A stretch of DNA of 62,474 bases from Bacillota bacterium (lineage in GTDB: Bacteria > Bacillota > Sulfobacillia > Sulfobacillales > JAIMBI01): assembly GCA_021797815.1 (NCBI GenBank), contig JAJZYZ010000011.1, positions 1 through 62,474 of the forward strand, in the 5' to 3' direction. The stretch's first letter is position 1; the number at the start of each line of letters is the position of its first letter. Of this stretch, positions 1 through 62,474 are shown piece after piece. The position numbers were made by a program, and so were the translations under genes. The notes beneath the pieces were generated by a model. That model saw nothing but the letters and a program-made list of their open reading frames with translations, was not told the DNA's origin and did no database searches.

Positions 1-1065
1 GAACCGGGGGTGGTCAATCAGCATCTCTCGCGCGCGGCGCACCCGTTCGGCCTCTACTACGCCCCCGATCCCTCATCGCAGCAGGCCTGCACGCTGGGCG
101 GCAATCTCGCCGAGAATGCCGGGGGGCCGCATTGTCTTAAGTACGGTGTCACCGTAAACCACGTTCTCCAGGCGGATATCGTGCTGCCAGACGGAACACC
201 TGTCCGGGTGGGAGGCCTCACGGCCGCCCCGGGGGCGCCGGACGCGCTCGGCGCCCTCATCGGATCCGAGGGAACCCTCGGTGTCATCGTGCGGGCCTGG
301 GTGACCCTTCTTCCCATTCCGCCGGCCCACATCACGTTCATGGGCATCTTCGATGCGGTGGAGCATGCGAGCCAGGCCGTGGCGGCGGTCATCGCCGCCG
401 GCATCGTCCCGGCCGCACTTGAGATGATGGATCCGCTGGCGGTGACGGCGGTGGAGCGGGGGCGCTACCACGTCGGCTATCCCGAGTCTCTGGGCGCGGT
501 TCTGCTGGCGGAGGTGGATGGGGAGCCGGCGCGGGTGACCGAAGAGGCAGAGCTTGTCGAGGCGGCCTTCCGCCGTCACGCGGCCCGCCTCATCCGCCGG
601 GCCGCAAGCGAGGCGGAACGGGAGCTCTGGTGGGCAAACCGGAAGACGGCTTTCGGGGCCATGGGGCTTTTGGCCCGCCACTACTACGTGCAGGACGGGG
701 TTATTCCTCCAAGCCGCCTGCCAGAGGCGCTGGCGTCCATTGCCGCGGTCTCCCGCGCCTACGCCCTCCAGATTGCGAACGTCTTTCACGCCGGGGACGG
801 AAACCTCCATCCGCTCCTCCTGTACGACAATGAGGCGCCCGATACCGTCCGGCGGGTGGTGGAGGCGGGGCACGAGATCCTGTCGGCCTGTCTTAGCCTT
901 GGCGGCAGCGTGAGCGGCGAGCACGGGATCGGGATAGAAAAACGGGAAGATCTGGCCCGGCAGTACACGCCGGCGGAAATGCGCATGCAGCGGGCTCTCA
1001 AAGAGGCATTCGATCCCCGCGGCCTCGTAAACCCCGGCAAGATCTTTCTGGACGCGTTGCTTTAG
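1..1065 (+). CDS. glcD: FAD-binding glycolate/lactate oxidase subunit, GlcD type (5' end outside window)
   Basis: This is the C-terminal part of a flavoprotein that oxidises 2-hydroxy acids such as glycolate or D-lactate. The reading frame is open from base 1 (E-P-G-V-V-N), so the GTG at base 10 is internal and the true start lies upstream. The first residues carry the PCMH-type FAD-binding signature (YAPDPSSQ, GGNLAENAGG, HCLKYG). The C-terminal cap domain carries NVFHAGDGNLHP and the conserved SGEHGIGIEKR motif. About 350 of the usual 460-490 residues are present. Partner subunits GlcE and GlcF, if any, would be upstream. The downstream gene begins 31 bases after the stop. The family is certain; the substrate is not. 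Confidence 0.9.
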   Translation, partial: EPGVVNQHLSRAAHPFGLYYAPDPSSQQACTLGGNLAENAGGPHCLKYGVTVNHVLQADIVLPDGTPVRVGGLTAAPGAPDALGALIGSEGTLGVIVRAWVTLLPIPPAHITFMGIFDAVEHASQAVAAVIAAGIVPAALEMMDPLAVTAVERGRYHVGYPESLGAVLLAEVDGEPARVTEEAELVEAAFRRHAARLIRRAASEAERELWWANRKTAFGAMGLLARHYYVQDGVIPPSRLPEALASIAAVSRAYALQIANVFHAGDGNLHPLLLYDNEAPDTVRRVVEAGHEILSACLSLGGSVSGEHGIGIEKREDLARQYTPAEMRMQRALKEAFDPRGLVNPGKIFLDALL

Positions 1066-1096
1066 ACGACCGGATACCGAAAAGAAGGAGCCCTCA

Positions 1097-2173
1097 ATGT
1101 CCGCCGATCCCGAGCTTTCCCTTCACGCTTTCCGGCCGCGCTCCATGCTGCGGGTTTCTGAACACCTGGTGGACCATCCCCGCTACCCAGTCATCGACAT
1201 GCACAACCACAGCCAGTGGGGGGGACCCTGGCAGGTGACCGACGTCTCGGGCCTCGTGGGCGAGATGGACGCCGCTCGCGTGGCGGCGATGGTGGATCTG
1301 GACGGAGGCAATGGCGAGCGCCTGGAGACGCACCTTACCCGGTTTAGAAAACCATTTCCGGACCGCTTCGCCGTGTTTGCGAGCTGTGACTGGGAACGCC
1401 ATCTTCCGTACGACGACTTCGGCGAGCGGATGGCGCGCGAGCTTAGAGCATCGGTTGCGGCGGGTGCCGAGGGACTGAAAGTGTGGAAGGAGCTGGGGCT
1501 CACCCTGAAAGACAATCGCGGCCGGCTTCTGGCGCTCGACGACGAGCGGCTTTCCCCTCTCTTTGCCGCCGCCGGGGAGCTTCACGTACCCATTCTCATT
1601 CACGTAGCCGACCCCATGGCGTTCTTCGAACCGCTGGATGCGGCCAACGAGCGATATGAAGAGCTCAGCCGGCATCCCGACTGGCACTTTTACGGACCCG
1701 GCTTTCCGACCTTCGATGAGGTGATGGCGCAGTTCGAACGTGTCTTGGAGCGCCATGCCGACACCCTGTTCATCGGCGCGCATGTCGCGTCTTTGGCCGA
1801 AGATCTGGACCGCGCGCAGGGCCTTCTCCTGCGCCGGCCGAACCTGGTTGTCGACATCTCGGCCCGCACGGCCGAGCTGGGACGACAGCCGCGGGCGACC
1901 CGGGAGTTTCTTGAGCGGGCCGGGGGCCGGGTCGTATTTGGTCTTGACGACTGGCCCGCCCGGGCCCGTGCCTATCGCGTGGTCTACCGGATGCTGGAAA
2001 CGGCCGATGAGTACTTTCCCTACACCACGGATCCGGACGCCCATCCCGGCGCCCAGGGGCGCTGGCGGATCTACGGCGTGGACGCGGATGACGCATCGCT
2101 TCGGGCCCTCTACTATGAGACGGCTCTTCGAATCCTTCCCCGCCTGCGGGCAGCGGTGGAGCGGATGACCTAA
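1097..2173 (+). CDS. Amidohydrolase-family (TIM-barrel) metal-dependent hydrolase
   Basis: This 358-residue protein has the amidohydrolase-2 fold. An N-terminal metal motif IDMHNHS (about residue 34), a lysine-containing strand (GLKVWKELGL), LIHVAD, FIGAHV and FGLDDW follow in the order expected for barrel metal ligands and the catalytic aspartate. The family hydrolyses or decarboxylates amides, lactones or aromatic acids, and the substrate cannot be read from the sequence. The ATG has a good AAGAAGGAG site 7 bases upstream. It sits between a hydroxy-acid oxidase and a GH4 glycosidase on the same strand, suggesting a catabolic operon. Unlike the other amidohydrolase-fold protein in this window (49,138-50,070), its metal ligands look intact. 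Confidence 0.85.
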   Translation: MSADPELSLHAFRPRSMLRVSEHLVDHPRYPVIDMHNHSQWGGPWQVTDVSGLVGEMDAARVAAMVDLDGGNGERLETHLTRFRKPFPDRFAVFASCDWERHLPYDDFGERMARELRASVAAGAEGLKVWKELGLTLKDNRGRLLALDDERLSPLFAAAGELHVPILIHVADPMAFFEPLDAANERYEELSRHPDWHFYGPGFPTFDEVMAQFERVLERHADTLFIGAHVASLAEDLDRAQGLLLRRPNLVVDISARTAELGRQPRATREFLERAGGRVVFGLDDWPARARAYRVVYRMLETADEYFPYTTDPDAHPGAQGRWRIYGVDADDASLRALYYETALRILPRLRAAVERMT

Positions 2174-2255
2174 GCCGTCGGCGGTGGGGAGCCCGTGATG
2201 ATCCGGCCGTGATGGGTGGGGGACCGGCGAGTCGTGTCGAGGAGGGAGCCTTGCA

Positions 2256-3572
2256 ATGGGAGGACGGCGGGGGGACGCGGTCGTAGCCATCGTGGGTGCC
2301 GGGAGCATGCAGTTTACGCAGCAGGTGGTAAGTGACCTGATGCGGGACCCCGTCACCCGCGACGTGCACTTCCGTCTCATGGATCGGGATCCGGAGCGCC
2401 TCGAGCTGGCGCGGCGGCTTGTGGGCCGGATCCAGGAAGAGGCGGGAGCGGGCGGCGGGGTGGAGGCACATCAAAAGCTTTCAACCGCCCTCCGCGGGGT
2501 CGACTTCGCCTTGAACGAGATCCAGGTAGGCGGGCTTGCGGCCACCACCACCGACTTTGACATTCCGAACCGCTACGGCATCCGCCAGACCATTGGCGAC
2601 ACACTGGGCATCGGCGGCATCTCGCGGTCGCTCCGGACCATTCCGGCAGTGCTGGACATTGTGGCCGTCCTGCGGGAGGAGGCGCCGGCGGCCTGGTTCT
2701 TGAACTACACCAATCCGATGGCGACGGTGATGCGGGCGGTGACCTGGGTGCACCCGGACCTGGTGACGGTGGGACTCTGCCATAGCGCGGAGTACACCGC
2801 CCGGGCGCTCGCCGGCTATCTGGACGTGCCGTTTGCGGAACTGGACTGGCTTTCGGCCGGCATCAACCACCAGGCCTGGCTCCTGCGGCTCGAGCACCAG
2901 GGGCGTGACCTCTACCCGCGCCTCCACGAAAAGGCGCGGGATCCGGCTGTCTTCGCGCGCGATCCGGTGCGTTTCGAGCTCCTGCGGCGCTTCGGCCGCT
3001 TCGTCACCGAGTCATCCGAGCACAACGCGGAGTACGTCCCTTATTTTCTCCCCTGGGATGACGAGATCGAGCGGCTTCAGATTCCGGTCGGCGAGTATCT
3101 TCGGCGGAGTCATGCCGCACTGGCCAAGTTCGAAGCCCTCTCGCGCCGCGTCGAGGAACCGGGGTCCCTGATGGTGGAGCCGAGCCCGGAATACGCTCCC
3201 CGCATCATCCGGGCAGCCCTGTCCGGGGAGCCGCTGGTGTTTTACGCGAACGTGCCGAACGCCGGTGTCATCTCCAATCTTCCCGGCGAGGCGCTGGTGG
3301 AGGTGCCGGCGGTCGTGGACCGCCACGCTATCAGGCCCACACTGGTAGGAGCCCTGCCCGAGGGCCCGCGGGCCCTGAACCAGCAGTCCATCGGCGTTCA
3401 ACTCCTGGTCACACGAGCGGTCCTGGAGCACGACCGTGATCTCCTGCACCAGGCCGCCTATCTGGACCCGATGCTGCAGACGCGTCTTCGGCTCGCCGAG
3501 ATTGATGCCCTGGTTGAGGACCTGCTGCTGGCGCAGACGGCCTGGATCCCGGCGCCGCGAGCGATCCGGTGA
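2256..3572 (+). CDS. Glycoside hydrolase family 4 (alpha-galactosidase/alpha-glucosidase type)
   Basis: GH4 enzymes cleave glycosides by a redox mechanism needing NAD+ and a divalent metal. This 438-residue protein has the N-terminal Rossmann motif VAIVGAGSMQF, the NYTNPM motif, the metal-binding cysteine in GLCHSAEYT, the metal-binding histidine in GINHQAW and the C-terminal NVPNAGVISNLP block. Length matches the family (430-450 residues). Substrate within the family (alpha-galactoside, alpha-glucoside, glucuronide) cannot be assigned. There is no phosphotransferase system nearby, so a free rather than a 6-phospho sugar is more likely (inference). The start ATG follows GAGGAGGGAG. The stop codon overlaps the next start, indicating translational coupling. 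Confidence 0.9.
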   Translation: MGGRRGDAVVAIVGAGSMQFTQQVVSDLMRDPVTRDVHFRLMDRDPERLELARRLVGRIQEEAGAGGGVEAHQKLSTALRGVDFALNEIQVGGLAATTTDFDIPNRYGIRQTIGDTLGIGGISRSLRTIPAVLDIVAVLREEAPAAWFLNYTNPMATVMRAVTWVHPDLVTVGLCHSAEYTARALAGYLDVPFAELDWLSAGINHQAWLLRLEHQGRDLYPRLHEKARDPAVFARDPVRFELLRRFGRFVTESSEHNAEYVPYFLPWDDEIERLQIPVGEYLRRSHAALAKFEALSRRVEEPGSLMVEPSPEYAPRIIRAALSGEPLVFYANVPNAGVISNLPGEALVEVPAVVDRHAIRPTLVGALPEGPRALNQQSIGVQLLVTRAVLEHDRDLLHQAAYLDPMLQTRLRLAEIDALVEDLLLAQTAWIPAPRAIR

Positions 3573-4366
3573 CGGCCTTTCCTCCCCAATCGGTCCTGGA
3601 TCGGTTCGGTACGGCCGGAGTTCCGGTCCCCTTGAGCGGCGGTCAGGGTCAGAGCGTGGCTGCAGGGGCGCTCGTCCTGAAGCCCGTTCTGGATGCGGAG
3701 GAATGCGAGTGGCTTGGCACCGTGTTGAGCGCGATGCCGGAGAGTCCTGAGTTTCGGCTCGCGCGCCCCGTCCGAAGCCGCGACGGGCATTTCGTGGAGG
3801 AAGGGTTCCAGGCGTTCGAATGGGTGGCGGGGACCGCGTCCCCGCACGGCCGCTGGGAGGAGGTGCTGAAGACCGCCCGGGCCTTTCACGCCGCCTTAAA
3901 GAATGTCGCCCCCCACCCGCTGCTGGCGCGGCGCCAGCACCGATGGGCGTTTGCCGACCGGGTGAGCTTCGGTGAAGCGGCCATCGCGCCCTCATCCGAG
4001 GCAATCCGTCCGCTGGCCGAGACCCTTGCGCCCTGGGGCGTGCCGACTACGGACCCGCCGACGCTCATTCATGGCGATCTGTCGGGAAACCTGCTCTTCG
4101 CCGATGGCCTCCCGCCGGCGGTGATCGACGTGTCACCGTACTACCGTCCGGAGATTTTCGCACAGGCGATCATCGTGGTGGACGCCTGGCTGTGGCACGG
4201 GGAAGAGGAGGCCCTTGCCTCCTGTCTCCGGGGCCCAAATCCTCGCGGCTACCTGGCCCGGGCCCTCCTGTTCCGACTTGCGGCGCTGAACGAGCACGGA
4301 CGCGAGAACCCCGCCGTGTTGGAGGAACTGCCTCTTTTCGAGAGGGTAGTGGGCTGGGTGACATAG
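3569..4366 (+). CDS. APH-like phosphotransferase family protein
   Basis: This 265-residue protein has the protein-kinase-like phosphotransferase fold. The diagnostic Brenner motif LIHGDLSGN (about residue 167) is followed by a VIDVSPYYRP segment in place of the usual IDFD/IDWE metal motif. That arrangement resembles a family of small APH-like proteins of unknown substrate. The start is a GTG overlapping the TGA of the GH4 gene, so the two are translationally coupled. A role in phosphorylating a sugar or other small hydroxyl compound is possible but unproven. The altered second metal motif leaves activity uncertain. Confidence 0.7.
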   Translation: MTAFPPQSVLDRFGTAGVPVPLSGGQGQSVAAGALVLKPVLDAEECEWLGTVLSAMPESPEFRLARPVRSRDGHFVEEGFQAFEWVAGTASPHGRWEEVLKTARAFHAALKNVAPHPLLARRQHRWAFADRVSFGEAAIAPSSEAIRPLAETLAPWGVPTTDPPTLIHGDLSGNLLFADGLPPAVIDVSPYYRPEIFAQAIIVVDAWLWHGEEEALASCLRGPNPRGYLARALLFRLAALNEHGRENPAVLEELPLFERVVGWVT

Positions 4367-4484
4367 AGGGCCGCGGCACCGCGTTCCGATGGGGATTTGG
4401 TGCCGTGATGTTCTCACCTTCGTGTCTGCCTGCTACGATGTTCGTGAGCATCGTCTGAATAATTCCGAGAGAAGGCAGCGCACA

Positions 4485-4763
4485 GTGGATCTCGAAAAGG
4501 TCACCGCCCACGCGCTTACTCACCTGCTTACGCATCACGACGTCCACGTGAACGATCTCCATGCCTCCATCAAGGATGCGCACAACCTTCGGGACGAGGA
4601 AATGCCGATGGTGCACGCCCACGTGAGCCACCTCATCCTGGGATTCCGGAACCAGGGCATGCTGGTGCCGAACCAGATGGCGTCGCTCATCACGCTGAAC
4701 CCCGAAGGGCGGGAAGAGGCGCTGCAGTTCTTGGAGTCGCACGGCTACCCGCCGCCCGGCTAG
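4485..4763 (+). CDS. Small conserved-looking protein of unknown function
   Basis: I do not recognise this 92-residue protein. I prefer the GTG at 4485 as the start: GAGAGAAGG lies about 8 bases upstream, and the protein then starts MDLEKVTAHALTH. An in-frame ATG 96 bases upstream would add a cysteine-containing tail that looks like non-coding sequence. The protein is rich in histidine and leucine, is predicted soluble and helical, and ends in a proline-rich YPPPG. It follows the GH4/APH-like pair by about 120 bases and may be transcribed separately. Confidence 0.55.
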   Translation: MDLEKVTAHALTHLLTHHDVHVNDLHASIKDAHNLRDEEMPMVHAHVSHLILGFRNQGMLVPNQMASLITLNPEGREEALQFLESHGYPPPG

Positions 4764-5127
4764 ACCACTTCTTTCAAGAGGCGGCCGGAGAAATCGGCCG
4801 GCAGTGCGCACAACGCCCTCCGGGCGACGGTTCACGGGCTTGCCGAGATTCCACCTGAACGCGGCAAGGAGGGCTCTTCGGATGGCATCCGCCTCTCGAT
4901 CGAGGCGGGCGACGACCGGGGAGCGGCTTCGGCCGGGGCGCCAACGTCGGGCAGTCTCGCCTCCCGAATCCGCGTCTCGGTCCGGCCCTTGCCGTTCGGG
5001 CGGGGATGCTGAACGATTTGGGCTCCTCTATGAGCGCTCGGCTGCGAATAGACTCCCGACGCCATCGCCCCGGGGCATGGATCGTGAAGGCGGGCCTCAC
5101 GCCTCGCAACCCCTCCTCCGAAGCCGC
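4764..5127. other. Intergenic region, no supportable gene
   Basis: This 364-base stretch separates a plus-strand and a minus-strand gene that converge. The only structure I see is CGGCCG-gagaaat-CGGCCG at 4782-4800, a six-base-pair hairpin just after the upstream stop. It could be a weak terminator, but no T-run follows. Open frames here are arginine/proline-rich shadows. Confidence 0.5.
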
Positions 5128-5484
5128 CTAGTTCGCTTCCGGGCGATCAATGATGCGGACCCAGGAGCCATTGCCTTGCTGGCGTACCACCTGCACCCGG
5201 TTCCCCCGGCCGTCCTTAGACGGCGTCGACGTCAGGGCCACATCGCCGCATCGGATCGTCGGAAGAGGGGTCTCCACTTCGAGATGGGCGCCGGCAGCCA
5301 CCATGCTCTCCAATACGCCCCGGATGGCATTCCGCCCTACTGTGAGCCGCCCCGGGGGATAGGCCATAACGGCGTCCGGGGCGTAGAGTTCGGCGGCGCC
5401 TTCGGCATCGCCCGCGTTCACCCGTTCCACGAAGAGGCGCGTGATGTCTTCGGGGGTGGAAGCCGTTTCGCGGTCTCCAGACAT
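5128..5484 (-). CDS. SnoaL/NTF2-like domain protein
   Basis: This 118-residue protein has the cone-shaped NTF2/SnoaL-like fold pattern: an N-terminal helix (ITRLFVERVNAGDAEGAAELY), the APDAVMAYPPG turn, VGRNAIRGVL, then strands ending in the typical WRIIDR-like sequence WVRIIDRPEAN. It belongs to the DUF4440/SgcJ-type stand-alone proteins, which can be small hydrolases or isomerases or simple ligand binders. No specific catalytic residues can be named. It is a single gene transcribed divergently from the ECF sigma factor at 5752. The intervening 267 bases contain an AT-rich patch near 5680-5692 that may hold a promoter. Confidence 0.75.
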   Translation of the reverse strand: MSGDRETASTPEDITRLFVERVNAGDAEGAAELYAPDAVMAYPPGRLTVGRNAIRGVLESMVAAGAHLEVETPLPTIRCGDVALTSTPSKDGRGNRVQVVRQQGNGSWVRIIDRPEAN

Positions 5485-5751
5485 GGCTTTCAGACCTCCT
5501 CGGTTTCTCGGCTCTCTGTCCTTTCGTTCCCTTCAGGACCCTTCCCTTCCCGCGCCAATGCGATCCAGGAACACCTTGCCGTCGCGGAGCCGAGATCCTT
5601 GCCGCGCCATCGTGGCCCGGAATCGCGGACCATGAGGTCCCGGCTGATATACAGCGCGGATCGGCGACGGGTTCGCAAATATTTTTGGAACGGGCGTAAC
5701 CGGAGCGGGCGCCGTTTCATCTAGAACAGTGAACAGCCGCCGGGAGGACAC

Positions 5752-6237
5752 ATGGAGCGCGACCACGTGTTCGAGGAGTTTTACGAGGGCGCAGAGGCCC
5801 GGGTGCGCCGCTATGTCTTCGGTATGCTGCAGGACCGCGAGGAGGCGGCCGATGCCGTCCAGGAGACGTGGACCCGTTACCTCTTCTACGTGAACGGTGC
5901 CCAACCCCGTTATGAGCTCCGGCTCCTGCTGGCGGTCGCGCGAAACGTCGTGCGGGATCGCGGGCGCCGCCACCGGGAGATTCCTGTGGCGGTTGTCTTC
6001 ACCGGGGCGACACCAGGTTTCGAGGCGCAGACGGAGGTGGCGGACCTGGTCGGCCGACTTCCATGGCGCGAGCGCGAGGTGGTGGTTCTGCACCACGCGC
6101 TGGACCTGCCGGTCGTCGAGGTGGCACGGGTGGTCGGCACGTCGGTCGGGGCCGTAAAGAGTCTCCTGTTTCGGGCGCGGGCCCGGTTGAAGCGGGAGTA
6201 CCTGGGCGGAGAGGAGGCGACACGTGGAGCGGAGTGA
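5752..6237 (+). CDS. ECF-type RNA polymerase sigma factor
   Basis: This 161-residue protein is an extracytoplasmic-function sigma factor. Region 2 is residues about 7-45 (FYEGAEARVRRYVFGML, then AADAVQETWTRYLF). Region 4 is residues about 100-150 (LPWREREVVVLHHALDLPVVEVARVVGTS, then AVKSLLFRARARLKREY). The linker is short, as usual for the class. Its ATG follows GGGAGGACAC. The downstream gene starts inside its 3' end, so sigma and membrane protein are translationally coupled, the usual arrangement for a sigma factor and its regulator. The upstream AT-rich region probably holds its promoter, but I could not fit a convincing autoregulatory motif. Confidence 0.88.
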   Translation: MERDHVFEEFYEGAEARVRRYVFGMLQDREEAADAVQETWTRYLFYVNGAQPRYELRLLLAVARNVVRDRGRRHREIPVAVVFTGATPGFEAQTEVADLVGRLPWREREVVVLHHALDLPVVEVARVVGTSVGAVKSLLFRARARLKREYLGGEEATRGAE

Positions 6238-6844
6238 GATGAGTTTCGAGCGCGGACTCGGGGATCTGGGCCGCACCCTCGACGAGCGATTTCCCGGCGA
6301 ACCGGCGGCCCTCTTCGACCGTATCCGGGGCGGCGACCTCTCTCTCCAGCGAAAGGCGCGTAGTGGCTCCCATCGCCTCGTGCTGATCGCCACGGTGGCG
6401 ATGGCCGTCCTCCTGGCCGCCGGGACGGCCGTCACCGCATGGGAGGGCGCCGCCATGGCCCCGCCGGCCGGCATATCCCGGACGATCCCGCCGGGTTTCT
6501 GGTCTCAGCCCGAGGCCCGTTCGCTCGAAATGTATGTCCGGAACTTCTCCCGGACTCCGGGCACTCGCCCGTGCCTGGTGCGGGTGCGACCGGGGGGATA
6601 TGGCGTTCGGGCCATGTGCACCACGAGCGTCGTGAGTCAGGCCGAGTACATGAATCTCACTTATCCCCAGTTCGGCGTACGCACGCCCAGCGGACGTCTT
6701 CCCGCCTGGGCGGTCGTGGTGACGGCCTCGTGGCGCCGCCGGTGGGTCTTCCCCCGCGTGCTTCGCCTCATCTATCCGGTGAGCAGTACCGGGAAGGTCA
6801 TGGCCGCATTCTGGACGACCAGTCCGTCGGGTCAGTACCCGTGA
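6224..6844 (+). CDS. Membrane-anchored protein coupled to the ECF sigma factor (candidate anti-sigma)
   Basis: This 206-residue protein has a cytoplasmic N-terminus of about 50 residues, one transmembrane segment (about 51-71, RLVLIATVAMAVLLAAGTAV) and an outside domain of about 135 residues. That topology and the overlap with the sigma gene suggest an anti-sigma factor. It lacks the HxxxCxxC zinc motif of common anti-sigma domains, so this is inference. The GTG at 6224 has AGGAGG six bases upstream and overlaps the sigma gene by 14 bases. The ATG at 6239, just after the sigma stop, is the alternative. The outer domain has two cysteines (PCLVRV, AMCTTS) that might form a disulfide. Confidence 0.6.
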   Translation: MERSEMSFERGLGDLGRTLDERFPGEPAALFDRIRGGDLSLQRKARSGSHRLVLIATVAMAVLLAAGTAVTAWEGAAMAPPAGISRTIPPGFWSQPEARSLEMYVRNFSRTPGTRPCLVRVRPGGYGVRAMCTTSVVSQAEYMNLTYPQFGVRTPSGRLPAWAVVVTASWRRRWVFPRVLRLIYPVSSTGKVMAAFWTTSPSGQYP

Positions 6845-6866
6845 ACGATAGAAAAGGGGAGTGGTG

Positions 6867-7742
6867 ATGAGGCGGGGGATGATGTGGGGAGGCGGGGCGG
6901 TCGCGGCGGCACTGGCCGTCACGCTTCTCGGATGGTGGCTTCCCGCGCGCGCTCCGAGCGGATACTACATCCCCATGACGCGCGGGATTGTTTCGGGACT
7001 GCCCCCCCAGGTGAACCTGATATGGGTCCGGCCCACACCCTGGGCGACCAGCGCTCCCCCGATCACCATGACGCTCACCATGCGCGGCGCCCAGCCGATC
7101 AAGGACTACTACGAACGGCCGGCGCCGGTCGCCCTCTGGGCCCCCCGGGCCGTGATGGTGACGGTGGATTTCTACCAAGTCCAGCCCTTCCCGCGCACCG
7201 GGCAGATTGCGAGCCTCACGGTCACCTGGCCGGGCGGGCGCGCGCGGCGGGTGTTCCATCACCTCTGGGCTGTTCATGCCTCAGACGTGATGTCGGGTCC
7301 AGGACTCGGGAAAGGCGGTCCGGTTTTCGTAGGCTCCACCACGCTCCATCCGGGTGCGTCAGGTGCGGCCACATGGGCCGATGTCTTGATGTTGAAGGTC
7401 ACCGGGGACGTGGTTGGCGTCTCGTCTCCGAATCCCGGGTCGGGGCCTTGGGTTCGGCCGCGCTGTGCTATGGTCCCCAACCTGACGGCAGCGACGACCG
7501 GGTCGTTCGGCCATCTGCGGGAGGTCGCGGGACGCTTGACGGCGAGCGCGTGCGCGTCTCTTCGTGGCGCGGCGCTGGTAGAAGGATCGACGCCGGCCGC
7601 GTTGCCCATCGCATACCTGTACGACGAGATGATTCGCATGCGCACGCCGCGCGGCACCTTCGTCTGGGACAGCGGAGCTGGGTACAGCGGCGAAGGGATC
7701 CCGTTTACGGCTTTCAACTGGTGGCGTTTTATCAGGTCGTAA
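6867..7742 (+). CDS. Secreted or membrane-anchored protein of unknown function
   Basis: I do not recognise this 291-residue protein. It begins with a basic stretch and a hydrophobic segment (GGGAVAAALAVTLLGWWLP) that reads as a signal anchor or uncleaved signal peptide. The rest is predicted extracytoplasmic and beta-rich, with many W, Y, T and P residues and repeated VT(V/L)T strands. The ATG at 6867 has GGGGA upstream; two GTGs at 6861 and 6864 are alternatives. It is third in the ECF sigma operon, 22 bases after the preceding stop. It could be a sensor or cell-envelope target of that sigma system (inference). Confidence 0.55.
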   Translation: MRRGMMWGGGAVAAALAVTLLGWWLPARAPSGYYIPMTRGIVSGLPPQVNLIWVRPTPWATSAPPITMTLTMRGAQPIKDYYERPAPVALWAPRAVMVTVDFYQVQPFPRTGQIASLTVTWPGGRARRVFHHLWAVHASDVMSGPGLGKGGPVFVGSTTLHPGASGAATWADVLMLKVTGDVVGVSSPNPGSGPWVRPRCAMVPNLTAATTGSFGHLREVAGRLTASACASLRGAALVEGSTPAALPIAYLYDEMIRMRTPRGTFVWDSGAGYSGEGIPFTAFNWWRFIRS

Positions 7743-8013
7743 AAGGCAGCGGGGCCCCATGGCAGACTTGTCGTCACTCCGATCGCATACGGACCTGGAA
7801 GGCGTCGGAGAGACGAAGAGGCTGACCCAGCTCCCTCGGTAAGCCATACGCCCTTGAAAGGATCGGGCTAAGCGGGCACGGGTTCGGCTGTGGAGACCCT
7901 CCGCGACGAAGCGGCGGGATTCGGGTTCCCGCGAACGAGCGTCCGTCCCCTCTCATCCCCCCGGTATGGTTCGAACGAGAACGGCCATCGGAGCCTGTCC
8001 CAGGGCCGTCGAC

Positions 8014-9930
8014 CTATTGCCCCGACGGGTTGGACGCGATGTGCTGGTCAAACCAGCGGAGAAGGCGCGCGTGCGCATCGATCCGGGTAGAAAGCCGTCC
8101 CCCCGAAAAGAAGCCGTGCGACTCCTCGCGGTACCGCACCCACTCGACCGGTTTTTTCTGCAGACGCAGGGCCGTAAACAGCATCTCCGCCTCCACGATG
8201 GCGCAGGTGCGGTCCTCCTCCCCGTGCAGGATGAGGAGCGGTGCCTCAACCCGTTCCACGAGATTCAGGGGAGAGTGCTCGCGGTAATAGTCGGGAATCT
8301 CATAGGGCGCGCCCTCCATGTCGGTCATGAGCGACTCCCAACTGTCGTCCGCGAGCGCCAGAGTCGCCAGGTGTGCGATGGTCGACATGGTGACGGCCGC
8401 CTGGAAATCTTTCGGATAGTGCGTGACCATCCAGTTCGTCATGAAGCCGCCATAACTTCCGCCGAATACGCCGATGTGTCCGGAAAGAGCCCGGCCGGAT
8501 TCAATCAGCCGGCGCACCAGGCTGATGCCGTCCTCGCCCTCTTTCGGGCCCCAGTTGGCGTGGATCAGGTCCGAAAAGGCCTGCCCGTAGCCCCCGCTTC
8601 CCCGGAAATTGGGCGCGGCCACCAGATAGCCGGCGTCCACCATCAGGGCGGTCGTGAACGAGAAATACGGGCCGACCGCTCCGTGGGGCCCCCCGTGCAT
8701 GTGAATGAGGGCCGGATAGGGTCCTTCGCCCGAGGGTTGAAATACGAGCGCGTCCACCGGGCCGTCGTCGGAGTCGAGGGTGACCCGCTCCGGAATAGCC
8801 GTGTGCCGCTCCTGAAGCCAGGGGTTTAGCGCCGTCACCGTGTCGACGCGGCCGGATGCGAGGTCCGCGAAGCCGATTTCCGGCGGCCGGTCGGCCAGAA
8901 GACTCTCGACGGCCGCCTCACCGCCAGGGGCCACGGAGACGGAACTCACATCCTGCACCAGAACCTCTGTTGAGCCGTCCCGCGCGGCCGCCACCAGCAT
9001 CTGGCGTCCGGCCACCCCGGCAACGAAGGCAAAGCGTCCGTCTGGAAGCGGAGCCGGAGGTTGTCCACGGCCGCCCGGCACCATTCCCTGGCTCGCGCTC
9101 CGGTCGAATCGGTGTGTGAGGCAGGTGGGCTCGCGGCTCCCATCGGCGGGGGCGAGGAGGAGATGATAGTCGCGGGTGGAGCTGGTGGTGGCTGAATGGT
9201 TGTGAAAGAAGGCGACGTCGGCGCCGTCGGTCGACCAGGCCGGCATCAGCGCCACGCCGTCCGAACGGGAGATAGGCGTGAACCGTCCAGTGCCGAGATC
9301 CACGACGAAGACGTCGAACACCCATGTGAGGTCCCAGTCGGGATGGCGTGTCGACACGAGCGCCAGCTTCTTCCCGTCCGGCGACCAGGCCGGATAAAGG
9401 TGGTGCCAGCCGCGGGGGCCGACCGGCTCGACGGCACCGGTATCGACCGCGACCCGGTACACGTGATATTCGCGCTCACCGAGGTATCCCGTGGCGTTCA
9501 GATCGTAGCGAAGCCGTCGCACGACGCGGGGGTCACGAACGGTCGTGGTGTCGGCGTCCAGCATCTCGATGGCAATCTGACGTCCATCGGGAGACCACAC
9601 CGGGCGCCGGGCGGATCCGCCCAGCACGGCCACCTGACGGCAGGATCCGGTATCCCGGTCATAGAGGGCGAGGGCGTCCTGACCGTCGCTCTTCCCGATG
9701 AAGGCAATGGCGCGGCCGTCGGGCGACCAGGCCGGCTCGCGAACCGGATCCTCGACGAGGGTCTGAGCGCGGCCGGCGCGGTCCACCTCGACCAGGGAGC
9801 TTTTCGGCTCCCCGCCGGCATAGGACTGTTCCACATACAAAAGGGAGTCGCCGCCAGGATGAATCGCCGGGGCGCTGCCTGTCACGAGGCGGGAGAGATC
9901 CTCCGGCCGCAGTCGGTCACGGGTGGGCAT
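8014..9930 (-). CDS. S9 family prolyl oligopeptidase-type serine peptidase
   Basis: This 638-residue protein combines an N-terminal beta-propeller of WD40-like/TolB-type blades (four WSPDG/WSTDG repeats over about residues 50-270) with a C-terminal alpha/beta hydrolase domain. The catalytic triad is readable: serine in FGGSYGGF, aspartate in LHGEEDRTCA and histidine in EESHGFF. It should cleave short peptides in the cytoplasm; no signal peptide is visible. The open frame runs further 5', but that extension lies over the neighbouring MFS gene. The ATG at 9930 is therefore the start, with AAGGAG about 12 bases upstream. The MFS gene ends 59 bases upstream on the same strand, suggesting one operon. 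Confidence 0.88.
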   Translation of the reverse strand: MPTRDRLRPEDLSRLVTGSAPAIHPGGDSLLYVEQSYAGGEPKSSLVEVDRAGRAQTLVEDPVREPAWSPDGRAIAFIGKSDGQDALALYDRDTGSCRQVAVLGGSARRPVWSPDGRQIAIEMLDADTTTVRDPRVVRRLRYDLNATGYLGEREYHVYRVAVDTGAVEPVGPRGWHHLYPAWSPDGKKLALVSTRHPDWDLTWVFDVFVVDLGTGRFTPISRSDGVALMPAWSTDGADVAFFHNHSATTSSTRDYHLLLAPADGSREPTCLTHRFDRSASQGMVPGGRGQPPAPLPDGRFAFVAGVAGRQMLVAAARDGSTEVLVQDVSSVSVAPGGEAAVESLLADRPPEIGFADLASGRVDTVTALNPWLQERHTAIPERVTLDSDDGPVDALVFQPSGEGPYPALIHMHGGPHGAVGPYFSFTTALMVDAGYLVAAPNFRGSGGYGQAFSDLIHANWGPKEGEDGISLVRRLIESGRALSGHIGVFGGSYGGFMTNWMVTHYPKDFQAAVTMSTIAHLATLALADDSWESLMTDMEGAPYEIPDYYREHSPLNLVERVEAPLLILHGEEDRTCAIVEAEMLFTALRLQKKPVEWVRYREESHGFFSGGRLSTRIDAHARLLRWFDQHIASNPSGQ

Positions 9931-9989
9931 GATGGCGCTTGTCTCCTTCTTGCTTCTTCTGACTTCTTCTGCTGGACTCGGGCGCGGCC

Positions 9990-11240
9990 TCACGCGCTCG
10001 GTGAGCGGGCCTGCTCCACCACCCGCTCCTGGCGTTCCTCTGGTGGTCGGATGTCGCGGAAGAACCAGTAGTACAGGACCAGGTTGAGGCTCATGAAGAG
10101 CGTTGCCCCGAAGATAGGAATGTCGAGAATCGTGTCCATGAGGGCGCCGCCCACCGCCGGGCTCACCATCGACGTGATGCCGGACGGCACCTGGCTGTAC
10201 GCAGACAGCCGGCTCCGGTAGCGATCGTCGCTCACCCCCATGGTGAATGACTGGCGGGCCGGCATCCCGAGAGAATTGAAGATCATGCGGAGCATGTAAA
10301 GTCCGCCCGCGAGCCAGTAGGTCGGCGCGAGCGCCATGCCCAGAAGCGCCAGAAGCCCGAGGCCGCGCGTGACGGTCACAGTGCGGACCACGCCCAGCCG
10401 GGCCGCCAGATTGGCCGACCACAGGTAGGGGAAGGCGGAGGCGAGGTTGATGACGGTGTAGAGAATCCCCAATTCCGCCGCGCCGACGCCGAATCGGCGG
10501 TAGAACCAGTAGGTCAGAAGCGGCCCCAAGAATCCGAAGCCCAATCCGTTCAAAGCATTGGTCACTCCAAGGCGGCCCACCAGCTGGCGAAAGCTGATGG
10601 GCGGGGCCGCCTCCGTCGTGGGAGCGGCCGTGACGGGCGCCCGGCGCTGTTCGCGGAGCGGGATGGCGGAGAGGAACATCAGCGCGGACAGCCCCATGCT
10701 GCCCAGGAAGAGGAGGTGATAGCCGGCGACGAGCGTGAAGCCGTTCCCCTCCAGCACCCGAGGGACGATGGCCACCATCGAGCCTGCCGCGCCCGCCATC
10801 ACGCCCACAAATGAGAGCGTGCCGAACGCGCGCGTGCGATTATCGTTCGTGACCGATGCCGCCACGAGCGGCTGTTCGGCCGGAAATACGGCTCCCCACG
10901 AGCCGCCGCTGCCGGCGCCGCCGCCCTTGCCGACTCCGCCGAGGCCGCTTGCCAGGACGGCGAACCAGAACTGGCTTGTAAGCCCCATGGCAAGACCGCC
11001 CACGAGCCCGAAGAGTGCCAGCATCATGATCATGATGCGGCGGCCAAAGCGGTCACCGAGGATGCCGACGGCCAACACCAGGATCACGCTTACGCCGCCC
11101 GACAGTGCCAGCATGATTCCGATACGGGCGGCCGAATATCCCGACACCGCCAGGTATAAAGGGAAGATGACGGTCAGAAACGCGACGGAGAAGCTTCTGA
11201 GCCCCCGCCCGATGTAGAGCCACCGAAGGTTCTCCGCCAT
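9990..11240 (-). CDS. MFS transporter (drug/solute exporter type)
   Basis: This is a 12-helix major facilitator protein of 416 residues. The frame opens with MAENLRWLYIGRGLRSFSVAF and contains the motif-A-like loop GDRFGRRIMIMM between helices 2 and 3. I choose the ATG at 11240 because GGGAGGGACAG precedes it directly. Two in-frame ATGs 43-48 bases upstream lack such a site and would overlap a dyad operator. Substrate is unknown. A multidrug, sugar or peptide exporter role is possible given the peptidase downstream. Its expression is probably controlled from the dyad at 11259-11279. Confidence 0.85.
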   Translation of the reverse strand: MAENLRWLYIGRGLRSFSVAFLTVIFPLYLAVSGYSAARIGIMLALSGGVSVILVLAVGILGDRFGRRIMIMMLALFGLVGGLAMGLTSQFWFAVLASGLGGVGKGGGAGSGGSWGAVFPAEQPLVAASVTNDNRTRAFGTLSFVGVMAGAAGSMVAIVPRVLEGNGFTLVAGYHLLFLGSMGLSALMFLSAIPLREQRRAPVTAAPTTEAAPPISFRQLVGRLGVTNALNGLGFGFLGPLLTYWFYRRFGVGAAELGILYTVINLASAFPYLWSANLAARLGVVRTVTVTRGLGLLALLGMALAPTYWLAGGLYMLRMIFNSLGMPARQSFTMGVSDDRYRSRLSAYSQVPSGITSMVSPAVGGALMDTILDIPIFGATLFMSLNLVLYYWFFRDIRPPEERQERVVEQARSPSA

Positions 11241-11258
11241 CTGTCCCTCCCGCCGCGC

Positions 11259-11279
11259 CTCATTAACCAAGTTAACGAG
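11259..11279. promoter_or_regulatory. Near-perfect dyad, candidate repressor operator
   Basis: CTCATTAAC-caa-GTTAACGAG is a 21-base inverted repeat with 9-base arms, one mismatch and a 3-base centre. It is AT-rich in a GC-rich neighbourhood. It lies 19 bases upstream of the MFS start and about 75 bases upstream of the divergent gene at 11353. The spacing and TTAAC core resemble sites of dimeric winged-helix (MarR-like) repressors, but no such gene is adjacent. The DNA-binding-like protein at 11353 is the nearest candidate regulator. Confidence 0.6.
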
Positions 11280-11352
11280 ATACATCATACCGCATTGATG
11301 GGCAAAGTCCGCAAGGGGTTTCCTGGCGAGCCAGATCCGCTAGACTCTGGCC

Positions 11353-12156
11353 ATGAAGAGGACGGACCGCGAGCGCTGGGCGCAAGAATTTGGCTGGACA
11401 ACGGTGCCCGAGGCACTGCCAGCGGTGCTGGTCGGCTATCGCTACCTGTTTGGGCTCGACCGCACGATGCTGACCGACCGCGCGGCGGTGCGGGGCACGA
11501 TGCTGGCCGGCTATGAACACGGGCGCCGCGAGCCGACGCCGGAAGATCTCTGGCGCCTTTCGGGTCCGCTGGGCGATGAAGAAGAACCTAATCCCGCCCG
11601 CTGGCAGGTACTGATGGCGGCGGCGTTTCTGGCCTGGCCCGGGCCCGAGTTGTACTCCGGCGTGGCCGCCCGGGACGCCGACCCGGCCCGCCTCTGGCTG
11701 CAGGCGTCGCGGGCCGAGGCCACTTTCGCCTCGGCCGCCGACGCCGCGTCAGCTATCGGGCCGCGGGCGCGGGAGCTTCTTGATGCGTACATGGACGATG
11801 GGCGGCGCTACTGGCCACGATTCGGGCAAGCCTCCTGGCCGCACTGGCACCGGCCGTCCCACCGTACGGCGTGGTTTGAGCTTGCATGGTTTGCGGATGA
11901 GTCCGGCCTGCAGGCGCTTGACCACGCGCTCGGCCACTTTTCGGATCTGCCGGCGCCGGACACGGATGAGTGGGTGGCGCTTGCGGGTGACCTGTGGGAA
12001 TTCTTTACCCGCCGTGGGCATCGGGTGCCCGGCAAGACGCGGGATCTGCGGCCGGAGCCCGAGAGGCTCGAACGCCTGGAGCGTTACTGGGCGGAGCTCT
12101 CGACGCCAAACCGGACGGTGCTGCTTGGCCTGGCCCGGGCCCTTCTCGGCCAGTGA
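11353..12156 (+). CDS. Unknown protein with an XRE-like helix-turn-helix N-terminus
   Basis: I do not recognise this 267-residue protein as a whole. Residues about 25-70 resemble a degenerate XRE/Cro-type HTH: a helix, then GTMLAGYEHGRREPTPEDLWRLS, which matches the family pattern of S-x-x-E-x-G-x-R-x-P-x-x-x-x-L. The rest is tryptophan-rich and helical (WPRFGQASWPHWHRPS, WFELAWFADESG) with no known domain. Its stop codon overlaps the GTG start of the ROK kinase. The product may therefore regulate or assist the sugar-kinase pair, and it may bind the dyad 74 bases upstream. Both ideas are inference. Confidence 0.55.
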   Translation: MKRTDRERWAQEFGWTTVPEALPAVLVGYRYLFGLDRTMLTDRAAVRGTMLAGYEHGRREPTPEDLWRLSGPLGDEEEPNPARWQVLMAAAFLAWPGPELYSGVAARDADPARLWLQASRAEATFASAADAASAIGPRARELLDAYMDDGRRYWPRFGQASWPHWHRPSHRTAWFELAWFADESGLQALDHALGHFSDLPAPDTDEWVALAGDLWEFFTRRGHRVPGKTRDLRPEPERLERLERYWAELSTPNRTVLLGLARALLGQ

Positions 12157-13034
12157 CGAGAACGGCGCCCGTGGCGCTCGGCTTTGATTTTGGCGGCACC
12201 AAGTGTGCCATCGTGCTCGGAAGCTCGGACGGGGCGGTTGTGGACGAGGCCGCCATCAAGACCGCGGCCTACGCGACGGCGGATGCCCTGGTCGATGCCG
12301 CTTTGTTACGGGGGCATGCGCTGCTGCGAGGACGGGAGGCGGCAGCTGTGGGCGTGGCGACCATGGGCATCACCCGGGAGGAGGGGGTGGATCTGGCGCC
12401 GAACGTCGCCGGCTGGAGCCGGCTTCACCTGCCCGCGGCTCTCCGCGCGCACTTTCCCGGCGTGCCGGTGCGGGTGGAGAATGACGTAAAGGCGGCGCAC
12501 CGGGCCGAAATCCGCTGGGGTGCGCTTCGGGGCAGCGGCCCGTCCGCGTATCTCAATCTCGGAACGGGCGTTGCCCTAAGTCTCGCGCTCGACGGGCGGA
12601 TCGTCGACGGGGCTCATGGTGCCTTCGGCGAGATGGCCTATGCCTGGCGGCCCGACGAGCCCGGGTATGGGGTCGGCCGTGCGCCCCTCGAAGAGAGACT
12701 CGGCGGCGGCGCCCTTGACCGCGAGCTTTCCCGCCGATTTCACGTCGCCTCACTGTCGGAGGCGTTTTCGCTGCGCGTGGAGCGGGCGGACATCGCCGGG
12801 TTTCTCAACGAACGCCTGGCCGAGATAGGATGGTGGGTCGGGCAGGCGCTTCTCCTCCTCGACGTGGAGGTTCTCTGCGTGGGCGGCGGCATCGCGCGGC
12901 ACCTGCAGGTGTTCGGGCCCTCCTGGGAGGCACAGTGGGGCGGGCGGCTCCCGTTTCCGCCCGAGCTTACGCGCGCCCGCTTCGCGGAGCGGGCGGGCGT
13001 GATGGGAGCTCTCACTCTCGCCTGGGAGGCATGA
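12153..13034 (+). CDS. ROK family sugar kinase
   Basis: This 293-residue protein has the ROK/hexokinase fold: the ATP-binding motif FDFGGTKCAIVLG at the N-terminus, RVENDVKAAHRAE with the catalytic-region aspartate, LNLGTGVALSLALDG, and DVEVLCVGGGIA near the C-terminus. The zinc-binding CxCGxxGCxE motif of classical ROK glucokinases is absent. The usual GHEIGH-like segment is replaced by GAFGEMAY, so the substrate may not be glucose. GTG at 12153 overlaps the upstream TGA. The longer open frame starting near 11994 is only the shadow of the previous gene. It is coupled to the PfkB kinase downstream. Confidence 0.85.
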   Translation: MTRTAPVALGFDFGGTKCAIVLGSSDGAVVDEAAIKTAAYATADALVDAALLRGHALLRGREAAAVGVATMGITREEGVDLAPNVAGWSRLHLPAALRAHFPGVPVRVENDVKAAHRAEIRWGALRGSGPSAYLNLGTGVALSLALDGRIVDGAHGAFGEMAYAWRPDEPGYGVGRAPLEERLGGGALDRELSRRFHVASLSEAFSLRVERADIAGFLNERLAEIGWWVGQALLLLDVEVLCVGGGIARHLQVFGPSWEAQWGGRLPFPPELTRARFAERAGVMGALTLAWEA

Positions 13035-13035
13035 C

Positions 13036-13956
13036 ATGATCTGGTCACTCGTGTTGAATCCGGCGCTCGACGTCACCCTGCAGGTACCGTCGCTGAATCC
13101 CCTGGCGGAGATCCAGTACGCCGAGCGGAGCGACTATCAGGCTGGCGGCAAGGGCCACAACGTGGCCCGGGCCGTGCGCCACCTCGGTGGCGGGGTCCGG
13201 GTTGCGGGCCTTTACGCAGGCGCGACCGGCCGCCGCATCCGCGAGCTCCTGACCGCGGCCGGAATTGACATCATCGCAGAGGATGTGTCTGGCGAGAACC
13301 GTACCTGCATCACGGTGGTGGATGGACGTGGGGGCCAGGTCGAGCTCAGGGAGCGGGGGCCGGTGGTGGACCCGCATGCGGCCGCGGCGCTCCTTCGTGC
13401 GCTGATGGCCGAAGTGCGGGACGGCGACTGGCTCGTGGTGTCGGGCGCGCTCCCACCCGGGCTGCCGCCGGCGTTGGTCGGGGAGATTGTCCGCCGATTT
13501 ACCCCGATGGTGCGGGGCGTGCTGGTGGACACGTCCGGGCCCGCGCTCCACGAGGCCTGGAAAGCGGCCCCCTATGCCCTCACCCCGAACGCGGAGGAAG
13601 CCCGCCTGCTTGGCGGGCCTAACGGTCCCGGAGGCCCGGGCCCGGAGCACCTCGTGATTACGTTGGGAGCGGGCGGCGCCGCCTGGATCCCTCGCGGCGG
13701 GCGGCCCTTAACGAAGCCAGCGCCCTCGGTGCCGGTGGTAAATGCCACCGGTTCCGGTGACTCGTTCATGGCCGGTCTGGTATGGGCCCTCGATGCGGGC
13801 GAGAACCCCCCGGGAGCGCTCGATTGGGCGCTTGCGGCGGCCACCGCCAGTGTGCAGCAGCTGGGTGTGGCCGTGTTCGAGCGAGACCAGGTCGACACGC
13901 TTCACGCGGCCTTGCGGGATGTTCAGTGGGTGCCTGGCGACCGCCATGGCGCCTGA
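13036..13956 (+). CDS. PfkB family kinase (1-phosphofructokinase/tagatose-6-phosphate kinase type)
   Basis: This 306-residue ribokinase-fold protein has the FruK/LacC-type start (LNPALDVTLQV), the PfkB signature 1 region (AGGKGHNVARAVRHLGG), the LTPNAEEARLL segment, and signature 2 with the catalytic base (VVNATGSGDSFMAGLVWAL). FruK/LacC enzymes phosphorylate fructose-1-phosphate or tagatose-6-phosphate. Placed directly behind a ROK kinase, it could make the second phosphorylation of the same sugar (inference). The ATG lies two bases after the ROK stop. No transporter or aldolase is adjacent, so the sugar cannot be named. Confidence 0.85.
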   Translation: MIWSLVLNPALDVTLQVPSLNPLAEIQYAERSDYQAGGKGHNVARAVRHLGGGVRVAGLYAGATGRRIRELLTAAGIDIIAEDVSGENRTCITVVDGRGGQVELRERGPVVDPHAAAALLRALMAEVRDGDWLVVSGALPPGLPPALVGEIVRRFTPMVRGVLVDTSGPALHEAWKAAPYALTPNAEEARLLGGPNGPGGPGPEHLVITLGAGGAAWIPRGGRPLTKPAPSVPVVNATGSGDSFMAGLVWALDAGENPPGALDWALAAATASVQQLGVAVFERDQVDTLHAALRDVQWVPGDRHGA

Positions 13957-14004
13957 CGCCGCCGAGGTCCTTCGTGAAGCGTCCGCGGGCGCGGCGACAG
14001 CCGC

Positions 14005-15999
14005 CTACAGGCCCGCAATCTTGAGCCAGATGAGTCCCGCCAGAAGTGCGCCCAACGCATAGCCCACGTAGTGGGAGAGATGGCCCGACTCCGTCTTCTG
14101 GATACGGGCGGTGATACGGTCGATGGCGTTGTAGAAAGGGTGCAGCACATGCACCATCAGGCGGTCCACGGCGTCTGTCTCCACGACGAGGCCGCGGGTC
14201 GGGTGGTCCTGGCGCGTGCGCCGAAGGCTGATTACGGGGGCAAACGCCAGCCGGAGCGGCAGCGTAAGCCCGGTTGCGGACCATAAGTGGGCCGGTTCGC
14301 TTTTAATCGAGCCCACCCACGGCTCCACGCGGCGGGAGACCCCCCGGCCCGTGTGACGCCACCATAGCGCCCGCAGAAGAAACACGATCCCCACGATGCC
14401 CCCGCCGAAGAACAGGAGATACCAGGGCGAGGTGGCCGTAAAGCCGCCGCCGGGAAACGCGATAAGGCCTGGCGCAAAGGGCAGGCCCGCGAAGATGCGC
14501 CCGCCCAGACTGTTAAGGAGCCGCGTCGTGGCGGGGGCGGTGAACACCGGCGCGATCACGGGGGCCGGCCGTTGCCCGAGGATTCTCGGCGCATTGGCCT
14601 CCATCCAGGGAACCCACCACCCGATGCCGATGCCAGATAACCACGCAAGGCACGCACCAGCCGCCACGAGCCCGGTCTCCATGCGGGAGGGCCTCAGCTT
14701 CGGGGGCCGGCGTTCGGGACCCAGGTACAGCATGCCGAACCACCTGAGCATGGCCGTGGCTCCCGCGCCCCCGATGAGGGCCACGGCGATGGCGACCGGT
14801 ATCAGCGCCACCCGCAAGGAGCTCCCGGCCCCGTTGAACAGGCCCTCGAGCGCCGACCATTCGGCGAAGTAGCCGCCGGTGGGCGGGATGGCCATGAGGG
14901 CCACCACGCCCAGGACGAGCCACTTCCCAAGGCTCCCGGAAGAGCGGAAGAGGCCCCCGACACCGAGGAAGCGACGCGTTCCGAGAGCCTTTTCCATCCA
15001 TCCGGACGCCGTGAAGGCCGCCGTCTTGGCACCGAGGTGCATCAGGAGGATGGCGAAGTAGGCGGCCGCGGCCAGCGAGGCCGCCACCACGACGTGCTCG
15101 TGCAAGAAGACGATATACAGGCCGAGAATGCCCATGGCGAGCCCCACCCATTCGATGGTGGAGTAGGCCAGCACTCGCTTGAAGTCGTCGTCGATCATGG
15201 CATGGATGACACCCAGTACCGCACCGCCCAGTCCGACAATCACGAGGCCCCAGGCGACGGTCGTGGGGGCGGGTGCCCAGCCCATCCACTCCCACATGCC
15301 CACCAGGACGACGGTGGAAAGCACACCCGAAAGGATGCCGGCGGCGGCTCCAGGCGCCTCCGGCTCGGCCAGCGGCAGCCACACCTGAAACGGGAAGAGC
15401 CCCGCTTTCGCCCCGAGCCCTATGATGCCGAGGGCGGCTGCCACCGCCATAGAGCCGGCGTCTTGCGGGGGGGCGAGATTGAGGATGACCGCGCCTATGA
15501 GGAGCGCGACGGTGCCGGTCTCGCTCATGACCAGCATGGTCCAGCCCGACGCGACGGTGCGGCGGCGATAGGCCTGACTCACGACCATCACGTATCCACC
15601 GACGGCGATAAGGCCCCAGCCCACCAGGAGCGCGAGCGGACTCCGGGCGAGGAGAAAGAGGGTAACCGCGGAGGTGAGCCAGGTGAGGCCGACCACCATC
15701 CCCCGCCCCGGGCTCCGGGACAGGAGCGCCAGTCCCGAAAGTCCCATCATGAGGAGGCACAGGGCCAGCCAGACCGCCGACCACGGGCTCAACGCGTAGC
15801 GGAGCACCCCCACCGGGAGGACGAGCTGAAGCCGCGACGCCCCCGATGCCAGAGAGACGATGGACAGGCCCACGGGGTACGCAAGCCCGAGCAGGGCCGT
15901 GACCACGCCGGTCCGCGAAAAGCGTCCGGTGGCCGCCAGAACGCTTGTGAGAGCGCTTGCCGCCAAGGTTCCGATGAGGGTCCATGCCACGAGACTCAT
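14005..15999 (-). CDS. Ehr-type complex: antiporter-like membrane subunit (HyfB/NuoL-M-N family)
   Basis: This 664-residue, roughly 16-helix protein belongs to the proton-antiporter family of complex I and group 4 hydrogenases. The core segment GLGAKAGLFPFQVWLPLAE carries the conserved lysine of the broken helix. The pattern continues with a TAAFTASGWMEKALGTRR-like stretch typical of HyfB. The C-terminus extends beyond the family core and ends in one more helix. It is the last gene of the six-gene operon. Its ATG overlaps the TGA of the small-subunit gene (ATGA), so the two are translationally coupled. It presumably translocates protons or sodium ions across the cytoplasmic membrane. Confidence 0.85.
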   Translation of the reverse strand: MSLVAWTLIGTLAASALTSVLAATGRFSRTGVVTALLGLAYPVGLSIVSLASGASRLQLVLPVGVLRYALSPWSAVWLALCLLMMGLSGLALLSRSPGRGMVVGLTWLTSAVTLFLLARSPLALLVGWGLIAVGGYVMVVSQAYRRRTVASGWTMLVMSETGTVALLIGAVILNLAPPQDAGSMAVAAALGIIGLGAKAGLFPFQVWLPLAEPEAPGAAAGILSGVLSTVVLVGMWEWMGWAPAPTTVAWGLVIVGLGGAVLGVIHAMIDDDFKRVLAYSTIEWVGLAMGILGLYIVFLHEHVVVAASLAAAAYFAILLMHLGAKTAAFTASGWMEKALGTRRFLGVGGLFRSSGSLGKWLVLGVVALMAIPPTGGYFAEWSALEGLFNGAGSSLRVALIPVAIAVALIGGAGATAMLRWFGMLYLGPERRPPKLRPSRMETGLVAAGACLAWLSGIGIGWWVPWMEANAPRILGQRPAPVIAPVFTAPATTRLLNSLGGRIFAGLPFAPGLIAFPGGGFTATSPWYLLFFGGGIVGIVFLLRALWWRHTGRGVSRRVEPWVGSIKSEPAHLWSATGLTLPLRLAFAPVISLRRTRQDHPTRGLVVETDAVDRLMVHVLHPFYNAIDRITARIQKTESGHLSHYVGYALGALLAGLIWLKIAGL

Positions 16000-16538
16000 G
16001 TAAGACGCTCCGCCTGTCTCGCAGCCGGCGCCTCCACCACGGCCAGCAGGGTCGCCAGAATGTCGTTGGGGGAGGGCGGACAGCCGAAGACCCGGGCCGC
16101 GACCGGCACCACCTTGCCCAGATCCCCTATCACACCCGGCATCCCCGCGAAATAGTCTTGCTCACCGCCGGCACATCCGCCGATGGCCACGACCAGCTTG
16201 GGCTCGGGCATGGCGTCATAAGTTTCCCGGATGTGGGGCACCATGGCTTCCGTGATGATGCCGGTGACCAGGAGGAGGTCGGCATGTCGGGGCGACGGGG
16301 TAAAGCCGAATCCAAAGCGGCTCCAGTCATACACCGGACTCCCCAGCAGAGAAAGCTCCGACTCGCAGCCGTTGGACGACCCGCCGTCCACGTGACGGAC
16401 GGCGAGTGACCGGCCGAACTGGCGTGTCGTGCGAAGAACCTGGCCGGGGCGGGCCAGAGCCTCGGGGTCGGCCCGGAAGGGATAGGGGCCGACGGCGGGC
16501 CGCCGCACAAAGTGATAGAGCCACCGGGGATACAGCAC
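15996..16538 (-). CDS. Ehr-type complex: small (NuoB/HycG-like) subunit with one cluster ligand missing
   Basis: This 180-residue protein is the electron-transfer small subunit of a group 4-hydrogenase-like complex. The family holds a [4Fe-4S] cluster with four cysteines: CxxC, GxCA and GCPP. Here the first motif reads GSSNGCESE where hydrogenases have GSCNGCxxE, so Ser55 replaces the first cysteine. GGCAGGE and FGCPPSPNDIL keep the other two. I choose the GTG at 16538 because AGGAAGGAG lies 8 bases upstream; the GTG at 16547 would overlap that site. It follows the large-subunit gene by 18 bases. The cluster may be altered or have a non-cysteine ligand. Confidence 0.85.
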   Translation of the reverse strand: MLYPRWLYHFVRRPAVGPYPFRADPEALARPGQVLRTTRQFGRSLAVRHVDGGSSNGCESELSLLGSPVYDWSRFGFGFTPSPRHADLLLVTGIITEAMVPHIRETYDAMPEPKLVVAIGGCAGGEQDYFAGMPGVIGDLGKVVPVAARVFGCPPSPNDILATLLAVVEAPAARQAERLT

Positions 16539-16556
16539 GAGGGGCACTCCTTCCTG

Positions 16557-17921
16557 TTACAGGTCGAGGCCAGCCACTGACAGGCTGAAGCTGGCATCGA
16601 TAATCGGGAAATCCTGCAAGATGTTGTGCGCGGCAAGCGCTACCGGCACGGCCGGCCAGTTGAGAGACGATGGGGTCGCGATGCGCACCCCCGTCACATC
16701 CTGGCCGCGAACCGCCACACGGTAGAACAGCCGGCCTCGAGGAGCCTCGACCAGTCCGAATCCCGTCCCCAGACTTTCGCCGGTTGGAGCCCCCGCCTGC
16801 AATTCGGTCCGGCTGCCCAGGCTTTTTAGCATCTCGAGAGATTGCAGGACCTCTTCAACGCGCACCCGGTATCGCCCGAACGCATCCGGCGACTCCACGA
16901 CCACGGGTCGGAGGTGCGCCGTGAGATCGCTGTACGCGCCGTACGCCCTGCTCCAGCGCAGATCCGAAGATTGCCCGCTGCTCTTTTCCACCACGCCCGT
17001 GACACGGATGCCAAGCCCGGCCCCACCCCGAAGTCTCCCGGCGCCGTGGAGCCGGTCAAGGAACGAGGTGGTGTGGTCAAGCGCCCCGCGCACCAGCCCA
17101 AACTCCCGGCCCGCGTCGTCTGCGAAGGAAGCCAGGCCGAGTGGCGCCAACGCGAGGGGGGTGCCACCCCCCACCGCGATCCGGCCCCTTAGATACCGGT
17201 GACCGAACCGGGCCTGATTGAACCGCAGCACCTTTTCTTTCAAGGCGTACAGATCGGCGGCGGCCGTGATGGTGCCGGTGGCCGCCGAAAGCGCCGCCAG
17301 GTCGCCGAGATGGCTCATGAGTCGTTCCAACTCGGCCAGACATGTGCGCTCCAGGAGTGCGGGCGCGGGCACCACCAAGTGGAGAGCCGCCTCGGCGGCC
17401 ATGGCGTATGCCCAGGCGTGGGCCACGGGAGACGTCCCGGTCACCCGCTCCGCGACCCGGACGCCCCCGTGCACGCCCTGCCGCAGGATGGCCTCTTCCA
17501 TGTGTCGGCGCTTATAGCCGGGCACGATCCGCACATGGTGGATGTCGTCGCCGAACACGGTCAGCACGTATCGGAGTGACTCGGCCACGTCGGCACGCAC
17601 CGGCCCGAGCGGCATCACGTGGATGCCGCGCCCCGAAACCCGGTCGACGGGATACTCGCCGATCCACCAGCCGGCCCGCTCATCGTCCACTTCCAGGGCA
17701 AAGAAACCGAGGACGCCGTACTGGCTCGGGCGGACAAACGGTCCCGGTCCCAGCTCTCGTTCGTGCACGGTGTACTCGCCCGGCCGCCATATCGCGGCGG
17801 TGGGTCCCCGATCACTCCGATAGATATCGAGGATGGCGTGGCCCTCCGCCTGCGCCTCGGCGATTAGAGTCCGAAGCGCATCTTTCGGGGTGACGGCCGC
17901 CACCGAAGATGGATCGCGCAT
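16557..17921 (-). CDS. Ehr-type complex: large subunit (HycE/NuoCD-like) lacking all four nickel-site cysteines
   Basis: This 454-residue protein aligns with the catalytic large subunit of group 4 hydrogenases and NuoD. It has an N-terminal NuoC-like region (about 1-125), then VPGYKRRHMEEAI, ERVTGTSPVAHAWAYAMAAE and a C-terminal ALAAHNILQDFPIIDASFSLS. In hydrogenases the L1 motif is ERICGICSVAH and the C-terminus carries DPCxxC. Here Thr161 and Ser164 replace the first pair, and the C-terminal segment (SFSLS) has no cysteine. A NiFe centre therefore cannot be bound. The frame is intact and motif spacing is preserved, so this is not a decaying pseudogene. Start ATG at 17921 follows AAAGGGAG. 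Confidence 0.88.
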   Translation of the reverse strand: MRDPSSVAAVTPKDALRTLIAEAQAEGHAILDIYRSDRGPTAAIWRPGEYTVHERELGPGPFVRPSQYGVLGFFALEVDDERAGWWIGEYPVDRVSGRGIHVMPLGPVRADVAESLRYVLTVFGDDIHHVRIVPGYKRRHMEEAILRQGVHGGVRVAERVTGTSPVAHAWAYAMAAEAALHLVVPAPALLERTCLAELERLMSHLGDLAALSAATGTITAAADLYALKEKVLRFNQARFGHRYLRGRIAVGGGTPLALAPLGLASFADDAGREFGLVRGALDHTTSFLDRLHGAGRLRGGAGLGIRVTGVVEKSSGQSSDLRWSRAYGAYSDLTAHLRPVVVESPDAFGRYRVRVEEVLQSLEMLKSLGSRTELQAGAPTGESLGTGFGLVEAPRGRLFYRVAVRGQDVTGVRIATPSSLNWPAVPVALAAHNILQDFPIIDASFSLSVAGLDL

Positions 17922-17989
17922 GACAGGCTCCCTTTCTGTCTCGTGTTCCCGCCGCGCTGGCGTCTTTCCGGCCGTCACGCCTGACCCGG

Positions 17990-19366
17990 TCATGCGTGCC
18001 AATGGTAGAGCCAGGGCACGACCAGGCCGGCGCTCGCGGTCAGGATAGTCAGCGTGATCGTGGAAAGGCGCACGGCTGCACTCTCGCCCCGCAGGCCGAC
18101 CGCGGGAAGCTGGCGGCCCGCATCAGCCTGTCCGGGCGCGCGGAGCTGGTACCAGAGGGTCGGAAGCCGGAATGCGAGGGCCAGGAAGCCGGCCGCCAGG
18201 AGAACCGCCACGGCAATCGCGACGGCGCCCTCGCCCGGCGTCTTCAAGCCACCCAGAACCACCAGCCACTCACTCCAGAAGAGGCCGAGCGGCGGCACAC
18301 CGGCCAGTGCCAGCGTCGACACCGCCAGGCCTGCGCTGGTCCAGGGCAGATACCGGTGGAGCTGCCCGATTTCGTCGATGGCCAGGGTCCCGTAGCGGGC
18401 CTGCACATGGCCGGCATGATAGAAGGCCTGCGCCTTTGCGAGGCCGTGCGTGAAGACGTGCAGCAGGGCGCCGAGGCCCGCGAGGCCGCCAAGTCCCAGC
18501 CCAACCGCAATGACGCCCACGTGTTCGATGCTTGAGTAGGCAAGAAGCCGCTTCAGATTCCGCTGACGGGCGATAAGGGCTACACCGACCGCCAGGGACA
18601 GGAGGCCCAGGCCGACCAGGACGCGATGCGGCCACAAGACGTCCAGCTGAGCGGCGGCCTGGTTAACGCCCCCTCTAAGCACGACCAAGATTCCGGCCAG
18701 TTCCGCACCAGACAGGAGCGCCGACACCGGTGCCGGCGCTTCCGCGTGCGCGTCAGGAAGCCATGTGTGCAGGGGCACGAGGCCGGCCTTGGTCCCAAAG
18801 CCGATGATAAGGGCGAGCACCCCCCACTCGACAAAGTCTCGCGCCGGCGACCCCAGGAGCACGATGCCGAAGAGGGCTACGAGACCACCGAATACGGCCA
18901 TGACCACGTACTTCCAAGCGGCCTCGAAGGGTCCCCGGCCCGGCGGCAGGGCCACAAGCGCCACGGACGTCAGCGTGGTGGCCTCGACCGCCACCCACAG
19001 GTCAATCAGCGGCCAGGCCTGTCCGAGGGCCACGAGGGAGGCCACGAAGGCGCCGAGCAGCGCGTAGTAAGCGCGGATCCTGCCGTGCGGCCAGGGGTCG
19101 TGACCGCCCGTCCCCGTGAGATATCCAGGCGAGAGGCCGAAGGCGACCGATGCCAGGACAAGCACGAGCGTCGCGTACTGGTCAGCCCAGTGATGCGCGG
19201 CGATGGCCGAAAGCAGCGCGACCACGCCGCCCAATGCCAGAAGCGCCGACGCCGCGTACGGGGCCCGCCTGGCATCCAGGGCCGCGAGGGCCCCCAGGAG
19301 GACCGGAAAGGCCACCATCAGGGGCGAAAGCCAACTCCATGCCGCGAGGGCGTGCATCAGGTCCAT
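17990..19366 (-). CDS. Ehr-type complex: antiporter-like membrane subunit (HyfF/NuoL-M-N family)
   Basis: This 458-residue protein is the second antiporter-like subunit. It carries the textbook core GFGTKAGLVPLHTWLPDAHAEAPAPVSALLSG with the lysine of helix 7, followed by the HVGVIAVGLGLGG region and a histidine-containing loop (HVFTHGLAKAQAFYHAGHV). About 13-14 membrane helices are visible. The frame opens further upstream, but MDLMHALAAWSW at 19366 is the sensible start. It lies four bases after the stop of the HyfE-like gene with AGGGATG upstream. It should provide an ion channel of the complex. Confidence 0.85.
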   Translation of the reverse strand: MDLMHALAAWSWLSPLMVAFPVLLGALAALDARRAPYAASALLALGGVVALLSAIAAHHWADQYATLVLVLASVAFGLSPGYLTGTGGHDPWPHGRIRAYYALLGAFVASLVALGQAWPLIDLWVAVEATTLTSVALVALPPGRGPFEAAWKYVVMAVFGGLVALFGIVLLGSPARDFVEWGVLALIIGFGTKAGLVPLHTWLPDAHAEAPAPVSALLSGAELAGILVVLRGGVNQAAAQLDVLWPHRVLVGLGLLSLAVGVALIARQRNLKRLLAYSSIEHVGVIAVGLGLGGLAGLGALLHVFTHGLAKAQAFYHAGHVQARYGTLAIDEIGQLHRYLPWTSAGLAVSTLALAGVPPLGLFWSEWLVVLGGLKTPGEGAVAIAVAVLLAAGFLALAFRLPTLWYQLRAPGQADAGRQLPAVGLRGESAAVRLSTITLTILTASAGLVVPWLYHWHA

Positions 19367-19370
19367 ATCG

Positions 19371-20000
19371 TCATCCCTGGAGTTCCTGCAGATCGCGGCT
19401 TGTCGGCACCGGCACGGTGTCCTCGCTGCCCCGCCGATGGAGCCAGGCCAGGAGAACCGCAAGGCCCATGAGCTCCGCTACCGCCAGAAAGTCGCTTAAC
19501 CCGGCCGCATGCCCGGCGGCCACGGCGGCAAACCCGATGACCAGCTCCGCTTCCAGCAGAAGGAGGACCTGCAGCCAGATTTCCCGGCGCTGGGTCAGAA
19601 TCCAAAAGGGCGTCAGGAGGGCGGCCAGAAGGACTCCCGGGGGGCCAAGCGCCCAGGTGACGATAGCCGAAAGCGCGAGGGAACCGCCAATCAATCTGGG
19701 GGTGCCCCTCGCCTCGGCCCCATAGGCGCTGGCGGGAAGTCCGGCCCGCAGCACCGCGGGCACCCATGCGATCTTCACAAGCGCCCACACGGCCCCCAGC
19801 ACAATGAAACCCGTCTCGTGAAATCGGTGGCCGGCGTATATGGCTACGGCGGCCTCCACGGCGCTTATCATGCGATACCAGCCGATGCCGGTCCGCGGTG
19901 TGCGGGTCACGCCGAGAAGATTGACCATGAGCCACGAAAGCCCCGCACCTGTAATCCCGAGGAGCATGGGGCTTCCGAACGCCGCATGCATCACCGGCAC
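19371..20000 (-). CDS. Ehr-type complex: small membrane subunit (HyfE/NuoK-like)
   Basis: This protein of about 205-209 residues has six or seven hydrophobic helices and matches the HyfE type, whose C-terminal part corresponds to NuoK of complex I. A glutamate within a hydrophobic stretch (LLLLEAELVIGFAAVAAG) fits the conserved ion-path acid residue of NuoK-like proteins. The start is uncertain. AAGGAGG sits 3 bases before the GTG at 20000, 9 bases before a GTG at 19994 and 12 before the ATG at 19991, so 19994 has the best spacing. It is second in the operon, between the NuoH-like and HyfF-like genes. Confidence 0.78.
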   Translation of the reverse strand: MPVMHAAFGSPMLLGITGAGLSWLMVNLLGVTRTPRTGIGWYRMISAVEAAVAIYAGHRFHETGFIVLGAVWALVKIAWVPAVLRAGLPASAYGAEARGTPRLIGGSLALSAIVTWALGPPGVLLAALLTPFWILTQRREIWLQVLLLLEAELVIGFAAVAAGHAAGLSDFLAVAELMGLAVLLAWLHRRGSEDTVPVPTSRDLQELQG

Positions 20001-20057
20001 CAGCCTCCTTTTTGGAGCCGTCTCAATCTGTTGGCATCCACACGTCGCTGCCGGTTC

Positions 20058-20990
20058 TTACAACCCCACGGCCACCGCCGCCAGGGCGGCCAGGGCGACG
20101 GCAAATGTGAGGTACTCGGATATGCGCATGAGTCGAAGCTTGGCGAACGATAACTCGACTAGAACCACCAGGGTGCCCACAAGCAACAGCTTCAGCGCCG
20201 ACACGGCGATGGCGCCGGCCAGAGTGGGGACGGTCAAACTGGCCGCCAGGCCGTAGGGCGAGGCCAGCACGTTCACCAGGATGAGGCTCAACACGGTGAG
20301 CTTCATAAAGCCCCCCCACTCATACAGGGCGAGGTCCACGCCGCTCGATTCAAACGTCCGGTTCGGATCGATGAGAGAGAACTCGTGAGCCGAATCAGGG
20401 TTGTCAACCGGCAGGCGGCCTCCTTCCGTCAGGATGAGGAGAAACCACGCCGTCAGCAGCAGTACGTGAGCGGGAGCAAAGAAACTGTGAGCGGCCATCG
20501 CCTGGTTCACGACGTAGGGAATCGTCGAGTGGCCAATAGCCGCGGCCGTGAACAGAGCCATCAGCACCAGCGGCTCCCCGAGGGTTCCGATGAGGCGCAT
20601 CCGGCTCACGCCGATGGCGGTGTAGGGACTCCCGCTGTCAAGGGCCGCCCAGAGAAGAAGAAGTCCGCCGCCGGCCAGAATCATGCCGCCGCCCAGCATG
20701 TCCGCCATGAAGGCCAGCGGAAGGGGAAAGGTGGTGAGCACCGGGATGAGCAGGGTGACGATGATGGGGGCACAGAAGTACAGGACCGGGACCACCCCGC
20801 TGAAGCCGGTGGTGTGCACGGTCCGCACGGTTTCCTTGTGCAGCCACTTGCCCAGATGGCGGTACGGCTGGAGGAGAGGCGGCCCCACCCGCCGCATCCC
20901 CCGTGCCTTCAGGCGGTCCATGAACCCTTTCAGAAGCGGGGAGAAGGCCAGAACAAACAGGACCTGCAGCATCTGTGCGACTATCGGCAT
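20058..20990 (-). CDS. Ehr-type complex: NuoH/HyfC-like membrane subunit
   Basis: This 310-residue, eight-helix protein is the NuoH-type subunit that joins the hydrophilic arm to the membrane arm. Characteristic segments are PPLLQPYRHLGKWLHKE after helix 1, SGSPYTAIGVSRMRL in the central loop, and EGGRLPVDNPDSAHEFSLIDP, the acidic loop facing the quinone or active-site cavity. These loops are well conserved although the large subunit has lost its metal site, which argues that the complex still works. It is the first gene of the operon, with its start about 134 bases downstream of the predicted transcription start. Confidence 0.87.
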   Translation of the reverse strand: MPIVAQMLQVLFVLAFSPLLKGFMDRLKARGMRRVGPPLLQPYRHLGKWLHKETVRTVHTTGFSGVVPVLYFCAPIIVTLLIPVLTTFPLPLAFMADMLGGGMILAGGGLLLLWAALDSGSPYTAIGVSRMRLIGTLGEPLVLMALFTAAAIGHSTIPYVVNQAMAAHSFFAPAHVLLLTAWFLLILTEGGRLPVDNPDSAHEFSLIDPNRTFESSGVDLALYEWGGFMKLTVLSLILVNVLASPYGLAASLTVPTLAGAIAVSALKLLLVGTLVVLVELSFAKLRLMRISEYLTFAVALAALAAVAVGL

Positions 20991-21114
20991 CGGATGTCCT
21001 CCCTGCCCTCGGATCTGCCCATAAAAAATGGCTCCCCCGCCCCGTGGGTACGGTAGGAGTCATCAGCCTTGCGGCGGTTCGGGCCGGGGCCCGGGCGGTC
21101 TCCATCGCCCTATG

Positions 21115-21129
21115 ACACGCACAGTGTGT
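21115..21129. promoter_or_regulatory. Short dyad at the predicted transcription start of the Ehr operon
   Basis: ACACGC-aca-GTGTGT is an inverted repeat with five of six matching arm positions. It overlaps the expected +1 of the minus-strand promoter at 21131-21159. A repressor bound here would block initiation. No regulator gene is adjacent, so this is a candidate site only. Confidence 0.4.
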
Positions 21130-21130
21130 A

Positions 21131-21159
21131 ATTTTAGCGATCTCGCGCGGGCGCGTCAA
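21131..21159 (-). promoter_or_regulatory. Sigma-A/70-type promoter for the Ehr operon
   Basis: On the minus strand TTGACG is followed after exactly 17 bases by TAAAAT. That is five of six matches to TTGACA and five of six to TATAAT, at ideal spacing. It points toward the six-gene operon whose first start is at 20990. The AT-rich -10 stands out from the GC-rich surroundings. Confidence 0.75.
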
Positions 21160-21261
21160 AAGGTTTACGGCCTCCACCTATGGCCGGAGACCCGGAGCAG
21201 GAGGAGTGTCCGCCCAGCGAGAAGCGATTAACAGGCGTTTTGGCACAGGGAGGAACAGATA

Positions 21262-24200
21262 ATGCTTGAGGCTTTTCGGTGGCGTCTTATCGGGCCCCAT
21301 CGCGGTGGGCGCGTGGTCGCGGTGGCCGGTCATCCGACGAGACCGCTCACGTTTTATTTTGGCGGGGCGGCCGGTGGTGTCTTCCGGAGTGATGACGCGG
21401 GGGGGACCTGGAGGAACATTTCGGACGGATATTTCAAGACCGGCCCTGTGGGGGCGCTGTCGGTGTCCGCGTCGGATCCCAATGTCATCTATGCCGGGAT
21501 GGGGGAGGCCTGCATCCGTGGAGACGTCTCCCACGGCGACGGTCTCTACCGTTCCGAAGACGGGGGGGCCACCTGGCGGCACCTCGGGCTTTCCGACACC
21601 CGCCACATCTCCCGTGTCCGCGTGCATCCGGGTAATCCCGACATGGTTTACGTGGCGGCGCTCGGTCACGCCTTCGGCTCCAACGACGAGCGGGGCGTAT
21701 TTCTGACAGAAGACGGCGGCCGCCATTTCGAGCGGATCCTGTTTCGCGACGACAAGACCGGCGCCATCGATCTCGCCATGGACCCCGAGAACCCCCGCAT
21801 CCTGTATGCCGCGCTCTGGGAGGCGTCGCGGACGCCCTGGAGTCTCACGAGCGGCGGCCCGGGATCCGGCCTCTTCAAGTCGGTCGATGGCGGCGCCCAC
21901 TGGGAGGAGCTTACTGGCGTGCCCGGACTTCCCGAGGGAGTCAAGGGCCGCATGGGCATCGCCGTGTCGCCGGCAGATTCCGAGCGCCTATATCTGTCCC
22001 TGGAGGCTGAAGAGGGCGGTATTTTCCGGTCCGACGACGGGGGCCGTCACTTTACCCGCACCAATGAGGATAGAAACCTTCGACAGCGCGCGTGGTACTA
22101 TTCCCACATCTTTGCCGATCCCACCGATCGCGACGCGGTGTACGTGCTGAACGTGCAGTTCTGGAAGTCGAAAGACGGCGCCAAAACCTTCGACCGGCTC
22201 CCGACCCCGCACGGCGACAACCACGACCTGTGGATCGACCCGGCCAATCCGCGACGGATGATCACCGGCAACGATGGCGGCGCGGCCGTTTCTCTGGACG
22301 GCGGCCGCCACTGGTCGTCCATCCTGAACCAGCCCACGGCGCAGTTCTACCATGTGACCACAGACACTCAGTTTCCGTACCGGGTCTACGGCTGCCAGCA
22401 GGACAATTCGAGCCTGTCGGTTCCGAGCCGCACGGCGGGCTCCGGCATTACCAACCGTGACTGGTACCAGGTCGGAGGCGGGGAAAGCGGCTATGTGCAG
22501 GTACGTCCCGACAATCCTCAGCGCATTTACGCGGGCAACTACTCGCTCATCACACGCTATGACCATGAAACCCATCTGGCCACCGACATTACGCCCTGGC
22601 CGGAGTTGACCATAGGCTGGGCGGCCAAGGACCTGAAGTACCGGTTTCAGTGGACGTTTCCCATCCTGCTCTCCCCGCATGATCCCAACATCCTGTACTG
22701 CGCGGCTCAGGTCGTGTTCCGTTCGCGGGACGAGGGGCAGCACTGGGAGGTCGTCAGTCCCGACCTCACGCGAAGCGAGCCGGGCACGCTGGAAGCCTCG
22801 GGTGGACCGATCACCAAGGACAACACCGCCGTCGAGTATTACGGCACCGTCTTTGCGCTGGCCGAGTCGCCTGTTCGCCCCAACCTGCTGTGGGCCGGGT
22901 CTGACGACGGGCTTGTTCACGTCTCCGACGACGGGGGCGCGCACTGGAACAATGTCACGCCGCCGGACCTGCCACCGTGGGCGCTCATCAGCATCATCGA
23001 GCCGTCGCCGCATGATGCGGCCACGGCGTATGTGGCGGCGACGCGCTACAAGCTCGACGATCTGCATCCGTATCTGTATATGACCCGTGACTCCGGCAAG
23101 AGCTGGCAGCGCATCGACGACGGCATCCCGGAACACGAGTTTACCCGCGTCATCCGGGAAGATCCCGAGCGGGCCGGACTCCTCATCTGCGGAACCGAAC
23201 AGGGCGTGCATGTTTCCTTCGATCAGGGCGCGCACTGGGAGCCCTTCCGCCAGAACCTTCCCGTGGTGCCGGTCCACGACCTCGTGTTCAAGGACGGGGA
23301 CGTGGTGGTGGCGACGCATGGACGGTCGTTCTGGATCCTGGACGACATCGAGAGGCTCCGTTCGCTCCACGATCACCCGGAGCTCAGAGACCAGGACATG
23401 GCCCTGCTCCCCTCCCGGCCCACCCGGCAGGTCCGGAGCGGCGGGCGCGGGTTCGGGGGTGAGGGGCCGCATGGGTACCTTCACTCCGACTCATACCTGG
23501 CCCAGTGGGTGCGGGAGCACGATCCGGAGACAGACGACATGCGGACCGTGCTTCTGGACGCCGGTGAGAATCCGCCGTCCGGAGCTGTCATCACCTACTT
23601 CTTGAAAGAGGCGCTGGACGAGAAGACGGAGCTCACCCTGGTTATCAGCGATCCAGAGGGACAGCCGATCGTCACGCTGACGAGCGCCGAGCCCGACAAG
23701 AAGGCCGAAGGGCCCAAGCTTCCCCGGCTCAGCCGGCGGGCCGGGACCCAGAGTGTGGTCTGGAACATGCGCTACCCGGGTGCGACGCATCTCCCTGGCG
23801 CCGTGATGTGGGGAGGCGGCACCGAGGGGCCCGAGGCGCCTCCGGGCACGTACTCGCTTAAGCTTTCGGCCGGAGAGCAGTCGGCCGAAGGCAAGCTGGT
23901 CTTGCTCTCCGACCCGCGGCTCGGACTGCGGGCGGACGTGGTGCAGGACCGCTTTCAGCTCCTCATGGCGGTGCGCGACAAACTTTCCCTGGCGCACGAC
24001 ACCATCATCGCCATCCGCACGATCCGGGATCAGGTTAAGGCCTGGGTGGAGCGCGCCGAGGGGCGTCCCGAACACGATGCCCTGAAGGAGGATGCAGACC
24101 GCATCGGGGTCGAGCTCACAAGCATCGAAGAAGCGCTCATCCAGACTCAGGCCAAGAGTTCACAGGATGTCCTGAACTTCCCGGTGCGGCTGAATGCCAA

Positions 24201-24417
24201 GCTGGCCGATGTGGCGCATGTCATCGAAAGCGCTCCTGGCGAAACCCCGCAGCAGGCCGTGGAGACGTTCGGGGATCTCGCCCGGGCAACGGATGCCGAG
24301 GCGGCTCGGTTTCACGAGCTCACGTCCGGTGCGTTGGCGGCGTTTGAGGAGCGCATCCGTGAGGCCCATCTGCCGGTGCTGCACTGGCCGACGGCGCGGA
24401 CGGGCGAGGGCGCGTAG
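21262..24417 (+). CDS. Large Asp-box (BNR/sortilin-type) beta-propeller protein
   Basis: This 1051-residue protein contains at least ten Asp-box-type turns such as RSDDAGGTW, RSEDGGATW, KSVDGGAHW, RSDDGGRHF, SLDGGRHW and VSDDGGAHW over about residues 45-680. They indicate one or two large beta-propellers like those of xyloglucanases, sialidases and VPS10/sortilin proteins. Residues about 750-870 look like a beta-sandwich, with TYSLKLSAGEQSAEGKLVL. The last 170 residues are helical. No signal peptide or membrane segment is visible, which is odd because many such proteins are exported. The function is unknown; annotation as glycosyl hydrolase would rest on the fold alone. ATG follows AGGGAGGAACAG. 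Confidence 0.75.
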   Translation: MLEAFRWRLIGPHRGGRVVAVAGHPTRPLTFYFGGAAGGVFRSDDAGGTWRNISDGYFKTGPVGALSVSASDPNVIYAGMGEACIRGDVSHGDGLYRSEDGGATWRHLGLSDTRHISRVRVHPGNPDMVYVAALGHAFGSNDERGVFLTEDGGRHFERILFRDDKTGAIDLAMDPENPRILYAALWEASRTPWSLTSGGPGSGLFKSVDGGAHWEELTGVPGLPEGVKGRMGIAVSPADSERLYLSLEAEEGGIFRSDDGGRHFTRTNEDRNLRQRAWYYSHIFADPTDRDAVYVLNVQFWKSKDGAKTFDRLPTPHGDNHDLWIDPANPRRMITGNDGGAAVSLDGGRHWSSILNQPTAQFYHVTTDTQFPYRVYGCQQDNSSLSVPSRTAGSGITNRDWYQVGGGESGYVQVRPDNPQRIYAGNYSLITRYDHETHLATDITPWPELTIGWAAKDLKYRFQWTFPILLSPHDPNILYCAAQVVFRSRDEGQHWEVVSPDLTRSEPGTLEASGGPITKDNTAVEYYGTVFALAESPVRPNLLWAGSDDGLVHVSDDGGAHWNNVTPPDLPPWALISIIEPSPHDAATAYVAATRYKLDDLHPYLYMTRDSGKSWQRIDDGIPEHEFTRVIREDPERAGLLICGTEQGVHVSFDQGAHWEPFRQNLPVVPVHDLVFKDGDVVVATHGRSFWILDDIERLRSLHDHPELRDQDMALLPSRPTRQVRSGGRGFGGEGPHGYLHSDSYLAQWVREHDPETDDMRTVLLDAGENPPSGAVITYFLKEALDEKTELTLVISDPEGQPIVTLTSAEPDKKAEGPKLPRLSRRAGTQSVVWNMRYPGATHLPGAVMWGGGTEGPEAPPGTYSLKLSAGEQSAEGKLVLLSDPRLGLRADVVQDRFQLLMAVRDKLSLAHDTIIAIRTIRDQVKAWVERAEGRPEHDALKEDADRIGVELTSIEEALIQTQAKSSQDVLNFPVRLNAKLADVAHVIESAPGETPQQAVETFGDLARATDAEAARFHELTSGALAAFEERIREAHLPVLHWPTARTGEGA

Positions 24418-24500
24418 GGGACTCGAGGCGGAAGTCCGGCACTCGCTTTTCGGCCGGCTTCGCGTCCATCGACAAGCCGGAGTAGACTGGACGAGAAGAC

Positions 24501-24550
24501 GGCCATGGAGCCGGCCACAACTGCGCCGCACGACGCTGATGGCTCCTACC
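24501..24550 (+). ncRNA. Fluoride riboswitch aptamer (crcB motif)
   Basis: The stem-loop GGCC-ATGGAGCC-GGCC (24501-24516) is followed by ACAACTGCG, a short helix GCG/CGC (24523-24525 with 24534-24536) and then TGATGGCTCCTACC (24537-24550). This order matches the crcB RNA motif: a GGCG-AUGGAGUU-CGCC-type loop, an A-rich joiner, a short P3 and UGAUGxCUCCUACC. GGAGCC at 24507-24512 is exactly complementary to GGCTCC at 24541-24546. The latter is also the 5' arm of the terminator that follows, giving the mutually exclusive pairing expected of an ON switch. It directly precedes the gene at 24597. Known crcB RNAs bind fluoride; fluoride response here is inferred from the motif. Confidence 0.88.
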
Positions 24551-24572
24551 GGTTAAGGTAGGGGCCTTCTTC
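24541..24572 (+). terminator. Riboswitch expression platform: intrinsic terminator
   Basis: GGCTCCTACC (24541-24550), loop GGTTAA, and GGTAGGGGCC (24557-24566) form a 10-bp stem with one T-G wobble. TTCTTCGT follows as a poor U-tract. The 5' arm shares GGCTCC with the aptamer, so ligand binding would prevent terminator formation and allow read-through into 24597. Confidence 0.8.
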
Positions 24573-24596
24573 GTGCCTACCGGGAGGTGAGAGCCC

Positions 24597-25517
24597 GTGC
24601 GCAGGGAGATGGTGCGGAGTCTATGCGAAGAGCTTGCCGACGCACGAGGCTCGGTAACGCGCCGCTCCTCCATCGCCTGGGTCATCGGACACGCGAACGA
24701 GGAGGAGGCGCTTCCGGGCCTCTTTCAAGTCGCCGACAGTGAAGAGGCCCCCACCGGGCTCCGGGAGGTGGCGGCCTACGCCTGGTGGCGGCTTGGTCTC
24801 GCCCGCGACGGTGCGCAGTCGCGAAGAGCTTCGGCACGGTGGCCGGAGGTGGTGCTCCTTCCCACGCTGGCGGCCCTCCTGGACGAGGCTATGGCCGGGC
24901 CGCAGCATCAGTGGACTCGGGCCGTGATGGAGGCGCGGCCAGAAATGTGGGTGCCAGCGTTTATGCTCGGGGACTACCCGGAGGAATGGGTGCCCTGGAT
25001 ATTTGTAGGTGTCGAGGAAATGAGGACACTCGGGCTTTCGGATCCGGCGTTAATGGACGTGAGGCGTCTGACGGCCCTCGGGGAGGATTGGGCAGCCCAT
25101 CCCCCCAGCACGTTTTTCGGCTCCCGGGCGCTCCGAGACGCTTATAAATGGACCGAGGCCGCCCTCCGCCTGCGGGTGGCCCAGATGCGGTACCAGAACC
25201 TTCGCCACTGGGAAGCGTTTCTACGGGAGGCTCTGACAGAGCCTCCGGGGTCGGAACTTCCCCCGCCAGACGCCCTGCCGGTTCCCCTGCCGAAAGCCCG
25301 GCCGCAGGCCGAGGCCACGACTCTTCTCCTTCTCGGAGCACTCCGCGCCAGCGGGCATGAGAACGACCCGGTCGGGATGTCGGCCAAGCTCAGCGCGGCC
25401 GCGGCCGGGATGCACATCACCATGTCCCAGGTGTATGAGAACGCGCACAAGACCGCTTGGCATGTGGCCGGGCTGACTGGAAGGCTGGAGCTTCGACTCT
25501 TGGGATCCGGAGCGTGA
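24597..25517 (+). CDS. Unknown protein downstream of the fluoride riboswitch
   Basis: I do not recognise this 306-residue soluble protein. The N-terminal third (SIAWVIGHANEEEALPGLF, then GLREVAAYAWWRLGL) reads like HEAT-type helical repeats. The middle has a WVPWIFVGVEEM stretch, and residues about 215-240 form a proline-rich linker before a helical C-terminus. No signal peptide or membrane helix is present, so it is neither a Fluc/CrcB channel nor a CLC-F antiporter. The GTG start has GGGAGGTGA eight bases upstream. It is the first gene behind the riboswitch and is followed after 37 bases by the DUF1537 kinase. A role in fluoride response or in a fluoride-sensitive step is inferred from position only. 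Confidence 0.65.
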   Translation: MRREMVRSLCEELADARGSVTRRSSIAWVIGHANEEEALPGLFQVADSEEAPTGLREVAAYAWWRLGLARDGAQSRRASARWPEVVLLPTLAALLDEAMAGPQHQWTRAVMEARPEMWVPAFMLGDYPEEWVPWIFVGVEEMRTLGLSDPALMDVRRLTALGEDWAAHPPSTFFGSRALRDAYKWTEAALRLRVAQMRYQNLRHWEAFLREALTEPPGSELPPPDALPVPLPKARPQAEATTLLLLGALRASGHENDPVGMSAKLSAAAAGMHITMSQVYENAHKTAWHVAGLTGRLELRLLGSGA

Positions 25518-25554
25518 CGGGCCGTCCTGGCGGGACTTGTGCCATCATAGCCTT

Positions 25555-26700
25555 ATGACTGCTGACCAGGAGGAGCCCCTCTCCCGCATTGTTGTCCTGG
25601 CGGACGACCTGTCGGGCGCCCTCGCGTCGGCCGCGAGCCTCGCGGAACATTTCGGGGAACGGGTGCCGGTGGTGGAGGAACTTTCGCATCCTGTCCCCGC
25701 GCGCCTGGCCGTCAATACACGCGCGCGGGCAGAGGGCGTGCGTCCCGAGTGGATCCGGCAAGCGACAGCGGCGGTCTGGGAGAGCGGTACCCGTCTCTTT
25801 GACAAGCGGATTGACTCGACCCTTCGGGGACCGGTGGCCGAGGAGCTTCTCATCCTGGTCGCGAGTATGCCGATAGCTCCCATTGTGATTGCCGTTCCGG
25901 CCTATCCGGGTGCGGGCCGGACTACCCGAGGAGGGCAGCAGTGGCGGCACGGGACGCCGGTGGGCCGTGTGGCCGAGGCGATGGGAGCCGATGCGGTCGC
26001 CCGGCAGATCGGCGGCACGGTGGTTGAGAGCGCCGTGCGGACACGGGACGACATCTTTCAGGCCCACAATCCCGGGCCCTACGTGATGGACGTGCGACAC
26101 CGCCCCGACCTCCAGACGGTCGCGGACACCGTCAACCGACTACGGAGGACCGCTTCACGGCCGATCGTCCTTGTCTCTTCCGGGGAGCTCCTGCGGTACG
26201 TTCCGAGGCTCCCCCCACGGCCCCTGGTGGTCGTGTGGGGCAGCGGATCCCCGGAGAATGAACGCCAGCTCCGCCATCTGCTCCGTGCGTCAGAAGCCGT
26301 CGTGGTACCGCTGTGGGATACGCCGGACCCTTCAATAACCGGACGCGTGCGGGTCCTTAAAAGCCGCGGAGTTGTAAAGACTCCGGGACCCGCTACCGAC
26401 ACCGCCATGGCCCGTCGCGTGCTTGAGCACCTGCACCTATGGGAGGCGCAGGGGTTCAGGCCCAAGCGCCTCGTGATAAGCGGCGGCGATACCGCGCAGG
26501 CCGTTTTCCGGGAGTCAGGGGCCGAGGGCGTGCTGGCGCTTTACAATCCGGCCCCGCTGGTGGGCGCGGGCGTCATTCAGGGCGGGGTCCTGCACGGGTT
26601 GGAGCTCATCACGAAAGGCGGTAAGGTGGGATCGCCCGACATCCTGCTGGACCTGGTGGAACGGGGCCTAGAGACCCCATCCTGCCCACGGGGGGAGTAG
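25555..26700 (+). CDS. Four-carbon acid sugar kinase family protein (DUF1537)
   Basis: This 381-residue protein is a DUF1537-type kinase. It has the N-terminal substrate-binding motif LADDLSGA, the KRIDSTLRGP segment, VAVPAYPGAGRTT, and the C-terminal nucleotide-binding part with LVISGGDTAQAV and GGVLHG. Family members phosphorylate D-threonate, D-erythronate, L-threonate or related acids at O4. The next gene encodes the matching PdxA2-type dehydrogenase, which is the known two-step partner. I start at ATG 25555. No good ribosome binding site precedes it, so translation may be coupled to the upstream gene or leaderless. Confidence 0.85.
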   Translation: MTADQEEPLSRIVVLADDLSGALASAASLAEHFGERVPVVEELSHPVPARLAVNTRARAEGVRPEWIRQATAAVWESGTRLFDKRIDSTLRGPVAEELLILVASMPIAPIVIAVPAYPGAGRTTRGGQQWRHGTPVGRVAEAMGADAVARQIGGTVVESAVRTRDDIFQAHNPGPYVMDVRHRPDLQTVADTVNRLRRTASRPIVLVSSGELLRYVPRLPPRPLVVVWGSGSPENERQLRHLLRASEAVVVPLWDTPDPSITGRVRVLKSRGVVKTPGPATDTAMARRVLEHLHLWEAQGFRPKRLVISGGDTAQAVFRESGAEGVLALYNPAPLVGAGVIQGGVLHGLELITKGGKVGSPDILLDLVERGLETPSCPRGE

Positions 26701-26704
26701 AGCG

Positions 26705-27724
26705 ATGGACGACAAATTGCGGCCCCGGATTGGCGTAACGCTTGGTGATCCGGCGGGCATCGGTCCGGAGATTGTGGTGAAGGCGCTCATGGACCCCCAG
26801 GTCTTCTCAGAGACGGTTCCCGTTCTTTACGGAAGCCCAGTGGTCTTGGAGCGGGCCATGGGAGTGGCCGGGTATCCAGGCGTGATGGAAGTGCTCGACC
26901 GTCCCGAGGCCGCCACCGGCAAGGCGGGGGTTCTTCAGATCTTCCCCACCTCCGACATCACGAGCCCGCCGCCGTTCGGGACCGTGACCGAAGAAGGCGG
27001 ACGGGAGGCCGGCCGCGCCATCGTGTCCGCCATCGACGCAGCCCGTGCGGGAAAGATTGACGGCATCAACACGGCGCCGCTCAACAAGGAGGCCCTCCGT
27101 CTGGGCGGCTACCACTACCCGGGCCACACGGAGATGTTGACGGAACTCTTCGCGAGCCAGGGCGTCTTCACCATGTTTGTCACGGGCCGCCTCCACATTT
27201 TCTTTCTGACCCGACACCATCCGCTGCGGAACGTGCCGGCTCTTTTAACGATCGACAGTGTGTACCAGGGGCTTGTCCGCTGTGTCGGGTTTCTGAGGGA
27301 ACTCGGATTTGCTCACCCCACCCTGGCCCTGGCGGCGTTGAATCCGCACGGTGGTGAGAATGGGCTTCTCGGCTCCGAGGAGGGGGAGGTGCTGGCACCG
27401 GCCGTCGCACGAGCGATTACAGACGGCTACCCGGTGGTCGGACCCATCCCGGCTGACGCGGTGTTTTTTCAGGCTCTGCAGGGCCGCTACACGGGTGTCC
27501 TCTCGCTCTATCACGACCAGGGCCATGTGGCGGCCAAGACGCTAGACTTCTACGGAACCGTCTCGGTGACGCTCGGCCTTCCGGTCATCCGGACGTCGGT
27601 CGACCACGGAACCGCTTTCGACATCGCCGGTCAGGGTATCGCCGATGCCGGCGGGCAGGTGGCGGCGCTCACGACCGCCGCCCGTCTCATTCGCCAGCGC
27701 CAGGCGCTTGGGCGCCCGCGCTGA
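26705..27724 (+). CDS. pdxA2: PdxA-family 4-phospho-threonate/erythronate dehydrogenase
   Basis: This 339-residue enzyme has the PdxA hallmarks: GVTLGDPAGIGPEIV at the start, NTAPLNKEAL, the metal-binding YPGHTEML, ALNPHGGENG, LYHDQGH, and TSVDHGTAFDIAGQG. PdxA itself acts on 4-phosphohydroxy-L-threonine in vitamin B6 synthesis. Beside a DUF1537 kinase the PdxA2 role is more likely: NAD-dependent oxidation and decarboxylation of a 4-phospho-tetronate to dihydroxyacetone phosphate. The ATG follows GGGGGGAGTAGAGCG, four bases after the kinase stop. Other PLP-synthesis genes are not nearby, which supports the catabolic reading. Confidence 0.87.
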   Translation: MDDKLRPRIGVTLGDPAGIGPEIVVKALMDPQVFSETVPVLYGSPVVLERAMGVAGYPGVMEVLDRPEAATGKAGVLQIFPTSDITSPPPFGTVTEEGGREAGRAIVSAIDAARAGKIDGINTAPLNKEALRLGGYHYPGHTEMLTELFASQGVFTMFVTGRLHIFFLTRHHPLRNVPALLTIDSVYQGLVRCVGFLRELGFAHPTLALAALNPHGGENGLLGSEEGEVLAPAVARAITDGYPVVGPIPADAVFFQALQGRYTGVLSLYHDQGHVAAKTLDFYGTVSVTLGLPVIRTSVDHGTAFDIAGQGIADAGGQVAALTTAARLIRQRQALGRPR

Positions 27725-27756
27725 CCGGCCGACGGGAACCGGATTGGCGCGAGAGC

Positions 27757-28311
27757 GTGGCCCGCTCCGCCGCGCGGTGCCTCGTGACCGGACGTCCGGC
27801 AAGCGGCAAGCCCACCGTGGCGGAGCATCTAAGAGCCACGGTGCGATGGCCGCTCATCACGAAGGACGCCATCAAAGAGCGGCTGTTTGCCACCGCGCTG
27901 GACAAAAGTCTGGCGAGCAACGCCGCACTCGGTCCCGCAGCTTGGGAGCTTCTTCATTACATCCTCGAGGTCGTGATGCTGACCGGCGCTCCCGTGATTG
28001 CCGAGGGCAATTTCCGGCCGGCGGCGCGGCCTCGCCTGCACTCTGTTCTTGTTCGCCACGGCTATGATGCGTGCGAGACGGTCCTGCACGCCGCCCTGGA
28101 CATCCTCCGGGGGCGCTTTCTGGCCCGCCTCAACGACCCCGCACACCACGCGGGGCACACTAGGGGCATAGACGATCCGGCGCGATACATAGAGAAAACG
28201 GTTCGGGAGCCGTACGCACCGATGACACTCTCGGAGCCGGTTATCTACGTCGACACCGGCGATTGGAGTCGGGTCATTCTGTCGAACCTCGTGCGCTTGG
28301 CCGGGGCCTGA
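27757..28311 (+). CDS. P-loop kinase-like ATPase (AAA_33/zeta-like)
   Basis: This 184-residue protein has a Walker A motif CLVTGRPASGKPTVAEHL. The residue after the P-loop lysine is proline, with threonine one place later, where most P-loop kinases have S/T at once. LITKDAIKERLF then follows, then APVIAEGNF with the acidic end of a Walker-B-like strand, and a C-terminal YVDTGD. The pattern fits small kinases of the gluconate kinase/chloramphenicol phosphotransferase/zeta-toxin type. The substrate is unknown. It starts at GTG 27757, 32 bases after the PdxA2 stop, and may belong to the same transcript. Confidence 0.7.
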   Translation: MARSAARCLVTGRPASGKPTVAEHLRATVRWPLITKDAIKERLFATALDKSLASNAALGPAAWELLHYILEVVMLTGAPVIAEGNFRPAARPRLHSVLVRHGYDACETVLHAALDILRGRFLARLNDPAHHAGHTRGIDDPARYIEKTVREPYAPMTLSEPVIYVDTGDWSRVILSNLVRLAGA

Positions 28312-28586
28312 AGAACACGGCGGGCATCCGATCTCTTTCTCCCCTCCCCTCTTCCTGTCCATCTGTCGTGAAGGCCGGGAGGTGCGCCGGTGAGGTCCGA
28401 CACCTTAAAAGAGCTGGCCGCTCAGGGGAAGGCTCTCCGGTCAGCCTCGCCGACACGCACTCACGGAGGAACGTGGCCGAGATTGACGGCGAACGGTCCT
28501 ATATGAGTAGTCACAGCTCCCATCCCGGGTCCACGCCTGCCCGATCCTCGTATCCTTGCGTACTTTACGGGCCTCAAGGAGTCCTT

Positions 28587-29870
28587 CTAACGGTCAAGGC
28601 GGGCGAGAAAGTATCGGCGGCGCCCACGGCGGATGATGAGGTAGCGGCCGAAAAGACAATCGCCGGGTGAGAACACGTGCTCGGCGCCGCTCATTCGGTG
28701 ACCGTTGACGTAAATGGCACCGGCTGCGATGTCCTCGCGGGCCTGCCGCCGAGACGGGCAGGCACCGGTCAGGACCAGGACCGACTGGATGTCGAGGGCC
28801 TGGTCGGGACTCAGGTCGGCGGTGGGAACATCCTGAAAGACGTCTTCCACCTCGTCACGGCTCAGCTCTTCCACTTTGCCCTGAAAGAGAAGCTCCGAGA
28901 GGTGCCGCGCCCGCTCCATGGCCTCCCGGCCATGGGTGAGCGTCGTGACGTGCTCCGCCAGGACATGCTGCGCCCGACGCTCGGCCGGGCGCTCGCGGGT
29001 CGTGGCCGCCAGATCCTCTATTTCCCCGTGAGATAGAAAGGTAAAGGTTTTCAGCAGCGCGACCACATCGGCATCCTCGACGGTCAGCCAGAACTGGTAG
29101 TAGTGGTAGACCGACATCTTCTCCGGATCAAGCCAGATGGCGCCGCCTTCGGTCTTTCCGTACTTGGTGCCATCGGACTTGGTGATAAGGGGGAAAGTCA
29201 GCGCGTGGGCGGTGCCGCCATCGCTCCGGCGGACCAACTCCACACCGGCCAGGATATTGCCCCACTGGTCGGAGCCGCCCATCTGAAGCTCGCAGCCGTG
29301 AAGGCGAAAGAGCTCCAGATAGTCGCGCGCCTGCAGCAGCATGTAGCTGAACTCGGTGTAGGAGATGCCGGTCTCAAGGCGTGACGCCACGGCCTCCCGG
29401 TTCAGCATGACGTTGACGCTGAAATGCTTGCCCACGTCCCGGAGAAACTCGATGACCCCGATCGGCGCCGTCCAATCGTAATTGTCGACCACCCGGGCGG
29501 GATTCTCGACGGCGTCAAAGTCGAGAAAGCGGCGGAGCTGCAGTTCGATCCGGTCCCGCCAAGCGTGAACGGTCTCCACAGTGTTGAGCGGGCGCTCCTG
29601 ACTCTTGAAGCTCGGATCTCCGATGAGACCGGTAGCCCCGCCCACCACGGCAATGGGGTGGTGCCCGGCCAGCTGCAGGCGGCGCAGCATCAAGATGCCG
29701 ACCAGATTTCCCATGTGAAGGCTCTCGGCGGTGGGGTCAAACCCGATGTACGCGGTTATCGGGCCCTGGCGGAGACGGTGCGCGAGCGCCTCGCGGTCTG
29801 TGGTTTGAAAGACGAGCCCCCGCCATTCGAGGTCTTGCAGCAGGTCCACGTGCGCGGCCTCCCCCGACAT
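28587..29870 (-). CDS. tyrS: Tyrosyl-tRNA synthetase
   Basis: Class I tyrosyl-tRNA synthetase, 427 residues. The nucleotide-binding HIGH motif reads HMGN (TAESLHMGNLVG), the tyrosine pocket is in YIGFDPTA and QMGGSDQWGNI, and the KMSKS loop reads YGKTEGG. The C-terminal S4 RNA-binding domain is clear (CPSRRQAREDIAAGAIYVNG). The open frame runs another 567 bases upstream, but that part is arginine/proline-rich and starts outside the family. The ATG at 29870 gives the expected N-terminus (LLQDLEWRGLVFQTTD). A small dyad TATTCT-cgta-AGAATA (29870-29885) sits on the start codon in place of a clear ribosome binding site, so initiation may be controlled or leaderless. Confidence 0.92.
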   Translation of the reverse strand: MSGEAAHVDLLQDLEWRGLVFQTTDREALAHRLRQGPITAYIGFDPTAESLHMGNLVGILMLRRLQLAGHHPIAVVGGATGLIGDPSFKSQERPLNTVETVHAWRDRIELQLRRFLDFDAVENPARVVDNYDWTAPIGVIEFLRDVGKHFSVNVMLNREAVASRLETGISYTEFSYMLLQARDYLELFRLHGCELQMGGSDQWGNILAGVELVRRSDGGTAHALTFPLITKSDGTKYGKTEGGAIWLDPEKMSVYHYYQFWLTVEDADVVALLKTFTFLSHGEIEDLAATTRERPAERRAQHVLAEHVTTLTHGREAMERARHLSELLFQGKVEELSRDEVEDVFQDVPTADLSPDQALDIQSVLVLTGACPSRRQAREDIAAGAIYVNGHRMSGAEHVFSPGDCLFGRYLIIRRGRRRYFLARLDR

Positions 29871-30017
29871 ATTCTCGTAAGAATACCATGGGAACTCGCG
29901 CCGACTATGGCGCTTCACAGCTTTGTGCCTCGCCGGCCTTCCACCATGCCGGATCCACGGCGCCGCCTGAAAGGAGCCGGCAGGCGGACGCCGCTCCTCC
30001 TCGGCGGCACGCACGCA

Positions 30018-30052
30018 GCGGGTGCCGACGCTCGTGGGGCGTCGGCACCCGC
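30018..30052. terminator. Perfect 14-bp hairpin between the dienelactone hydrolase gene and tyrS
   Basis: GCGGGTGCCGACGC and GCGTCGGCACCCGC are perfect inverted copies around a 7-base loop. No T-run follows on the minus strand, where both flanking genes lie; CTCTTTCCC follows on the plus strand. It may terminate or pause dienelactone hydrolase transcripts, or be part of the tyrS leader. Confidence 0.5.
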
Positions 30053-30129
30053 ACACTCTTTCCCGCCGTCTGGTGAGAGGAACGGGCGCGGCGTCCGCGC
30101 CATCGATGGCGACCGCGTTCCGCAGAACG

Positions 30130-30906
30130 TTACACGGACAGGAAGGAGAGCACCTCCCGCCATGCGTCCGCGGCGGCGTCCGGGCTGTACATGGGTCGGG
30201 TGTCATTAAAGAAGGCATGCTGGGCGCCCCCGTACACCTTGTATGTGAACGGCTTGGAGGCAGCCTCCATGGCCCGTTGGAAGTCGGGCACACTGTCCGT
30301 AATGCGCCGATCCTGGCCGCCATAGATCCCGAAGACGCGCGCCTGGATAGCGGGCACCTGTTCCAGAGGCGGATTGTCCCCATAGAAAATGACCGTCTTC
30401 CATAGCTCGGGCACCAGCGTCGCCACACGGATGGCAAGCCCGCCGCCCATGCAGAAACCGAGACTCGCGACCTGCTCCGCGCTCACTTCTCCACGCTCGC
30501 GAAGATACTGAACGGCGCCCCCGAGCTCCGCCGCAAACGTCCCCCGCTGTTCCGGGGACATGATCTGCATGAGGGTCTTAAGTGCTTTCTGCTCTTCCGG
30601 GGAACGCGTCGACAGGGCCTCCATCATCTTCGCGGGGTCCCGCTGAACGTCGGCAGGCGCCTGCCGCAGGAACATCATGCCGGCGGTGATGTTCTCCGGC
30701 CTCATGGCGTCCCGCCACTCGCCGGTGTAGAGATCAGGCGCCAGCGCCACGTAGCCCTGCTCGGCGAAACGGCGCGCCACGTCCTTTATGTGCTCGTCCA
30801 GTCCCCAAATTTCGTGGATGACGATAATGGCCGGGTGCGGTCCGTCCGCGTCCGGGAGGGCCAGGTAGCCATCCAGGTTCCGTCCGCCGCCCGGAAACGA
30901 TACCAT
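30130..30906 (-). CDS. Dienelactone hydrolase family protein
   Basis: This 258-residue alpha/beta hydrolase has the dienelactone hydrolase signature: IIVIHEIWGLDEHIKDVARR at the N-terminus, the nucleophile cysteine in LGFCMGGG, the aspartate in YGGQDRRI and the histidine in GAQHAFFN. An inserted helical segment (about residues 75-115) lengthens it slightly over the classic 236 residues. It may hydrolyse lactones or esters; the natural substrate is unknown. I use ATG 30906. A TTG 12 bases upstream with AAAGGA is a possible alternative. The upstream part of the open frame is not protein-like. Confidence 0.85.
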   Translation of the reverse strand: MVSFPGGGRNLDGYLALPDADGPHPAIIVIHEIWGLDEHIKDVARRFAEQGYVALAPDLYTGEWRDAMRPENITAGMMFLRQAPADVQRDPAKMMEALSTRSPEEQKALKTLMQIMSPEQRGTFAAELGGAVQYLRERGEVSAEQVASLGFCMGGGLAIRVATLVPELWKTVIFYGDNPPLEQVPAIQARVFGIYGGQDRRITDSVPDFQRAMEAASKPFTYKVYGGAQHAFFNDTRPMYSPDAAADAWREVLSFLSV

Positions 30907-31143
30907 CTGAGCATCCAACTGCCTCGATCCTTTCTGGGGAATGACAGAAAAGGCGCCCGGCGCCCGCCGCCATTCCGTGTTCGCTCGTCCGTCACTGTCG
31001 CCGATCGTAACACGTGCGGTCGCGGCCGAGACACGGAGCCGGCGCTCGGGCGGCAGACGCTCCTCGCGTCCGTCCCGGCCTTCCGACCATCCGCGCGAGC
31101 CGGCAAGACTGGTCAGTCTGAGCCCACGCATGGCTTCGCCGGC

Positions 31144-31815
31144 TTACTTCTCCCGCGGCCGGCCACCTCCAGCAGGACGCGTTGACGGTCCGTCCCGGCG
31201 CGCATCCGCCGCCGCTTGAAAGAAGTCGCCGCCTTTGGCTACGGCGTTGTCGGTGCCCCAGTCCCGGGTTTTGGGACGCTTTACGAGGCGAGGTACATGC
31301 TTCGCACAGTGAATGTACGCTTCCTCGACCGTCACCCCGATGAAACGCTCGGGGTGACGCCCTCCGGGGGCGGCTAAAGCGGCGGCCACCGCGGGATGTG
31401 CAAGAAGTCCGCGGGGCAGGTCCGCATTGTCGACCAGGCGTGCCGCGCCGTTGATATGGAGACCGACCGTGCTATCAAAGAAGTCCAGGAACAGGAGGCC
31501 CACGTGAGGGTTTTCGACGATGTTGCCTTGACTCGCCAGGACTCCATTGCCCCGATACTCGGGCCAGTAGAGCGAGTGCGGGTCGGCAACGGCCACGAAC
31601 CCGGGCGGGCCTGCTCGAAAAGTGCTGTCGCAGGCGCCCGAACGGTCCGACGTGGCCACCCACATCATTTCCATGCGGCCAATAAAGCGCACCATGGCAG
31701 CGTTCAGACGGTCAAGCATCTGGTCGTCGTAAAAGGCCAGGGCGCGAGATTCGGTGCCGTAGCGGTCTTGCAGCGTGTGTTCCCCGGAACTTCCGGGCAG
31801 TGTGGTGGATCGCAT
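31144..31815 (-). CDS. Pyridoxamine 5'-phosphate oxidase-family flavin-binding protein
   Basis: This 223-residue protein has the split-barrel fold of the PNPOx-like/Rv1155 group: MVRFIGRMEMMWVATSDRSGACDSTFRAGPPGFVAV, then YRGNGVLASQGNIVENPHVGLLFLDF and the GLHINGAARLV strand. These match stand-alone FMN- or F420-binding proteins and not the biosynthetic PdxH enzyme. The C-terminal 40 residues are basic and disordered. GGGGGGAAGAAG precedes the ATG at 31815. It is a single gene upstream of the dienelactone hydrolase gene on the same strand. The substrate is unknown. Confidence 0.8.
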   Translation of the reverse strand: MRSTTLPGSSGEHTLQDRYGTESRALAFYDDQMLDRLNAAMVRFIGRMEMMWVATSDRSGACDSTFRAGPPGFVAVADPHSLYWPEYRGNGVLASQGNIVENPHVGLLFLDFFDSTVGLHINGAARLVDNADLPRGLLAHPAVAAALAAPGGRHPERFIGVTVEEAYIHCAKHVPRLVKRPKTRDWGTDNAVAKGGDFFQAAADARRDGPSTRPAGGGRPREK

Positions 31816-32134
31816 CTTCTTCCCCCCTGTCGAGGACTGCGCCAAGCCCGGCCCGCCGGTTCCAGCAAGGCACCGGCTCACACGGCTTCTCCTCGCACCA
31901 GGTTGCATCAACCGGCATCAAGATTGAGCGTAACCGCGTCAGACAGGGCGCCCCTTCATGCGGCGCGCGCCATCTGCGTGGAACGGACGCGTGCTTATGT
32001 AATAAGGTACCACGGGCCCGAGTGGTCCCGAAAAGCGGGGCGGCCGCCCGGCCGAGACCACCGAGGAGCCGGGCAGTTCCGTCCGGCGACTCCGGTCCCG
32101 CGCCCGGAGCGCGATGTGAAAAGTTGTCAGACGC
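31816..32134. other. Intergenic region with an AT-rich dyad
   Basis: This 319-base gap lies upstream of the PNPOx-family gene. It holds CTTAT-gta-ATAAG at 31994-32006, a perfect short dyad in the only AT-rich patch, which could be a promoter/operator for that gene. Nothing else is supportable; overlapping open frames look like shadows. Confidence 0.4.
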
Positions 32135-32770
32135 TCAGCGTCGGAGACGGTCTTGGAGTCGTCGCCGGGCACGCTGGAGGTGCTTTCGTTCGCGCGCGCC
32201 CCTCGGTTCCGACCCGAGTCCGCGGTATTCGCGGTCGAGAGCCGCCTCGATGACCGCACGGTCAGCCCCGGCCATCTCGCGGGCGGCCTTGAGGACGTCA
32301 TAAAGCTGTTCTGCGGCACCGATTGCCTCGTCTTCCGTTGACGCATCGTTAACCGCGACGTCGGACAGGGGAATCACGCGCGAGCGGTCCCCGTACCCCA
32401 TGGCGCGTACGTAGGCTCGGCGGACTCGTTGGTGGATGTGATTGGCCACATAGCGGTCAAGGGGGATGCGAATCCTCGCGGGATTGAAGAGGAACACCGC
32501 CTCCCACAGGGCGAGAGCGCCTTCTCCCCGCAGGTCTTCGTGCGGCCCGCCTCTCCGCGCGTAACGTGTCGCTTCACGTTCCACTACGGCCCAGTAGCGG
32601 TCGATGTACTCCTGCTGTGCGGTGTCGTCGCCGTTCCGGACGCGGTAAAGCCAATCGCCAGCAGGGGCCGGCCCCGCGGTCACCACAGGCGCGGCCCCGG
32701 CCCGAAACCGCTCCCACACCCGTTGCCGCAAGAGCTCTGACGGTGACGGGAACAGAGTCGGAACGGTCAT
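32135..32770 (-). CDS. Divergent sigma-70-like factor coupled to ClpP
   Basis: This 211-residue protein resembles a small sigma factor. Residues about 48-130 match region 2 ([59 protein letters not shown]). Residues about 165-211 resemble a weak region 4 ([17 protein letters not shown], then [16 protein letters not shown]). The first 45 residues are unlike ECF factors. The HTH part of region 4 is degenerate, so DNA-binding specificity is unclear. The ATG at 32770 has GAGGAGG seven bases upstream and overlaps the ClpP stop (ATGA). This coupling suggests that the protease and sigma-like factor act together. Confidence 0.7.
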
Positions 32771-33417
32771 GACCTCGCCTCCTCGCCGGGGGTCACTTCG
32801 GCGGCCGACGCACCCGCCCCTTCCGGCGCACGGGAATCGGTCACCGCATCGATAAGGCCGTACGCCCGGGCTTCCTCGGCCGAGTACCAGTGGTCCCGGG
32901 CCAGTTCGATCAGGATCTGCTCGGGGGAGCGGCCCGCGTGCCGGCCGTACAGGTCCGCCAGAACTTCCCGTGTATGCCGCAGTTCCCGAAGCACGATGTC
33001 GAGGTCGGTCACCTTGCCCCCCAGTTGACCTGGAACGGCCGGCTCGTGCAGCATGATGCGCGAATGGGGCAGGGCGAAGCGCCGCCCCGGCGCGCCCGCG
33101 CACAGGAGCACCGACGCCATGCTGGCGGCAAGCCCGACGCACACCGTGGCCACGGGTGGCTGAATGTACTGCATGGTGTCGTAAATGGCGAGACCCGCGG
33201 TCGTGACCCCGCCCGGCGAGTTGATGTACAGATGCACCGGATGATCCGGATCCACGCTCTCGAGAAAGAGAAGCTGGGCGACGATAACTCCGGCCATGTC
33301 ATCCTCGATGAACCCCGAGACAAACACGATGCGCTCCTCCAGAAGGCGCGAGTAAATATCGTAGGCGCGTTCGCCGTGCGCACTTTTCTCCACCACAACC
33401 GGTAAGATTTGACCCAT
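32767..33417 (-). CDS. clpP: ClpP-family ATP-dependent protease proteolytic subunit
   Basis: This 216-residue ClpP has the full catalytic triad: Ser99 in GLAASMAS, His124 in RIMLHEP and Asp175 in [11 protein letters not shown]. The handle and oligomer segments are also present ([21 protein letters not shown]). The C-terminus is extended by an acidic, alanine-rich tail of about 20 residues. The ATG at 33417 with GGGAG seven bases upstream is the best start. No ClpX, ClpA or trigger factor gene is adjacent. It is followed, with overlapping stop/start, by a sigma-like protein, which is unusual for the housekeeping clpP. It is probably a paralogue with a dedicated role. Confidence 0.88.
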
Positions 33418-33562
33418 CGAATGGCTCCCGTCGTTTGGTCTCGTTCCCCTGTTCTTCATGTTCCGCCGCGGGAGCGTTCGTGACAGGCGCCCGCGCGCCG
33501 CCGGCAGACTTTCGGAGCGGGACGCAGCAACCGGAAAGACAGGGGAGGGATCCCGATTGAGC

Positions 33563-33913
33563 ATGACAGTGGTGAGCACGCCCTATGTGCCCGGCCACCG
33601 GATCGAGACGGTGATGGGTCTCACCTGGGGGACCGTGGTACGCAGCCGCGGCATCGGCTACCAGTTCACCGCCGGCCTGAGGGCCATGGCGGGCGGCGAG
33701 ATTCCCGAATATACCAACATGCTTAACGACAGTCGGCAGCGGGCCCTTGACCGCCTCATCGAGCACGCACAGGGCCTCGGGGCCAACGCCGTCGTGAGTG
33801 CGGCTTTCGACTCGTCGGAGCTCGGACAGAATATGTCGGAGATCCTGGCCTACGGGACGGCCGTGGTTGTGGTCCCGGAGGATGGTTCGGTTCAGCCGGC
33901 ACGGCTCGTGTAG
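33563..33913 (+). CDS. YbjQ/UPF0145 family protein
   Basis: This 116-residue protein matches the YbjQ family of small proteins forming pentamers of unknown function: [19 protein letters not shown] near the start, then [27 protein letters not shown] and the [15 protein letters not shown] strand. Length is typical (about 105-115). The ATG at 33563 lies 13 bases after GGAGGG; the TTG at 33557 has better spacing (7) and may be the true start. It is divergent from clpP, with starts about 145 bases apart. Confidence 0.88.
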
Positions 33914-33999
33914 AGACTCACGAACGGCCGACACCCGTCGTATCCGCGTGCCGGGATGGAGTCCGCCCCTTTCTGACCCGCCGCTTAGGAGGAACTCAC

Positions 34000-35169
34000 A
34001 TGGACATCTATACGCGATCGGTGAAGCCGGTTCACACGCCTTCCCCTTCCAATTCGGTCGCCCCGCCTCTTTATCAGACCTCGGTGTATGCCTTCGAAGA
34101 CATCGACGAAGTGGACGCTCTCCTCGGGGGCACGCGCAAGGGCTATTCCTACACGCGCGGCGGCAATCCCAACTACGATGCGCTCGCCGAGTGGCTGGCC
34201 GAGATGGAGGAGGTGGAGGCGGCCGTCCCCACCGGCTCCGGCACGGCAGCCCTGTTGGCGGGCATCCTGACCCTCCTGCCCCATCCCGGCCGAATTCTGG
34301 TGGCGCGGGAAATTTACGGCGGAACCGTCGGAATCAGCCGCCGATTTCTCGGGCGGCTCGGCTACCGGATGGAGTGGATCGACACCCACAACCTTGAGGA
34401 GGTGGAGCGGGCCGTCGGCGGTGATACGGCCGTCCTGGTGGTGGAGACCATCTCGAATCCGCTCGGCCGCGTGTGCCCGCTGGACGAGCTTATTCCCCTC
34501 GCGCACGCGCACGGGGTGCCCGTGCTGGTGGACAACACGTTTGCCACCCCGTTTCATGCCCGGCCCGCCGCATGGGGGGCAGACCTGGTGGCCCACTCGC
34601 TGACCAAGTTCATTGGGGGCCACAGCGACCTGGTGCTGGGCATGCTGGCTGGACCCCGGGCCCGCATCGCGGAGGCCACGTCCCTCATCGACAGCGGGGG
34701 GCTTACACCTGACCCCTTCGCCACCTGGCTTGCATATCGGGGAGCGCGGACCCTTTCGCTGCGGATGGAGCGCTCAAGCCAGAACGCGCTCGCCCTCGCG
34801 CAGCATCTTGAGACCCTGCCCGCCGTCATGCGGGTGTATTATCCGGGGCTCGCCTCCCATCCCGACGCCGCCCATGCGGCCCGGCTCCTCTCGCGGGGGT
34901 CAGGCGCCATCGTCTCGATGTCTTTAAAGGGAGGGTACGAGGCGGCCCAGGCCATGGTGAGCCGGCTTAGATTGGTGAAGTTCGTGCCCAGTCTGGGCGA
35001 CGTGACCACGACTTTGTCCCATCCGGTGGTTGCGTCGCACCGGGAGCTCACGGCCGAGGAGAAGGTCCAGGTGGGCATCGATCCGAGTGTCGTCCGGATC
35101 TCGGTCGGCCTTGAGGGCATTGGGGACATCCTCGAGGACTTCTCGCAAGCCCTCGCGGCCGGCGGCTAA
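34000..35169 (+). CDS. Cystathionine gamma-synthase/lyase-family PLP enzyme
   Basis: This 389-residue fold-type I PLP enzyme belongs to the Cys/Met metabolism family. Key parts are YTRGGNPNYDALAEWLA, the glycine-rich PTGSGTAALLAGIL phosphate site, VDNTFATPF with the PLP-binding aspartate, and Lys203 in HSLTKFIGGHSD. It could make or cleave cystathionine, act on methionine (gamma-lyase) or use O-acetylhomoserine. The residues that separate these are not diagnostic by eye. The ATG follows TAGGAGGAACTCAC. The next gene, an FAD amine oxidase, starts 24 bases later and is probably co-transcribed. Confidence 0.87.
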   Translation: MDIYTRSVKPVHTPSPSNSVAPPLYQTSVYAFEDIDEVDALLGGTRKGYSYTRGGNPNYDALAEWLAEMEEVEAAVPTGSGTAALLAGILTLLPHPGRILVAREIYGGTVGISRRFLGRLGYRMEWIDTHNLEEVERAVGGDTAVLVVETISNPLGRVCPLDELIPLAHAHGVPVLVDNTFATPFHARPAAWGADLVAHSLTKFIGGHSDLVLGMLAGPRARIAEATSLIDSGGLTPDPFATWLAYRGARTLSLRMERSSQNALALAQHLETLPAVMRVYYPGLASHPDAAHAARLLSRGSGAIVSMSLKGGYEAAQAMVSRLRLVKFVPSLGDVTTTLSHPVVASHRELTAEEKVQVGIDPSVVRISVGLEGIGDILEDFSQALAAGG

Positions 35170-35192
35170 TCCGGGCGAAGGGGAGGCTCATC

Positions 35193-36386
35193 GTGGAGAA
35201 CCCGTCGTCGTGGTGGCGTGAGACGGCGCCGCCGGTATCTCTCAGCGAAGGACCGGTACCGGCCGAGACAGATGTACTGGTGATTGGCGCCGGTCTATCG
35301 GGGCTGTCGGTGGCGCGGCGGCTGTCGGAGGCGGGCCGGGACGTCACCGTGGTTGACCGGACCGGGGTGGGCGGTGGCGCCTCAGCCCGAAACGGCGGAA
35401 TCGTCGCCCCCGGACTTGTCGATGGCATGGCGGCCGGAGTAGCGCGCTCCGGTGAGGCGGCCGCACGCACCTTGCTCCGGATGAGCTGGGACAGCTTTCG
35501 GATCATCCGGGAAGTCGAGGCCGGTGCCCCGTTTCCGCTTGAGCTTGAACTGCCGGGCCGGTTGACCCTCGCGCGGGATGAAGAGGAGCTCGCGGCGCTT
35601 CATGAAAACGCCCGTCTGCTCCGGGCCGCGGGCGAGCGCGTCCGCGAGGCCGGACCGGACGAGGTGCCGGACCCTCTTCGCGGGGCTTACATCGGCGGCA
35701 TCATCCTCGAGGGGGGCTTCGTGCACTCCGGCCGGCTCACGATGGCATTTGCCGTACGGGCGCTTGCGGCCGGCGTCCGCATCTACGCCCCAGTCGCGGT
35801 GGACGCCGTAGCCCGCGAGGCGGGAGCGCTTACAGCCAGGGCGGGCCCGTCGGTCATCCGCGCGCAGGACGTCGTGGTGGCTGTAAATGGGTTCAGCTCG
35901 CGCCTCCTCCCGCAGATGCCGGTCGAGCCAGCCCGCGGGCAGATGGTCGTGACAGAGCCGGTCGAGCCGGTCCTCCAATATGCTATGAGCGCCCGCGGCG
36001 GATTCGACTACTTTCATCAGCGCCGGGACGGCCGTCTGGTGGCGGGTGGGTTTCGGGACCTGGCCCTGGCGGCGGAGAAGACCGACGAGATGGTGTTGAA
36101 CGACGACATCCAGGCGGCGCTCACGAGGCTTGTCACCACGCTCGCCGGCCGCCGTCCCGAGATCCGGTGGCGCTGGAGCTGCATCATGGGCTTTACGCCC
36201 GACCACCTTCCCATTGTCGGCAGGCTCGAAGAGGGGCTCTTCGTGACCGCCGGGTTCAGCGGCCACGGGGTCGTGATGACGCCCGTGGCCGGGAAGATGC
36301 TGGCAGACGCGATGCTGGGAGAGAGCGTTCCGGAGCTTCGGCTGTTTTCGCCCGAGCGCCCGGCCCTCTCTGCCGGCCGGCACTAA
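35193..36386 (+). CDS. FAD-dependent amino-acid/amine oxidase (DAO family)
   Basis: This 397-residue flavoenzyme has the N-terminal Rossmann motif VLVIGAGLSGLSVARRL, then GGGASARNGGIVAPG, typical of glycine/sarcosine/D-amino-acid oxidases and gamma-glutamylputrescine oxidase. The C-terminal FAD motif is in VTAGFSGHGVVMTPVAGK. It oxidises a primary or secondary amine in an amino acid or polyamine. The exact substrate is unknown. The GTG start follows GGGGAGGCTC. It forms a likely operon with the upstream PLP enzyme, suggesting a role in amino-acid use. Its 3' end overlaps the converging MFS gene by four bases. Confidence 0.85.
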   Translation: MENPSSWWRETAPPVSLSEGPVPAETDVLVIGAGLSGLSVARRLSEAGRDVTVVDRTGVGGGASARNGGIVAPGLVDGMAAGVARSGEAAARTLLRMSWDSFRIIREVEAGAPFPLELELPGRLTLARDEEELAALHENARLLRAAGERVREAGPDEVPDPLRGAYIGGIILEGGFVHSGRLTMAFAVRALAAGVRIYAPVAVDAVAREAGALTARAGPSVIRAQDVVVAVNGFSSRLLPQMPVEPARGQMVVTEPVEPVLQYAMSARGGFDYFHQRRDGRLVAGGFRDLALAAEKTDEMVLNDDIQAALTRLVTTLAGRRPEIRWRWSCIMGFTPDHLPIVGRLEEGLFVTAGFSGHGVVMTPVAGKMLADAMLGESVPELRLFSPERPALSAGRH

Positions 36387-37660
36387 GAGGTCTCCTCCCC
36401 TCCGCCGCTCCCTTCCCGGGCCAGGTTCAGATCCGGCAGGCGTCTCAGCGTCGGAACGGCCAGCGCGAGACCCCCGAGGGCGACGCAGGCTGCTCCCCCC
36501 AGCGCGATCAGGGCGCGGAGGGAGACGGCGGTGGAGAGGGCGCCGGCAGCCAGCGAGCCCAGCGGGAGTCCGAGGCCGGTGATGGCCGTGAAGGCGCCGA
36601 ACAGCCGCCCGAGGAGGGTTCCCGGCACCGCCTGCTGGAGATAGGTGTTGGTCCACAGCTGGTAAGGACTGTAGATAAACCCACCCACGGCCATCACAAG
36701 CAGGGCGGGCGCGAGGATCCGTGTCTGGCTGAACCCCGCCATTACGAGACCCCAGGCCAGAAAGTCGGCGGCGAGCCAGAGGCCGAGGCGCGGCAGCGAG
36801 CGCCGTGCGCCCCAGATCGCCGAGCCCAGGAGCGCACCGACGGCAAAGATGGCCCACAGCACCCCGTAGCTGCCGGCCTTCGCATGCAGGTCGTGGGCCA
36901 CGAAGCTTGGAAGCCCCACCTCGAGCGGCGCGTATACGAAGGAGTAGGCAAACGTGAAGAGGGTTACTGCCAGCACGGCGGGGGTACGGAAGACAGCGCC
37001 GAGGCCCGCCCAGGCCGACAGAGTATGCCCCGGCTGCGCTTGGACCCCCCTCAAACCCCCCATCATGGCGGCGGTCAGGGCGTACAGGCACGCCTGCAAG
37101 GCGATGGGAAGGGCGGGGCCGAACCGGGCGGTGAGGAGGCCGCCCGCCGCCGGACCGGCCAGGGTCGCGACCTGCCAGATGCCGTTCATCGCGGCGTTGG
37201 CGGTGCCGAGGGTCTGTCCCTCCTGCAGAAGGTCCGGCACCAGCGACCAGATGCCGGCCTGACTTAAGGGGGTGAGAAGGCTTCCGAGACCAACCAGCAC
37301 GGTCAGCACCACGAGCGAGAAATGCGCCTGCCCGGCCTCCACGGCCACCAGGGCATAGAGGATGGCGCGCCCTCCGTTGTCGAGGGCGATGGCCAAAGCG
37401 CGCGGCATCCGGTCCAGGAGGACTCCCGCGTAGACGCCGGACACTACACCCGGAAGGGCAAACGCGGCGGTGACGATTCCCACCGCTTCTGGCCCCCCGC
37501 GAGCCGCAGCCAGCCATAGGATGGCGAGCCATCCGATGTTGGTGCCGAGGTTCGTGAACAGCATCGCCCACCACGCCCGGAAGTACGGGCCGTGCGCCAG
37601 GGTGCGATAACTCATCCGGGAAACCAGCGGCCGGTCAGAACCTGCGGGCTGTCCACCCAC
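36383..37660 (-). CDS. MFS transporter (EntS/MefA-like exporter type)
   Basis: This 425-residue, 12-helix protein resembles the MFS_3 group of exporters of drugs or siderophores: FRAWWAMLFTNLGTNIGWLAILWLAA at the start, YAGVLLDRMPRALAIALDNG in the motif A loop and PYQLWTNTYLQQAVPGTLLGRLFG in the centre. The GTG at 37660 has AGGAAAGGG six bases upstream. ATG 37615 would remove 15 polar residues but lacks a site. The C-terminus is a short acidic tail. Substrate unknown. Confidence 0.82.
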   Translation of the reverse strand: MGGQPAGSDRPLVSRMSYRTLAHGPYFRAWWAMLFTNLGTNIGWLAILWLAAARGGPEAVGIVTAAFALPGVVSGVYAGVLLDRMPRALAIALDNGGRAILYALVAVEAGQAHFSLVVLTVLVGLGSLLTPLSQAGIWSLVPDLLQEGQTLGTANAAMNGIWQVATLAGPAAGGLLTARFGPALPIALQACLYALTAAMMGGLRGVQAQPGHTLSAWAGLGAVFRTPAVLAVTLFTFAYSFVYAPLEVGLPSFVAHDLHAKAGSYGVLWAIFAVGALLGSAIWGARRSLPRLGLWLAADFLAWGLVMAGFSQTRILAPALLVMAVGGFIYSPYQLWTNTYLQQAVPGTLLGRLFGAFTAITGLGLPLGSLAAGALSTAVSLRALIALGGAACVALGGLALAVPTLRRLPDLNLAREGSGGGEETS

Positions 37661-37824
37661 GCATCGCCCTTTCCTGCGACCAGCATACCGGTGTGAAGGC
37701 GCCTGGCCATCGGCCGAAAGCCGGATCCGACCAACGTCCGGACGCCGGCTCAGGCACGCGCGAGACTTATTGGTCTACAGGGACCGGCGCCGCCTCTCAA
37801 GCGTTAGGGTGGGCGTCCCCATTC

Positions 37825-38247
37825 TTATTGCTCGGAGGCAAGAACACCCTGGAGCTGTTCCAACATCTTGGTCCAGCCATAATGCGCGCCGCCGCTCTCC
37901 CTGTGAGCGTCCGCGGCAAATCCCGTCTGTTCGAGATGAAGGCTGGTGCCGCCATTCTCCCGTCTGGCGAGTGTCCAGCTGACGGTGGTGTTGACCGCCC
38001 CGCTCACCCACGTGTAGGAGAGATGATGCGGCGGGTCGACCGTAAGCACCTCCGCATCCACGATCCCGCTCCAACCAGGCCCGGCCTCGCTTCGAAACTG
38101 GAACTTGTGGCCGACCACCGGCCGGAACCCGTCCGCCTGGAAAAACATCCAGCGGGAAAAGCCTGCCGGATCGGTGAGTGCGGTCCACACACGCTCGATC
38201 GGACTCGTCAACTCTATGTCTACGGTCACGGTCTCGGTCTCGCTCAC
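37825..38247 (-). CDS. SRPBCC/AHSA1 domain protein
   Basis: This 140-residue protein has the START/Bet v 1-like fold of the Aha1-C-terminal-like (AHSA1) family: VTVDIELTSPIERVWTALTDPAGFSRWMF at the N-terminus, a hydrophobic ligand cavity with beta strands (HLSYTWVSGAVNTTVSWTL) and the C-terminal helix GWTKMLEQLQGVL. These proteins bind or modify hydrophobic ligands; many are paired with an ArsR regulator, as here. The GTG at 38247 is preceded by AAGGAGG seven bases upstream. It starts 31 bases after the regulator's stop. Confidence 0.87.
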   Translation of the reverse strand: MSETETVTVDIELTSPIERVWTALTDPAGFSRWMFFQADGFRPVVGHKFQFRSEAGPGWSGIVDAEVLTVDPPHHLSYTWVSGAVNTTVSWTLARRENGGTSLHLEQTGFAADAHRESGGAHYGWTKMLEQLQGVLASEQ

Positions 38248-38278
38248 GCCTGGTCCTCCTTGGTGTCTTCGGTTCTGG

Positions 38279-38605
38279 CTACACCCGCGCCTCCGGGCCT
38301 CCCTCTCCATCCAGCCATTCCTGGAGCCCTTCAAGCCGGCGCGTCCAGAACTTCTGATAGTCGGAAACCCACTCTTCTACCTCGTGCAGCCGAGCGGGAT
38401 TGAGGTGGTACAAGGTTTCCCGCCCCCTGCGCGTATCCCCGACCAGGCCGGCCTCCTTGAGGATGGCGAGGTGCTTGGAGACGGCGGTGCGGCCCATGGG
38501 GAAGTGGGATGTCATGGCATGAAGCGGCAGTCGGTCGGCACCGGACAGTAAGTCCAGGATCTGACGGCGGGTCGGATCGGCGATGGCACTGAAGACGTCG
38601 CGCAT
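38279..38605 (-). CDS. ArsR-family transcriptional regulator
   Basis: This 108-residue winged-helix repressor has the ArsR layout: DVFSAIADPTRRQILDLLSG, a recognition helix in MGRTAVSKHLAILKEAGLV and a wing in DTRRGRETLYHLNP. The metal-binding ELCVCD motif of metal sensors is absent, as in ArsR proteins that sit beside SRPBCC genes. The ATG follows GGAGGGATAGTC. It probably represses its own operon at the dyad between the -35 and -10 boxes at 38646-38675. Confidence 0.9.
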   Translation of the reverse strand: MRDVFSAIADPTRRQILDLLSGADRLPLHAMTSHFPMGRTAVSKHLAILKEAGLVGDTRRGRETLYHLNPARLHEVEEWVSDYQKFWTRRLEGLQEWLDGEGGPEARV

Positions 38606-38645
38606 GACTATCCCTCCGGCCGATGAAGGCGCACCCCACGGGGCT

Positions 38646-38675
38646 ACAATAGGACACTAAAAGGTGTCCTGTAAA
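38646..38675 (-). promoter_or_regulatory. Promoter with embedded operator for the ArsR/SRPBCC operon
   Basis: On the minus strand TTTACA (38675-38670) and TATTGT (38651-38646) are separated by 18 bases. The spacer is almost filled by AGGACAC-taaaag-GTGTCCT, a perfect 7-bp dyad at 38651-38670 (plus-strand reading). A dimeric ArsR bound there would block polymerase. The start codon is about 35 bases downstream of the expected +1. Confidence 0.75.
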
Positions 38676-38782
38676 GTTCCGCGCTTGGTGTCGCGCGAGA
38701 CGGCTTCCGTGTCTGATTCGTGTCATCATCGACAGCATGGGACGGATGCGTGCCGTTCGGACGGCTCCGCGGGGAGGACACG

Positions 38783-39706
38783 ATGTTAATGGGTGCTGCG
38801 AGGAAGACGCGGGAGTTTGAAGACGAGATGGAGAACCTGTGGGGCCCGTACGGGGCAGACTCGGAGTGCGGGGTCCTACGGCAGGTCCTGATGCACGTGC
38901 CCGGTGACGAGCTCGCGCTTGTGAGCCGGGACAACTTTGAGGATTGGCTCTTCATGGAGATGGTGGACGCCGACCGCCTGCGCGCCCAGGTCCAGAACCT
39001 GATTCGTGTTTACGAGTCGCACGGCGTGGACGTCCGTCTGGTTCAAAAGCAGCGTTCGGACCGGCCGAACGCCATGTTCGTGCGCGATCTCATGCTCACC
39101 ACCCACCAGGGAGTGGTTCTGGCCCGTCCCGGCCATCCTGTCCGCCGGGGGGAGGAACGCGCCGTGGCCGAGACCCTGGCCACCCTCGGGATGCCCATCC
39201 TGCGCAGCATTGCCGGGGAAGGCACCTACGACGGCGCCTGTGCCATGCTGGTGGACCGTGACCTCGCTCTCGTGGCCACGAGCCCGCGAACCAACCAGGC
39301 CGGCGCCGACCAGGTGGCGGACGCCCTCGCCGCTATCGGCGTCGGCACGGTCATCCGGTGCTCGACGCCCTGGAACCAGATTCATCTGGATGGATGCATG
39401 AACGTAGTGGACCGCCGGACGGTCGTGATAAATCCCTGGCAGATGCCCTATGACGCGGTAACGGCATTAAAGACCGCGGATGTCCGCATCATCGAGGCCA
39501 CGGCTCTCGATGAGCTTCCGGGCGCGGGCCTCAACTTCGTTGCCATCCGCCCCGGGTTTGTGATCATTCCCGAGGGCTTTCCCGCCAGCGAGCGGCTTTT
39601 GAAGGCGCATGGCATCGAGTTTGAGGCCGTGGCGGTGGATGAAGTCTTGAAGGCGGGCGGCGAGATGCATTGCCTGACCGGGGTACTGAGGCGGGACCCT
39701 CTCTAG
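38783..39706 (+). CDS. Arginine deiminase/amidinotransferase-superfamily protein (paralogue 1)
   Basis: This 307-residue protein has the guanidino-group-modifying fold of arginine deiminase, DDAH and amidinotransferases. Catalytic residues are readable: Asp102 in PNAMFVRDLM, His201 in NQIHLDGCMN and the nucleophile Cys297 in GGEMHCLTGV. It should hydrolyse or transfer an amidino group of arginine or a related guanidine compound. At 307 residues it is shorter than classical ArcA (about 410) and lacks that enzyme's inserted domain. The ATG follows GGGGAGGACACG. It is a single gene, and a close paralogue lies at 47614-48558. Confidence 0.85.
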   Translation: MLMGAARKTREFEDEMENLWGPYGADSECGVLRQVLMHVPGDELALVSRDNFEDWLFMEMVDADRLRAQVQNLIRVYESHGVDVRLVQKQRSDRPNAMFVRDLMLTTHQGVVLARPGHPVRRGEERAVAETLATLGMPILRSIAGEGTYDGACAMLVDRDLALVATSPRTNQAGADQVADALAAIGVGTVIRCSTPWNQIHLDGCMNVVDRRTVVINPWQMPYDAVTALKTADVRIIEATALDELPGAGLNFVAIRPGFVIIPEGFPASERLLKAHGIEFEAVAVDEVLKAGGEMHCLTGVLRRDPL

Positions 39707-39777
39707 GACCCTGGAGCCGGCTCGGTGCTTCGGCTGTTCCTTGGCTTTGGAAGCTCTCCGATATCCGTCACCGCAGA

Positions 39778-39797
39778 GCGCGCGGCTTGCCGCGCGC
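39778..39797. terminator. Perfect 8-bp GC hairpin after the deiminase-family gene
   Basis: GCGCGCGG-cttg-CCGCGCGC is a perfect hairpin about 70 bases after the stop at 39706, followed by CCCCTTATG. It may stop transcription before the EamA gene, although the T-run is very weak. Confidence 0.5.
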
Positions 39798-39873
39798 CCC
39801 CTTATGTACGGAGAAGGACCAACCCGGCCGACGCTCACTCTCATCCGCTGCCAGGTAAGTTATTAGGCCTATC

Positions 39874-39960
39874 ATGTTAGAGATATGCCTTCCAACGAAG
39901 AAGTGATGGAAGAGATGCTGTGATCATCAAGCCGGCATATGTTAGAATGCCCCGGTAAGG
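39874..39960 (+). promoter_or_regulatory. Repeat-containing leader/promoter of the EamA gene
   Basis: The segment has two copies of ATGTTAGA (39874 and 39939). ATATGCC pairs with GGCATAT across about 45 bases, and AATGCC and GGCAT follow, giving alternative stems. An extended -10, TG-t-TAGAAT, lies at 39940-39948. The start at 39982 is about 27 bases from the expected +1. Confidence 0.4.
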
Positions 39961-39981
39961 CATCGTGGCCGGAGGGACACC

Positions 39982-40977
39982 ATGACCAAAGCGGGAATGG
40001 CACGGCTCGGGGTGTGGTTCACGGTCGCGGTGTGGGGTGCGTCGTTCGTGGCCGCCGACTCCCTGTTGGGAGGTTCCGCCCATCTCTCCCCGATTGTTCT
40101 GGCGGCCGCCCGGTTCAGCCTGGCCGCGCTCTTCTTTGTCATACCGCTGGGGCGGGCCATCGCCGCGGGGCAGCTCCGCTTTGGCCATGTCCTGAAGATG
40201 GCGGCCCTGGGGCTTATGGGATACACGTTCTATTTCTGGCTCCAGTACACCGGTGTCGCGGACACCAACGCCGCTATTGCGTCCATTCTGGTGGTCGGGC
40301 TTATCCCGCTCATGACGGCCCTGAGCGCGTATGCGCTCGGGCAGGAGCGGCTTTCTTTGCCGACGGTGGCGGCTCTCGCCCTTGGCATCGCCGGCATCGT
40401 CCTGATTGTGACGGGTCCGCATCACGGATCTGTCGTCGCCTGGAACTCGACGTACGTGTTTGGCGGCCTCTGTCTTATTGCCAATGCCCTGCTGTGGGCC
40501 GTGAACTCCACCCTGAGCAAGGCCTGGATGCGCGATCCCGACCTGCCGCCCCTGGTGTTGACCGGCGGATCCATGACGGTGGGGGCGATCGGTCTCGTCG
40601 CGGCCTCCCTGCTCTTTCCGGCCGGCGGTGGCTGGGGTGCCGTGTGGCACCTGTCGACCGCTGCCTGGGCCGACCTGATGTTCCTGTCTCTAATATGCGG
40701 GGTGGCTGGCTACTTCCTCTACAATTTCGCGCTTACGCGGATTCCGGCCTCGGAAGCCGCCTTTTACATCTACTTCGAACCGGTGGTGGCGGTGGCGCTC
40801 GGCATCGCGTTCTTGCATGAACGCCTGGCGCCCACCGCGATCGTGGGGACGGCGCTCCTGGCGATAGCCGCGGTCGTTCTCACGCGCCTTCGGGCGCGTG
40901 CAGTCACACCCGGGCCGGCAAGACGGCCGGTTCCGGTTGTCCAATATGGGGGAGGGCATGACGATGCGGGAAACTGA
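39982..40977 (+). CDS. EamA/DMT-family transporter
   Basis: This 331-residue protein has ten predicted membrane helices arranged as two EamA repeats (about 10-145 and 155-300). Typical segments are FTVAVWGASFVAADSLL, YTGVADTNAAIASILVVGLIPLMTAL and the second-repeat ASEAAFYIYFEPVVAVALGIAFL. Such proteins export metabolites or amino acids. A charged C-terminal tail of 30 residues follows. The ATG has GGAGGGACACC upstream. Its 3' end overlaps the next small gene by 14 bases. Confidence 0.87.
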   Translation: MTKAGMARLGVWFTVAVWGASFVAADSLLGGSAHLSPIVLAAARFSLAALFFVIPLGRAIAAGQLRFGHVLKMAALGLMGYTFYFWLQYTGVADTNAAIASILVVGLIPLMTALSAYALGQERLSLPTVAALALGIAGIVLIVTGPHHGSVVAWNSTYVFGGLCLIANALLWAVNSTLSKAWMRDPDLPPLVLTGGSMTVGAIGLVAASLLFPAGGGWGAVWHLSTAAWADLMFLSLICGVAGYFLYNFALTRIPASEAAFYIYFEPVVAVALGIAFLHERLAPTAIVGTALLAIAAVVLTRLRARAVTPGPARRPVPVVQYGGGHDDAGN

Positions 40978-41161
40978 ACTGGACCATGGGCGGGCCCGCC
41001 GCGAGGCTGACACGCTGAGGCGCCTGAACGGCACGCTGAAGGGGGTCAGCATCGATCCGGAACTGGAGGTCCTTTTTCGCCGTTATGCCGGCGGCGACCT
41101 CACGATGCCGGATGTGCTGGCTGAGCTAAAGCGCCGAGCGGTCCGGGAGCAAAAAGCCTAG
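40964..41161 (+). CDS. Small VbhA-antitoxin-like protein
   Basis: This 65-residue protein (MRETELDHGRARREADTLRR...) resembles the VbhA/FicT-antitoxin domain: an N-terminal basic helix followed by a short turn and SIDPELEVLFRRYAGGDLTMPDVLAELKRRAV. The family's inhibitory motif (S/T)xxxE(G/N) appears degenerate (NGTLKG), and no Fic-domain toxin is present. GGAGGG at 40951 gives best spacing (7) to the ATG at 40964; the ATG at 40958 is only one base from it. It overlaps the EamA gene end and may be translated by coupling. Solo VbhA-like proteins are known, with unknown roles. Confidence 0.6.
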   Translation: MRETELDHGRARREADTLRRLNGTLKGVSIDPELEVLFRRYAGGDLTMPDVLAELKRRAVREQKA

Positions 41162-41200
41162 GAATAAAAGCGGCCCGCACGCGGCTCCGGCCGGCCTGAG

Positions 41201-42526
41201 TTACCGGCCATCGTCAAGATCCCATGAGAGACGTCGGGCCCGGGCAATCTGGTCGCGGACACTGTCCGGGCCGGGGCCCAATGGCCGGTCGCGCAACCGG
41301 AGGCTCTTGCGAATTGCGTCTGCACCTGCCGCCGGCGGATCCTGGACGTCGCGAAAACGGACGCCGATGCGGGCATGGGCCTCGCGAAACGGGAGGCCGT
41401 CAACGACCAGCGCCTCGGCCTCGTCGGTTGCCAGAAGCTCGGTCGTGAGTCCCCTGGCCATGGCGGCGGCATCGAACGTGAGGTTCCCGACCAACCCGGC
41501 CATCGCCGACAGCGCCCCGACAACCGTGTCGGCCGCGTGGAACAAGTAGGCCTTGTCCTCCTGCAAATCCCGGTTATAGGAGAGCGGCAGGCCTTTCATG
41601 ACGGTGGCGAGACCGACAAAGTCAGCCAGGGTGCGCGCCGAGCGGCCGCGAATGAGTTCGGCCACATCCGGATTCTTCTTCTGCGGCATCATGCTGGACC
41701 CGGTTGCCCAGCCGTCGTCGATGTGGACAAATCCAAACTCGCGCGTGGACCACAACACCAGTTCTTCAGCCAGCCGCGATAGATGGAGCATGACCTGAGT
41801 CGCAGCCGCCAGATATTCGAGGAGGAAGTCGCGGTCGCTCACCGCGTCGAGTCCGTTCTCGTAAAGCACCGCCAGTCCCAGTTCCTGCCGGGACCGATCG
41901 GGGTCGAGGGGAAGGGTGGATCCGGCCAGCGCTCCGGCCCCGAGGGGGGATCGATCGGCGCTCCGGTATGCCTGCCGGAGCCGCTCCTGATCGCGGCTCA
42001 GCATCCAGACGTACGCGAGGAGATGATGGGAAACTGGGACCGGCTGGGCTCTCTGCATATGGGTGTAGCCCGGCAGCACCACGTCTTGATGCGCGTCGGC
42101 CTGGGCGAGAAGAGCGTGTGCCAGGCGGCCGGCCTCGGCGGCCGTCGCCCGGAGAGCGTCGCGGGCGTACAGATGCAGATCGAGCGCCACCTGGTCATTT
42201 CGGCTGCGCCCGGTATGAAGCTTGCCCGCCACCTGGCCTATTCGGCGCGTCAGCTCTTCCTCCACGGCGCTGTGGACGTCCTCCGCTTCCAGATTCCAGG
42301 GGGCGGCTCCGCCGACAATCTCATCCAGCAGCGCGGTGAGCCCATCCTGGATGGTCCGTGCCTCCGCTTCAGTCAAGATTCCGACAGTTTGCAGCATGGC
42401 CACATGCGCGAGACTCCCACGGATGTCGTAAGCGGCGAGCCGCCAGTCGACATCGAGGGAGGAGCTGAATCGGCGAACCTCCGGGTCGAGACCCCCCGGC
42501 AGTCGGCCGCTCCACAAATCAGGCAT
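41201..42526 (-). CDS. argH: Argininosuccinate lyase
   Basis: This 441-residue enzyme splits argininosuccinate into arginine and fumarate, the last step of arginine synthesis. The fumarase/ASL signature GSSMMPQKKNPD and the catalytic helix SAVEEELTRRIGQVAGKLHTGRSRNDQ are intact, as is PGYTHMQRAQPVPVSH. The C-terminus is about 15-20 residues shorter than common. The ATG follows GGAGGGAACGTCG. ArgG is not adjacent; the neighbours are a VbhA-like gene (converging) and MocR (upstream, same strand). Confidence 0.95.
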   Translation of the reverse strand: MPDLWSGRLPGGLDPEVRRFSSSLDVDWRLAAYDIRGSLAHVAMLQTVGILTEAEARTIQDGLTALLDEIVGGAAPWNLEAEDVHSAVEEELTRRIGQVAGKLHTGRSRNDQVALDLHLYARDALRATAAEAGRLAHALLAQADAHQDVVLPGYTHMQRAQPVPVSHHLLAYVWMLSRDQERLRQAYRSADRSPLGAGALAGSTLPLDPDRSRQELGLAVLYENGLDAVSDRDFLLEYLAAATQVMLHLSRLAEELVLWSTREFGFVHIDDGWATGSSMMPQKKNPDVAELIRGRSARTLADFVGLATVMKGLPLSYNRDLQEDKAYLFHAADTVVGALSAMAGLVGNLTFDAAAMARGLTTELLATDEAEALVVDGLPFREAHARIGVRFRDVQDPPAAGADAIRKSLRLRDRPLGPGPDSVRDQIARARRLSWDLDDGR

Positions 42527-42625
42527 CGACGTTCCCTCCGCACAAAAACGTTCCGGCCCGGCCGGCGAAAGATTCTTGTCCGATCCTAGCGCAGGGGGCC
42601 GGAGGCGTCCACGCCGCGCGGCCCA

Positions 42626-44065
42626 TCATGAGTCCGCCTCTCGAAGCGCCCGGCACACATGAAGGAGTCCCGTCTCCAGGGCCTGTTCGGTAAGCGCTCC
42701 GTAGCCGATGACCAGTCCCGTCAATGACGCGGTCATCGAATACGGTTTCAGAGTCTCCACCAGCACGCCTCTCGATCGCAGTTTCATGCGAACAGGCTCC
42801 AGATCCGGCGTGCCCGGTCCGTCGTACACAACCGGGAGGTGAAGGCCGGCGGCCGACCCCGCGATGTGCCAGCCGGGCGGGAGATTCTGGTTCAACACCG
42901 CCTGAGCCGTCTCGCGCCGTGCGCTGTACACGCGCCGCATCCGGCGGAGGTGCGCGTCAAAGGCGCCGGTCTCGATGAGGGTGGCCAGAGCCTCTTGGGA
43001 AACGCCGTCCGGCGTGCGTTCGAAAAGATCGCGGTACCGGGCCAGGCCTAGACCGAAAGCCGGCGGTGTGACGAGATAGCCGAGGCGCAGGCCCGGTGCC
43101 AGCACCTTCGAGATCGTGCCCAGATAGAAGGTGCGGCCGGCTCCGTCGAGACCCTGCAGGGTCGGCAGTGGAGGAAGCCCGAAGCGGAACTCACCGTCAT
43201 AGTCGTCTTCCAGGATGTAGGCGGCGTGACGCTCGGCCCACAAGAGAAGCTCTTGCCGGCGCTGCAGCGGCATCACGCCTCCTAAAGGAAATTGATGCGA
43301 CGGCGTGACATAAATAAGACGCGCCGGCGGCAGCCGATCCGTGATAAGACCGCCATCGTCGACCGGGACGGGCACGATGTGCGCACCGAGGGCCGTAAAT
43401 AGACGCCGGCCAGTCCGATACCCGGGGTCCTCCATCAAGAGTCTCCCGCCGCCTTGCATGACAAAACGCGTTGCCAGCGCCAATCCCTGCTGGGTTCCGG
43501 TAGTGATGACGATGTCCTCGGCCGCGACCGGCATGGCACGGCTTCGGACGAGCTGCGCCGCGATGGCGGCGCGCAGCCCCGCGGAGCCCCGCGCATCGTG
43601 AGGGTACAGGAGGGCTGGACTGTTGAGCGCGGCCCGATAGGCGCCGAGCCATGCGTGCTGGGGGAAGGCTGATACGTCCGGAGTGCCGACGCGAAAGTCG
43701 TAAGAGAGCTCCGGTCCGAGGTCGTACGAGGGCCCGAGACGGCGCGACAGCGATTGGCCGGGCAGCGCGTCGGGGGCTCGACGCGCCAGGACAGCACCCT
43801 GCGCGCCGCGCGGTGTCAGTCCCACCGTGACAAACGGGCGGCGTCGGGGCTCTATGGTCACGTGCCCGGAGTCCACCAGCTGCTCGTACGCCGTGATAAC
43901 GGTGTTGCGGCCTACCCCGAGCCAGGCCGCAAGTTCGCGCGACGACGGGATGCTCTCTCCCGGGCGAAGCGCTCCGTCTTCCACCAGGCGCCGCAGGCCG
44001 TCTGCCACCTGCTGGGAGAGGCTCCGGGGAAGGCTGCGGTCGATCGGCACCGCAAGATCCATCAT
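42626..44065 (-). CDS. MocR/PdxR-type GntR-aminotransferase transcriptional regulator
   Basis: This 479-residue protein fuses a GntR winged helix (about residues 10-80: QQVADGLRRLVEDGALRPGE, SSRELAAWLGVGRNTVITAYEQL) to a fold-type I aminotransferase domain (about 115-475). The PLP-lysine segment is GTISKVLAPGLRLGY, and LEDDYDGEFR matches the family. MocR proteins sense PLP, an amino acid or both, and usually activate genes for PLP synthesis, taurine, GABA or arginine-type compounds. The target here may be the divergent region or argH. AGAAGGGGTGA precedes the ATG. Confidence 0.9.
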   Translation of the reverse strand: MMDLAVPIDRSLPRSLSQQVADGLRRLVEDGALRPGESIPSSRELAAWLGVGRNTVITAYEQLVDSGHVTIEPRRRPFVTVGLTPRGAQGAVLARRAPDALPGQSLSRRLGPSYDLGPELSYDFRVGTPDVSAFPQHAWLGAYRAALNSPALLYPHDARGSAGLRAAIAAQLVRSRAMPVAAEDIVITTGTQQGLALATRFVMQGGGRLLMEDPGYRTGRRLFTALGAHIVPVPVDDGGLITDRLPPARLIYVTPSHQFPLGGVMPLQRRQELLLWAERHAAYILEDDYDGEFRFGLPPLPTLQGLDGAGRTFYLGTISKVLAPGLRLGYLVTPPAFGLGLARYRDLFERTPDGVSQEALATLIETGAFDAHLRRMRRVYSARRETAQAVLNQNLPPGWHIAGSAAGLHLPVVYDGPGTPDLEPVRMKLRSRGVLVETLKPYSMTASLTGLVIGYGALTEQALETGLLHVCRALREADS

Positions 44066-44535
44066 TCACCCCTTCTGGACCTATAGAGAGCGCATGATGA
44101 GCCCGCTGTAAAGGGCCAGCTGCCGACGAGCGGCCGAGGGTCCGCGCCCTGCCCAACCCGCGGACGGCTCTCGGTGGAAACCCCGGAGAAGACATGACCG
44201 GACGCGCGTCGGCAGGTCTGTGTTGCGGCGTTTGGCGCACAGATTCTCCGGCGCTCATGATTCCGGGCCGCCGACGGCCGTTCGTCCTCGCCCCTGCCGT
44301 GGGAGGACATCGGCGCCATCTGTATTCCCCGGGTGTCAATAGTTTCGAAACGTGCGGGGCGTGTGCCCGCCCCACGCGCTGTCCGGATTCCCCCTAATCG
44401 AAGGGGAACGGCGGCCGCCGAGCCTTCTCAAGTCTGGCCGCCGCGGCAGGCGGGAACCAAATCGTCCAGTCTCCCGTCTCGGTGAACAAAGAGGCATCGA
44501 TATCCGCGCGCTCGCGAACAATGGGAGGTCGTCTC
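44066..44535. other. Intergenic region between divergent MocR and ABC genes
   Basis: These 470 bases contain no convincing gene. GTTTCGAAAC at 44342-44351 is a perfect 10-base palindrome that could be a regulator site. Promoters for the MocR gene (CTATAG at 44081-44086) and the ABC genes should be here, but I could not fit both boxes with confidence. Confidence 0.4.
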
Positions 44536-45252
44536 TTGTCCAATCCCCATGCGGAGGCCGTCGCGGCTTCCCACGTTGCCAAAGTCATCGGCCGTCGAAC
44601 GATCCTCGCCGACATCAATATGGCGGTGGGCCCCGGAACCAGGGTGGGACTGGCGGGTCCCAACGGCGCGGGGAAGACCACGCTTCTTAAGATCCTGGCC
44701 GGACTCTGGCAGCCTACGGCTGGAGTGGTCACGGTCGGGGGAGTCCGGCTGCCCCGCTTTACCGGTCCAGCGGGGGTAGGGGTGGTCTTGGAGGACGCCC
44801 GCCTCTACCCGTATCTGACCGGGCGTGATCACCTGCGGGCCAGCGCGCGCATGCACCGGGTGCCGGCCGACGGCGCCATCGAACGTCTTTCGAATCGCCT
44901 CAGTCTCTCCCGATTTCTCGACACCCCGGTTCGGCGGCTGTCCCTCGGTCAGCGCCAGCGGATCGCCGTGGCCCGCGCCCTGGTGCCGCAACCGCGGCTC
45001 CTGCTCCTCGATGAGCCGACCAATGGTCTCGACCCGGACGGGGTGCGCGATCTTCGCGTCCTGCTGGACGGGTTGAGCCAGAACGGGGTGGCGGTCCTCA
45101 TCTCCAGCCACGCGCTTTTAGACCTGGCCCGGATGGTGGACCGGGCCCTCTTCATCCGCGAGGGGAGCATCGTCGCCGATGAAGGGGCCGCAGGTCCGCT
45201 TGACCGGCTCGACGCGCTCTGGCAGACGCTTTTCCCCCGCGGGGCCGGATAG
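44536..45252 (+). CDS. ABC transporter ATP-binding protein (ABC-2 exporter type)
   Basis: This 238-residue ATPase has Walker A GPNGAGKTTLLK, signature motif LSLGQRQRIAVARAL, Walker B LLLLDEPTNGLD and the H-loop SSHAL. The Q-loop region reads VGVVLEDARLYPYLT, with glutamate where glutamine is usual, a variant seen in other DR-type exporters. A TTG at 44536 is the best start, with GGGAGGT six bases upstream; the GGGAGGT itself would be coding if an upstream start were used. It pairs with the permease that starts about 65 bases downstream. Confidence 0.87.
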   Translation: MSNPHAEAVAASHVAKVIGRRTILADINMAVGPGTRVGLAGPNGAGKTTLLKILAGLWQPTAGVVTVGGVRLPRFTGPAGVGVVLEDARLYPYLTGRDHLRASARMHRVPADGAIERLSNRLSLSRFLDTPVRRLSLGQRQRIAVARALVPQPRLLLLDEPTNGLDPDGVRDLRVLLDGLSQNGVAVLISSHALLDLARMVDRALFIREGSIVADEGAAGPLDRLDALWQTLFPRGAG

Positions 45253-45318
45253 GCCGGGGTGTGTCGGATCCGGAGATTCGGCCGCCCATGAATTCACGAA
45301 CAGGAAAGGAGCTGGCTC

Positions 45319-46485
45319 GTGCTCTTTCGGGTCATCCAGAACGAGTGGCTGAAGTTTCGCCGGCGAAGGCGCGTCCTGTGGGGCGTGGTCGGAATCGTTC
45401 TCCTGGCCGCCCTTATCACCGGCGCCAACTTTTCGGCCAACGGCAGCGAGACGCGCGTGTCGGTCTCCAATCTGGGAGGGGCGTCCCGTTACCGGGCTCG
45501 GGGCCCGGTGCGCTCCGTGGCCACGGCGGAGACCCGCGTGAGCCAATGGATGAACGTGTATTCCCTGCGCATGGCCCGACACCAGAGCCTGCCGCCGCTT
45601 ACGCAGCTGGTCCGGATCGAAGAGACGCTCCATCGGCTGGAGGTCGCGCACCCGGTGACGGGAGCGCCGCCCGGCCTTCTTGACAGTACGCAGGAGCTGC
45701 TCTTGCTTCGATTCTCGGCGGCGCACCACCTTGATCTCCAGCCCACGGAACCATTCGGGATGAGCGCCTCCGGCCTTGTCGAGACCGCTTTTGCCACCGC
45801 CTGGGTGATACCGGTCGGGATTCTGGCGCTTCTGCTGGCCGCCGATGGGTTTGCCATCGAGACCGCGGCCGGCACGTGGAACAGCCTCTTCATGGATCCG
45901 GTCCCGCGAGGGACGCTCCTTGTCGGGAAATTTCTGTGGGCCGTGATAGTGGCGACGGCGGTTGCGCTGCTGGCGGCGGCGCTCTTGTGGGGCGCCGGCC
46001 GCCTGGTCTTTGCCGGCGGGCCGGCGTGGGCCATCGAAAACGCCCATTATGGCATCTATCTGGTGCATCCCGCCGGCGGTTCCGCCTCGCCACCTTACCC
46101 CGTTCCCATCATCCGCCACGCTTACGACCTGCATTTTCAGACGATGAGCGCGGCGGCCCGAGACAGCGTTCTCCTGTCGCTGGCCCCTCTGGCGGCCTTG
46201 GTCTCGTGCGCCATGCTGCTCGGCCTCCTCATGCCAAGCGGACTCGCGAGCGGCCTTGCGGCCCTGGTTTTCCTGGCGGGACCGGTTCTTTTCAGCCAGG
46301 CCCTCAACGGGCAGGGCTGGATCGGCCTCCTGCCGGGGTTTTATCTGCCGTTCGGCCGGGTGCTGACGGGCGAGACTGCGGGACTCTTGTGGCCAGGAGT
46401 GGGATCGGGCCTCTTGGTCTCGGCGGCGTGGGCGGCCGGGGGCGGAGGCGGCGCGCTCTGGCGCGTCTTCCGAAAAGAATGGTGA
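45319..46485 (+). CDS. ABC-2-type permease
   Basis: This 388-residue membrane protein is the permease partner of the ATPase. It begins MLFRVIQNEWLKFRRRRR, a typical ABC-2 start, followed by one helix (VLWGVVGIVLLAALITGANF). A long extracytoplasmic loop of about 120 residues with QSLPPLTQ and a helical stretch follows, then five or six C-terminal helices starting at AFATAWVIPVGILALLLAADGFAIETAAGTW. This layout resembles ABC-2 exporters of bacitracin or Nat-type. Substrate unknown. GTG start with AGGAAAGGAG upstream. Confidence 0.82.
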   Translation: MLFRVIQNEWLKFRRRRRVLWGVVGIVLLAALITGANFSANGSETRVSVSNLGGASRYRARGPVRSVATAETRVSQWMNVYSLRMARHQSLPPLTQLVRIEETLHRLEVAHPVTGAPPGLLDSTQELLLLRFSAAHHLDLQPTEPFGMSASGLVETAFATAWVIPVGILALLLAADGFAIETAAGTWNSLFMDPVPRGTLLVGKFLWAVIVATAVALLAAALLWGAGRLVFAGGPAWAIENAHYGIYLVHPAGGSASPPYPVPIIRHAYDLHFQTMSAAARDSVLLSLAPLAALVSCAMLLGLLMPSGLASGLAALVFLAGPVLFSQALNGQGWIGLLPGFYLPFGRVLTGETAGLLWPGVGSGLLVSAAWAAGGGGGALWRVFRKEW

Positions 46486-46670
46486 GCGCCCTCGCCAGCC
46501 CCTCTCCTGAATTTGTGCGGACTCGCTCGCAAGGCGTATCGCCCGGGGCCTCCGTGCTATCATTCCCGAAGTTTCTGGCATGCGTTTGACCGTATGGCTG
46601 AAGTTTTTCAGGGGGCGCACCGGCGCGCCCGCCATTCAGGATCTGTGGGCGATAAGAGGGGGCTCAATTG

Positions 46671-47546
46671 ATGAAGGTGCAGATTGTGGCCGTGCCGTAT
46701 GCCAACGACATCGGCAAGTGGGGATACGCCAAAGGACCGGAGTTTCACCTCGAGCACGGGCTCATCGAAACCTTAGAGCAGCACGGCCACACTGTCCTCG
46801 CCCCGGTTTACGCAACCCTTCCGGTGTCCGAGCGCACGCGGGACATCGTGACCAATCTCGGCCGCCTGAACGAGTCGGAAGCCGATCTGGTGCGGGCCGC
46901 CTTTCAGGACCCCGAGACGGTGGTGCTGGCCCTGCAGGGAGACTGCACGCATGCACCCGGCGTCGCGGGGGGCATCTACAGCACCTTCGGCGGCGTGGGC
47001 ATGATCTGGTACGACGCCCACGGGGACATCAATACCATGGCCACCACCCAGACGGGATTGTGGGGCGGCATGCCGTTTGCGGTAACGCTCGGGTGGGATC
47101 TGCACGACTGGCGCGAGGCGACCGGCCAGCGTGAGCCGATTCCGGCGCGGGCGGCGGCCCTCTTCGGGACCAGCGACCTCGATCAGGCGGAGATTGATGC
47201 CGTGGCCCGCGAGGGCCTCATGCATCTGGACGCGCGAGAACTGAATCAGGACAGCACCCGCCGTACGCTTGGCCCTCAGCGGGACGCGGCACCTGCCTGG
47301 TACCTGCACATTGACATGGACGTGGCCGGGCCGGAGGTGCCGGGCGTGAACACACCCGCCCCCTACTGGCCGTCCCGGGAGAACCTCATCGAGTCGTGCC
47401 GCGCGGCTGCCGTCACGGTACCGGTTGTCGCCTTCTCCATCGCGGCCGTCAATCCGAATGGCGATCCCGAGGGACGTTCGGCGCGGCTCGGCCGGGATCT
47501 GGCCGTCGCGATCCTGGAAGGCATCAAGGAGCAGCGGGGCGCCTAG
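46671..47546 (+). CDS. Arginase/agmatinase-family protein with a Cys at one manganese position
   Basis: This 291-residue protein has the ureohydrolase fold. Metal motifs are WYDAHGDINT (Asp115, His117, Asp119) and HIDMDVAGP (Asp215, Asp217). The first metal motif, normally GGDHS, reads QGDCTHAPG, so Cys92 replaces the usual histidine. His94 lies two residues further on and might substitute. The family cleaves guanidino groups from arginine, agmatine, guanidinobutyrate, or formimidoyl groups. It is 67 bases upstream of an arginine-deiminase-family gene, and both probably act on a guanidine compound. ATG 46671 follows GGGGG. Confidence 0.8.
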   Translation: MKVQIVAVPYANDIGKWGYAKGPEFHLEHGLIETLEQHGHTVLAPVYATLPVSERTRDIVTNLGRLNESEADLVRAAFQDPETVVLALQGDCTHAPGVAGGIYSTFGGVGMIWYDAHGDINTMATTQTGLWGGMPFAVTLGWDLHDWREATGQREPIPARAAALFGTSDLDQAEIDAVAREGLMHLDARELNQDSTRRTLGPQRDAAPAWYLHIDMDVAGPEVPGVNTPAPYWPSRENLIESCRAAAVTVPVVAFSIAAVNPNGDPEGRSARLGRDLAVAILEGIKEQRGA

Positions 47547-47613
47547 TCTCACGCTTGGGTGAACGGGCTCGCGCCGGGAGGGCGCCCCACCGAAAGGAGA
47601 CACGAGACAGACC

Positions 47614-48558
47614 ATGCATGTGGTCGGGGATCGGTGGTTTGCGGACGAGCGTCCGTTTGCCGCTAATCAGGAAGAGATGTGGGGAGATTTTTTCTGCGAC
47701 TCGGAGGTGGGGACGCTGCGCTCGGTGCTGATGCACCGGCCGGGATCCGAGCTTGATCTCATCACCCCCGCCACCTATCAGGACTGGCTCTTTGACGCTC
47801 CCGTTGACGCCGGGCGCTTTCGGGAGCAGTTTGATCGCCTGGTGGACATCTATCGGGCCAACGGCGTCACCGTTCACCTGATGGAGGGCCAGCGGACAGA
47901 CCGGCCCAACGCGGTGTATATGCGCGATCTTTACACCATGACGCCGGAGGGGGCCATTCTCTCCCGGCCGGCCACCGCGCAGCGCCGCGGCGAGGAGCGG
48001 GCCGTGGCCCGCAATCTGCTGCGGGTGGGCGTCCCCATCCTGAAGACGGTGAATGGCCACGGGTACTACGAAGGCTCCAACGTCATGTGGATGGACCGGA
48101 AGACCTGCCTCATCGGGACCTCGAGCCGCACCAACCCGGAGGGCGCCCGCCAGGTGGCGGAGGAGCTCCGCACCCTCGGCGTGGACACCATCATCCCGAT
48201 TCAGTGTCCTTATGGGCAGATTCATATTGACGGGTTTTTGAGCGCGGTCGACTACCACGTGCTCGTCATCTCACCGTGGCTTGCGACTTGGGATCTGCGC
48301 CGTACGCTTCTGGACCGCGGGTTCACCCTCATCGAAGATACGAACCTTGATGAGGTGGGCCGTCTCGGAACCAATTTCGTGGCACTGGGCCCGCGCCGGG
48401 TGGTGATGCCGGAAGGCTTTCCGGAATCGCAGGCGCTTTTGGAAAAACACGGAGTGGAGGTCATCACCATCCCGTTTGACGAGGTCCTGCGGGGAGGCGG
48501 GGCCGTCCACTGCATGACCGGCTTCATCAAACGCGATCCGGTCGGTGCGCCCGACTGA
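47614..48558 (+). CDS. Arginine deiminase/amidinotransferase-superfamily protein (paralogue 2)
   Basis: This 314-residue protein is a paralogue of the 38783 gene with the same layout and catalytic residues: Asp105 in RPNAVYMRDLY, His204 in GQIHIDGFLS and Cys300 in GGAVHCMTGF. Shared unusual blocks include DWLF after about residue 55 and RGEERAVA. It lies in a probable operon behind an arginase-family gene. Together the two could degrade arginine or another guanidine compound in sequence, or compete for it. AAAGGAG is 14 bases before the ATG, which is long. Confidence 0.85.
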   Translation: MHVVGDRWFADERPFAANQEEMWGDFFCDSEVGTLRSVLMHRPGSELDLITPATYQDWLFDAPVDAGRFREQFDRLVDIYRANGVTVHLMEGQRTDRPNAVYMRDLYTMTPEGAILSRPATAQRRGEERAVARNLLRVGVPILKTVNGHGYYEGSNVMWMDRKTCLIGTSSRTNPEGARQVAEELRTLGVDTIIPIQCPYGQIHIDGFLSAVDYHVLVISPWLATWDLRRTLLDRGFTLIEDTNLDEVGRLGTNFVALGPRRVVMPEGFPESQALLEKHGVEVITIPFDEVLRGGGAVHCMTGFIKRDPVGAPD

Positions 48559-48563
48559 ACCGG

Positions 48564-48896
48564 TCAGCCGGGTTTCTTAAAGGGAGCCGGGATGGTTCCC
48601 GAACCGTGTCTTAACGGGACCAGGAAGAGGCCGCCGTGCCCGGTGACGACCAGAAAGAGCGCGCCCACCACGAGACCGGCCAGGAGGCCTGTCCAGAACG
48701 AGCCCGGTAGCGCCCGCAGCCTGTAGAACACGCCCCCAAGCGCGCTCCGTGCCGCCTTGAGGGTCCGGAGCATCCGGACCCTCCGCCGGTATCCGTGGAA
48801 CCGGGTCACGATGCCCGCCGATGTCGTGCGCGGGGATTTGGGCGCCACGACACCGGTGGAGGACAGATTCCGTACGTTCTCGACGCTCCGCTTCAT
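48564..48896 (-). CDS. Small single-pass membrane protein of unknown function
   Basis: This 110-residue protein has a basic N-terminal half (RFHGYRRRVRMLRTLKAARS) and one transmembrane segment (about 67-86, GSFWTGLLAGLVVGALFLVV) followed by a short tail. No domain is recognised. ATG 48896 follows GGAGGAGGCGGGGC, a very strong site, supporting a real gene. It converges with the deiminase-family gene, with stops only a few bases apart. Confidence 0.6.
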   Translation of the reverse strand: MKRSVENVRNLSSTGVVAPKSPRTTSAGIVTRFHGYRRRVRMLRTLKAARSALGGVFYRLRALPGSFWTGLLAGLVVGALFLVVTGHGGLFLVPLRHGSGTIPAPFKKPG

Positions 48897-49137
48897 GCCC
48901 CGCCTCCTCCGTAATTGTGTTTCGCCCATAAGAAGTGTTCGAAGCGCCAGGGCCAGATCGGGGCGCGGCAGGGGAGCGGCCTGCCCGGACTGGACAGCAT
49001 GCCGCCCGGAGGGGGGCCTCGCCCTTCATGGCAGGCCGCCTCACCTATCTCCGCGACAGGCGGTCGAGCCGGAAAGATGCCGGCCCGGCGAGCTATGAGA
49101 GGCTCACAGGGCCGGCGTGCTGAGGAGCGCGCCAGAC

Positions 49138-50070
49138 TCAGTCCATCTGAAAGAAGTGGAGGGCGTTTCGGTAAAGCCACTTCTCCTTCACCGAATCTTT
49201 GAGCGGCAGCTCCATGTATTCGGCGATGATGTTCTCCATCGAGTTGCCGAGGAGGAGCCATGACAGGCCCACCATCACCTTGTCCTGGTTCAGGGTGTTG
49301 CCGAATTGCAAGAACTGCTCCCACCCGGAGCCGGGGGTCGCGAAGTGTCGGGGTCGATGGGCGGCGGTGTCGCAGTACAGGTTCGGATGTCGGCGGAGGA
49401 GCGCCACCATGTCGTTGACCCAGGGCCAGCCCGAGAGACCGGCGACGATGCGGAGTTCAGGGAAGTCGATGCAGATCTGGTCGAGGTGGCTCGGGTGTCC
49501 GATGTCGTACGGCCGGTCATTGGCGTAGTTCATGGACGTGTAAATGCGAACCGGAATGTCTAGCTCCACGCACTTGGCGTAGAACGGGTAGTACCGGCGG
49601 TCGGAGGGCGGCAGGACCTCGTACAGGGCACCCACGGAAAAAGCCCGCAGGCCCTCCTCGCGCACCAGCCTCTCCAGTTCGCGTACGCCCGGCATGCCGT
49701 CGAACGGACTCAAATACGCCATGCCCACGAAGCGGTCGGGGTGCGCCCGCTGCACCCGCACGGTGTCCTCGTTGCTAGAGGAGCGAAAGAGGCCCCGCTC
49801 CACGCCGGCCCGGTCCATGAGGGCAATCAGATCCGGCAGACCCATGCGGACGTCATGGGGGGTGGTGGCCGGACCCGAGTCGGCAGACGCGTGGGCACCT
49901 GCCCGCGGCTTGGAACGAAAAATATTGGCATAGTTTTCGAAGCCATAGCCCGGGCGCGGCGGAAGCCGGTTCGGGCTTACGGGACCGATGCGCTGCTCGT
50001 TGCCCTCGTGGGAACGGCGTGTACCGTCTTCGGCCGTGGGCAGCATCAGTTCAAGATCAAAAACCTTCAT
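49138..50070 (-). CDS. Amidohydrolase-fold protein without the usual metal motif
   Basis: This 310-residue protein resembles amidohydrolase-2/decarboxylase-type TIM-barrel proteins: DLIALMDRAGVERGLF, HPDRFVGMAYLSPFDG, IDFPELRIVAGLSGWPWVNDMVALLRRHPNLYCD and a C-terminal helix ending HFFQMD. The HxH motif at the start of the barrel is absent (KVFDLELMLP), and the histidine normally in the IVxxH strand is replaced by SGW. It is therefore unlikely to bind the standard metal and may be a non-hydrolytic or metal-independent member. GAGAGGGACACGCC precedes the ATG. It starts 29 bases after the acyl-CoA synthetase stop, so the two form an operon. Confidence 0.7.
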   Translation of the reverse strand: MKVFDLELMLPTAEDGTRRSHEGNEQRIGPVSPNRLPPRPGYGFENYANIFRSKPRAGAHASADSGPATTPHDVRMGLPDLIALMDRAGVERGLFRSSSNEDTVRVQRAHPDRFVGMAYLSPFDGMPGVRELERLVREEGLRAFSVGALYEVLPPSDRRYYPFYAKCVELDIPVRIYTSMNYANDRPYDIGHPSHLDQICIDFPELRIVAGLSGWPWVNDMVALLRRHPNLYCDTAAHRPRHFATPGSGWEQFLQFGNTLNQDKVMVGLSWLLLGNSMENIIAEYMELPLKDSVKEKWLYRNALHFFQMD

Positions 50071-50099
50071 GGCGTGTCCCTCTCTCCTCTTCGGATCCG

Positions 50100-52289
50100 T
50101 CAGCTGCCGCCGGCAATCACCAGTGCATCCACCAAGAGAGCCTCGCCCGACCCGTGGCGCACGAGGACCGGGTTCAGATCCACTTCGTGGACGTCACCCG
50201 ACAGATCGTGGCCAAGGCGGGAGAGGGCGGCCACCACGGCGGCCAGGGGGCCGGGGGACGTTGGCGGCACGAGGTTTCGATATCCCGCCAGGATGCGTCC
50301 GAGCGGCGTTCTCCCAATCATGCCCGCCGCCTCCTCGACCGTGACCGGGGCAAGCTCGATGACCGGCTTGCCGTAAAGCTCCACCAGCACTCCGCCGAGC
50401 CCCACCGTGACCGTGCCGCCAAATCCCGGCTCGGCCTTGAACCCTACGATGGCCTCGATGGCATCTTCAATCTGGGGCTGGATCTCAAATCCTTCAATCA
50501 CACTGGCGAAGTCGGCGACGCCGCCCGGCCGGGTGCGGGCGACGCGACCGGCAATGTCTCGAACAGCGCGCAGGAGGCTTTCCTCATCGCGCACCCCCAC
50601 CACAACCCCGCCGATGTCGGAGCGGTGCGCGATGTGACGCGAAAGGACCTTGACCACGAGAGGAAACCCGATCCGCCGCGCTGCCTCCCGGGCCTCGTCC
50701 ACATCGCGCACCAGGACTCTTTGCACCATGGGAAGCCCGTAGGCTCGGAGCAGCGTCTGCACGCCGGTGTCTGCCAGCGGCCCACGCTCGGCAGGGAACA
50801 GAGAGCGGTCGATGGAGGGAGGCGTTTGCGGCGGATGGGGCTCAGCTGTCAGCGCGGCCACGCGCCGGTGGGCGTCGCCCGCCACCGCCAGGTTCTCCGC
50901 CGCCGCTACCGCTTCCCGGATGCCGCGCAGGAGGGGCATCGACGAGCCGGAAAGGGTCTGTTCTAGACGGGGATGCGTGTGCGTGGAGGTGGTGGAGGCG
51001 ACCAGCACCGGTTTATCCGCGCCCTCGTCTGCCTGTCGCAAGATATCGAGATAGTGGACGTAGTCGTGGGCGTCATGGATGGGGAGGCTCGCCTGCGCAT
51101 CTTGCAGCACGATCGCGAGATCGACTCCGCCATCGCCTAAGACAGCGCGGGTCGCGCGTTCCTGTGCCGCGTCTTCGCGCCCCACGCTGGCTCCAAAGTC
51201 AATCGGATTCTCGGCACGGGCCCCCGGAAGTGCGTTCTCCAGCACGGATCGGGTGTCGGAACTAAAGGCCGCCAGCGGCACGCCCATCTCCGTGGCGACA
51301 TCGCATGCGAGCGCTCCTTCCCCGCCGGAGATGGCAATGACCGCCAGCCGGTGCCCGGACGGGTGGGGGATGCCCGGGGTCGAGAAGCACTGGAGTGTGG
51401 CCAGGAGTTCATCGTAGTCGCGCGCGACCGGGATGCACTCCCGTCTAAAGAAGGCGGCGTAAGCGTCGTCGGTGCTGAGAAGCGCGCCGCTGTGGGCCTG
51501 GGCGGCGGCGGCTCCGGCCGGCGATCGCCCCACCTTCAAGACCACGAGGCGCTTTCCGGCCCGTACAAGCTCGCGGGCGGCGCGAGAAAACTGCATCGGG
51601 TTTTGAATCGACTCCAGCACCAGACCCACGGTGTCGGTCGCTGCATCGTCGGCAAGCCAGCGGAGGTAGTCGGCGCTCGTGATGCTCCACTCGTTGCCGC
51701 TCGTGATGATGCGGGAGAAGCCAAGGCCGGGATTGTTAATGAGGGCGATAGCGGCCGAACCGGACTGGGCGATGAGGGCGACGCTGCCCTGCGGCAGGGG
51801 GTCGCGAAACCGGGCCGTGTAGAGGGCGATGGCATCGGTGACGTTGATGGTGCCCATGTTGTTCGGTCCGCACACCGCCACGGATACCTCATTCAGCACC
51901 GCCCGAAACCGTGCCTCGTCATCCGGCACAAAGCCCGCCGCCACCACCACGGCAGACCGACAGTCGATGGCCTCAAGCTCGCGGAGGGTCTTCGCCGCGG
52001 CCCTCGCCGGCAGGCAGACAACGGCCGCATCAAGCCGCCGGGGAAGTTCCGCGATGCTGGCCACCGTCTCGCGGGAGCCGATCCGGGGGGCGTTCGGGTG
52101 GACGACGTAGAGGGTTCCGTCAAAGGGCCACCGATCGAAGTTCTCCAGTACCGCGTTTCCAAGGGTCCGTCGTTGGGATGACGCACCGATGACCGCTACG
52201 GTTCTCGGGCGAATGAGACTGTCGACCCGATCGAGGCGTTCTGCCAAGGCAGATGGGGTGCGAGGCTCGGATGGGTGCTCGGTGCTCAA
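50100..52289 (-). CDS. ADP-forming acyl-CoA synthetase family (acetate-CoA ligase type)
   Basis: This 729-residue protein fuses the alpha and beta parts of ADP-forming acetyl-CoA synthetase: a CoA-binding Rossmann domain (TVAVIGASSQRRTLGN, VVHPNAPRIG), two flavodoxin-like succinyl-CoA-ligase domains (GSVALIAQSGSAA, AQAHSGALLST with the region of the phosphohistidine) and a C-terminal ATP-grasp domain (LLRAYGLPMVQRVLV, GFPLVVKVLS). It interconverts an acyl-CoA and acid with ATP formation or use. The acid is unknown. A TTG at 52289 with GGGGGAAG upstream is the start. It is divergent from the deacetylase-type pair. Confidence 0.88.
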   Translation of the reverse strand: MSTEHPSEPRTPSALAERLDRVDSLIRPRTVAVIGASSQRRTLGNAVLENFDRWPFDGTLYVVHPNAPRIGSRETVASIAELPRRLDAAVVCLPARAAAKTLRELEAIDCRSAVVVAAGFVPDDEARFRAVLNEVSVAVCGPNNMGTINVTDAIALYTARFRDPLPQGSVALIAQSGSAAIALINNPGLGFSRIITSGNEWSITSADYLRWLADDAATDTVGLVLESIQNPMQFSRAARELVRAGKRLVVLKVGRSPAGAAAAQAHSGALLSTDDAYAAFFRRECIPVARDYDELLATLQCFSTPGIPHPSGHRLAVIAISGGEGALACDVATEMGVPLAAFSSDTRSVLENALPGARAENPIDFGASVGREDAAQERATRAVLGDGGVDLAIVLQDAQASLPIHDAHDYVHYLDILRQADEGADKPVLVASTTSTHTHPRLEQTLSGSSMPLLRGIREAVAAAENLAVAGDAHRRVAALTAEPHPPQTPPSIDRSLFPAERGPLADTGVQTLLRAYGLPMVQRVLVRDVDEAREAARRIGFPLVVKVLSRHIAHRSDIGGVVVGVRDEESLLRAVRDIAGRVARTRPGGVADFASVIEGFEIQPQIEDAIEAIVGFKAEPGFGGTVTVGLGGVLVELYGKPVIELAPVTVEEAAGMIGRTPLGRILAGYRNLVPPTSPGPLAAVVAALSRLGHDLSGDVHEVDLNPVLVRHGSGEALLVDALVIAGGS

Positions 52290-52532
52290 AGAACTTCCCC
52301 CAGGACGCGGACGAATGGAAAATCCTGATGTCCGTCAGTATTGTCACGATGCATGAGGGGGAATGCCTGGCCGCGCCGTGGCCCAAAGCGCGCCCGCCAC
52401 AAAGATTGAGACAGGCTTCCACGTTCCGGCAGCCGATTCCTGCCGGCTGCGCGGTGTTCACGGTTGAGCTTAACCCCCTCGGCGGGGATAATTGAGCGGC
52501 AGGCAGGGGGCCATCGATTGGGAGAACGGGAA

Positions 52533-53417
52533 GTGTCCGGTGTCTGGCCGCACGGTGCCCGATCGGCCGTGATGCTGACCTTCGATGTGGATGCGGAGAC
52601 CGTATGGCTGAACGGCAACAGTTCCTATCCGGATTCGGAGGACTGGCTCGGCTCCGTGTCTCTCGGCCACTACGGCCCGCGTCGTGCAGTGCCGCGGCTT
52701 TTGAATCTGCTGGCGAAAGAAGGGGTCCGGGGCACGTTCTTCGTGCCCGGATATGTGGTGGAGCGTTACCCCGATGCCATTGCCGAGATCGTGCGGGCCG
52801 GGCACGAACTTGGGCACCATGGCTATCGGCATGAACGCTTCTTCGACCAGACCCCGGAGGCCCAGGAGGCCATCCTGCTGAAAAGTCAGCACATCTTCGA
52901 AGACGTGCTTGGGTATCAGGCCGAGGGATTTCGCACGCCGTCGGGCGACTTTTCCCGCGAGACGCCGAAACTCTTGCAGTCGCTGGGCTTCGGCTATTCG
53001 AGTTCCATGCGCGGGAGTGATCGGCCGTACCGCACCGTGATTGACGACGCCCCCTCCGACTTCATCGAGATCCCGCCGCGCTGGGAGCTGGACGACTTCG
53101 TCATGTTCGCCTACAACCTGTTTCCAGCTGAGCCGCGAGGCCAGGATCGCATCAGCGCGTACACCGCCGGATTTGACAACTATCGAAGAGAGTTTGATGG
53201 CTATCATCGTCTGGGCCTTTGCTACGTCCTCATGACACACCCGCAGGTCATTGGAAAGCCGGGGCGGGTGTTCCACCTGCAGGCGCTCATCCGGCACATG
53301 AAAGAAGCGTTGCCTGAGCCGGGCTCTCAATCTGGTGTCTGGTTTGCGACCGGGTCCGAGGTAGCCGCGGCCTGGCGGCTGGCCCACCCGCGCGAGGCCG
53401 CAGCTCATGGCCGCTGA
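52533..53417 (+). CDS. Polysaccharide deacetylase-family protein with intact metal site
   Basis: This 294-residue NodB-fold protein has the metal-binding aspartates in LTFDVDAET (Asp18 and Asp20) and HxxxH in HHGYRH (His96 and His100), plus GTFFVPGYV and GFRTPSGDFS. The last two are closer to allantoinase PuuE/peptidoglycan deacetylases of the cytoplasmic type than to chitin deacetylases. No signal peptide is present, so the substrate is probably intracellular. GTG 52533 has GGGAG eight bases upstream. It overlaps the next gene, its paralogue, by 11 bases. Confidence 0.85.
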   Translation: MSGVWPHGARSAVMLTFDVDAETVWLNGNSSYPDSEDWLGSVSLGHYGPRRAVPRLLNLLAKEGVRGTFFVPGYVVERYPDAIAEIVRAGHELGHHGYRHERFFDQTPEAQEAILLKSQHIFEDVLGYQAEGFRTPSGDFSRETPKLLQSLGFGYSSSMRGSDRPYRTVIDDAPSDFIEIPPRWELDDFVMFAYNLFPAEPRGQDRISAYTAGFDNYRREFDGYHRLGLCYVLMTHPQVIGKPGRVFHLQALIRHMKEALPEPGSQSGVWFATGSEVAAAWRLAHPREAAAHGR

Positions 53418-54189
53418 AGGCGTCCTGGGCCAGGTGGCCGTGAGCGTCAATCTGGATGCACAGACGCTGTGGCTCGGCCTTTTCCCCGAATCGGCGCGCA
53501 TGCCCAAAACTCTGTCCATGGGAGAATATGGACCACGCCACGGCCTGCATCGGGTGCTCGGCGCTTTGGCCCGTCATGACGTCCGGGCCACGTTTTTCAT
53601 CCCGGGGCGGGTGGCGGAACTTTACCCGGATGAGGTGCGGCGGATCCGTGATGCCGGCCACGAGATCGGGCTTCGCGGATACGAGGGCGAGAGCCTCGGG
53701 CAGATGACCGAGGCGGCCCAGGGCCAGTGCATCGGGCGGGCGCTCGATGCGCTATTTGAGGTTACGCAAGAAAACCCCGCGGGCTTTCGAGCCCCTCTCG
53801 GCGAGGTGTCCGAAACGACTCTCCGACTCGTCAGGAATCAGGGCTTTCGCTACTCAAGCTCGCTCCACGGCGACGATCGTCCCTATCGGCTGTCCTCCGG
53901 CCTGCTGGAGCTTCCGTGGCACTGGGAGCTCTACGACCTTCCCTACTTTGTGTTCAACTACAATCCGGCCCTGCCGGAGGGACAAAGCCGCGTGGCACCG
54001 TATGCCGGGGTGCTGCAGAACTGGCTCGATGAGCTGTCCGCCTACCGGCGCGAGGGACTTCTCTTTCAACTGGTCGTAACCCCGCAGACGATCGGCACGC
54101 CGGGCCGCATGCCCCTCTTCGAGGCCATGCTTGACGCCATGACCCAGGATAAGGTCGAGACCCTGGGTGAGATCGCAGCCTGCTTCTAA
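53407..54189 (+). CDS. Polysaccharide deacetylase-fold pseudoenzyme
   Basis: This 260-residue protein is a paralogue of the preceding gene: ATFFIPGRVAELYPDEVRRIRDAGHEIG, AGFRAPLGEVS and YSSSLHGDDRPYR match it segment for segment. Metal ligands are lost: VNLDAQT has Asn15 for the first aspartate, and LRGYEGE has leucine, arginine and glycine where the partner has histidines. It is unlikely to bind the metal. The frame and fold are intact and it overlaps the upstream gene by 11 bases, so it is probably a structural or regulatory partner. No ribosome binding site is needed if coupled. Confidence 0.82.
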   Translation: MAAEGVLGQVAVSVNLDAQTLWLGLFPESARMPKTLSMGEYGPRHGLHRVLGALARHDVRATFFIPGRVAELYPDEVRRIRDAGHEIGLRGYEGESLGQMTEAAQGQCIGRALDALFEVTQENPAGFRAPLGEVSETTLRLVRNQGFRYSSSLHGDDRPYRLSSGLLELPWHWELYDLPYFVFNYNPALPEGQSRVAPYAGVLQNWLDELSAYRREGLLFQLVVTPQTIGTPGRMPLFEAMLDAMTQDKVETLGEIAACF

Positions 54190-54476
54190 CACGCCGGGGA
54201 TCTGGCCCTTCGGATGCCAGCCCACGGCTGTTTATGCACGTGTGAGCACGCCAACGCGGCATTTCGTCGATAAATCTTTCCGGAGGAAAGTGTTTGCGGA
54301 AGGTTCTGCGGAATTGACGTCGTAATAAAGACAGCACTGAAAAAAACTGTGACCCGGCGGCCGAACCGGCGTTGCCGGGTCCTAATGAGTAACTGGAAAT
54401 GGTCTGGGAGTCGCGTTCTAGACCTGGCACCACATGTTCCGGTCACAGCACGAGACGTTTCCAGGAGGTGGACTAC

Positions 54477-56129
54477 ATGGCTGTGGGTTCGTCCCCAGGA
54501 TCCGATTCGAAGCGTCATTACCGACGCGTCCTGACCCGTTACGACTACATGATGGCCTCGATGGGCGGGGTTATCGGCTCCGGATGGTTGTTCGGAGCCC
54601 TGTTCAGCGCCCAGGAGGCCGGACCCGCCGCTATTATCTCGTGGATCATCGGCGGCATCCTGATGCTTCTGGTGGCGCTTCCGTGGGCAGAGATGGGTGG
54701 TATCGTTCCCGAGGCGGGCAGCATCGCCCGCATCCCGCAGATGACGCACGGCTCCCTCGTGGGCTTTCTGGCTTCGTGGGCCATCGCGGTCGGCGCTATC
54801 TTCGCTGCCCCGGTGGAAGCCCTGGCCGTCATCCAGTACGCCGGCGGCTACATTCCGGCGTTCTACGACGTGAAAACCGCGACCGTCACACCCATCGGTC
54901 TCTTAGTGACGGCCCTGTTAGTGGTCTTGTTCTTCGTCATCAACTACTACGGCGTCCGGTGGCTCCGGAACGTCAACACCTGGGTGACCACGATCAAGTG
55001 GATCGTTCCGACGGCGGCCATGATCATCGTCAACATCGCGGGTTTCTCCCACGGTGGCGGGCACAACATCAGCTCCGGGAGCCCCGGCGGCTTCATGCCG
55101 TACGGATGGCACGGGGTGCTGACCGCAGTGTCTGTCGGCGGTATCGTGTACGCCTACAGCGGCTTCCGGCAGGCGCTGGACCTGTCTGCTGAGGGCAAGA
55201 ACCCTCAGCGGGACGTGCCGGTCGCCCTGCTGCAGGTGGTGCTGTTCTCCATCGCACTGTACACGTTGCTGCAGGTGGCCTTCCTGGTGGCCCTGCCGCA
55301 CTCCGCGCTGGCACATGGGTGGGCTGCGGTGAGCTACTCCTCCCCGCTGGCACAGCTGTCGGCCGGACTTGGTCTTGGCTGGCTGGCCGCCATCTTGTAT
55401 GTGGACGGCGCCTGGTCGCCTTCCGGCTCGGCCAACCTGTTCACCGGTACGGCGTCGCGGCTTCTGTACGCTGCGCGTAAGAACGGCTTCTATGTGAGGG
55501 GCTGGGACCGGATCAGCCGGCACGGCATTCCGATCACCACCCAGGTCATCATCCTGATAGCCGGGATCCTGGCGATCCTGCCGTTCCCTGGATGGCACTA
55601 CCTGGTTGAGCTCACCACGTCCATGGGTCTCGTGACCTACGCGGTGGGCGGTCCAAGCCTGGCCGTTATGCGGCGCTGGACCACACGGGAAGAGCGGAAG
55701 TTCGACATGGGCAGCGGCGTGGCGTCAATCGCGGGACCAGCCTGCTTCGCCATCGGCGGTGCGCTGTTCTACTTCTTCGGGTGGCCGACGACGATGCAGG
55801 CCGGACTCATCATGCTGGCCGGGCTCATCATCTTCGCCATCTACCAGTCGCTGTACCACTACCCCATGGAGGACATCACGAAGGGCCTGTGGCTCGTCGT
55901 GTGGCTTGCCTTCATCGTGGTGTTCAGCTACTTCGGCTCGTTCGGCAAGTCCCTCGACGTCGTGAAGTTCCCGCTCGACATCGTCATCGTCCTGGTAGTG
56001 TCTCTCATCATCCACTACTGGGGCGCGGCGAGCGGTCACGAGACTCAGGCGTGGCGTGACTTCCGGGCAGGCAAGGACGTCGACCTGGTGTCGGACATCC
56101 AACAGCAGACCCCGTCGGCCGGTAACTGA
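54477..56129 (+). CDS. APC-superfamily amino-acid permease
   Basis: This 550-residue, 12-14 helix permease has the APC start (RYDYMMASMGGVIGSGWLFGALFSA), with GSGW in the unwound part of helix 1 that binds the amino group, and FRQALDLSAEGKNPQRDVPVAL in the helix 6-7 region. An AGGAGGTGGA site lies just upstream of ATG 54477. A strong terminator follows, and codon choice looks more restricted than in neighbours. These suggest high expression (inference). It is likely to import an amino acid or related compound for the catabolic genes nearby. The leader of about 287 bases holds AT-rich sequence (54280-54345) but no clear fold that I can name. Confidence 0.9.
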   Translation: MAVGSSPGSDSKRHYRRVLTRYDYMMASMGGVIGSGWLFGALFSAQEAGPAAIISWIIGGILMLLVALPWAEMGGIVPEAGSIARIPQMTHGSLVGFLASWAIAVGAIFAAPVEALAVIQYAGGYIPAFYDVKTATVTPIGLLVTALLVVLFFVINYYGVRWLRNVNTWVTTIKWIVPTAAMIIVNIAGFSHGGGHNISSGSPGGFMPYGWHGVLTAVSVGGIVYAYSGFRQALDLSAEGKNPQRDVPVALLQVVLFSIALYTLLQVAFLVALPHSALAHGWAAVSYSSPLAQLSAGLGLGWLAAILYVDGAWSPSGSANLFTGTASRLLYAARKNGFYVRGWDRISRHGIPITTQVIILIAGILAILPFPGWHYLVELTTSMGLVTYAVGGPSLAVMRRWTTREERKFDMGSGVASIAGPACFAIGGALFYFFGWPTTMQAGLIMLAGLIIFAIYQSLYHYPMEDITKGLWLVVWLAFIVVFSYFGSFGKSLDVVKFPLDIVIVLVVSLIIHYWGAASGHETQAWRDFRAGKDVDLVSDIQQQTPSAGN

Positions 56130-56149
56130 GAGAACCGACCCGGGTACTG

Positions 56150-56184
56150 AGGAGGGCCGCCCACAGCGGGCGGCCCTCCTTTCG
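56150..56184 (+). terminator. Perfect 13-bp terminator after the APC permease
   Basis: AGGAGGGCCGCCC, loop ACAGC, then GGGCGGCCCTCCT followed by TTCGTC form a perfect 13-bp stem with a short U-tract. It ends the permease transcript; the minus-strand epimerase gene stops 11 bases further on, so it may serve both. Confidence 0.85.
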
Positions 56185-56194
56185 TCCGGGCGCA

Positions 56195-57121
56195 TCAGAA
56201 TCGGTGCTCCCGGAGCCAGGCCACGTATGTGGCCACCCCCTCCGGAAGGGAGACGCGGGCCCGGAATCCGAGCTCAACCCGCGCCCGCTCGCGGGCAAAT
56301 GGTGCCCGGAAGTCATAGTCGCTGCGCCCACCGCCGACCGACGCCGTGGTTCCGGTCGCCGCGGCCACCAGCTCCGCCACGTGGCCGAGCGTCGTCTGAC
56401 CGCCGCTGATGTTGTACGCGGTAGACGCATGCGGGCCGGCGGCGACCGCCAGCGCGACCGCGCGGGCAGCGTCGTCGACATGCACCAGTTCCAACTCCTG
56501 GTCGGCCCCGTTCTCCAGGTGGATGGAGCCGTGGTCGAGCGCCAGGCGAACCAGGGTCCGCACATCTTCGGAGAGCCGCTGACCGGGTCCGTAAATCTGC
56601 CCAATCCGAAGCACGATCACGTCTTGCTGAAAGCGCAGTCGATAGACCTGCGCAAGATGATCGACAGCCGCCTTGGAAACGCCGTAGGGCGTGGTGGGCG
56701 CGAGCGGCGCGTCCTCACCAAGTTCGGCCAGCTCCGCCGTGACGCCGTAGGCGCTCTCCGAGCCGATGAGGACTATCCGCTCGACACGGGCCGCGCGGGC
56801 GGCTTCCAGAAGGCCGGTCGTGCCCATGACGTTGCCGTACATCGTTGCCCATGGTGCCTCCAGGGACACACTCGGGTGCGACTGGGCGGCGAGATGCGCG
56901 ACGCGGCGTACACCATGCTCGGTCATCACGCGAAGGAGCCGGGGGAGGTCGTCAAGCTCGCCCTGGACCACGGTATGGCCGGCGGTCTCCGTTTCCGCGA
57001 CCGTCTCGCGGTTGTATTCGACCACCGGATGTCCCTCGGATTTGAGGACCGCCACGACTCGGGGACCGAGAAAGCCCCGAGCCCCCGTCACCAGGACGGG
57101 CGTGGTGGCCGGGCTCACCAT
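56195..57121 (-). CDS. NAD-dependent epimerase/dehydratase-family protein
   Basis: This 308-residue extended SDR has the Rossmann motif VLVTGARGFLGPRVV, HLAAQSHPSVSLEAPW, SESAYG, and the catalytic YGVSK with Tyr and Lys. LRIGQIYGPGQR and ELVHVDDAARAV are typical for UDP-sugar epimerases or related enzymes. The C-terminal domain is typical in length. The substrate is unknown. It starts at ATG 57121 and overlaps the end of the SDR gene by 7 bases, so the pair is coupled. Confidence 0.85.
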   Translation of the reverse strand: MVSPATTPVLVTGARGFLGPRVVAVLKSEGHPVVEYNRETVAETETAGHTVVQGELDDLPRLLRVMTEHGVRRVAHLAAQSHPSVSLEAPWATMYGNVMGTTGLLEAARAARVERIVLIGSESAYGVTAELAELGEDAPLAPTTPYGVSKAAVDHLAQVYRLRFQQDVIVLRIGQIYGPGQRLSEDVRTLVRLALDHGSIHLENGADQELELVHVDDAARAVALAVAAGPHASTAYNISGGQTTLGHVAELVAAATGTTASVGGGRSDYDFRAPFARERARVELGFRARVSLPEGVATYVAWLREHRF

Positions 57122-57816
57122 ATGATGGTGCCGCCGTCCGCAACCAGCGCGTGGCCGGTGACGAACGATGCGTCCGAGGACAGGAGAAACAGGGCCGCTC
57201 CCGCTATCTCGTCCGGCGTCGCGAGACGGCCGAGCGGGATGAGCGCCGTATCGGCCGCCTCGGCCAGAGCGGGATCCGGCATCGCATCCCACACCCGGCG
57301 CAGGAGAGCCGTGTCGGTGGCGCCAGGGCAGAGAGCATTGACCCGAATGCCGCGTGCGCGCCAGGCGATGGCCAGCGATCGGGCAAGCGCCGTAATGCCC
57401 CCCTTGGTCGCCGAATAGACGGGACTCTGGCCCGTGCCGATAAAGGCGAGCTCGGAGGACACCAGCACCACGGAGGCGCCAGAAGAGAGCCGAGGCCCGA
57501 AGTACTTGGCGACGTAGGCCATGCCGGTCAAGTTGACCGCCACCTGCCGGGCGATGTCCGCGTCGGTCATACTCTCGATGGACTCGGCGATCTGGATGCC
57601 GGCGGCGTTTACGATCCCGTCGAGCGGCGCTTGCATCGTCTCGGCCAGGGCCTTCACCGACACCGGGTCCGCCACGTCCACGGGCAGATAGACACCCGGG
57701 GCGTCTGACGGCGGAGAGATATCGGCCACGATCACTTCATAGCCGCGCGGGGCGGCGGCCAACGCCACGGCGCGTCCGATCCCGGAACTGCCCCCCAACA
57801 CCAGAAGCCGCCGCAT
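57115..57816 (-). CDS. Short-chain dehydrogenase/reductase (SDR)
   Basis: This 233-residue classical SDR has LVLGGSSGIGRAVAL (cofactor-binding TGxxxGxG-type), VNAAGIQ (NNAG-type), YSATKGG (catalytic Tyr and Lys) and the C-terminal FVTGHALVADGG. The catalytic serine lies in VLVSSELAF. ADIS at the end of strand 2 with an acidic residue suggests NAD preference (inference). The ATG follows GGGGGATCCGC. It is the first gene of a two-gene operon with the epimerase. Confidence 0.88.
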   Translation of the reverse strand: MRRLLVLGGSSGIGRAVALAAAPRGYEVIVADISPPSDAPGVYLPVDVADPVSVKALAETMQAPLDGIVNAAGIQIAESIESMTDADIARQVAVNLTGMAYVAKYFGPRLSSGASVVLVSSELAFIGTGQSPVYSATKGGITALARSLAIAWRARGIRVNALCPGATDTALLRRVWDAMPDPALAEAADTALIPLGRLATPDEIAGAALFLLSSDASFVTGHALVADGGTIIW

Positions 57817-58059
57817 GCGGATCCCCCTTCAACACGTACCGGTCTTCGGTTGTTCACCGGACTCCCCGTCAGTGTAGCGCTCGAAATAGCGGCGTCCGGG
57901 CATTGGCGCGGCGGACAGAAGTTTGCGGGCGAGTGAGGCGCGGGCGCCGTGGCGGCCGGCCGATGCTAGAGTGGGAGACGGACGCGGGTGCGTCTCCGAC
58001 ACGAAAGTGTGGACCGCACAATCTCGTTCAGTTCAGCCAATCAGTGGGAGGGCCATTTC

Positions 58060-58947
58060 GTGTCAACCACTCCGCATCTGCCCTTCGGATCCGACGATCG
58101 GATCGGGGCGGCCAACTACGTCACCGAACGGGAAGTCTTGCGCGCCATCGGACTCGTGCGAGAAGGCCGCATTGTCGACCTATCGCTGCCCATCGGTCCC
58201 GACTCTCCCCGCATCCCCGGCATCAATTCGCCGCTGGTACTCTCCATGTGGAGTCATCCGCTGGTGAGCCAGCGTGTCCACTACGAGCGCGGCACCCGAA
58301 ACGGCGTGGCGTTCGCGGACGAACGCATCGAATTTGACACGCACACCGGCACCCACATCGATGCGCTCGGACACACGTCCGCCAACGGCCGCATGTACAA
58401 CGGGGTGGAGGTGGCCCGGGCGGTCGGAAACCACGGTCTCACGGATCTGGACGCGAGCTGTATTCCACCGCTTCTCACACGTGGGGTGCTCCTCGACCTC
58501 GTGGCCGTGAAAGGTCGGTTTCTGGAGGCGGGCGAAGCCGTGGAGCCGGAGGATCTGGAGGCCGCCGAAGGTCTGGTGCCTGGCGGGGTGCAGAGCGGCG
58601 ACATCGCCCTCGTGCGTACGGGCTGGGCCCGCCACTACGGCATCGATAGTCTCCGGTACGCCGTTTCGGCGCCCGGCATCTCCGAGAGCGCGTCGTCGTG
58701 GCTGGCCGACAAGAAGGTGGCGGCCGTGGCTGGCGACACCATGAGCATCGAGGTGACGCCCTTTCAGGACCCCGAAAACTCGGATCCGGTCCACCTTAAT
58801 CTGCTCGTCCGCCGCGGCGTGTACATGATCGAGCAGTGCAATCTGGAAGTTCCCGATATTCGGGGACGGGAGTTTCTGTGCTGCTGCCTCGCGCCGTTGT
58901 TTTCCGGGGCGACCGGAAGCCCGCTCAGACTTGTCGCCGTCTTATAG
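58060..58947 (+). CDS. Cyclase-family (kynurenine formamidase-like) metal hydrolase
   Basis: This 295-residue protein belongs to the cyclase/KynB-like family (isatin hydrolase, arylformamidase). The signature metal motif HTGTHIDALGH is present (usual form HxGTHxDxPxH), preceded by GRIVDLSLPIG. It should hydrolyse an amide or lactam-type bond in the cytoplasm, using divalent metals. The GTG at 58060 has GGGAGGG eight bases upstream. The upstream part of the open frame is not conserved-looking. It is divergent from the SDR gene, and its 3' end meets nagZ tail-to-tail. Substrate unknown. Confidence 0.85.
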   Translation: MSTTPHLPFGSDDRIGAANYVTEREVLRAIGLVREGRIVDLSLPIGPDSPRIPGINSPLVLSMWSHPLVSQRVHYERGTRNGVAFADERIEFDTHTGTHIDALGHTSANGRMYNGVEVARAVGNHGLTDLDASCIPPLLTRGVLLDLVAVKGRFLEAGEAVEPEDLEAAEGLVPGGVQSGDIALVRTGWARHYGIDSLRYAVSAPGISESASSWLADKKVAAVAGDTMSIEVTPFQDPENSDPVHLNLLVRRGVYMIEQCNLEVPDIRGREFLCCCLAPLFSGATGSPLRLVAVL

Positions 58948-58956
58948 AATGCGGCC

Positions 58957-60534
58957 CTAAGCATTTGTCCGGAATCCCCGCGGCCACGCGGGCGAGATCG
59001 TCACGGGCAGGCGGCCTTCGGCGGGACCGCCAAAGAGGGAGGCCACGGCCGCCTGCGCCATGGCCGGGGTGGCCTCGTAGAGAGCGAGGAGCCTCGACAC
59101 ACGCGTGAGGAGCCGGGCATCATAAGGGCTTCGGAGAAGAAAGGCCACGACGGACACGCCCGCGGCTGGGAGACTGTTCACAAAGTCCAGATAGGCGGCC
59201 TGATCTGTCCCGCTGACGCCGGCCAGGACCACGTCGAATCCACGGAGCGCCTGACGGACTGATGAGCGGTTCTCCCCTGCCAGTGCGTCGGACAGGCTTA
59301 ACACCAGCACCTCGACGTCCGGTCGCACCCTTCTCACCGCCTCGGCCAGCAGATTCGCCTGTTTGTCTGGACCCCCTGCGGGCTCCTGGAGAATGACCAT
59401 GCGGCGTGGGACCCTTGGCATGGGCGCTTCCCATCGAAGGCGGGTGACCGCCTCCCTGGCCAGGCGTGTCTGCAGGGCGCGGCCGGCAGCCTCGGTGGCC
59501 TCCCACGACCGCACCTGGCGGTGCAGGAGACGGGTCTCCTTCATTCGGCCGACCCGTGCCGCCGCCTCCTCGACCCGCCGCTCCGAGAGTTCTCCTGCCC
59601 GCACGGCCCGCACCACCGCTTCGATGGCCGAGAGCTGCCGGTCCAGCCGATGCGAGACCATGACGAGGTCGGCACCGGCCTTCAACGCCAGCACCGCGCC
59701 CCGATCCACCCCGACCGTGGCGGCGATGGCGTCCATCTCGAGACAGTCCGTGGTGACCACGCCGTCAAACCCCAGCTCTCCCCGAAGGAGATCGACAAGC
59801 ACCCGTCGCGACAGGGTGGCCGGCATCCCGGCCGGCTCTACGGCGGTAAACACGATGTGAGCCGTCATGATGGCGTCGATGCCGGCGCCGATGGCAGCCT
59901 GATAAGGCACCAGTTCGACCCGGCCCATGTGTTCGCGGCTGTGGTTGATGACGGGAAGCCCGTGGTGGGAATCCACGTTCGTGTCGCCGTGGCCAGGAAA
60001 GTGCTTGCCGGCGGCGATGACACCCGCAGACTGGAGGCCGCGGACAAAGGCGGTTCCGAAGGCCGCGACCGCTTGGGGGTCGTCTCCGAACGACCGCACG
60101 CCAATCACCGGGTTGTCGGGATTGTTATTGATGTCCAGCACGGGTGCGAGATCCCAGTTGATGCCGAGGTGCCGCAGCAGCCGCCCGGTCATTTCCCCCG
60201 CCTGATATGCGTTCTCAGGCCGGCCCGTGGCGCCGAGGGCCATGCTGCCCGGCAGGTCGGGCACATCATCAGGGAGCCGGCTCACGCTGCCGTTCTCCTG
60301 GTCCACGGAAATCGCGAGTGGGACGGGCTGGCCGTCTGCGCGGGCCAGCTCCTGCAGACGGGCCGTGAGCCGCGCCATCTGCTGTCGATCTCGGGCGTTT
60401 CGGGAAAAGAGGACAAGGTTGCCGACGTGATGCTCCGTGATGAGGGAGGCCGCCGTGTCCGGAACGGTGTGCCCGTGGAACCCGAACACCATCAGCTGTC
60501 CCACCTGCCGCCGGAGCCGTTCCTCGTCGGTCAC
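58957..60534 (-). CDS. nagZ: Beta-N-acetylhexosaminidase, GH3 family
   Basis: This 525-residue protein is a two-domain NagZ-like GH3 enzyme. The barrel has DQENGSVSRLPDD and the active-site loop KHFPGHGDTNVDSHHGLP, with the His and Asp typical of the NagZ class. The catalytic-nucleophile region is FDGVVTTDCLEMDAI, with an aspartate in the expected place. The C-terminal alpha/beta domain (about 345-515) is as in B. subtilis NagZ. It releases GlcNAc from peptidoglycan fragments. No lipoprotein or signal peptide is visible, so it is cytoplasmic. GTG follows GGGAGGTGCTGC. Confidence 0.9.
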   Translation of the reverse strand: MTDEERLRRQVGQLMVFGFHGHTVPDTAASLITEHHVGNLVLFSRNARDRQQMARLTARLQELARADGQPVPLAISVDQENGSVSRLPDDVPDLPGSMALGATGRPENAYQAGEMTGRLLRHLGINWDLAPVLDINNNPDNPVIGVRSFGDDPQAVAAFGTAFVRGLQSAGVIAAGKHFPGHGDTNVDSHHGLPVINHSREHMGRVELVPYQAAIGAGIDAIMTAHIVFTAVEPAGMPATLSRRVLVDLLRGELGFDGVVTTDCLEMDAIAATVGVDRGAVLALKAGADLVMVSHRLDRQLSAIEAVVRAVRAGELSERRVEEAAARVGRMKETRLLHRQVRSWEATEAAGRALQTRLAREAVTRLRWEAPMPRVPRRMVILQEPAGGPDKQANLLAEAVRRVRPDVEVLVLSLSDALAGENRSSVRQALRGFDVVLAGVSGTDQAAYLDFVNSLPAAGVSVVAFLLRSPYDARLLTRVSRLLALYEATPAMAQAAVASLFGGPAEGRLPVTISPAWPRGFRTNA

Positions 60535-60602
60535 GCAGCACCTCCCGGCAAAGAGCCCCTGACCGATCTCAAAGCCGCATGGGATCTTTCAGTGCTGGGC
60601 CC

Positions 60603-61697
60603 TTAGATAAAGTGGAGCCCTGCCGGCCATGGAGCGGGGCTCGGCCAGACATCATTCATCGAAGCCGGGCGCTCGGGGACGTCGTACCCGAAAACCATCT
60701 GCGTGAGCGCCGCCGCATCCAGCTCCCACGCATCGACCCCGCGCGTGACCCGGTATCGATCGACGCTTTGTGCCTTTATCTGGGGTGGATCCCCGGTCGA
60801 CTCCGCCCACACCGCTTCCAAGTCCCGGCCCAGTCCCACACCGTCGACAACCTTGGCAAGCCAGGGGAATGGTGTTTGGCGTGCGGGCTCGAGAGAAGAA
60901 AGCGCTCCCCGAAGACCTTGATCTTCCGGCAGCACCGGAACGGTCATGCCGGATTCTGGCCAGTCGGATAGATGCGTCAGGCCGTACAGCACCCCGTTCG
61001 GGTCACCGGCCCACTCGGCCAGCTGGCTCGGTCTTCGCCCGAGACCCGGCCGGTGGTTCACGCTGGCGTAGCTGACCGCCCTCCCCCGTTCGTAGGCGCA
61101 GAAGGCCACCTTGACTCCCTGGCTGACCGCCGTAAAGGACTGCGCGCGCAAAAGCCCCTGGAGCAGGGGAAGCGGGCGCAGGAAGCGCGTGCCTCGAGAA
61201 CGGTAAAGCCGGGCCACCTCGACCGCGTCCACGACAGGGTCGATGGCCTTTATCTCGAACGACCCGCCGGCGACAAACGTTTTCGGGAGCGCATACCACT
61301 CGACCCATCCCACCGGCCGGGCCCCGAAGCGGAGATACAAGGGGCCGTCACCGGAGATGAGCAACAGGCGAACACCCTCATCCCGAAGGCACGACTCCGC
61401 CAGCAGCAGGAGGCGGGTCGAGATGCCGTGCCTGCGGAAATCCGCGTCGGTCGCGACCGAACCGACGCTGGCCACCACGACCGGGGCCCCTCCCAGTACG
61501 GCGGTCCATACCATAGCGCCGACAATGGAGACAATGTGGCCAGCCTCCTCGGCAATCCACCAATGACGGGCATTTTGGCCATCGTACAGATGCGGAAACT
61601 CGTCGGCCATGTGGCCGGGGCGGGCCGACCGGAACACCCGGTCGGCCACGTCCGACACCTGACCCATGTCACGAAACCCGGCAACGCGAAACTCCAT
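60603..61697 (-). CDS. GNAT acetyltransferase, Eis-like
   Basis: This 364-residue protein has a first GNAT domain with the acetyl-CoA motif ASVGSVATDADFRRHGISTRLL, a second degenerate GNAT-like region and a C-terminal sterol-carrier-type tail (residues about 290-364). This is the three-part layout of Eis-type acetyltransferases, which acetylate amines including aminoglycosides. The substrate here is unknown. The ATG follows GGGAGGAATCGCCG. It lies 68 bases upstream of nagZ on the same strand. Confidence 0.82.
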   Translation of the reverse strand: MEFRVAGFRDMGQVSDVADRVFRSARPGHMADEFPHLYDGQNARHWWIAEEAGHIVSIVGAMVWTAVLGGAPVVVASVGSVATDADFRRHGISTRLLLLAESCLRDEGVRLLLISGDGPLYLRFGARPVGWVEWYALPKTFVAGGSFEIKAIDPVVDAVEVARLYRSRGTRFLRPLPLLQGLLRAQSFTAVSQGVKVAFCAYERGRAVSYASVNHRPGLGRRPSQLAEWAGDPNGVLYGLTHLSDWPESGMTVPVLPEDQGLRGALSSLEPARQTPFPWLAKVVDGVGLGRDLEAVWAESTGDPPQIKAQSVDRYRVTRGVDAWELDAAALTQMVFGYDVPERPASMNDVWPSPAPWPAGLHFI

Positions 61698-62474
61698 CGG
61701 CGATTCCTCCCGCTATCTGGCCGGATGTCACCGAGCTAGCCCTCGGTTCACCCGCTGGGGGCGCGGCCGCAGCACACCCGAACCCGCAGAGACGCTTGCA
61801 TGACGAAGGACAGCCTATCAGGAACGCCCCGGAAATGTGTCGGCTATGCGCGCGTTCAACCGGCAGCCGAACCGTGGGACGCCCCGCCGATCGCCCTCCT
61901 AAAGCAGGGGAGGGCTCGCCCCGCACCGACACCGTACCCTCCTCCGGGAATGGCAGGCAAGCTCGCGCGACCACCGTGCGGGCCGAACACGCCTACAGGC
62001 CTTGGGCGCATCCGGCACCCTCCAGGAAGGGGCGTTGTCTCACGGCGGGCCCACGCGCGCGAGATTTCCGCCCTGCGGCCATGGGAGGTCCTTAGGGACA
62101 ATGACTTGATTGGGGTGGGGAGTGGACCTCCGCTCCCGCTCCGACCCGCATGGAGCACGGACCATGCGCGGGCGTCACCGGCCGGCGGCGCGGTGTGCCC
62201 CCTTGTCGAGTCGAAGACTTTCACGCGTACATGGTCGAGGAACGCGGCCCAGGCGCAAGGCGCGCGAGGATGGGATGACGGCAGTGATCTTGGGTGCTCC
62301 TAACCCAAATCTTTCAGTAACCCGACTCGACGGCCCTGTGAGGGGCTGAGAGAGGACAACGGAACGGTCCGGACGATGAGACACCAACGCCCGGCCGGGG
62401 AGCGTGGCGGGCGATCCGCCTTGCGATGGCAGGATCCGGGGATACGGCGGCGCCCCGCGGCGTTCGCGACGGCG
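61698..62474. other. 777-base end of window without a supportable gene
   Basis: All open frames here are short, arginine/proline-rich and lack ribosome binding sites. I see a hairpin TTGGGT-gctccta-ACCCAA with outer GAT/ATC pairing (62286-62311) followed by TTTC. I also see TGTGAGGGGCTGAGAGAGG near 62338, which resembles sequence found just downstream of some group II intron domains, but no domain V or reverse transcriptase is seen. Part of an RNA element or a gene continuing beyond the window cannot be excluded. Confidence 0.45.

Follow-up and report, generated by a model that had tools for sequence, protein, structure and literature searches.

The stretch of DNA analysed here (the window) comprises 62,474 nucleotides of a Bacillota MAG. 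On its minus strand, positions 14005-20990 hold an operon of six intact genes encoding NuoH-, HyfE-, HyfF-, NuoCD-, NuoB- and HyfB-like proteins in the order H-E-F-L-S-B, flanked by unrelated genes (Table 1). All six frames are open, and neighbouring genes overlap or are tightly spaced. Pfam domains above the cut-offs were found in H (NADHdh), F and B (Proton_antipo_M), L (Complex1_49kDa) and S (Oxidored_q6); the HyfE-like subunit had no match in the Pfam search and was recognised by profile comparison with HyfE-type proteins. Frames, Pfam and hhalign agree with the original prediction of a complete six-gene group 4/complex I core in one operon. Its further observation that a ferredoxin subunit and maturation genes are absent nearby also held: the operon contains neither formate dehydrogenase nor HycB/HycF nor a maturation protease, and clustering of neighbouring genes yielded no redox partner conserved beside it. 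The longest ORF for F begins at 19462, with the ATG at 19366 as the likely start, and L has alternative starts at 17993 or 18002. All six genes are under purifying selection (dN/dS 0.07-0.21 for a pair of species whose dS is about 0.7-0.9).

Table 1. Features of the operon, its leader and the second riboswitch locus in the window.
Feature	Position	Strand	Evidence and remarks
H, NuoH/HyfC-like membrane anchor, 310 aa	20058..20990	-	Pfam NADHdh 78.8 bits; GGGAGGA precedes ATG
E, HyfE-like membrane subunit, 209 aa	19371..20000	-	hhalign probability 96.7% vs HyfE-type proteins
F, HyfF-like antiporter subunit	17990..19366	-	Pfam Proton_antipo_M 140 bits
L, NuoCD/HycE-like large subunit, nickel ligands absent	16557..17921	-	Pfam Complex1_49kDa 62 bits
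S, NuoB-like small subunit	15996..16547	-	Pfam Oxidored_q6 74 bits
B, HyfB/NuoL-like antiporter subunit, 664 aa	14005..15999	-	Pfam Proton_antipo_M 76 bits
Fluoride riboswitch aptamer RF01734, heads the operon	21047..21118	-	49.4 bits (gathering score 34), E 1.1e-10; position conserved in orthologues
Promoter-like site TTGACG-17-TAAAAT	21131..21159	-	consensus match only, 10/12; 0.2 expected in shuffles
Candidate terminator: hairpin that overlaps the 3' end of the aptamer and is followed by six T	21023..21064	-	sequence and RNA fold
Second fluoride riboswitch, 3.4 kb from the first, before gene 24597	24492..24555	+	38.6 bits; conserved in sister species
306-aa protein behind the second riboswitch	24597..25517	+	no Pfam match; homologue behind the same riboswitch in genome G001

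The large subunit carries the motif ERVTGTSPVAH and a C-terminal DASFSLSVAGLDL without cysteine, so that T, S, S and G occupy the four nickel positions, all of which are C in HycE and HyfG of E. coli. The catalytic subunit thus lacks every nickel cysteine, as had been predicted, and so do its orthologues (0/36 with a nickel cysteine). Since all 36 are nickel-free, a sequencing error that hides the cysteines, one of two objections raised beforehand, falls away; the second species and the dN/dS values rule out a sequencing error or a pseudogene. The other objection, a second, intact large subunit, fails likewise: apart from L, the genome has a single Complex1_49kDa gene, a complex I NuoD, and therefore no second hydrogenase large subunit was found. 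Alignment with NuoD reveals that the quinone-site His and Tyr are missing too. The AlphaFold model of the large subunit is poor (pLDDT 61).

The complex is an Ehr, the identity first proposed for it, and Ehr has already been published for Sulfobacillus, without an assigned function (Justice et al. 2014, PMC4378227). The two share the six-gene core, the group 4/complex I homology and the absence of nickel motifs, whereas the present analysis adds, for this clade, the position behind a fluoride riboswitch, and further the gene order H-E-F-L-S-B and the loss of one cluster cysteine in the genus. With E. coli Hydrogenase-4 (Hyf) and FHL-1 (Hyc) the complex has six core subunits in common, homologous to Hyf B, C, E, F, G and I, but it lacks HyfA, HyfD, HyfH, the nickel ligands, a maturation protease and FdhF. 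Respiratory complex I shares the H, L, S and antiporter-like folds; unlike it, the window complex has no NADH or NuoI modules and no quinone His/Tyr, and its cluster motif is of the CxxC type instead of the tandem-Cys type of complex I, for which the genome has its own NuoD.

The strongest functional clue, overlooked in the original prediction, lies in the leader. An RF01734 aptamer is found on the operon strand, 57 bases 5' of the H ATG, behind a promoter-like site and overlapped at its 3' end by a candidate terminator, a hairpin with weak statistics (z -1.6) that was unflagged by a pattern scan. In 61 genomes we compared operons orthologous to that of the window (A-type), a sister type (B-type) and other Ehr-like operons (C-type). 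A same-strand riboswitch precedes L by 3.0-3.5 kb in 33/36 A-type operons; in the remaining three the expected position falls off the contig, which makes 33/33 where the leader is on the contig. B-type operons have it in 12 of 13 cases, as compared to none of 17 C-type operons and none of 35 complex I (NuoD-like) loci. In the tree, all riboswitch-linked large subunits form one clade (SH-aLRT 99) covering Bacillota, Actinomycetota and Betaproteobacteria, and all nickel-free Ehr large subunits, the window L included, group together (support 92), separate from NuoD and hydrogenases; the placement among Ehr that had been expected of such a tree was thereby obtained. When membership was used for prediction, B. 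multivorans, picked by sequence, proved to have the riboswitch, and four Ehr outside the clade proved to be without it. In a phylum sample, 39 genomes had group-4-like large subunits, and among these a riboswitch about 3.2 kb upstream occurs only in one of the same class (G424). Fluoride-response genes adjoin the Burkholderia and Mycobacterium operons. We show, as far as sequence comparison reaches, that riboswitch linkage is near-universal in this operon type and specific to its clade. A search of the open literature for a connection of Ehr or hydrogenases with fluoride riboswitches found nothing relevant.

Formate hydrogen lyase is, in turn, listed as common behind fluoride riboswitches (Weinberg 2010, PMC2864571; review PMC11139923). 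These riboswitch-led operons of FHL/Hyf-like genes probably consist of the Ehr genes described here, named differently, and every case examined is of the nickel-free type. That the window complex acts as a formate hydrogenlyase or hydrogenase, as the label in these papers would have it, is extremely unlikely. Its best PDB match is indeed FHL subunit 5, but 54 of the 55 large subunits of its type have no nickel ligand at all and the 55th has a single cysteine. Because the examined cases have neither nickel ligands nor a formate dehydrogenase arm, they are not formate hydrogenlyase.

At the four cluster positions the small subunit has Ser58, Cys61, Cys125 and Cys156, the first of the four Fe-S cysteines being Ser in the window genus (two species); the AlphaFold model of this subunit is fair (pLDDT 71). 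The cluster held by S is the only possible Fe-S cluster of the complex. All four cysteines are present in 34/36 A-type small subunits and all four are gone in M. branderi, a member of the riboswitch clade. The original prediction that another redox partner drives the pump stays conjectural: there is room for at most one cluster, and that cluster is minus one ligand. A redox-driven proton pump, in which a soluble ferredoxin-like donor at the HycF/NuoI site would reduce the proximal cluster, electrons would pass to an acceptor in the L/S/H cavity and protons would be exported under fluoride stress, is a tentative possibility. The retention of the cysteines in most A-type proteins argues for it, as does a ferredoxin-like domain fused to the small subunits of the B-type, the Burkholderia type and Mycobacterium. 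The electron-input domain is, however, found in 0/36 A-type small subunits, and the want of a conserved partner nearby, the missing ligand in the genus, the state of M. branderi and the absent quinone-site residues all count against such a pump.

The same ligand pattern recalls MBS of Pyrococcus, a complex-I-like sulfane sulfur reductase that has lost its nickel site, lacks quinone residues and holds its proximal cluster by three cysteines, the same first cysteine being non-coordinating and the MbsJ C25A variant being active (PMC7684303). By analogy, the open iron of a three-cysteine cluster might reduce sulfane sulfur or something similar. We regard this as improbable, and an MBS-type sulfur reductase is disfavoured by loop length, subunits and fluoride linkage. 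In MBS the ligand is lost because the loop is shortened by three residues; the loop of the window protein aligns gap-free with MBH and differs only by Cys to Ser. Moreover, the window has no ferredoxin-like, two-cluster MbsN for electron input and no Mrp-type small subunits, MbsL keeps two of the four nickel cysteines as against none in the window, and sulfur reduction would leave the fluoride switch unexplained.

In the membrane arm, F has the TM5 Glu, the TM7/TM8 Lys and the TM12 Glu, and B keeps the TM7/TM8 lysines and the TM12 Glu. The frames and ion-channel lysines are therefore as intact as first described, but the B subunits of this genome and of the sister genus have Gly in place of the TM5 Glu. 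These residues show a predicted ion-translocating arm that is largely intact, although the loss of that Glu may disturb the normal working of one of its two antiporter-like channels. Loss of this Glu and of a cluster cysteine could also mark a decaying relic; this is very improbable and largely refuted already by the six open frames, the low dN/dS and the regulatory leader conserved among orthologues.

The window genome contains two fluoride riboswitches, both inside the window. The exporters CrcB/Fluc and CLC-F, proteins unrelated to Ehr that share its riboswitch control, were not detected in it, and as the genome is a MAG the missing CrcB and CLC may reflect an assembly gap. CrcB is absent from all seven genomes of the family and present in most Sulfobacillaceae-like relatives; CLC genes are present in six relatives. 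In three genomes (G003, G005 and G006) each detected riboswitch heads an Ehr operon. The undetected exporters of the window genome, the lack of CrcB in the family and the riboswitches of these three genomes speak for a non-redox transporter, in which F-, HF or protons would be driven out by an existing ion gradient and the peripheral arm would have turned into a structural or fluoride-sensing gate, and so does the stepwise loss of nickel, quinone-site and cluster ligands under strong purifying selection elsewhere. This reading is likewise only tentatively entertained: the four cluster cysteines of most clade members are hard to explain without a redox or structural need, and no fluoride-binding site was found.

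We slightly favour an ion-translocating Ehr, here named F-Ehr, that is induced by fluoride and serves in HF/fluoride defence. HF entry acidifies the cytosol, and proton-motive force is needed for fluoride export (PMC11139923). On entry of HF, fluoride would bind the leader aptamer, the overlapping terminator would not form and the six genes would be expressed, the switch presumably acting in the ON direction. The membrane arm would then move protons, possibly against Na+ or F-, and so counter the acid and fluoride load, and the former catalytic arm would serve as a module for coupling or gating that carries one Fe-S cluster at most and has no hydrogenase function. The parts of this proposal differ in strength. 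Fluoride regulation of the operon is, judged from its sequence, almost certain, and a role of F-Ehr in fluoride/HF defence is highly probable; that proton or ion translocation is its contribution has a little better than an even chance, and electron-driven and gradient-driven operation appear about equally likely. The undetected CrcB and CLC, both riboswitches of the genome lying in the window and the purifying selection speak for the proposal. Against it stand the exporter genes of relatives, the TM5 Glu lost from B, the candidate status of the terminator and the fact that no energy source for pumping was found. It is conceivable, if doubtful, that F-Ehr is a further fluoride-resistance machine beside Fluc/CrcB and CLC-F, one that abandoned the chemistry of hydrogen and quinones and whose channels expel fluoride or HF-borne protons. 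If true, it would be the window organism's only riboswitch-controlled membrane transport system against fluoride.

Many relatives of the window organism are Sulfobacillus-like acidophiles. Bioleaching by such acidophiles is limited by HF toxicity. The riboswitch before the operon suggests that this Ehr branch helps cells to survive fluoride, by which it gains a testable physiological role. Our data indicate that the Ehr of no assigned function and the puzzling formate hydrogen lyase of the fluoride regulon belong, in every case examined, to the same nickel-free clade, which corrects the annotation underlying a metabolic explanation in a recent fluoride review. Finally, nickel and cluster ligands were lost repeatedly, which provides a natural series for asking how redox-dependent complex-I-type coupling is.

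Both fluoride riboswitches detected in the genome (2.9 Mb, 142 contigs, 97.75% complete) lie within the window, its contig C95. One of them leads the six genes of the energy-converting-hydrogenase-related (Ehr) complex, which overlap or nearly abut, and is separated from the ATG of gene 1 by 57 bases. The 3' end of its aptamer is shared with a hairpin ending in six T, followed by GGGAGGA and the ATG; judged from the sequence, this layout is that of a transcriptional ON switch. The candidate terminator was not flagged by a pattern scan and folds only modestly better than shuffled sequences.

Ehr operon genes and fluoride-related features of the window
Feature	Position	Strand	Remarks
H	 	minus	gene 1, NuoH-like
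E	 	minus	gene 2, HyfE-like
F	 	minus	gene 3, HyfF-like
L	 	minus	gene 4, NuoCD/HycE-like
S	 	minus	gene 5, NuoB-like
B	 	minus	gene 6, HyfB-like
Fluoride riboswitch	21047-21118	minus	Rfam, 49.4 bits, cut-off 34
Promoter-like site	21159-21131	minus	upstream of riboswitch
Second fluoride riboswitch	24492-24555	plus	precedes gene for 306-aa protein

Among 61 related genomes, a same-strand riboswitch lies 3.0-3.5 kb before L in 33/36 operons orthologous to that of the window (A-type). In the three misses (G004:C155, G011:C1, G034:C121) the expected position is past the contig end, and four A-type leaders score 32-33 bits, slightly below the Rfam cut-off, yet are correctly placed. Riboswitches also precede 12 of the 13 operons of the sister type (B-type), which is absent from the window genome. 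The lone exception is a tandem copy directly behind the A-type operon of G001, the second species of the genus, where both operons share one contig (L037, 4600-19644) and the second has no detected riboswitch of its own. In the same 61 genomes, no riboswitch accompanied C-type (another Ehr-like type) and four-cysteine relatives (0/17) or NuoD-like genes (0/35). Ehr operons follow 45 of the 130 riboswitch matches, including both riboswitches of each of the genomes G003, G005 and G006. Every sampled riboswitch-linked protein, those from plasmids of Mycobacterium branderi, Burkholderia cenocepacia and Caballeronia among them, falls into a single clade of the maximum-likelihood tree of L (SH-aLRT 99). 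As a prediction test, B. multivorans was picked from sequence alone and carries a riboswitch before its operon; the out-of-clade Ehr operons of Cupriavidus, Azospirillum, Methylocalor and Allomeiothermus carry none. Riboswitch-linked loci beyond the order of the window are few (five plasmids and two genomes of the same class, G057 and G424).

The original prediction of an Ehr complex was correct, and its nickel-cysteine-free large subunit was borne out: L carries T, S, S and G in place of the four cysteines of hydrogenases, and 0/36 orthologues have any. NuoD is the only other large-subunit homologue in the window genome; the predicted structure model of L was of poor quality. In Sulfobacillus, Ehr-type gene clusters of unknown function without nickel motifs have been described (Justice et al. 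2014, PMC4378227). Sulfobacillus-like genomes also encode a C-type complex; at the nickel site its large subunit reads C,D,C,C, with Asp replacing the second cysteine (L053, L054, L055, L075, L076, L077). This complex lacks a fluoride riboswitch, and in some cases an ArsR-type regulator lies upstream. At L056 (2795-2918, genome G052), a c-di-AMP riboswitch precedes a related operon encoding a large subunit with all four nickel cysteines. In the membrane arm, the ion-channel residues of F (TM5 Glu, TM7 Lys, TM8 Lys, TM12 Glu) are kept, as are the conserved loop of H and both Lys and the TM12 Glu of B; as a correction to the original prediction, TM5 Glu of B is replaced by Gly in the window genus and its sister genus.

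The first cluster cysteine of S is serine (SSNGC) in the window and G001, whose S proteins are 88% identical (dN/dS 0.11); the remaining 34 A-type S proteins keep all four. No plausible Fe-S motif was found in other subunits of the window complex, the three cysteines in the longest F reading frame all lying upstream of the likely start. All four cluster cysteines are lost in M. branderi S, which keeps a fused ferredoxin-like domain, and in Allomeiothermus, outside the clade; in S from a Streptomyces plasmid, Arg occupies the first position. Read together, these sequences indicate that ligand loss happened more than once. The proximal cluster of MBS also has three cysteines and misses the same first ligand (PMC7684303), lost there via a shorter loop and in the window S via substitution. 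Two copies of a nickel-free Ehr operon without the four proximal-cluster cysteines lie on Allomeiothermus silvanus plasmid pMESIL01 (L081, L131); both have an ArsR-type regulator upstream, and neither has a fluoride riboswitch.

Predicted fluoride control of the operon is very well supported by sequence, which in turn points strongly to a role in fluoride/HF defence. The natural contribution of the complex would be proton or ion translocation, since HF lowers the cytoplasmic pH as it enters and fluoride export relies on proton-motive force (PMC11139923). Neither CrcB nor CLC was found in the window genome, where the fragmented assembly makes absence no proof; CrcB is absent from 7/7 family genomes, and CLC genes are present in the six relatives. 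The missing CrcB and CLC leave room for direct fluoride export by the complex. Electron-driven and gradient-driven operation carry about equal weight.

The 306-aa protein behind the second riboswitch has no Pfam match. Since the same riboswitch leads a homologue in G001, this is a possible new fluoride-response protein. In the region 24492-26700, its gene is followed by a DUF1537-type kinase and PdxA.

Neighbours of the Burkholderia and Mycobacterium operons include inorganic pyrophosphatase, CrcB, a CLC-type channel, enolase and DUF190; pyrophosphatase, exporters and enolase are named fluoride-response genes (PMC11139923). Across several phyla, fluoride-switched Ehr operons repeatedly have DUF190 (PII-like) genes as neighbours (L045 11854, L046 12987, L048 12638, L078 12583, L080 14281, L095 3559, L096 3356); no such gene adjoins the window operon. 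On an Alicyclobacillus sp. ALC3 plasmid from acid mine drainage (L133, 6546-8248), a solitary large-subunit gene without membrane partners nearby is preceded by a fluoride riboswitch; the island around it also carries CrcB, DUF190 and a MutS-like protein.

Formate hydrogen lyase has been listed behind fluoride riboswitches (Weinberg 2010, PMC2864571; 2024 review, PMC11139923), and the review accounts for it via formate oxidation. Among large subunits of the riboswitch-linked types, the nickel positions are free of cysteine in 54/55, and the remaining one, from M. branderi, retains just one cysteine there; no formate dehydrogenase adjoins the window operon or its annotated relatives. These operons cannot be formate hydrogenlyases. 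The cases in Baker 2012, the source used by the review, likely belong to the same nickel-free clade, and for the cases examined the nickel-free finding corrects the label given to riboswitch-linked "formate hydrogen lyase" in Weinberg 2010 and the 2024 review.
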